Virus record (IMG/VR): IMGVR_UViG_3300036945_001261
Location: 1 to 21,974 of that record
Length of the DNA stretch: 21,974 nt
Strand: one strand, 5' to 3'
Source: a virus
Position 1 is the first letter of the stretch. Every line of letters starts with the position of its first letter. The position numbers were made by a program, and so were the translations under genes. The notes beneath the pieces are model-generated. The model did no database searches. It was not told the origin of the DNA and saw only the letters and a program-made list of their open reading frames with translations. Positions 1-21,974 of this stretch are shown here, piece by piece.

Positions 1-13
1 AGCCAGCAACCGG

Positions 14-43
14 AAGGGGCGGCGGCAACGCCGCCCCTTTGTT
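14..43 (+). terminator. Rho-independent terminator
   Basis: An 11-bp perfect stem (14-24 with 29-39) closes on a GCAA tetraloop of the GNRA type and is followed by TTTGTT. It probably ends transcription of the gene just outside the window, which by synteny should be the major capsid gene. It lies directly against the next start codon at 46, so it could also act as an attenuator or RNA-processing site. Confidence 0.85.
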
Positions 44-45
44 CC

Positions 46-249
46 ATGCGAATCAAGTTCACGAAAACCGGCGCAAGTTCCGCGTTCGGTGGCTTTTCTC
101 CGGGCGACATGCTCACCTGCGGCGAAGCCATGGCCCGCCACTTGGTCGAAGAGGTCAAGGTGGCCGAGTACGCCCAAACGCCCTTGGTGCCGGCCAACGC
201 CGCGCCAGATCCTGACCCCGCGCCCATCAAATCCCGCAAGCGCAAATGA
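46..249 (+). CDS. Small head-region protein of unknown function
   Basis: A 67-aa protein with a basic start (MRIKF), a short conserved-looking core containing GxFSPGD and a helix with HLVEE, and a Pro/Asp-rich, then Lys/Arg-rich tail (KSRKRK). Small proteins of this kind often lie between the major capsid gene and the connector gene in phages of this type, so a head-associated role is likely by position only. It overlaps the next gene by 4 bases (ATGA at 246-249). The start at 46 has no Shine-Dalgarno sequence because a terminator hairpin ends 6 bases before it. The next in-frame ATG at 109 has none either and would remove the best-looking part, so I keep 46. No function can be assigned. Confidence 0.7.
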   Translation: MRIKFTKTGASSAFGGFSPGDMLTCGEAMARHLVEEVKVAEYAQTPLVPANAAPDPDPAPIKSRKRK

Positions 250-824
250 CCCTCAAGCTCATCACCGGCCCAGCCACCGAGCCGCTCACGCTGGCCGAGG
301 CCAAGCTGCACCTGCGCGTCGACGACACGGCGGACGACACCCTTATCACCGCCATGATCACGGCAGCCCGCGAGCAGGCCGAACACGCCCTGCAGCGCGC
401 CCTCATGACGCAAACCTGGGAGCGCGTGCTCGACGCCTTTCCGTGCGACGGCATCATCGTGCTCGGCCTGGTGCCCGTGGCCAGCGTCACCTCCGTCATC
501 TACCTCGACACGGCGGGCGCCGCGCAAACCGTCAGCGCCACCGACTACACCCTGGACGCCGACACGCTGCCCGGCCGCATCCTGCCTGATGCCGGCTACA
601 CCTGGCCCAACACCCAGGCCGACACCCTCAACACCGTGCGCGCCCGCTTCGTGGCCGGCTACGCCAACGCCGCCGCCGTGCCCGCCGGCATCAAGGCCTG
701 GATGCTGCTGCAAATCGGCGCGCTGTACCGCAACCGCGAGGCGTTCTCGGCCGGCATCACCGTGGCCGAGCTGCCAGGCGGCTTTGTTGACCGCCTGCTC
801 GACACCTACCGCACCTTCAGCTAA
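246..824 (+). CDS. Head-tail connector protein, phiE125 gp8 / gp6-like
   Basis: A 192-aa protein of the phage head-tail connector class (phiE125 gp8 family, related to HK97 gp6). Proteins of this class form a ring beneath the portal and make the first part of the neck. The N-terminus shows the family pattern: EPLTLAEAKLHLRVD at about residues 13-27, then DDTLITAMITAAREQAE, a helix that packs around the ring. The middle part (about 60-130) is beta-rich, and a YRNREA segment lies near residue 158. Length is normal for the family. The start overlaps the upstream gene by 4 bases, suggesting translational coupling. The next gene begins 6 bases after its stop. Position directly before the head closure gene supports the call. 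Confidence 0.9.
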   Translation: MTLKLITGPATEPLTLAEAKLHLRVDDTADDTLITAMITAAREQAEHALQRALMTQTWERVLDAFPCDGIIVLGLVPVASVTSVIYLDTAGAAQTVSATDYTLDADTLPGRILPDAGYTWPNTQADTLNTVRARFVAGYANAAAVPAGIKAWMLLQIGALYRNREAFSAGITVAELPGGFVDRLLDTYRTFS

Positions 825-830
825 CCCGCC

Positions 831-1166
831 ATGCTCAACGCCGGCCGCCTCGATCAACGCATCACCCTGCAAAGCCGGGTTGCGGCCGTCAACGCCTTCG
901 GCGAAAACGTCCCGACCTGGAGTGACGTGGCAACAGTCTGGGCCGCCGCCGACCCCAAACGCGGGCGCGAATTCTTTGCCGCCGCGCAGCAGCAGGCCGA
1001 GAACCCGGTGGCCTTTCGCATCCGCTACCGCGCTGGCGTCACCCACCACATGCGCGTGCTGTGGCGCGGCGAGCCGTTCGACATTGCCGCCCCGCCGGTC
1101 GAAGCCTTCGGCCGCCAAGAGTCCCTTGAGCTGTACTGCATCAACGGCGTGCGCGATGGCCAGTGA
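831..1166 (+). CDS. Head closure (head-tail joining) protein
   Basis: A 111-aa protein of the phage head-tail joining family (SPP1 gp16 / HK97 gp7-like), which seals the connector after DNA packaging and forms the tail docking surface. The N-terminus NAGRLDQRITLQSR is the family signature, followed by a GE-x-x-PTWSDVATVWA strand pair and a C-terminal beta-barrel part ending in SLELYCINGVRDGQ. Length matches the family (about 100-115 aa). It sits between the gp8-like connector and the gp10-like protein, the usual order. Its 3' end overlaps the following gene by 11 bases. Confidence 0.92.
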   Translation: MLNAGRLDQRITLQSRVAAVNAFGENVPTWSDVATVWAAADPKRGREFFAAAQQQAENPVAFRIRYRAGVTHHMRVLWRGEPFDIAAPPVEAFGRQESLELYCINGVRDGQ

Positions 1167-1749
1167 AATCGTCGCCCGCCTCACGGGCCTGACTGAACTG
1201 CGCCAGGCCCTCGTCGGCCTGCCCGCCAAGTTGCGCCGCGGCGCGCTGCGCGCCGCCCTGCAAGCCGGCGCCCGCGTCATCCGTGACGAAGCGCGCCGCC
1301 GCGCCCCGGTGCTCAAGGCCAGCACCTTCTACGGCGCCTCGGCCCTCAAGCGCAACGTGCGAGCGGTGGGCACGCTCAAAAAGGCCATCAGCGTGCGCCT
1401 CAGCAAGCTCAGCACGCGGCGCGGCGATGTGGGCGTGTTCGTCAACGTGCGCCCGCTCAAGAACGGCAACGCCAAGATCGCGGGCGCCAAGAACCCGAAC
1501 GACCCCTTTTACTGGCGCTGGCAGGAGTTTGGCTGGAACCCCGCCAGCGGCGCCACCGGCGGCGCCAAGGGCGCCAAGGGCAAGCGCACGCGCCGCCTGC
1601 TGGCCCGCCGCGGTGCCGCCAAAGCCAAGCCCGGCGCTTCCTTCCTGCGCAATGCCGTCACCGGCAAGCAGGGCGAGGCGGTGCGCACCATCGAGCGCAC
1701 CCTGGGCCCGGCCATCCAGAAGCTCAACACCAAGCGGGGGGCGGCATGA
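1156..1749 (+). CDS. HK97 gp10-like tail completion / neck protein
   Basis: A 197-aa protein of the HK97 gp10 family, placed between the head closure and tail terminator genes and thought to act in the head-tail joint. The N-terminal part (residues about 1-50) has the family pattern: a short strand, LTELRQALVGLPAKLRRGALRAAL, then AGARVIRDEARRRAP. The rest is very rich in Lys, Arg, Ala and Gly (for example ATGGAKGAKGKRTRR near residue 135), which suggests a flexible basic segment. I chose ATG 1156 (MASEIV) because it gives the family N-terminus. The same frame is open further upstream, but that part only shadows two other genes. The 3' end overlaps the next gene by 4 bases (ATGA). Confidence 0.88.
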   Translation: MASEIVARLTGLTELRQALVGLPAKLRRGALRAALQAGARVIRDEARRRAPVLKASTFYGASALKRNVRAVGTLKKAISVRLSKLSTRRGDVGVFVNVRPLKNGNAKIAGAKNPNDPFYWRWQEFGWNPASGATGGAKGAKGKRTRRLLARRGAAKAKPGASFLRNAVTGKQGEAVRTIERTLGPAIQKLNTKRGAA

Positions 1750-2135
1750 GCGTCGAGTCTGAACTCGTCACCGAACTGCTGGCCAACGCCCCACTGGCCG
1801 CGCTCATCGGCACCCGCCTGGCGGCCGACAAGATCGACAAATCCCTCGGCCGCCCCTACGTGGTCTACACCGTGGCGCGCGAGCCCGTGTACCTGCTCGA
1901 CGGCACCGTGGCCACCACCCGCTACACCCTGCGCTGGCAATGCTGGGCCGACACCCGCGCCAGCGCCGAAGCCGTGGCCGATGCCCTGCAGGCCGCCCTG
2001 CAAGCCAGCACCGTAGCGCCCGGCGGCATTGCCCTGGTGGAAGAGGGCGGCACGCCGGGGCGCGAATACATCGCCGAGCACGAGCTGGACCTCGAAGGCA
2101 GCGAACTCGTCACCGAACTCTGGCGCGACACCTGA
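1746..2135 (+). CDS. Tail terminator / completion protein (DUF3168)
   Basis: A 129-aa protein of the DUF3168 family, structurally related to lambda gpU and thought to cap the tail tube and join it to the head. The start ESELVTELLANAPLAALIGTRLAADKID fits the family, as does the RPYVVYTVAREP strand, where DUF3168 members carry a conserved P-Y-V. A helix follows (ASAEAVADALQAALQAS), then a closing strand with ELDLEGSELVTELWRDT. Its ATG overlaps the stop of the gp10-like gene. A terminator follows 35 bases downstream, so this gene closes the head-neck transcription unit. Confidence 0.88.
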   Translation: MSVESELVTELLANAPLAALIGTRLAADKIDKSLGRPYVVYTVAREPVYLLDGTVATTRYTLRWQCWADTRASAEAVADALQAALQASTVAPGGIALVEEGGTPGREYIAEHELDLEGSELVTELWRDT

Positions 2136-2170
2136 ACCCCGCGCAGCGCTCTTTTCCCTGTTCCCCTGCT

Positions 2171-2194
2171 GGCCCGCACATCGCGGGCCTTTTT
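2171..2194 (+). terminator. Rho-independent terminator before the tail tube gene
   Basis: A perfect 7-bp stem (2171-2177 with 2183-2189) with loop ACATC is followed by five T. A second, weaker hairpin (CGCG arms at 2206-2209 and 2214-2217) lies before a run of eight T (2221-2228). The tail tube gene then starts at 2248 with a good ribosome binding site (AAAGGA, 2235-2240). A terminator here may set the level of tail mRNA relative to neck mRNA. Confidence 0.8.
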
Positions 2195-2247
2195 GTTTCC
2201 CCCTCCGCGGCCCCGCGCCGTTTTTTTTAGTCTGAAAGGACTGCATC

Positions 2248-2883
2248 ATGTCTCTGTACAAAGGTCGCGGTGTCCGCCTGGAAGTGGCGCTCACCTACCA
2301 AGCCGCCGACACGGTTACCGCTGTCACCCTTGCCAGCCCTGGCGTGGCCACCTCCACTGCGCACGGCCAGGCCAACGGCGCGGTGGGCTACTTCGGCGAC
2401 GTGACCGGCATGAGCCAGCTCGACGGCCAGGCCTACCGCGCCGCCAACGTGGCCGCCAACACCTTCGAACTCGAAGGCGTTGACACCACGGCCTACCCCG
2501 CCTTCACCGGCGGCAGCGCCTATGAAGTTGCCACCTGGGCCACCATCAGCCAGGCCACCGACTTCCAGTTCGGCGGCGGTGATGCCGACAAGCTCGACGC
2601 CACCACCCTGCTCGACTTCATCAAGCAGGAAGAAAACGGCATCCTGGCCGCCGAAACCCTGAGTGTGAACATGCTGGCTGATCCGAAGAGCCAGGGCGTT
2701 CAGCGCCTGCGCGCTTTGGCCCTGTCCAGCAGCCGCGCCACGTTCCGCATCACCTACCCCGATTCGGCTCTGGAAATCTACTGGCACGGCGAGCCAAGCA
2801 TTCCCGGCTTCAACCAGGCCAAGCAACAATTGGCCACCGGCGCATTCCAGTGCACGGTCAAGGGCTACGTGCTGTACCTCTGA
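2248..2883 (+). CDS. Major tail tube protein with inserted FCCH-like domain
   Basis: A 211-aa protein, called the major tail tube subunit from its place before the assembly chaperones and from its sequence: a short N-terminal strand (GVRLEVALTYQ), a middle stretch with TTLLDFIKQEENGILAAETLSVNML, and a C-terminal half that reads like a gpV-type tube fold (SRATFRITYPDSALEIYWHGE, then GAFQCTVKGYVLYL). Residues about 22-92 look like the small beta domain often annotated as an E1 FCCH-like domain in phage proteins: a strand after VTAV, an AHG-x-x-NG turn, a G-x-x-x-LDGQ-x-Y motif and NTFELEGVDTT. It is inserted in the tube fold and should face outward. The start has a good Shine-Dalgarno sequence (AAAGGA), and the gene follows a terminator, so it may be expressed separately at high level. 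Confidence 0.88.
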   Translation: MSLYKGRGVRLEVALTYQAADTVTAVTLASPGVATSTAHGQANGAVGYFGDVTGMSQLDGQAYRAANVAANTFELEGVDTTAYPAFTGGSAYEVATWATISQATDFQFGGGDADKLDATTLLDFIKQEENGILAAETLSVNMLADPKSQGVQRLRALALSSSRATFRITYPDSALEIYWHGEPSIPGFNQAKQQLATGAFQCTVKGYVLYL

Positions 2884-2886
2884 AGC

Positions 2887-3243
2887 ATGAACCCGTCCGT
2901 CATCCTGCAAAAGCGCGAGCAGTACCGCGAAGCGTGGGTCGATCTGGGGGACGGCAAGCGCCTGCGCTTTCGCCGCCCGCTCATCGCCCACACCCTCGTC
3001 ATGCACCGCGCCACCGCCCTGGAAGGCGTGGTCAGTGCCAGCGTGGCCTGGGAGGGCTTCACCGAGGCTGACTTTCTGCCCTCGGGCGGCTCTGACGCGG
3101 TGCCGTTTGACGCTGACCTGTGGCGCGACGTGGCCGCTGACCGGCTGGATTGGCTCATCAAGGTGGACACCGCCATTGCTGACGCCATCAAGGCCTACAG
3201 CAGCGACCTGAAGGCCTCACTGGGAAACTCACCGAGCACCTGA
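2887..3243 (+). CDS. Tail assembly chaperone, short form (gpG-like)
   Basis: A 118-aa protein and the first product of the tail chaperone locus. In lambda the equivalent gpG coats the tape measure protein during tube assembly and is not part of the finished tail. It starts 3 bases after the tail tube gene. It has a beta-rich N-terminus (REAWVDLGDGKRLRFRRPL), where gpG-like proteins begin with a short strand pair, then helices (WRDVAADRLDWLIKVDTAIADAIKAY). The last codons contain the slippery heptamer 3222-3228, so part of the ribosomes shift to -1 and make the longer form. Identification rests on position, size and the frameshift signal more than on strong sequence motifs. Confidence 0.88.
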   Translation: MNPSVILQKREQYREAWVDLGDGKRLRFRRPLIAHTLVMHRATALEGVVSASVAWEGFTEADFLPSGGSDAVPFDADLWRDVAADRLDWLIKVDTAIADAIKAYSSDLKASLGNSPST

Positions 3244-3283
3244 ACGCCCAGGCCGAACAGGCCGACGGCGTGCGGGTGCTCGG
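3222..3283 (+). promoter_or_regulatory. Programmed -1 ribosomal frameshift site
   Basis: The zero frame reads CTG GGA AAC, giving the classic slippery heptamer G GGA AAC at 3222-3228 (lambda uses GGGAAAG). Three bases downstream, CCGAGCACC (3232-3240) pairs perfectly over 9 bp with GGTGCTCGG (3275-3283). Inside that loop, ACGCC (3244-3248) can pair with GGCGT (3267-3271). The zero-frame stop TGA (3241-3243) lies in the loop. The -1 frame is open from 3183 to 3515. Confidence 0.93.
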
Positions 3284-3515
3284 CCCCCAATCCGAACCGC
3301 TGCAAGCGCGCAACGCCAGCGCCATCCGTGCCTGGAACCTGCTGTCCAACGGCATGGGCGGCATTGACTGGCAAGGCTTCGAGCGCATTGCGGCGCACCT
3401 GTGCATCACTGACGAAGAGTGGCTCATCGAGTCCCTCATGGCCATCAAGAGCCACCGCCCGCCGAAAGGCGGGTTTGATGGCATGCCCGAAGACGACGAC
3501 GAGCCCGACGACTAA
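3228..3515 (+). CDS. Tail assembly chaperone, frameshift extension (gpT-like part of gpGT)
   Basis: This is the -1 frame part of the long chaperone. After slippage at GGGAAAC the ribosome goes on from 3228, giving a fusion of 114 gpG-like residues plus 95 more (209 aa in all). The added part starts LTEHLNAQAEQ. It contains WNLLSNGMGGIDWQGFERIAAHL and DEEWLIESLMAIKSHR, and ends in an acidic tail (EDDDEPDD). In lambda the T domain binds the tube subunit while the G part binds the tape measure. An ATG at 3270 opens this frame, but it lacks a Shine-Dalgarno sequence and lies inside the frameshift stem region, so separate initiation is unlikely. The tape measure gene begins 15 bases later. Confidence 0.9.
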   Translation, partial: LTEHLNAQAEQADGVRVLGPQSEPLQARNASAIRAWNLLSNGMGGIDWQGFERIAAHLCITDEEWLIESLMAIKSHRPPKGGFDGMPEDDDEPDD

Positions 3516-3530
3516 ACCTGAACGCAGCCC

Positions 3531-6500
3531 ATGGCCCTCGCAACACTCAGCATTGACCTTGTTGCCCAGCTCGCCCGCTTCGAGGCCGACATGGGCCGCG
3601 CCGCCCGCGCCGCCGAAACCGCGGCGCAGCGCATGGACCGCGCCTTCACCGGCGTGGGCGCCGTGTTCACCGGCTCGCTGCTGGCCAGCGCGGCAGCCAC
3701 CGCCGCGCGTGAGCTGGCCAACCTGGTGCCGGAACTCGTCAACAGCGTGGCCCGGTTTCAGGATCTGGAAGAGATCACCGGCGCCAGCGCCACCGCCCTG
3801 GCCGGCTTTCAAACCGCGGCCGATGTCTCGGGCACCAGCATCGACACCCTGGCCGGCTTCATGGTCAAGCTCACCGGCACCCTGAGCAAAACCAACGACG
3901 AAACCAAGGGCGCAGGCGCCGCACTGAAGGCCCTGGGGCTGGACATGGAAGCCTTCCGCGCCCTGGCGCCGGAAGAGCAGTTCCTTACCATCGCGCAGCG
4001 CCTCAACACCTTCCGCGACGGCGCCGGCAAAACCGCCATCGCCATTGCCCTGCTCGGCAAGAGCGGCGCCGAGGCGCTGCCGTTCTTCAAAGAGCTGGCC
4101 AACGCCGGGCTCTCGCAAGTGCGCGTCAACGCCGAGCAGATCCGCCAGGCCTATGACCTCATCGACAAGCAAGCCAAGCTGCGCAGCGAACTGCGCCAGG
4201 CCGCGCAGTTGGTGGCCCTGCAAATGCTGCCGGCGTTCAATGAACTCACGCGCGTGTTCGTTGATGTAGCGCGCCAGGCCACCGGGCTCGAAGGCTCGCT
4301 TGATGGCCTGAGCAACAACAGCGGCATTCGCAGCTTTGCCGAAGGCTTGGCCGAAGGCCTGGCCGTGGTGGCTGACGCGGCGGTGTTCGCCACCAAGGCC
4401 ATCCGGCTGCTGGCCGGCGCCGCGCCGCTCATCCCGGCCAGCCTGAACGTGGTGAAGAACCTGGCCGACCCGCAAGCCGCCCGGCAGTTTGCGCGTGAAG
4501 GCACCGGCCCGCTCAAGGAGGCCTATGACGAACGGGCCCGCTTGGTCGAGGCGCAGGAAAAGCGCCTAAAAGACCTCATTGGCGGCGATGACTTCGCCAT
4601 CTCCAACCAGCTCCGCAACCGCTTTGCGACCACCAAACTCGGCGAATCGGTCGGCCTCAACGACATCGACAAACTTCTAGGCGGCACCGGAGACCAGCGC
4701 CCCAAGATCGACTTTCGCGCCGCCGCTGACGCCGACAAAGGCGCCGCCAACAAAGCCGCCCGCGATCTGGAGCAAGCCCGCCGCGCTCGACTGGAGCAAA
4801 ACCTCAAGGCCATTGAAGGCCTGTTCGCCAGCGAGCGCGATGCGGTGCAGTTTCAGCAGCGCTTCCTGCAGGCCGAGCAGGGCGCGGGCCTGGTGTCGCT
4901 GGACGACTACTACACCGAGCGCAAGGCCCTGAATGACCGCGCCTTGCAGGTCGAGCTTGAAGGCTACGCCGAGCGCGTGCGCGCCCTGCAAGCCTACAAC
5001 GCCACCCTTAAGCCCGGCAGTGACGACCGCATCAAGGGCGAAACCCGCGTGGCCGAAGAGGAAGCCAAGGCCGCGCGTGCGCGCCAGGAGTACGCGCAGC
5101 AGGCCTCGCTCGACGCCATTGCCCAGCGCCGCGACTATGAGCAACTGGCCGACGGCGTGCGCGCCTTCAAGGCCCAGTTGCTCGATCTGCAGGGCGACAC
5201 GGCCGGCGCCGCCCGCCTGCGTGCCGACCAGGCCATAGACACCGCGCGCCGCTCGGCCCGCTCCCAAGGCCTGGCCCCGGCCGACGTGAGCGGGTTCGAG
5301 GCGGCCACCAATGCCAGCCTGCGCTTGGCCGAAGCGCAGCGCCAGGTGCAGCGCGCCACCCAAGACGCCGGCATCGAAGAGCAGCGCTTCCTCATCGCCG
5401 CCGAGGCCGCGGGCGCCACCCGCGCCGAAACCGAGCAGGGCGTGTTCCGCATCCGCGCGCAGGCGCTGGAGCAGGTGCGCGAGCAGTTGCGCCTGGCCGA
5501 AGCGCTGGCCGTTTCAGCCAGCCCCGATTCCCCGGCGGTGCAGTTCGCCCGCGAGCTGCGCCTGGAGTTCGAGCGCCTGAACGCCGCGGTGGACCCGGCG
5601 CTGCTGCGCCTGCGCCAAGTGGGGGATGAGGTGGCCGAGTCGCTCGGGCGTGCGGCCAGCGCCATCAGCCTGAACTTCCGCGACGCCAAGAGCGCCGTGA
5701 AGAGCCTGGGCGACAGCCTGTTGCAAATTTCCACGCGCGAGCTGGTCGAGCGCCCGCTGAGTGACTTTTTCCGCCAGCAGATCCGCCAGCTCAGTGAGGG
5801 CGGTGGCGGCATTGGCCAAGCCGTGCGCGGCTTGTTCGGGGTAGGCGGCACCGCGGCGGCGGCGCCCGCTGCGGCCGGGGGTGGGCTCAACCTGGGCGGC
5901 TTGTTCGGCGATGCGGGTGCAGCGCCCGCCCTCTCGGGTGGCGGCTTCAACTTCGGCTCCTTGCTCAGCGGTGCGCTTGGCGGCGGGGGCGGCTCCGGCG
6001 CCGCCTCGGCCACCGTGGAACTCGGCAACCTGGCCCTGGCGGCGCAGAGCGCTGCGCTGGCCCTGAGCGCCATTGGCGGGCCCGGCGGCGGGCTGTTGGG
6101 CGCCAGCGGCGCCGGCCAAATCGGTGGCAGCAGCGCCTTCGACTTCATTGGCGACAGCTTCATCAAGCTCTTCGGCCTGGCCGACGGCGGCTACACCGGC
6201 CCCGGCGGCAAAGACGTGCCCGCGGGCGTGGTGCACAAGGGCGAGGTGGTGTGGAGCCAGGCTGACATTGGCCGCGCCGGTGGCGTGGCCGTGGTCGAGG
6301 GTATGCGCCTGGGCCGGCGCGGGTATGCCGACGGCGGCGTGGTGGACATGCCGCGCGTGTTGCGCGGCGGCTTTCAGTCGGGCTCGCCGGCCGGTGCGCG
6401 GGCGGGCGGGCGGGGTGGCGGCGGCACCACAGTGAACCTCGGCGGCGTTACCGTGGAAAGCGGCGGCTATATGGACAGCATGGCTGAAGACCGCGCGGCC

Positions 6501-6551
6501 CAGCGCATCGCGCTCAAGGCGCAGCGATACATGCAGCGGCGGGGGGCCTGA
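3531..6551 (+). CDS. Tail tape measure protein (lambda gpH type)
   Basis: A 1006-aa protein, the largest in the window, that sets tail length and occupies the tube lumen. The N-terminus reads SIDLVAQLARFEADMGRAARAAE, a usual start in this family. Hydrophobic stretches follow near residues 40-75. Long Ala/Gln/Glu/Arg-rich helical segments that look like coiled coil run from about 400 to 720, and a Gly/Ala-rich part from about 750 to 870. The C-terminal block around residues 885-940 has the lambda-type signature GGYTGPGGK, then PAGVVHKGEVV. With the known rule of roughly 1.5 Angstrom per residue it predicts a tail of about 150 nm. It follows the chaperones directly and precedes the distal tail gene by 2 bases. 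Confidence 0.96.
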   Translation: MALATLSIDLVAQLARFEADMGRAARAAETAAQRMDRAFTGVGAVFTGSLLASAAATAARELANLVPELVNSVARFQDLEEITGASATALAGFQTAADVSGTSIDTLAGFMVKLTGTLSKTNDETKGAGAALKALGLDMEAFRALAPEEQFLTIAQRLNTFRDGAGKTAIAIALLGKSGAEALPFFKELANAGLSQVRVNAEQIRQAYDLIDKQAKLRSELRQAAQLVALQMLPAFNELTRVFVDVARQATGLEGSLDGLSNNSGIRSFAEGLAEGLAVVADAAVFATKAIRLLAGAAPLIPASLNVVKNLADPQAARQFAREGTGPLKEAYDERARLVEAQEKRLKDLIGGDDFAISNQLRNRFATTKLGESVGLNDIDKLLGGTGDQRPKIDFRAAADADKGAANKAARDLEQARRARLEQNLKAIEGLFASERDAVQFQQRFLQAEQGAGLVSLDDYYTERKALNDRALQVELEGYAERVRALQAYNATLKPGSDDRIKGETRVAEEEAKAARARQEYAQQASLDAIAQRRDYEQLADGVRAFKAQLLDLQGDTAGAARLRADQAIDTARRSARSQGLAPADVSGFEAATNASLRLAEAQRQVQRATQDAGIEEQRFLIAAEAAGATRAETEQGVFRIRAQALEQVREQLRLAEALAVSASPDSPAVQFARELRLEFERLNAAVDPALLRLRQVGDEVAESLGRAASAISLNFRDAKSAVKSLGDSLLQISTRELVERPLSDFFRQQIRQLSEGGGGIGQAVRGLFGVGGTAAAAPAAAGGGLNLGGLFGDAGAAPALSGGGFNFGSLLSGALGGGGGSGAASATVELGNLALAAQSAALALSAIGGPGGGLLGASGAGQIGGSSAFDFIGDSFIKLFGLADGGYTGPGGKDVPAGVVHKGEVVWSQADIGRAGGVAVVEGMRLGRRGYADGGVVDMPRVLRGGFQSGSPAGARAGGRGGGGTTVNLGGVTVESGGYMDSMAEDRAAQRIALKAQRYMQRRGA

Positions 6552-6553
6552 GC

Positions 6554-7186
6554 GTGGGCACGCTTGCCAGCCGCTTGCCGGTGGACATCGAGCGCGGGGC
6601 CGAAGGCGGCCTGGGCTGGAAGACCAGCATCGTCAGCCACCAGAGCGGCCACGAAACCGCCACCCTGGAGTGGGAAGACCACCGCGGCGAGTGGAACATC
6701 GCCCGCGCCATCGAGCGCACGGGCAAGCACGAAGACGCGCGCCGCCACCTCTACAAGTGCCGCGGTGCGTTTCACGATTTCCGCTTCAAGGACTGGATGG
6801 ATTTCGGCTGCACCCGCACCGGCACCGACCGGGGCCGCCTCACCGGCACCACCACCACCTGGCAGATCAACAAGGCGTATGGCACCGACGAAGCCACGTT
6901 CGAGTACGTGCGCCCGCTCTACCGCATCGTGGCCGGCACCCTGCAGGTGTGGCGCAATGCCGCGTTGCAAACGGTGACCACGCACTACACCGTGAATATG
7001 GACACGGGCGTGATCACGTCGCTCGCGTCCTGGGCCGGCGACACGCTGGAAGTGGCCTGCGAGTTCGACGTGCTTTGCCGCTACGACACCCAGCGCCTCA
7101 ACGCGCGCCTGGTGCACCGCCGCGGCGACGGCGTGCAGCTCATCAAGTGGGATGACATCGCCATCGTGGAAAAGCGCGAGTCATGA
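6554..7186 (+). CDS. Distal tail protein, DUF2460 family
   Basis: A 210-aa protein of the DUF2460 (TIGR02217) family. The equivalent in the Rhodobacter gene transfer agent is the distal tail protein that joins the tube to the baseplate hub. Family features are the N-terminal GLGWKTSIVSHQSGHE block, NxARAIERTGKHEDARRHLYKCRGAFHDFRFKDWMD in the middle, and a C-terminal FDVLCRYDTQRL segment followed by IKWDDIAIVEKRES. The start is GTG at 6554, 2 bases after the tape measure stop, preceded by a run of six G (6541-6546) that serves as ribosome binding site. It overlaps the hub gene by 4 bases. Next to DUF2163 and NlpC/P60 genes it forms a well-known tail-tip set. Confidence 0.93.
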   Translation: MGTLASRLPVDIERGAEGGLGWKTSIVSHQSGHETATLEWEDHRGEWNIARAIERTGKHEDARRHLYKCRGAFHDFRFKDWMDFGCTRTGTDRGRLTGTTTTWQINKAYGTDEATFEYVRPLYRIVAGTLQVWRNAALQTVTTHYTVNMDTGVITSLASWAGDTLEVACEFDVLCRYDTQRLNARLVHRRGDGVQLIKWDDIAIVEKRES

Positions 7187-8037
7187 CCGCCAAAACCCTC
7201 CCCGGCCCCCTGGCCGCGCAGGTTGCCGCCGGCTCCCTCACCTGGGCCTGGTTCGCCGAGATCATCCGCACCGATGCCTATGCCCTGCGCCTGTGCGGCG
7301 GCACACGTGATGCAGTCATCGACGGCGACACCTACACCGCCTCTGACGGCCTCACCATCAGCAGCATCGCCAGCAGCGTGGGCCTGAGCGTTGACAACGG
7401 CAAATTCACCCTGGGCGACAGCGCCATCGTCCTGCGCGAAGACATTCTTGATGGCCTGTGGGACGGCGCCAAGTACCGCCTCGGGCAATACAACTGGGCC
7501 AGCCCGAGTGACGGGGTGGTGGTGTGGGCGGCCGGCTGGCTGGGCGAGGCCGAGCCGCGCTTGGGCGCCTATGACTTCGAGTTCCGCGACTTGCGCCAGG
7601 CCCTGCAGCAAGACACCACCCGCGTGCACGAGTTCGCCTGCCCCTACGTGCTGGGTGATGCGCGTTGCACCCAAGACCTCACCGCCTTCACCATCGCCGC
7701 CGTGCCGCTCACCAGCGTCACCAGCACGCGCATCTTCGCCGCGTCGTCACTCGCCGCCGCGGCCGGCTACTACACCGAAGGCCGGTTGCTCTTCACCACC
7801 GGCGCCAACGCCAACGGCATCTGGCGCCAGATCCAGGCCCACGCCACCGGCGGCGTCATGACCCTCACGCGCCCGCTGCTGCGCGCCGCGTCGGTGGCCG
7901 ATCAATTCACCATCATCGCCGGCTGTGACCATCAGCCCGCAACCTGCCGCGACAAGTTCTCAAACAAGGTGAACTACGGCGGCTGCGACACCAAGCCCAG
8001 CCGCAGCGACATCATCAACGGGGAGCTAGCGCCGTGA
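7183..8037 (+). CDS. Tail hub protein, DUF2163 family, likely Fe-S binding
   Basis: A 284-aa protein of the DUF2163 / phage BR0599 family, the baseplate hub of gene-transfer-agent-like tails and functional counterpart of lambda gpL. The N-terminus (LAAQVAAGSLTWAWFAEIIRTD, then GxTYTASDG) and the C-terminal GCDHQPATCRDKFSNKVNYGG block are family marks. Cysteines 153 and 162 (C-x8-C) and 248 and 255 (C-x6-C) are arranged like the four ligands of the [4Fe-4S] cluster described for lambda gpL. Two more cysteines lie at 38 and 268. It overlaps both neighbours by a few bases. The Fe-S cluster is inference from spacing and family. Confidence 0.93.
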   Translation: MTAKTLPGPLAAQVAAGSLTWAWFAEIIRTDAYALRLCGGTRDAVIDGDTYTASDGLTISSIASSVGLSVDNGKFTLGDSAIVLREDILDGLWDGAKYRLGQYNWASPSDGVVVWAAGWLGEAEPRLGAYDFEFRDLRQALQQDTTRVHEFACPYVLGDARCTQDLTAFTIAAVPLTSVTSTRIFAASSLAAAAGYYTEGRLLFTTGANANGIWRQIQAHATGGVMTLTRPLLRAASVADQFTIIAGCDHQPATCRDKFSNKVNYGGCDTKPSRSDIINGELAP

Positions 8038-8489
8038 TGAGCCAGCCCGCCACCGTCTCGCGCGCCGACTGGCTGGCCTGGCTGCTCAGCCTGGAGGGCA
8101 CGCCCTACCAACACCAGGGCCGCACGCCCGGCGTGGCCATGGATTGCGTCGCCCCGCTGGTGTGCGGCGCCGTGCGCTTCGGCCACAAACCCCCGGGCTT
8201 CGATTTCAACGGCTACAGCCGCGAGCCCGATGGTTCACTGAAAGCGCTGCTCGACGCCAACCTCGTGCCCATCGAGCGCGACCGCCTGCAGGTGGGTGAC
8301 GCCGTGTTGAACGGCTTTCGCCTCGAGCAGCCGCGCCACCTCGCCATCATCGTCGGCGAGGCGTTCGACCAGTGGGTCATGCTGCACGCCAGCTCCGTGG
8401 TGGGCCGGATGCAGCAAGAGCGCATCCAGTACAACCGGCGGCTCTACCGCTTCGTGCAGGGCTACCGCCTGCCCTGGGTGCAGGCATGA
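8037..8489 (+). CDS. NlpC/P60 cell-wall peptidase of the tail tip
   Basis: A 150-aa NlpC/P60-type peptidase (TIGR02219-like), which cuts peptidoglycan peptides at the tip during DNA entry. Visible catalytic residues, counted from the upstream GTG, are Cys38 in MDCVA after GTPYQHQGR, His102 in RHLAII and His118 in LHASS. The ATG at 8037 overlaps the hub stop (TGATG), and GGGGAG (8021-8026) lies 10 bases upstream. A GTG at 8034 is an equally possible start, one residue longer, with 7-base spacing. The 3' end overlaps the tip protein gene by 4 bases (ATGA). The order DUF2460-DUF2163-NlpC/P60-large tip protein is the gene transfer agent arrangement. Confidence 0.93.
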   Translation: MSQPATVSRADWLAWLLSLEGTPYQHQGRTPGVAMDCVAPLVCGAVRFGHKPPGFDFNGYSREPDGSLKALLDANLVPIERDRLQVGDAVLNGFRLEQPRHLAIIVGEAFDQWVMLHASSVVGRMQQERIQYNRRLYRFVQGYRLPWVQA

Positions 8490-11473
8490 GCAGCGGCCGG
8501 CAAGCGCTCACCATCGTCGGCCAGGTTGCCGGCGCGGCCATCGGTGGCCCCATTGGCGCAGCCATCGGCGGCGCCATCGGCGGCGAAATCGGCGGCTTCA
8601 TCGACGGCCCGCCGGAGGGGCCGAGACTTGACGACACCAGCGCCCCGGCCATCGAATACGGCAGCCAGGTGCCGCGCCTCTACGGCCGCGTCTGGTGCAC
8701 CTTGTCGCCGCGCTGGTGGTCGGGCCTGCGCGAAAGCGCCGAGGTCGTCGGCGGCAAGGGCGGCGACAGCGGCCAAGAGCAGTACAGCTACCGCGCCGAC
8801 CTGCTGGGCGTGCTGGGCGAGGTGGACCTGACGCGCTGGCCCGACCCAGTTTGGACCAGAATTCGCATCGACGGCAAGATCGTCGCCAGCCGCCTGGCCA
8901 GCAGCAGCACCGACACGCTCACCAACACCGCCGAAACGGAGGATTGGAGCGACGTCGAGCTGTTCAACGGCGACGCCGCGCAGGCGCCGTGGAGCGTGAT
9001 GGAGGCGGTAGAGGGCGCCACCAACGCCATTGCCTACCGCGGGCAGGTGACCATCGGTTTCACCAACCTGCTCATGCCTGGCGGGCGCCGGCCTTCGCTG
9101 ATCGAGGTCGAGGTGTGCACCGACGCCACCGCCGTGACCGGCCTGGCCAACTGCGTGCTGCAGGCCAACTTCGTGAGCGATGCGAGTGACAGCAGCTACT
9201 ACAACAACACGCCCGCGGTGGTCGGGTCTTGGAGCTACGGCCCGAACCTGAGCACCGGCGTTTCCAACGCCAACAAAGAGGTCGTCTGGTCTGACGCCGA
9301 CATGGCCGTGCGCAGCGCCACCGGCTTCACCCTGCAAACCCGTGTGACGCTGCGGGCCATGGATTTCGGCGACTCGGCCGCCGGCCAGAACATCATCCTG
9401 CGCATGGATTGGGTGAGCGGCGCCACGCGCACCCTGTCGCTCGCGGCTGAGCGCAGATTCTCGGGTGATCTGGAGCTGATCGCCAGCGACGGCACCACGG
9501 AGTATTGGCGCATCAGCGTGGCGCAAGATCAGTCCTACCACGTCGCCTTCGTGGTGAGCGCCGGTGCCTCGCCCACGTTGGATGTTTACCTCGACGGCAC
9601 CGTGGCTTACTCCGGCGCGTTCACCAACTGGCCCTCGACCAGCGCCACGGTTTACACCGAAATGTTCAGCACCTTCGGCACCCGCGGCTGGGAGCTGGCC
9701 TGGGTTGACCTCTGGATGCTGCCGCTGTACTCGGCCGACTTCGCAGCACCCGCCGAGCCCGATGCCCCCGATGCGCCGCTTGGCTCATTCACGCCGCTCA
9801 CCGTTGACCTGCAAGACGTGCTCGAAAGCGAAATGCTGCGCTGCGAGCCGCTCACCTCAGCACACATCGACATGGCTGCCGCCGCCGGCAAAGAGGTGTA
9901 CGGCTTCAAGGCCGCCGGCAGCGCTGCGCAGTCTTGCGCCACATTGCTGGATTGGTACTACCTCGACCTGTTTTGCGCCGCCACCATCACCGCCGTGGCC
10001 CGCGGCGGCAGCAGCGAGCAGACCATCGCCTACGGCTACTCCGGCGCCGGGTTGGGCGGCGCGTCGGACCCCTTCGCCGGCCTGGTGCGCGGCGCCGACG
10101 TGGAGCAGCAGCGCTCCACCTCGGTGGGCTACATCAACATCCTGGCCGACGGCGAGGCCGGCAGCGAAAACGGTGACCGCATCGGCACCGGCAACGCCAT
10201 CCGGCAGATCAGCTTTCCGCTCTACTCCATTGCCAGCGCCGCCAAGGGCCGCGCCAACAGCATCACGCATGACACCCGCGTGGCGGCGCACAAGGCCACC
10301 GTGCGCTTCAGCGCCCGCTACGGCGCGCTCATGCAGCCCGCCAGCGTGGTCACGCTCACCGACAACAAGGCCCTGAGCTACCGCGTGCGCGTGCTGCGCC
10401 TGGTGTGGAACCAGGGCGTTTACGAGGCCGATGTCTGCCTCGACGACCCGACCATTCTGACTGATGTGGGCGTTGCCAGCGACGCCGACACCCAGGCCAT
10501 CGAAGTGCCGGCGCCCGGCATCGCCGAGTTCATCGCGCTTGATCTGCCCAAGCTCCTGCCCGCCGACAACGAGCCCGGCTACCTCGGTCTGGTGAAAACG
10601 CCTGATGCTGCCGGCGCCCGCTGGTTCGACAGCGCCGACGACGTGACCTACGCTGCCCGCGCCGACTACGTGAACGACGCGACGTTCGGCACCGTCACCG
10701 CAAAAACAGGCAGCTTCAACCGCGGCGTGCTGTTCGACGAAACCTCCACGCTCACGGTTGATGTGGGCGACGGCGTGCTCACCAGCACCACGCACGCAGC
10801 CCTGCTCGGCAGCCGCGCCCTGAATGCCTTTGCGGTGGGCGTGAACGTCCGCCTGGCGCTGGGCCAGTACCGCACCGCCACCCTCGTCAGCCCCGGCATC
10901 TACAGGCTCACGGGCTTCGTGAACATGGGCGCGAAGGGCACCGAGCGATTCTGCGCCGGCATCATCGTCGGCGATTCCTTCGCCCTGCTCGGCACCGCAG
11001 GCACCAACCGCATCCCGCGCACGCTGCCCACGCTGGGCGTGCCCACCTACACCAAAGCCGTCGCCGTTGGCCGCACCCTGGCCGGCGTCACGGCCGTGCC
11101 GCTCACGCCCTACGGTGTGTCACTCAAGCCCCTGGCCCCGGTGGATCTGCGGGCCAACCGCAACGCCACCAGCGGCGACATCGTGCTGAGCGCCCTGCGC
11201 CGCACGCGCGACGACTGCCGCTTCGGCGGCGCCCTGGGTGACGCCTGCCCGCTGGGTGAGGCCATCGACCTGCGCCGCTGGCGCCTCTACACCAGCAGCG
11301 CCTTCACCACCGTGCTGCGCGAGCTGGGCACCACCACCAACGCGGCCACCGCCACCTACACCAGCGCGCAGCGCGCAACAGACGGCCACAGCCTCTACGG
11401 CAGCCTCTTCGTGGGCGTGGCGCAGATGAGCGACACCATGGGCGCGGGCTACGAACTCACAGGCACGATATGA
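8486..11473 (+). CDS. Tail tip attachment / host specificity protein with LamG-like insert
   Basis: A 995-aa protein at the place of lambda gpJ or the gene transfer agent Megatron protein. The N-terminus is a glycine-zipper stretch (QVAGAAIGGPIGAAIGGAIG) followed by the typical IEYGSQVPRLYGR and ADLLGVLGEVD segments. Residues about 220-415 look like an inserted concanavalin/LamG-type jelly roll: FTLQTRVTLR near 280, then LDVYLDGTVAYSG near 365-377. After it comes the conserved hub-type part (SFTPLTVDLQDVLE; then HKATVRFSARYGALMQPASV; then VLRLVWNQGVYEADVCLDDP). The C-terminal 300 residues are less conserved and probably face the host. The start ATG 8486 overlaps the peptidase stop. The frame is open to 8372, but the earlier ATG lies inside the peptidase gene and gives no family sequence. 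Confidence 0.93.
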   Translation: MSSGRQALTIVGQVAGAAIGGPIGAAIGGAIGGEIGGFIDGPPEGPRLDDTSAPAIEYGSQVPRLYGRVWCTLSPRWWSGLRESAEVVGGKGGDSGQEQYSYRADLLGVLGEVDLTRWPDPVWTRIRIDGKIVASRLASSSTDTLTNTAETEDWSDVELFNGDAAQAPWSVMEAVEGATNAIAYRGQVTIGFTNLLMPGGRRPSLIEVEVCTDATAVTGLANCVLQANFVSDASDSSYYNNTPAVVGSWSYGPNLSTGVSNANKEVVWSDADMAVRSATGFTLQTRVTLRAMDFGDSAAGQNIILRMDWVSGATRTLSLAAERRFSGDLELIASDGTTEYWRISVAQDQSYHVAFVVSAGASPTLDVYLDGTVAYSGAFTNWPSTSATVYTEMFSTFGTRGWELAWVDLWMLPLYSADFAAPAEPDAPDAPLGSFTPLTVDLQDVLESEMLRCEPLTSAHIDMAAAAGKEVYGFKAAGSAAQSCATLLDWYYLDLFCAATITAVARGGSSEQTIAYGYSGAGLGGASDPFAGLVRGADVEQQRSTSVGYINILADGEAGSENGDRIGTGNAIRQISFPLYSIASAAKGRANSITHDTRVAAHKATVRFSARYGALMQPASVVTLTDNKALSYRVRVLRLVWNQGVYEADVCLDDPTILTDVGVASDADTQAIEVPAPGIAEFIALDLPKLLPADNEPGYLGLVKTPDAAGARWFDSADDVTYAARADYVNDATFGTVTAKTGSFNRGVLFDETSTLTVDVGDGVLTSTTHAALLGSRALNAFAVGVNVRLALGQYRTATLVSPGIYRLTGFVNMGAKGTERFCAGIIVGDSFALLGTAGTNRIPRTLPTLGVPTYTKAVAVGRTLAGVTAVPLTPYGVSLKPLAPVDLRANRNATSGDIVLSALRRTRDDCRFGGALGDACPLGEAIDLRRWRLYTSSAFTTVLRELGTTTNAATATYTSAQRATDGHSLYGSLFVGVAQMSDTMGAGYELTGTI

Positions 11474-12693
11474 CCACACTGCAAACCGTCACCGCCGAAC
11501 AGGTGAACAAAGAGACGCCCTTCGCCGAGAACTTCGACAGCCTGAGCGCGGCGGCCATCTATGCCAAGCGCCACCCCGTCACGGCGGGCCTGGTGTGGGG
11601 CTTCTACGGCGGCCTTTACAACGGCAACACCATCGCCGACGGCACGGTGACGCTCACCGACGCAGCCACCAACTATGTCGTCGTGCTGCGCAGCACGGGC
11701 GTGGTGAGCACCAGCACGAGCAGCGCGAACAGCGTGAATCCGTTGTACGCCAAGCTCTACACGCTCACCACGGCGGGCTCGGTCGTAACCGCCGAGGTGG
11801 ATTCCCGTTGGGACGCAAACGGCCTTTTCTTCAGCAGCGGCGGCGGTGGCGGTGCCGTTGCCACGGATGTAATTTGGGACGCCGCAGGTGATCTTGCTGT
11901 CGGCTCAGGCTCGAACACGGCGGTGCGGCTTGCGCGCGGCAGCGCCTTGCAGGTTCTTCGCGTGAATGCCGGCGGCACCGATCTGGAGTACGCAACACCC
12001 AGCAGTGGCGGGGCCATTGCCACGGATGTGATCTGGGATGCCGTGGGTGACCTGGCCGTGGGCTCGGGCGCCAACACCGCAGTGCGGCTCGCTCGTGGCA
12101 GCGCCTTGCAGGTGCTGCGCGTGAATGCCGGCGGCACCGATCTGGAGTACGCCACGCCCACGGCCGGCAGCACCATCGGCCAGCACATGCTGCCGGTGAT
12201 GGCCTCGGCGATGACGCCGCGCTCCACGGGCGGCTGCGGCACGTTGGTGATTGATGGCGGCGCTTCAGACCAGCCCGACATTCCCTACCTGCCATTCGAC
12301 GCCGCCACGCAGGAGGGCGCTGATTTCTCTGTCGCCATGCCCGAGAGCTGGAACGAGGGCACCATCACCTTCAAGCCGATCTGGAAGCATCAGGCCACCA
12401 CCGTCAACTTCGGCGTGGTGTGGCGCCTGCGGGCCATTGCGTTCAGTGACGACGATGCGATGGCCTCGAACTTCGGCACTGGCCAGACCAGCACCGACAC
12501 AGGTGGCACTACGCGCGACCACTACATCGGGCCGACCTCGGCCGCGATCACGATTGCCGGCTCGCCCGCGGCCGGCGACACGGTGTACTTCAACATCGAG
12601 CGCATCGTGAGCGACGGCGCCGACACGATGGCCGTCGATGCCGAGCTGCTCGGGGTTCGCATCTACTACACCACCGCAGCCGAGACAGACTGA
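11470..12693 (+). CDS. Tail fibre-type protein with two 53-aa repeats
   Basis: A 407-aa structural protein, probably a tip-attached fibre or decoration. The N-terminal 125 residues (FAENFDSLSAAAIYAKRH; then GLVWGFYGGLYNGNTIADGT) are of a kind common in phage tail proteins beside the tip protein. Residues about 129-234 are two tandem 53-aa repeats of the ATDVIWDAxGDLAVGSG type, a motif found in many phage fibres. The C-terminal part (about 240-407) is a beta domain: MPESWNEGTITFKPIWKH, AFSDDDAMASNFGTGQT, then AVDAELLGVRIYYTT. The start overlaps the tip gene (ATGA at 11470-11473). It should bind the cell surface or shape the tip, but receptor binding is not shown by the sequence. Confidence 0.82.
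   Translation: MTTLQTVTAEQVNKETPFAENFDSLSAAAIYAKRHPVTAGLVWGFYGGLYNGNTIADGTVTLTDAATNYVVVLRSTGVVSTSTSSANSVNPLYAKLYTLTTAGSVVTAEVDSRWDANGLFFSSGGGGGAVATDVIWDAAGDLAVGSGSNTAVRLARGSALQVLRVNAGGTDLEYATPSSGGAIATDVIWDAVGDLAVGSGANTAVRLARGSALQVLRVNAGGTDLEYATPTAGSTIGQHMLPVMASAMTPRSTGGCGTLVIDGGASDQPDIPYLPFDAATQEGADFSVAMPESWNEGTITFKPIWKHQATTVNFGVVWRLRAIAFSDDDAMASNFGTGQTSTDTGGTTRDHYIGPTSAAITIAGSPAAGDTVYFNIERIVSDGADTMAVDAELLGVRIYYTTAAETD
11854..12171 (+). repeat. Tandem direct repeat, 2 x 159 bp, in the fibre gene
   Basis: Two in-frame copies of 159 bp (11854-12012 and 12013-12171) encode nearly the same 53 residues; I see only a handful of amino-acid differences, while many third positions differ. The silent divergence shows that the duplication is not brand new and that the protein sequence is kept under selection. 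Confidence 0.95.
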
Positions 12694-13313
12694 TGCTGCA
12701 CGGCATCTCGAGCCACCTCAAGCGGTTGCCGCAGGCGAACCAGTGGAGCGCCGTGCGCATCTCCACGTTCTCACTCAGCAACCAAAGCTATAGCGTCAGC
12801 GAGGCCAGCAGCGCGAGCGGCTTCGTGATGACGCGTGTGGGCCGGTCGCAAGGCAAGTTCTACTGGGAAATTGAGCCCTCGGCCACCGGCACATTCGATT
12901 GCGCGGTGGGCATCCGGCGCAGTGATGAGGCGGTGGCCACCGCCATCAATCTCGGCAAGACCTGCGCCATGCGCGCCAACGCCACGCTCTTCACGGGTGA
13001 CACGGGCGCCAGCACCGGAACCGGGGCCACATTCGCTACCGGCAACCGCCTGATGGGCGCGATGGATCTGGTGCCGGGTGGGACCAACAAGCTCTGGCTC
13101 GGCGTGAACGGCACCTGGGCCAACAGCGGCAACCCAGCTGCAGGAACGGGCGCGTTGTTCAGCGGCTTCCCCGCTGGTGAGTGGCACCTCTTTGCGTGGA
13201 CGGACAACAACGTCGCGGGCGCTCATGACATCACCCTGGCCAACGGCCAGAGCGAAATCCTAACCTTCAACTACAGCGTGCCCGACGGCTTCAACCGCGG
13301 GCTGAGGTACTGA
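12693..13313 (+). CDS. Tail protein with SPRY-like domain
   Basis: A 206-aa protein. After about 45 residues it reads like a phage SPRY beta-sandwich: GKFYWEIEP near 53-61, then DCAVGIRR, then NRLMGAMDLVPGGTNKLWLGVNGTW, where the usual pattern is a strand with GVALDL followed by a KNG turn, and ALFSGFPAGEWHLFA before a final ILTFNYSVPDGF strand. SPRY domains in phage tails are taken to bind surface ligands, and in eukaryotes they bind proteins. The start overlaps the fibre stop by one base (TGATG), so the two are coupled and probably work together at the tip. The domain call is from pattern recognition only. Confidence 0.75.
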   Translation: MLHGISSHLKRLPQANQWSAVRISTFSLSNQSYSVSEASSASGFVMTRVGRSQGKFYWEIEPSATGTFDCAVGIRRSDEAVATAINLGKTCAMRANATLFTGDTGASTGTGATFATGNRLMGAMDLVPGGTNKLWLGVNGTWANSGNPAAGTGALFSGFPAGEWHLFAWTDNNVAGAHDITLANGQSEILTFNYSVPDGFNRGLRY

Positions 13314-13315
13314 GC

Positions 13316-13414
13316 ATGAAACGATTCCTGACCATCGCCGCCCTGCTGATCGCAACACAGGCCAACGCGCAGGGCATCTGCGCCGGCATCAGCCCCGCCG
13401 GCCCCGCTGTCTGA
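13316..13414 (+). CDS. 32-aa secreted microprotein
   Basis: A very short gene: start MKRFLTIAALLIATQANAQG, then ICAGISPAGPAV. It has a textbook Sec signal peptide: basic N-end, hydrophobic core, and A-N-A before the likely signal peptidase I cut after residue 18. That leaves a 14-residue peptide with one cysteine. There is no lipobox. The ATG lies 2 bases after the SPRY-like gene stop, and GAGG (13304-13307) is 8 bases upstream, so translation is likely. It stands between the tail fibre genes and the lysis genes. Possible roles are lysis timing, membrane stress or superinfection exclusion; none is shown. Confidence 0.65.
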   Translation: MKRFLTIAALLIATQANAQGICAGISPAGPAV

Positions 13415-13468
13415 CCGGCGCCGCCGCGCGCACGAACTTGCTCAACAACTCAAAGCGGCACCACCACC

Positions 13469-13792
13469 ATGAAACTCGAAATCCAGGAGATCCTCACCCA
13501 CCCGGTGATTGCGGCGGCTGCGGGGGCGCTGCTCGGCCTCAAGGCCCTGCCCGGCACGTCAATCGCCAACAAGCTGGCCAACGTCGTTGCCGGCTTCCTG
13601 CTGGCCGCGTGGGGTGGCGCGGCATTGGTCGAGTATCTTGAAATCGCCAACATCAAGATCGCGGCCGGGGCGATTTTCATGGTCGGCGCTGCTGGGCTGG
13701 TGGTGTTTGATGCATCCATTGCCGCGCTCAAGCAAACCGACCTCGTGGCCTTCTTCACCAACTGGCTGCCCAAGCGCAAGGGGGGCGAATGA
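13469..13792 (+). CDS. Holin-like small membrane protein
   Basis: A 107-aa protein with three predicted membrane segments (about residues 13-31, 40-58 and 63-86) and a basic C-terminus (KRKGGE), the layout of a class I holin. It lies upstream of the endolysin gene and after the tail genes, where phages keep holins. It would form holes in the inner membrane at lysis. No clear Shine-Dalgarno sequence precedes the ATG (ACCACCACC before it), and no other in-frame start is available upstream. A small hydrophobic structural protein is an alternative. The gene overlaps the next by 4 bases. Confidence 0.7.
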   Translation: MKLEIQEILTHPVIAAAAGALLGLKALPGTSIANKLANVVAGFLLAAWGGAALVEYLEIANIKIAAGAIFMVGAAGLVVFDASIAALKQTDLVAFFTNWLPKRKGGE

Positions 13793-14130
13793 TGCCGCAC
13801 GAACTGCTTGTCTACGCGGTGACCGCGATGTGCCTTTGGGCCATTGTTCACCCAGCCATTCCAACCTGCATTCTTGGCACCGCAGGGCTTTGCTGCGTGG
13901 GTGTGGGGGCCTTGCTCACGCTTGACTACCGCATGCAGCCCGCCGTTGATGTGGTGCTGTTTGGTGTGCTGCTGGGTGTGTTGCAGATCATCTGGCGCAC
14001 CTTCAAGAGTCAACGCAACCGACAACGGCGCCGCATGACCGATTGGGCGCCAGAGTGGCAGGCCACCGAGCCGCCGCGCGAGGTCGATCTGACGCCGCAG
14101 CGCCGCGTCTCTGGCGGAAGAAAAGAATGA
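13789..14130 (+). CDS. Small membrane protein of the lysis region, unknown
   Basis: A 113-aa protein that begins with ATGATG overlapping the previous stop. Hydrophobic stretches at about residues 6-24, 27-45 and 52-70 look like membrane segments. A strongly basic stretch (RTFKSQRNRQRRRM) follows, then a soluble tail of about 30 residues. It may be a second holin, an antiholin or a holin partner, since dual small membrane proteins often flank endolysin genes. I do not recognise the family. The mRNA upstream carries AAGGGGGGCG, a good ribosome binding site. It overlaps the next gene by 4 bases. Confidence 0.72.
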   Translation: MMPHELLVYAVTAMCLWAIVHPAIPTCILGTAGLCCVGVGALLTLDYRMQPAVDVVLFGVLLGVLQIIWRTFKSQRNRQRRRMTDWAPEWQATEPPREVDLTPQRRVSGGRKE

Positions 14131-14381
14131 GCCACGCCCTCTACACCGTTCGCGTCTTCTTCGACGACGCATCGGGCTGCGTCAAAGCGCCCGGCGTGTT
14201 CCGCAACATCAGCCGCGCGCCGGTGGTCCCGGGGTTGCCAAAGCTCGACATGATCGACTTCGCGCCCGAGGTGAATGTGGCGCAGTTGCGCGCGCACATG
14301 GGCGAGCGGCGCGAGATGCACGAGGCTGAAGCGCTGGCTGTGGTGGCGTGGCTGCGGGCGGTGCAGGCGGGGGCGGCGTGA
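14127..14381 (+). CDS. Small conserved-looking protein, unknown
   Basis: An 84-aa soluble protein (MSHALYTVRVFFDDASG start, then NVAQLRAHMGERREMHEAEALAVVAWLRAVQ). I chose ATG 14127, which overlaps the previous stop and has a purine-rich GGAAGAAAAG just before it. The frame is open further back to an ATG at 14043, but that part shadows the membrane protein gene. It lies between two lysis-type membrane genes and the endolysin. No motif suggests an enzyme. The start codon of the endolysin (GTG 14378) overlaps its stop. Confidence 0.75.
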   Translation: MSHALYTVRVFFDDASGCVKAPGVFRNISRAPVVPGLPKLDMIDFAPEVNVAQLRAHMGERREMHEAEALAVVAWLRAVQAGAA

Positions 14382-15535
14382 CGCCAGAGCTGCTGCGCGT
14401 CGCCACCGGCTGCACCCAGGCCGCCGCAGAGCGCTTCGCTGCGCCGCTGGCTGCCGCGTGCGCGTTCTACGGCATCGACACCCCGCAGCGCCTGGCCGCG
14501 TTTTTGGCGCAGATTGGGCATGAGTCTGGCGCGCTGCGCTATGTGAGTGAGCTGTGGGGGCCAACCGCGGCGCAGGCGCGCTACGAAGGCCGCGCCGACC
14601 TGGGCAACACGCAGCCCGGCGACGGCGAACGCTTCAAGGGCCACGGCCTGATTCAGACTACGGGCCGCTTCAACCACGCCCGCGTGCGCGACAGGCTGCG
14701 CGACCGCTTCCCGGCCCTGAACGTGCCCGACTTCGAACTCGACCCCGAGGCGCTGACGGATCCGCAGTGGGCCGCCCTGAGCGCCGCCGACTATTGGGAC
14801 GACCGCAAGCTCAATGCGCTGGCCGATGCCGGCGAGTTCGCCACCATCACCCGCAAGATCAACGGCGGGCTGAACGGCCAGGCCGACCGGCTGGCGCGCT
14901 GGGAGCGCGCCAAGAACGCACTGCAATTGCCCACCCAGCCCACCCAGCCCGCGCAAACGCTACCACTTTTCCATCTCGGCCCCGAGCCGCAACAGGAGCA
15001 ACCCACCATGCCATTGCCACTCATCATCGGCGCGCTGCTGCCGAGCATCATCGAAGCCATCCCCAAGCTGGGCAAGTTGTTCGGCAGCGGCAGCGAGGTG
15101 GCCGAGCGCAACGTCAAGGCCGCCGAGCTAGCCGTCACCATCGTCAAGGAAGCTGTCGGGGCGCGCAACGAGCAGGAGGCGGCTGAGATACTCAAAGCCG
15201 ACCCCGCGGCGGCGCAGGCGGCCATTGCGGCGGTCGAGCAGCGGTGGTTTGAGTTGAGCGAGTCCGGCGGCGGCGGGATCGACGGAGCGCGCAAGGCCGA
15301 TGCAGCCGTGACTGGCGAAAAGGGCATGCTGCACAGCCCGAGCTTCTGGGTGGCCGTGGCCCTGCTGCCGCTGGTTTACATGATCGTGGGCAGCGTGGTC
15401 GGGCTGTTCGGGGCGCCGTGGTCGGATGATGTACGCAGCGCCATCGCCAACGGCGTCGTGGGCATTGTGCTCGGCTCGGTGGGTGGCTATTACTTCGGGC
15501 AGAGCACGTCGCGCAATCGCACGCCAGCACCGTAG
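14378..15535 (+). CDS. Endolysin, GH19 family, fused to C-terminal membrane domain
   Basis: A 385-aa protein. Residues 1 to about 190 are a GH19 (chitinase/lysozyme type) domain that cleaves the sugar backbone of peptidoglycan. Visible motifs are GHES at 47-50 with the likely catalytic Glu49, ARYEGR at 67-72, LGNTQPGDG, and KGHGLIQTTGR at 87-97. A Pro/Thr/Gln-rich linker follows (about 190-210), then a 175-residue domain with a hydrophobic start (MPLPLIIGALLP), a helical Ala/Glu-rich part, and two membrane segments near residues 325-346 and 356-375. GH19 endolysins usually lack this domain. The GTG start has GGCGG upstream and overlaps the previous stop (GTGA). The internal AUG at 15008 with its own ribosome binding site suggests a second product. 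Confidence 0.92.
   Translation: MTPELLRVATGCTQAAAERFAAPLAAACAFYGIDTPQRLAAFLAQIGHESGALRYVSELWGPTAAQARYEGRADLGNTQPGDGERFKGHGLIQTTGRFNHARVRDRLRDRFPALNVPDFELDPEALTDPQWAALSAADYWDDRKLNALADAGEFATITRKINGGLNGQADRLARWERAKNALQLPTQPTQPAQTLPLFHLGPEPQQEQPTMPLPLIIGALLPSIIEAIPKLGKLFGSGSEVAERNVKAAELAVTIVKEAVGARNEQEAAEILKADPAAAQAAIAAVEQRWFELSESGGGGIDGARKADAAVTGEKGMLHSPSFWVAVALLPLVYMIVGSVVGLFGAPWSDDVRSAIANGVVGIVLGSVGGYYFGQSTSRNRTPAP
15008..15535 (+). CDS. Possible internal product: 175-aa holin-like membrane protein
   Basis: The C-terminal part of the endolysin frame can be made alone from ATG 15008. AGGAG lies at 14994-14998, 9 bases upstream, a much better Shine-Dalgarno sequence than random coding DNA usually has. 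The product starts with MPLPLIIGALLPSIIEAIPK and ends with two membrane segments and SRNRTPAP. This reads like a protein that in other phages could be a separate gene with a lysis or membrane role; that comparison is from memory. It may be that the ancestral endolysin stop codon was lost and the two genes fused in frame. Whether both the fusion and the short form are made is not decidable here. Confidence 0.45.
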   Translation: MPLPLIIGALLPSIIEAIPKLGKLFGSGSEVAERNVKAAELAVTIVKEAVGARNEQEAAEILKADPAAAQAAIAAVEQRWFELSESGGGGIDGARKADAAVTGEKGMLHSPSFWVAVALLPLVYMIVGSVVGLFGAPWSDDVRSAIANGVVGIVLGSVGGYYFGQSTSRNRTPAP

Positions 15536-15548
15536 GGGCGAATCTGAT

Positions 15549-15947
15549 CTAGCAGGGCCGCCTTGCCGCTAGGGCTGCTCTGTCGGCGTCCTGTTCGCGA
15601 AACCAATCAGAGGCGCTGTGCCGCCAGTCGCGGTCGCGATCTATCAGCACTTCCGAGCCGTCCGGCTCGGCGAGGGTTCGAGAGAGGCCTTCGCCCCAGC
15701 GATCCTCGTGCATCAAAAGGTACTCAAAGTCGCAATTGTCGGTAGTCAGGAACGCGCTCACGGGGTGAGTGATTGTTTGATGAGTAGCGTCGCCGTTTTC
15801 CTCTAGCGTGATGCGGGTGTGAAGGTGCCACGCGACGATGGGTTCGATTGCGATCCTTGTCATTTTGCCATCGTCGGAAATGCTGCGCCAGCAGAAAAAC
15901 CAACCCGGCACTGCGGGAATATGCGACTCGATGTGTTTGCAGTTCAT
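15549..15947 (-). CDS. Unknown protein at the end of the late region (moron-like)
   Basis: A 132-aa acidic, soluble protein on the strand opposite to the late genes, ending 13 bases from the endolysin stop (convergent). It starts MNCKHIESHIPAVPGWFF and contains IEPIVAWHLHTRITLEENGD, NCDFEYLLMHEDRWGEGL and DRDRDWRHSASDWFREQDAD. I do not recognise the family. The gene is visibly less GC-rich than the tail genes (a sampled stretch at 15841-15900 is 50 percent GC against about 80 percent at 5401-5460). It has its own sigma70-like promoter, and it lies next to a tRNA-type attachment sequence. Those are marks of a moron or lysogeny gene, but its job is unknown. Confidence 0.7.
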   Translation of the reverse strand: MNCKHIESHIPAVPGWFFCWRSISDDGKMTRIAIEPIVAWHLHTRITLEENGDATHQTITHPVSAFLTTDNCDFEYLLMHEDRWGEGLSRTLAEPDGSEVLIDRDRDWRHSASDWFREQDADRAALAARRPC

Positions 15948-15976
15948 GTGCGAGCGTGGTTGTTTTTGGGGCTCTC

Positions 15977-16005
15977 AGAATTGCAGCATCCCGCTCGCGA
16001 GTCAA
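15977..16005 (-). promoter_or_regulatory. Sigma70-like promoter for the moron-like gene
   Basis: On the minus strand TTGACT (16005-16000) is followed after 17 bases by AATTCT (15982-15977), a good -35 and a weak -10 box. The start codon of the minus-strand gene is about 30 bases further on. Confidence 0.4.
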
Positions 16006-16006
16006 C

Positions 16007-16049
16007 GCTGCAAAAGCAGCCGACTTGTCCGCCAACGTCCGCCGACGTT
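16007..16049. promoter_or_regulatory. Two inverted repeats upstream of the -35 box, candidate operators
   Basis: GCTGC-AAAA-GCAGC (16007-16020) abuts the -35 box, and AACGTC-CGCC-GACGTT (16034-16049) lies 14 bases further upstream. Both are perfect. They could be operators for a repressor or, together, the remains of a terminator after the truncated methyltransferase frame. No T-run follows on either side. Confidence 0.35.
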
Positions 16050-16055
16050 CGGCGC

Positions 16056-16217
16056 TCAAACTTTATTTTGAGATGCCGAAACTTCCCACACGCCGCGCCT
16101 TGCGGAAACTCCTGCTTTGACCCTTGGTGCCCGGGGCCGGACTCGAACCGGCACGCCTTGCGGCTTGCCTCCCAAGATTCCGCCGCCTGCTCCTGCAAAA
16201 AGTGCCAACTCACGCAT
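16056..16217 (-). pseudogene. Truncated C5-cytosine DNA methyltransferase (5' end only)
   Basis: From ATG 16217 the minus strand encodes MRELALFAGAGGGILGG, the N-terminus of Dcm-type C5-cytosine methyltransferases with the FxGxGG cofactor motif I. After about 17 codons homology stops, the frame runs into a tRNA 3' end (16125-16166) and ends at 16056. A purine-rich ribosome binding site (GGAAAGGA) precedes the ATG. The fragment lies just beyond an attC-like site, in the same position that the other cassette genes have relative to their sites. It appears to be the start of a fifth cassette cut off by recombination at the tRNA sequence. Confidence 0.7.
16125..16166 (-). other. tRNA-Leu 3' fragment, probable phage attachment core
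   Basis: Read on the minus strand, the piece has a variable-arm-like hairpin (GCCGCAAGGC), a perfect T stem-loop (GCCGG-TTCGAGT-CCGGC), the 3' acceptor strand CCCGGGC, discriminator A and an encoded CCA at the end. The long variable arm and the expected GCCCGGG acceptor partner fit tRNA-Leu. The D and anticodon arms are absent; a methyltransferase gene start takes their place. Phages often carry the 3' end of a tRNA gene as attP so that integration restores the tRNA. This is therefore probably attP, or attR of a prophage. Confidence 0.75.
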
Positions 16218-16243
16218 AGTCCTTTCCGTTTCTCCACCAAGCC

Positions 16244-16301
16244 ATCTAACCCGTCGCTCGAACGGACGGCCTACGGCCGCCGTTCAGCTCCCACGTTATG
16301 C
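16244..16301 (+). repeat. attC site 1 (58 bp)
   Basis: R'' ATCTAAC (16244-16250), 5-base spacer, L'' GCTCGAACGG (16256-16265), short palindromic centre CGGCC-TAC-GGCCG, L' CCGTTCAGC (16280-16288), 6-base spacer, R' GTTATGC (16295-16301). L'' has one extra C against L', the extrahelical base of integron attC sites. The stop codon of the N4/N6 methyltransferase (TAA on the minus strand, 16298-16296) lies inside R'. Length equals a classical 59-base element. Confidence 0.88.
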
Positions 16302-17291
16302 GTCAATGCTCGCCTCGGCTTCAGCGTCCAGTAGTAGATCGTCCGTCTCTGCACCGATCTTCACGCCAGCCGCAGCCGCGCCGACGTTCTTGCATGCCTG
16401 CCGGTAGTAGCTGGCCTTCAGTTCCGCGCCAACCCCCCGCCGGCCCAGCAGCACCGGGCTATAGACCTCGGACCCCACGCCCATGAATGGCGTGAACACG
16501 GTTTCGCCTGGGTTGCTGAAAAGCTGCACGCAGCGGTCGATCACGTCAAGCTGCAAGGGGTGAACGTGCTTTTCGTCTTCGCCGTCGCGCGCCTCGCGGA
16601 ATGGCAGAACGTGCCCGATGCGGATGTCGTCCCACATGCAATCCGCGTACTGCCGCCAGATCCAATGCGAGAAGCGGTTTTCGGTTTGCTTGCCTTTCCA
16701 CCCGCGATAGCGCATCACTTCGCCAGGCGGGGTGCGGTCGCCTGCATAGTCAAGCATGCCCACCGGGTGCGCCACTGGCACCGGGTTTGCGCCACGCTTG
16801 CGAAAGGTGAGCAACTGGTCACCAGCCGCCACGCCACAGTCGATTGAGTCCTTGACAAGCGACTGATGCGCCAGGTTTTTTTGCATGGTGCGCAGCCGCA
16901 CCGCGAGCGGCTCCTTCCAGATCATGCGACGGCCAGCGAACAGCCAACCCTCGCGCTCGTGAAGTCGGATGATGTCGCCGGGAAAGTCGATGTAGCTGTC
17001 GGTTCCGCTGTTACTGCGCGGCACGTCCATGCAGTGAACTGCGGTCACGCGGCCTGGCATCGTGATGCGGTTCAGTTCGCGCACGCAGAATGCGTACTGC
17101 TCGAAAAACGTCTCGTAATCGTCGCAGTTTGAAAGGTCGCGCTCGCTGCTGCTGTAGTGATACAGCCCACCGAACGGCGGCGAGTAGATCGATAGGTGAA
17201 CGCATGCGTCGGGCATGCCTTGCATAACCTCCACGCAGTCCCCGTGATAAATGGCGAACTTGTCGGTAATCAGTTGGTCATGCACAGCCAT
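16296..17291 (-). CDS. DNA methyltransferase, N4-cytosine/N6-adenine class (beta type)
   Basis: A 331-aa amino-methyltransferase of the N6_N4 family. Motif IV (SPPF, residues 37-40) comes first and the cofactor motif I (FMGVGS, about 269-274) comes last, which is the beta-class order; the SPP form is most often found with N4-cytosine enzymes. It transfers a methyl group from S-adenosylmethionine to DNA, probably to protect phage DNA from host restriction. A strong ribosome binding site (AGGAG, 8 bases before ATG) and a 22-base overlap with the SNF2 gene show joint translation. The stop codon is inside the core box of attC site 1. No restriction endonuclease partner is visible. Confidence 0.92.
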   Translation of the reverse strand: MAVHDQLITDKFAIYHGDCVEVMQGMPDACVHLSIYSPPFGGLYHYSSSERDLSNCDDYETFFEQYAFCVRELNRITMPGRVTAVHCMDVPRSNSGTDSYIDFPGDIIRLHEREGWLFAGRRMIWKEPLAVRLRTMQKNLAHQSLVKDSIDCGVAAGDQLLTFRKRGANPVPVAHPVGMLDYAGDRTPPGEVMRYRGWKGKQTENRFSHWIWRQYADCMWDDIRIGHVLPFREARDGEDEKHVHPLQLDVIDRCVQLFSNPGETVFTPFMGVGSEVYSPVLLGRRGVGAELKASYYRQACKNVGAAAAGVKIGAETDDLLLDAEAEASIDA

Positions 17292-18646
17292 TGCGGTAGC
17301 TCCTGAGTCTTGGTGAAAGCGGAAGCGCGGTCGATTGCCTGGGCGGCATTCATCTCGGCCACGAGGTTAGAAAACATCTTGTCGGCTTGCTCGGCCTTGC
17401 GTTGCAGGTTGCGCAGCACGCCGCGCTCGCCTTCGGTGGTCACGATGTCCACCGTAACCGGGCGCTGCTGCCCGAAGCGCCAGCACCGCCGCACGCCTTG
17501 GTAATACTGCTCGAACGAGTGCGAGGGAAAAAAAGTGATGTGGTTGCAGTGCTGATAGTTCAGGCCCCAAGCGCCGATCTTCGGCTTGGTAATCAGCACG
17601 CGGGCGCGGCCTTCTGCAAAGTCCAACAGCTTGCCTTCCTTCTTGTCGTCGGTGTCGGCGCCGCTGACCTGTATCGCGTCAGGTATCAAGTCCTCTAGCT
17701 GGTCGCCTTCGTCGTTCAGGTGGCACCACACGAGCGCCGGCTGTCCTGTCGGGTTCACAAGGTCGGCCACCCGCGCGCATCGTTCCTTCAGCGTGCGGCG
17801 CCGTTCCTTGCGTTGCTCATCCAGGCCCACGGCGGGCAGTGCGAAAAGGAACCCGTCCGCCACAGTCTCAGCTTCGACCACATGCTCAACCTCGCGCAGT
17901 TCAGGCAGCACGAAACGCGCATCGTCAAACCCGAGGTCAGACGGCCGGCGCACCGCACGCGCCCACGAGCAAACCCAGCGCCAGAACGGAAGCTCGGCGT
18001 GGCCCTTCAGTCGCCACTTGATGACCTCGCCACCAATGCGGCCCTGGGCGCTGTTGTTCATGTCGTTCTTGAAGAACCGATTGAGCATGTCCATGTGGCC
18101 CAGGTAGCCCAGGGCTTCGCTTGAGGTGCCCAACTCCGTGAAGTCGTTCGGCGCGGCCGTTGCCGTCGCCAGCAGGCGATAGGGCAGCTTGCGGGCAAAG
18201 GCCGTGATATCGCCGCGCGTTGCGCCGCTGTAGCTCTTGAGAATGCTGCTCTCGTCGCAGGCCACGCCCACAAACTGCGTCGCGTCGAATAGGTGCAACT
18301 TCTCGTAGTTCGTAATCGTGATGCCAGCGTGTGGCACGCCATTGCGCGACACCTTGGCCTCAATGCCGAACTTCTCCGCATCCTTGGCAATCTGGTGCGT
18401 CACGGCCAGCGGGGTCAGCAGCAGCACGCGCCCGCCAGTGCGCTGCACCACGTTGTCAGCCCATACCAGCTCAATGGCAGTCTTGCCTAGCCCGCAGTCG
18501 GCAAACACTGCCGCCCGGCCCTTGAGCAAGGCCCACTCCACCAGCTCGGCCTGAAAGTCAAACAACCACGACGGCATGCTCACCGGGGCAAAGCCGTGGT
18601 TGCCGTCTAGCTGGGCTTTGCGGTCCAAGAATTGCGCGTAACTCAT
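17270..18646 (-). CDS. SNF2-like DEAD-box helicase / DNA translocase
   Basis: A 458-aa superfamily 2 ATPase. It starts MSYAQFLDRKAQL, has motif I CGLGKT near residues 51-56, motif II CDESS near 130-134 in place of DEAD/DEAH, motif III ATATAAPND, and motif VI QGVRRCWRFGQQRPV near residues 393-407. Phages often pair a SNF2-type helicase with a DNA methyltransferase; remodelling or translocation of DNA in replication or anti-restriction is likely. I chose ATG 18646, with GAGGA 10 bases upstream. A TTG at 18667 would add 7 residues, with a ribosome binding site less well placed. It lies directly after attC site 2 in the direction of transcription and overlaps the methyltransferase gene. Confidence 0.93.
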   Translation of the reverse strand: MSYAQFLDRKAQLDGNHGFAPVSMPSWLFDFQAELVEWALLKGRAAVFADCGLGKTAIELVWADNVVQRTGGRVLLLTPLAVTHQIAKDAEKFGIEAKVSRNGVPHAGITITNYEKLHLFDATQFVGVACDESSILKSYSGATRGDITAFARKLPYRLLATATAAPNDFTELGTSSEALGYLGHMDMLNRFFKNDMNNSAQGRIGGEVIKWRLKGHAELPFWRWVCSWARAVRRPSDLGFDDARFVLPELREVEHVVEAETVADGFLFALPAVGLDEQRKERRRTLKERCARVADLVNPTGQPALVWCHLNDEGDQLEDLIPDAIQVSGADTDDKKEGKLLDFAEGRARVLITKPKIGAWGLNYQHCNHITFFPSHSFEQYYQGVRRCWRFGQQRPVTVDIVTTEGERGVLRNLQRKAEQADKMFSNLVAEMNAAQAIDRASAFTKTQELPQWLCMTN

Positions 18647-18674
18647 AGATTCGTTGTCCTCATACAAAATGCAC

Positions 18675-18774
18675 GCATAACACGTCGGTCAAGCGGAGCG
18701 CCCACGGCGTTCCGCACCTTCTCGCTTCGCCATCACCGTGCCGCCGTGGTCACCCGCTTACCTTGGCGTTAGCC
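18675..18774 (+). repeat. attC site 2 (100 bp)
   Basis: R'' GCATAAC (18675-18681), 5-base spacer, L'' GGTCAAGCGG (18687-18696), L' CCGCTTACC (18754-18762), 5-base spacer, R' GTTAGCC (18768-18774). L'' has one extra C. The stem continues inward: CCACGGCG is matched by CGCCGTGG. The stop of the SPOUT methyltransferase (TAA) lies in R'. Confidence 0.88.
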
Positions 18775-19206
18775 CGCTTGCTTACTGGCACGGTCGTAAA
18801 GCACCACGTTCACCGCGGCCGCCAAGTTCATGCAGTAGCGCGTGGGCACATAGACCACATCGCGGCACCACGCCAGGATGTCGGGGCTCAGCGTGCCATC
18901 CTCGGGCCCGAACACGTAGAACGCGCTCGTCGGGTGTTTGTACCCGGGCAGCGCCTGTGCGCCTTCAATCATGTCCACGGCCACCGGCACGGCGCCGTAC
19001 GGAATCATGGCCCGCAGGTCGTCGCAGGTCAGCAGCGGCAAATGGCGGTGCGCGGCCTGGGTGTCGGTGCGGCTGCGGCGGTAGCGGGTGCCGCTGGCCG
19101 CAATCATGGCCGCGCCATAGCAGCCAGCCGCGCGCAGCACTTCACCCACGTTCAGCGGGTCTTTCGGTTGGTGCAGCCCGATCGCTGCGAATCCGCGTGC
19201 CATCAT
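18769..19206 (-). CDS. SPOUT-class RNA 2'-O-methyltransferase (TrmH/SpoU family)
   Basis: A 145-aa knotted-fold methyltransferase. Motif 1 is NVGEVLRAAG (19-28, with Asn19 and Arg25). Motif 2 is YVFGPEDG (97-104, with Glu102). Motif 3 is VPTRYCMNLAAAVNVVLYDR (120-139). Length is near the minimal members such as TrmL, which methylate the ribose of wobble bases in tRNA-Leu, but substrate cannot be told from sequence. The start is ATGATG at 19206, with GAAGGGGGAA directly before it. The frame is open back to 19443, but that part runs through attC site 3 and gives no family sequence. This is an uncommon cargo for a phage: it could alter host or phage tRNA. Confidence 0.92.
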   Translation of the reverse strand: MMARGFAAIGLHQPKDPLNVGEVLRAAGCYGAAMIAASGTRYRRSRTDTQAAHRHLPLLTCDDLRAMIPYGAVPVAVDMIEGAQALPGYKHPTSAFYVFGPEDGTLSPDILAWCRDVVYVPTRYCMNLAAAVNVVLYDRASKQAG

Positions 19207-19226
19207 TTCCCCCTTCTCAACCGGCG

Positions 19227-19328
19227 GGCTAACCCGTCGTGCAAGCTGAGCCCCAACAGCAGGGCACAGCGGTAGTCTTCGGCACAGCCTGTGGCTGCTG
19301 TTGGTGCCAGCTTCACTCTGCGTTATGC
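19227..19328 (+). repeat. attC site 3 (102 bp)
   Basis: R'' GGCTAAC (19227-19233), 5-base spacer, L'' GTGCAAGCTG (19239-19248), L' CAGCTTCAC (19308-19316), 5-base spacer, R' GTTATGC (19322-19328). L'' has one extra C. Inward, CCAACAGCAG is matched exactly by CTGCTGTTGG. The last codons and stop of the Dam-type gene (19315-19313) fall inside the site. Confidence 0.88.
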
Positions 19329-19774
19329 CCCACAACCACGAAGCCGAGCCGGCTTCGCTGCAGGGCATCCAAGTTGCTGGCGCCGTAGGCCACCAGCGCG
19401 ATCGGGGCGCCGCTGTTGAAAGCAGCCCTGCGCCCGTCCACAAAGTGAAAGTGCGGCCTGCCGCGCAGGAACAGCACGCCCGCCGCGTGGCCCCACACGG
19501 CGCCGTAGAACATGGCCGTCTCGGTCCGCGCCGGAATCAACGCAATGCCGTTGCCGTGGTCGCGCAGCTTCTCCAGCCACTTCACGGCCTCGCGCCCGAA
19601 TGGCGGGTTGCACCACACGCGGCCATGCCACGGCAGCGCCAGGCCATCGTCGGCCGCGGTGTAGTGAGAGGCCGCGGTGTCCCAGGGCCGCGTCACTGGC
19701 GCGCACGGGTCCAGGTCGAACGCGCCCAGCGCCGCCAGGATCTCGGGCGGCGTCAACCACTCGTCGTTCTTCAT
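19313..19774 (-). CDS. Phage-type DNA N6-adenine methyltransferase (Dam)
   Basis: A 153-aa enzyme of the phage N-6-adenine-methyltransferase family. It starts MKNDEWLTPPEILAALG, has DLDPCAP (20-26), the catalytic NPPF motif IV in WCNPPFGR (54-61), IALIPARTET, and GRPHFHF. It methylates adenine in DNA, probably at GATC by family precedent, for restriction escape or replication timing. ATG 19774 gives the usual family start. The open frame runs to 19885, but those 37 extra codons lie mostly in attC site 4. The last residues (GHNAE) are encoded inside the core of attC site 3, so recombination there would change or extend the C-terminus. Confidence 0.9.
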   Translation of the reverse strand: MKNDEWLTPPEILAALGAFDLDPCAPVTRPWDTAASHYTAADDGLALPWHGRVWCNPPFGREAVKWLEKLRDHGNGIALIPARTETAMFYGAVWGHAAGVLFLRGRPHFHFVDGRRAAFNSGAPIALVAYGASNLDALQRSRLGFVVVGHNAE

Positions 19775-19827
19775 GGCTGCGCTCTGGTGCCCACCAAGGC
19801 CGCGTCCGCGTGCTCCGGCACGGTGGG

Positions 19828-19915
19828 GCATAACCCCGCATTCGAGCGGACCCGTAGCGGCATCGGTTTGCTTCGTTGAGGTCATTTCGCGGGTCCGCTC
19901 AATGCAACGTTAGCG
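19828..19915 (+). repeat. attC site 4 (88 bp)
   Basis: R'' GCATAAC (19828-19834), 5-base spacer, L'' ATTCGAGCGG (19840-19849), L' CCGCTCAAT (19895-19903), 5-base spacer, R' GTTAGCG (19909-19915). L'' has one extra C, and the stem continues with GACCCG/CGGGTC. The C-terminal codons of the neighbouring PPC-motif gene run through the R' half of the site. Confidence 0.88.
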
Positions 19916-20481
19916 GGCTTGCAGCGCCCCGCCAGTTCAACAAGCCACCGCGCCAGCTCGGGCGGTGTGTGTTCGTATTCATGCTTAGAAACGCTGGGGC
20001 GGCAAGTTGCGCGGTCACGACCGCCCCATAGACCAACGGTGTGGGTTGCCTCACCCAGCACCAGCGGCAATTCCGGCACCCCTGCGGGCTCGCATCCAAC
20101 CACATAGAGCCGTGTCCGCTTCTGCGCTCGATGCCCCCACCAGTTCTGGTCAATCACTAGCGTGAACCCTCCAAACGCATCGCGCTGGCCCACGGCAGGC
20201 AGGCGCTGTGCGTCCCACAGGGTTGTGCGGTGCGGGTGCTCCAGTACACCGCCAAACTCGCGCACCAGCGCCACAGCCAGCCGCGCCAGATTGCGCTCGT
20301 CGGGGCGCGGCTTGGCATGGTTACGCAAACTGGCCCACGCACGGCATGGTGGGTGCGCCACCACGGGCCACGGGCCGTCGTAGTTGCGGGCATCGCGGGC
20401 CATGTCGTACACCTCAACTCCTGGCAGGGTCTTGTAGTGGCTGTCCTCGCGTGCAAAAAGCACCGCTACGCGCGTCGCCAT
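19882..20481 (-). CDS. PPC-motif protein, possible divergent C5-methyltransferase relative
   Basis: A 199-aa protein. From the chosen start MATRVAVLFAREDS it has GVEVYDMARDAR (21-32), HPPCRAW (43-49), EHPHRTTLW (81-89), QNWWGHRAQKRTRLYVVGC and TPPELARWLVELAGR. The acidic VYD segment, then PPC, then EHP recall motifs II, IV and VI of C5-cytosine methyltransferases, but a clear FxGxG motif is absent, so function is open. I do not recognise a named family. The frame is open up to 20661, with possible starts at 20532 and inside attC site 5; I prefer 20481 because the sequence after it looks conserved. The final residues (about NVALSGPAK) are encoded by attC site 4. Confidence 0.8.
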   Translation of the reverse strand: MATRVAVLFAREDSHYKTLPGVEVYDMARDARNYDGPWPVVAHPPCRAWASLRNHAKPRPDERNLARLAVALVREFGGVLEHPHRTTLWDAQRLPAVGQRDAFGGFTLVIDQNWWGHRAQKRTRLYVVGCEPAGVPELPLVLGEATHTVGLWGGRDRATCRPSVSKHEYEHTPPELARWLVELAGRCKPANVALSGPAK

Positions 20482-20576
20482 CAAGGCCCCGGCAGCGAAC
20501 ACGCCGCCCGCTGCGTCTTCGGCGGCAATCATTTCAGGTGTCAGCAGGCCACGGACTGAGCGCTCCCGAACTAGCC

Positions 20577-20697
20577 CGCTAACACTGCGCTGCACCGGAC
20601 CCGCCCCAGCGGGCCGGTGGCTGTCGTCGGTCGGTGCGGTGTTGGTCATGTTGGTGGTCATCGCGCTGTGTCGGGCCGGTGAGCTTGGGCGTTAACC
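20577..20697 (+). repeat. attC site 5 (121 bp)
   Basis: R'' CGCTAAC (20577-20583), 5-base spacer, L'' GCTGCACCGG (20589-20598), L' CCGGTGAGC (20676-20684), 6-base spacer, R' GTTAACC (20691-20697). L'' has one extra base (G here). The long centre can form a further stem. The stop codon of the HD hydrolase gene (TAA) lies in R'. The matching GGTTAAC box is not seen further right in the window, so this is probably the last site of the array. Confidence 0.82.
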
Positions 20698-21291
20698 CTC
20701 ACCCTGCCACCCCTCAGTCACCCGCAGCGTGTCCGCAATCTCTTCGTGCTTGCACAGGTAGGCCAGGCGCCAATCCGACCACTCCATGCCCTCGCGGTCG
20801 TTGAGGTCGATCCATGCCACTGGCTGCACGCCTTCAAGGCAGGGCCAGGCGTCAGGGTGGGCGGCCATGAGGTCGCGGCGCTCGGTGGCCAGCGCCACCA
20901 GGTCCGCGTGCTTGATGGCCAAGGCGAACTGCTGGGCGGCTTTCGCTATGCCAAAGTGGGCCTCGACAGCGGCGACGATGGGGCGTTCGGCTTCGCGCCA
21001 GGCCTGGCCGATGCGCTCTTTCATGGGGGTGCTGAGGTCGTTGGTGTAGGCCTCGGGGGCGTCATGCAGCAGCGCGGCGCGCAGGCACATGGCGTTGATG
21101 TTGGGCACGCTGCGCTCCAGGATCTCCGTGACGAGCAGGCAGTGTTCGGCCACGCTGTAGGGGCGGGTGGTGGCGCCGCAGAAACGATTGATAAGGGCCA
21201 GGTGCCATGCAATGTCTTCGATGCAGACCATGCTGGCCTTGGGTGCCGCCAGCTCGAAGCGGCGGGCGCTGCGGGTGAGCATGTAGGTCAT
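20692..21291 (-). CDS. HD-domain phosphohydrolase (YfbR-like)
   Basis: A 199-aa metal-dependent phosphohydrolase. The HD site is visible: His50 in SVAEH, His76-Asp77 in LLHDAPEAY, and Asp130 in KHADLVALATERRD, with MVCIEDIAWHLALINRF near the start as in phage HD proteins. YfbR-like enzymes remove phosphate from deoxynucleoside monophosphates, so a role in nucleotide pools or counter-defence is likely. The start at 21291 overlaps the upstream gene (ATGA), and no Shine-Dalgarno sequence is seen, so translation is coupled. Its stop codon lies in the R' box of attC site 5, marking the junction of phage operon and cassette array. Confidence 0.93.
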   Translation of the reverse strand: MTYMLTRSARRFELAAPKASMVCIEDIAWHLALINRFCGATTRPYSVAEHCLLVTEILERSVPNINAMCLRAALLHDAPEAYTNDLSTPMKERIGQAWREAERPIVAAVEAHFGIAKAAQQFALAIKHADLVALATERRDLMAAHPDAWPCLEGVQPVAWIDLNDREGMEWSDWRLAYLCKHEEIADTLRVTEGWQGEG

Positions 21292-21749
21292 TTGGCTTGT
21301 TGCGCGTAGCGCGTCATGTGGGCTTGGTAATCGAGCGCGCCTTCGCGCACGGGCAGCGCGCTGTCCGGCGGGCAGGTGCCGGCCATGCGGCCCTGCGGCG
21401 CGGGGCCGCGGGTGTAGAGCGTGGCGGCGGTGATGCGCTCGGGTGCGTCAGGGGCCCAAGGCGCGTGAATGCGGCCCGAGGGCTTGGTGATGGTGACGTT
21501 CGGGGCCACTTGCCGGTGCTGCTGCTGCCACGCTTGGGCGCGCTCTGGCGTGGTGAAGTAGCGCACGGTGCGGTGGCCCAGGCGGGCGCTGTGAATGATG
21601 CCGTCCAGCCGCAGGCGTTGCAGTTCGGTGGTGACTTGGCGAACGCTGAATTCACCGATGGCCTCGGGCCGGGCCACGCCGTCAGGGCGGGCGGCAAGGC
21701 GGCGAATGTGTTGCTCCAGGCGGTCGCGGTCGGGGTGTTTGCGGGTCAA
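21288..21749 (-). CDS. Unknown protein with winged-helix-like N-terminus
   Basis: A 153-aa protein. The first 70 residues (RLEQHIRRLAARPDG, then SVRQVTTELQRLRLDGIIHSARLG, then RTVRYFTTPERAQAW) look like a winged-helix DNA-binding fold. The rest is Pro-rich and without clear structure (HAPWAPDAPERITAATLYT). The start is TTG at 21749, with GGAGA placed about 7 bases upstream, just after the stop of the previous gene. It overlaps the HD gene by 4 bases. A role in early gene control or replication is possible by position. I do not recognise the family. Confidence 0.75.
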   Translation of the reverse strand: MTRKHPDRDRLEQHIRRLAARPDGVARPEAIGEFSVRQVTTELQRLRLDGIIHSARLGHRTVRYFTTPERAQAWQQQHRQVAPNVTITKPSGRIHAPWAPDAPERITAATLYTRGPAPQGRMAGTCPPDSALPVREGALDYQAHMTRYAQQAK

Positions 21750-21751
21750 GG

Positions 21752-21974
21752 TCAGTCTCCAAAGCGGGAAATGAAGGCGCTGCGGGTGGCGGCGTCGAGG
21801 TCAGGGGCGTCAAGCTGTTCAACGGGCGCGGCTTCCAGGCCGCCGCGGCGGGCGTGCAGGTGTTTGGCGGTTACGCGCACCAGTACGCCTTCGCGCAGCT
21901 CGGCGGCGCGGCGTTTGCAGGCGCTGGCCGCCGCCGGGCCCTGGCCGTAGGGCTTGGTGGCGCGCACCAGCAGG
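21752..21974 (-). CDS. Unknown protein, partial (C-terminal part)
   Basis: The frame is open to the window edge, so only the last 74 or so codons are seen. The visible part reads TKPYGQGPAAASACKRRAAELREG, VLVRVTAKHLHARRGG, then DLDAATRSAFISRFGD before the stop. A GTG at 21967 could be a start but has no ribosome binding site inside the window, so a longer gene is likelier. It ends 2 bases before the TTG start of the next gene and belongs to the same early operon. No function can be given. Confidence 0.6.
   Translation of the reverse strand, partial: LLVRATKPYGQGPAAASACKRRAAELREGVLVRVTAKHLHARRGGLEAAPVEQLDAPDLDAATRSAFISRFGD

Follow-up and report, generated by a model that had tools for sequence, protein, structure and literature searches.

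A phage gene-cassette array that very probably belongs to a widespread kind of integron with reversed cassettes

Bacteria trade antibiotic-resistance genes by means of the swappable gene cassettes of integrons, and in class 1 integrons expression of the cassettes is driven by Pc, which would not be so at the locus described here. In the inverted integrons of Treponema, it is intI that has the flipped orientation, relative to both attI and the array. Phages, for their part, are known to be mosaic. CALINs with methyltransferase cassettes as well as captured host integrons have already been described in phages, the cases being TJE1, P12002L, PH101, MW202573 and the Vibrio anguillarum phages (Qi et al. 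2023, PMC9892861). The view in the initial annotation of the present locus that such an arrangement is not known in phages was thus too strong, given these published CALINs; the rest of its interpretation is supported. What appears to be new is a dedicated lineage of phage integrons in which reversed cassettes occupy the end of the early operon: our searches of the open-licence literature turned up neither a phage-specific integron of reversed polarity nor a dedicated site-specific device that swaps single genes where a phage early operon ends. The array analysed here is very probably genuine, the CALIN of a temperate siphovirus, and a member of a widespread group of phage integrons with reversed cassettes.

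The array lies in a stretch of 21,974 nucleotides from the IMG/VR virus record IMGVR_UViG_3300036945_001261 (hereafter, the window). As judged from its sequence, the window holds genuine attC sites with cassette boundaries and reversed polarity. Five sites were identified, all on the + strand: site 1 at 16244..16301 (R'' ATCTAAC, R' GTTATGC), site 2 at 18675..18774 (R'' GCATAAC, R' GTTAGCC), site 3 at 19227..19328 (R'' GGCTAAC, R' GTTATGC), site 4 at 19828..19915 (R'' GCATAAC, R' GTTAGCG) and site 5 at 20577..20697 (R'' CGCTAAC, R' GTTAACC). A covariance model built from 22 attC sites, taken exclusively from class 1 integrons and Burkholderiales chromosomal integrons, and run with filters off, recovered all five (E = 5.8e-11, 9.6e-9, 2.5e-7, 2.9e-9 and 4.8e-5, respectively) and no further credible attC in the whole window; the next match, at E = 0.048, fell on the reverse strand of site 4 and was followed by matches with E >2. 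In each of the five sites, L'' and L' are complementary at 7/7 positions with exactly one extra base in L'', and the spacers measure 5 bases between R'' and L'' and 5-6 bases between L' and R'. The strict attC pattern with consensus-like R boxes was observed 5 times compared to 0.13 expected per dinucleotide-shuffled window; looser patterns produced 1-6 chance matches per shuffled window, so that the strict pattern and the covariance model were adopted. As a control, the attC scanner was applied to an annotated class 1 array, where it recovered 6/6 sites in the correct orientation. Comparison of the window to Rfam yielded no meaningful match. The R' box of each site is the exact reverse complement of the R'' box of the next site for 4/4 cassettes, which is the signature of cassette circles, and the match at the G|TT boundary is likewise exact across all four. 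The full attC layout at five sites, the extra base in each L'' and the reverse-complementary core boxes of each cassette, all proposed in the initial annotation, were thus borne out, and the covariance model that it suggested as a check matched 5/5 sites (E from 6e-11 to 5e-5).

The cassette genes lie on the opposite strand. Cassette A carries a gene for an N4/N6 DNA methylase (16296..17291, − strand; PF01555 1.7e-12, phrog_67), the TAA stop of which corresponds, as reverse complement, to the TTA of the site 1 R' box, and a gene for a phage-type DNA helicase (17270..18667, −; phrog_62 6e-52). Cassette B encodes a SpoU-type RNA methylase (18769..19206, −; PF00588 3.1e-15), with the stop codon inside the R' box of site 2, and cassette C a phage Dam-type N6-adenine methylase (19313..19774, −; PF05869, phrog_111 2.8e-40). 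For the cassette D gene (ORF 19882..20661, −; phrog_12600 4.3e-66), the true start probably lies inside the ORF because the conserved part stops near 20470-20480; a fold search with this gene yielded a best E of 0.06 and a mixture of methyltransferases and DHFR that is not interpretable. The cargo is phage-type, as indicated by the phrog matches, and all cassette genes, with strands assigned by homology, are antisense to their attC, whereas the genes of canonical integrons follow the attC direction and are read from Pc. The initial annotation had missed the opposite orientation of the genes, as well as the relatives' own IntI/attI lineage.

Reversed polarity is not confined to the window. Across 20 arrays, 66 of the 69 callable cassettes are opposite to attC (43/45 in an overlapping earlier set) and 3 run along it, with strand calls failing for about 44% of small cassettes (54/123). 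By comparison, 5/5 and 2/2 cassettes have the same direction as attC in annotated controls, and in chromosomal integrons the ratio of cassettes along vs. against attC is 26:4, with more than one method used to judge strand across the control and phage arrays. For two window cassettes of homology-known strand, a composition-based caller gave the wrong answer, and a codon log-odds caller trained on phage genes was used in its place; low-GC class 1 genes are handled unreliably by the latter, and for these the annotation was used.

The array is located between a leftward early-type operon and an attP-like tRNA-Leu core that neighbours the lysis genes. The late (lysis) block, with its endolysin ORF (14348..15535, +; phrog_181 4.6e-58), stops just short of the probable phage attachment core (attP), a tRNA-Leu 3' end (16125..16164, −) that is 40/40 identical next to the array of viral genome G006 and 92.5% identical near an integrase gene in G004. 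The left end of the array adjoins this tRNA-Leu 3' half, to which the opening codons of a truncated cytosine-methylase-like gene are fused; the remnant of that gene (MRELALFAGAGGGILGGK; 16166..16226, −) is cut by the tRNA core and shows 89% identity to a stretch within the array of G011. This junction, too, had gone unremarked in the initial annotation. At the other end, the stop codon of an HD phosphatase gene (20692..21291, −; phrog_318 1.7e-47) lies within the R' box of site 5, and the covariance model detected no further attC in the window beyond this gene. The tape-measure and endolysin families are both present in the window, and relatives with the same layout have host flanks and encode capsid, terminase or portal proteins, in agreement with the phage nature claimed at the outset. 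The window, a partial 22 kb record, contains no match to tyrosine integrase (PF00589). A search for close backbone relatives via the HD gene and the endolysin found distant ones only, and comparison of the DNA to phage and plasmid collections revealed similarity of single genes only and no similar array.

We detected no intI (TIGR02249) and no phage attI motif in the window. Because it is without its own integrase and attI, the array is a CALIN, that is, at least 2 neighbouring attC without intI; the intI in cis and the attI of a complete integron are both absent from the window and both present in relatives. The search for intI advised in the initial annotation was accordingly negative in the window and positive in related viral contigs, where full-length IntI is found with attI beside it. 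Many viral contigs and prophages are organised as phage int - intI - attI - inverted cassettes - early genes, a Thiobacillus provirus with host flanks and a second prophage have the same gene order, and structural genes in the set include those for capsid, terminase, portal, tape-measure and J proteins. In a quick tree with 35 controls picked from the best-scoring Burkholderiales matches, most IntIs of the same-layout viruses form one supported clade apart from the sampled host IntIs, with six viral IntIs placed elsewhere in the tree; the phage IntIs that group apart come from several phage types. A search for the phage attI motif, GTCGNNGAATTTAAG|TT, added about 20 IntI-bearing viral contigs.

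Comparison of related phages, another of the checks put forward, revealed gains and losses of exactly one or more cassettes at G|TT. Viral contigs L218 and L219 are nearly identical in the flanks and are distinguished by whole cassettes, the breakpoints falling at RYYYAA|C. DNA-modification genes are among the cargo of the cassettes that related viruses visibly swap. Cassette A of the window has counterparts of 94% identity in six other viral contigs (L002-L007), starting exactly at G|TT; for the window itself, the gain or loss is seen at this one boundary. In the relatives, then, IntI, attI and exact cassette exchange are established at the sequence level.

We consider it improbable that the array is a piece of a host chromosomal integron captured by accident, as in the Vibrio anguillarum phages, and devoid of phage-specific function, even though captured host integrons in phages are on record (PMC9892861), IntI occurs in one third of the sampled Burkholderiales, and the attC sites are so similar to the Burkholderiales type that a model built on bacterial sites detects them. 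Host cassettes run mostly along attC and phage cassettes against it, the cargo is phage-type, phage IntIs from several phage types stand apart from those of the sampled hosts and go with an attI motif of their own, and in Thiobacillus sp. 65-1402, one chromosomal-type IntI and one phage IntI fall in different groups of the tree. Misassembly joining a host integron fragment to a phage is very unlikely: the window is a single 22 kb metagenomic record in which the tRNA-Leu core beside the array is a place where wrong joins can arise, but phage-type genes flank the array on both sides, G006 has the same core next to a reversed array, and proviruses with host flanks keep the same gene order. GC-rich hairpins are common and match loose patterns by chance, yet an explanation of the structures as ordinary terminators of transcription, or as hairpins arisen by chance in GC-rich DNA, is practically untenable, being contradicted by the five covariance-model matches, the low expectation for the strict pattern, and the exactness of the paired boxes and exchange breakpoints.

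A possibility of more weight, although we lean against it, is that the array is a dead relic, formerly mobile and now a fixed operon segment in this phage. It may be a fossil because intI, attI and tyrosine integrase are all missing from the window, and the tRNA core cuts the left-hand gene short. Conversely, pairing and boxes are intact in 5/5 attC and boundary complementarity is exact in 4/4 cassettes, which suggests recent activity of the array, and an IntI acting in trans could still serve it.

Under the preferred interpretation, a CALIN akin to the reversed-cassette phage integrons, five attC, four complete cassettes and one truncated neighbour would make up the promoter-distal end of a leftward operon, a plug-in panel of nucleic-acid-modification and other genes. 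In this kind of integron, the geometry of intI, attI and attC is canonical, with only the genes within the cassettes reversed; cassettes would leave and join via cuts at G|TT, newcomers would enter at attI next to intI, and IntI presumably catalyses bottom-strand recombination at attC. Given their reversed orientation, the cassette genes would be read from the phage leftward promoter, probably an early one, with transcription passing through the cassettes on into intI, rather than from the integron Pc; a role of the cassettes in anti-restriction seems plausible. We think it likely that these elements form a phage-specific integron lineage, with its own IntI clade and attI family and a cassette pool selected for reversed polarity. 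If so, each captured gene would thereby join the phage early operon instead of an integron Pc, early transcription would continue into intI, and a largely self-contained phage-to-phage cassette economy would swap DNA-modification and counter-defence genes. Such exchange would explain the rapid change of methyltransferases and other host-interaction genes in temperate phages with the operon undamaged, offers a reason why integron polarity can be reversed, and hints that the phages draw on cassettes distinct from those of the bacterial pool. The system is directly testable, since IntI is intact, attI can be recognised and sister phages differ in the cassettes that they carry.

Like the window, the phages of Qi et al. 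2023 have genuine attC and methyltransferase cargo, mostly without an integrase, and in MW202573, attC sites are also opposite to the genes, according to our attC scan. However, the complete integrons among those cases are captured host or class 1 elements (PMC9892861) and the genes of TJE1 run along attC, whereas here the genes are reversed and relatives have their own IntI clade, attI and visible cassette exchange between sister phages. Burkholderiales sedentary chromosomal integrons share the attC type, the IntI family (TIGR02249) and an intI opposite to the attC direction, but their cassettes are mostly along attC (26:4), their IntIs are separate and they are without the phage attI motif. 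Class 1 mobile integrons are alike in attC architecture and G|TT boundaries and differ in their resistance cargo, absent here, and in genes that run along attC (5/5 annotated). The inverted integrons of Treponema also have an unusual relative orientation of parts; in the phage integrons, by contrast, the relation of intI, attI and attC is the usual one, and only the cassette genes are flipped.

A strict attC pattern (NNNNAAC box, spacer of 5-6 bases, L''/L' pair, spacer of 5-6 bases and GTTNNNN box, with consensus-like R boxes and an 8-base L'' pairing with a 7-base L' at 7/7 positions after one base is dropped) returned five sites in this linear IMG/VR record of 21,974 bases, all on the + strand and exactly those that the initial annotation had proposed as an integron-type cassette array at 16244-20697. 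Dinucleotide shuffles yielded 0.13 sites per window vs. the 5 real ones. In a control, a class 1 array with annotated genes, the scanner recovered all 6 sites, oriented with those genes. A covariance model trained on 22 bacterial attC sites only (class 1 and Burkholderiales chromosomal), run with filters off, also matched 5 of the 5 window sites (E = 5.8 × 10−11 to 4.8 × 10−5); the next matches were site 4 on the reverse strand (E = 0.048) and others with E > 2. The complementary core boxes described in the same annotation were borne out, R' and R'' being exactly complementary in all 4 cassettes. Because no IntI, tyrosine integrase or attI motif was found within the window, the array is a CALIN (at least two attC sites close together without intI).

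Cassette A encodes an N4/N6 DNA methylase and a phage-type helicase, cassette B a SpoU-type RNA methylase, cassette C a phage Dam methylase, and cassette D phrog_12600, which has no assigned function and whose predicted fold gave no clear match in a fold search. Six other viral contigs carry cassette A at 94% identity; the identity starts exactly at the site 1 G/TT cut, with an unrelated attC hairpin to its left, and ends short of site 2, so that one of the two boundaries was tested there; the similarity of gene D to other phages is confined to the gene. To the right of the array lies an HD phosphatase gene, and to the left a cytosine-methylase-like gene (recognised by its LFAGAGGGILGG motif) of which only the beginning remains, cut off by a 40-base tRNA-Leu 3' end. 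At 16117-16226 the tRNA-Leu 3' half is joined to approximately the first 18 codons of this gene, which looks as though one more cassette had been interrupted by the attachment site. This tRNA-Leu core, just past which the lysis block ends, is probably attP, given that an identical copy adjoins the array of phage G006 and a 92.5% identical copy lies near an integrase gene in G004.

All five window sites have the + orientation, which is set by the extra base in L'', and all cassette genes are on the − strand, a polarity that the initial annotation did not mention. Genes run with attC in the annotated class 1 integron (5/5) and in phage TJE1 (2/2), and mostly so in Burkholderiales chromosomal integrons (26:4, composition caller). 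For 20 arrays in viral contigs and prophage-like MAG contigs, the strand could be called in 69 cassettes, 66 of which were opposite to attC, and not in 54 small ones; the count in an earlier, overlapping set was 43 of 45. When a gene is reversed relative to attC, its stop codon TAA may simply be the TTA of the R' box G/TTA read on the other strand, and in the window the DNA methylase, SpoU-type methylase and HD genes have their stop codon in an R' box. An opposite-strand ORF with such a stop was present at 31 of the 60 GTTA-bearing sites in the arrays examined vs. 9 of 46 such sites in controls, although some of these ORFs are spurious (e.g., at window site 3).

The exact cassette-sized gains and losses expected of related phages were found between L218 and L219, near-identical sister phages from different metagenomes. 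One flank of the array matches without a difference for 2036 bases, and the flank on the side of IntI reaches 99.9% identity over 4 kb. The stretch between them contains five cassettes that both phages share as essentially identical whole units and a sixth with 78% identity. L218 has two cassettes that L219 lacks (5179-5794 and 7558-8314), L219 has one that L218 lacks (6894-7344), and each has its own IntI-proximal segment (9086-9835 and 9011-9835, respectively). Identity switches at RYYYAA/C, which reads G/TTRRRY in the direction of attC, to within the box bases that the two share. As these breaks fall at the R' end, not at R'', they independently support the polarity.

On the IntI side, the two phages rejoin at ...GTCGTTGAATTTAAG/TT, a point that we infer to be attI. 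The motif also precedes IntI in phage G008 and, in a closely similar form, in L290; L220 and L222 have variants of it, and it was found at 0 of 35 bacterial IntI loci. Scanning IMG/VR with GTCGNNGAATTTAAGTTR returned 53 stretches, a number close to the roughly 50 matches that we estimate for chance in a collection this large; unlike the match number itself, the adjacency of the motif to IntI or part of it, seen in about 25 stretches (about 20 previously unseen), is not expected by chance.

Queries with gene D and cassette A identified viral contigs that carry as many as 11 attC sites apiece, oriented against gene D, and two of these contigs encode a full IntI above the curated cut-off. An IntI scan identified 18 viral contigs bearing a well-matched IntI, several of which encode an additional integrase of ordinary phage type nearby. 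G008, which has terminase and portal genes, also occurs as a provirus spanning ~14.0-51.4 kb on a Thiobacillus contig of 56 kb; a DEAD-box helicase gene and gltX (recognised by sequence) flank it, and its layout is phage int, IntI, cassettes, early genes, repressor-like gene and late genes. A second prophage, adjoining host ccm-like genes, carries int, IntI, four attC sites and a RecE-like exonuclease gene. Major capsid, tape-measure and J proteins are encoded on G437, the contig of L219, whereas G445, the contig of L229, carries genes for an integrase and the major capsid protein. The longest array seen (~14 attC sites, with IntI) is in viral contig L432 (IMGVR_UViG_3300014814_000055). In phage G006, the same 128-residue protein occurs in two cassettes of one array (L176, 10998-11384 and 13739-14125), which suggests cassette duplication. 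An HD phosphatase 41% identical to that of the window (G015, 30673-31431, in L187) may be a cassette there, since it lies between two attC sites. Distant (42-46%) methylase-helicase pairs of the window type directly adjoin IntI in L222 (1636-3755) and L229 (7676-9795). The IntI genes of L451, L452 and the end of G012 (58982-59305) are apparently broken by an internal gap or the contig end.

In a tree with 35 sampled bacterial IntIs, 27 viral or prophage IntIs formed one group apart from these (SH-aLRT 91), and six more viral IntIs a separate divergent group. Most members of the second divergent viral group, L223-L228, have few or no attC sites by the model used here. Because the tree was quick and its controls limited, we do not claim a single origin.

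Most likely, IntI would insert cassettes at attI, which has intI and attP as neighbours and lies where the leftward early operon is farthest from its promoter. With orientation fixed by attC, the phage promoter would read only genes reversed relative to attC, and selection would build a cassette pool of reversed polarity; read-through from the operon would express intI too. Sequence evidence supports the sites, boundaries, polarity, IntI, attI and exchange; transcription, catalysis and an anti-restriction function we infer. As IntI is absent from the window phage, any present mobility would need IntI in trans; it is present in a third of the sampled Burkholderiales, whose enzymes may or may not act on the window sites.

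The literature searched yielded no description of a phage-specific IntI/attI lineage or of reversed cassettes. Three complete phage integrons, one In0 and 17 CALINs have been reported, with methyltransferase cargo already noted, and 5 of 6 phage attC sites recombined with attI1 (Qi et al. 2023, PMC9892861). The Vibrio phages of that study had captured pieces of host integrons. In its phage MW202573, the present scan places the attC sites of the published CALIN (L211, 2069-3738) opposite to the annotated genes, as in the window.
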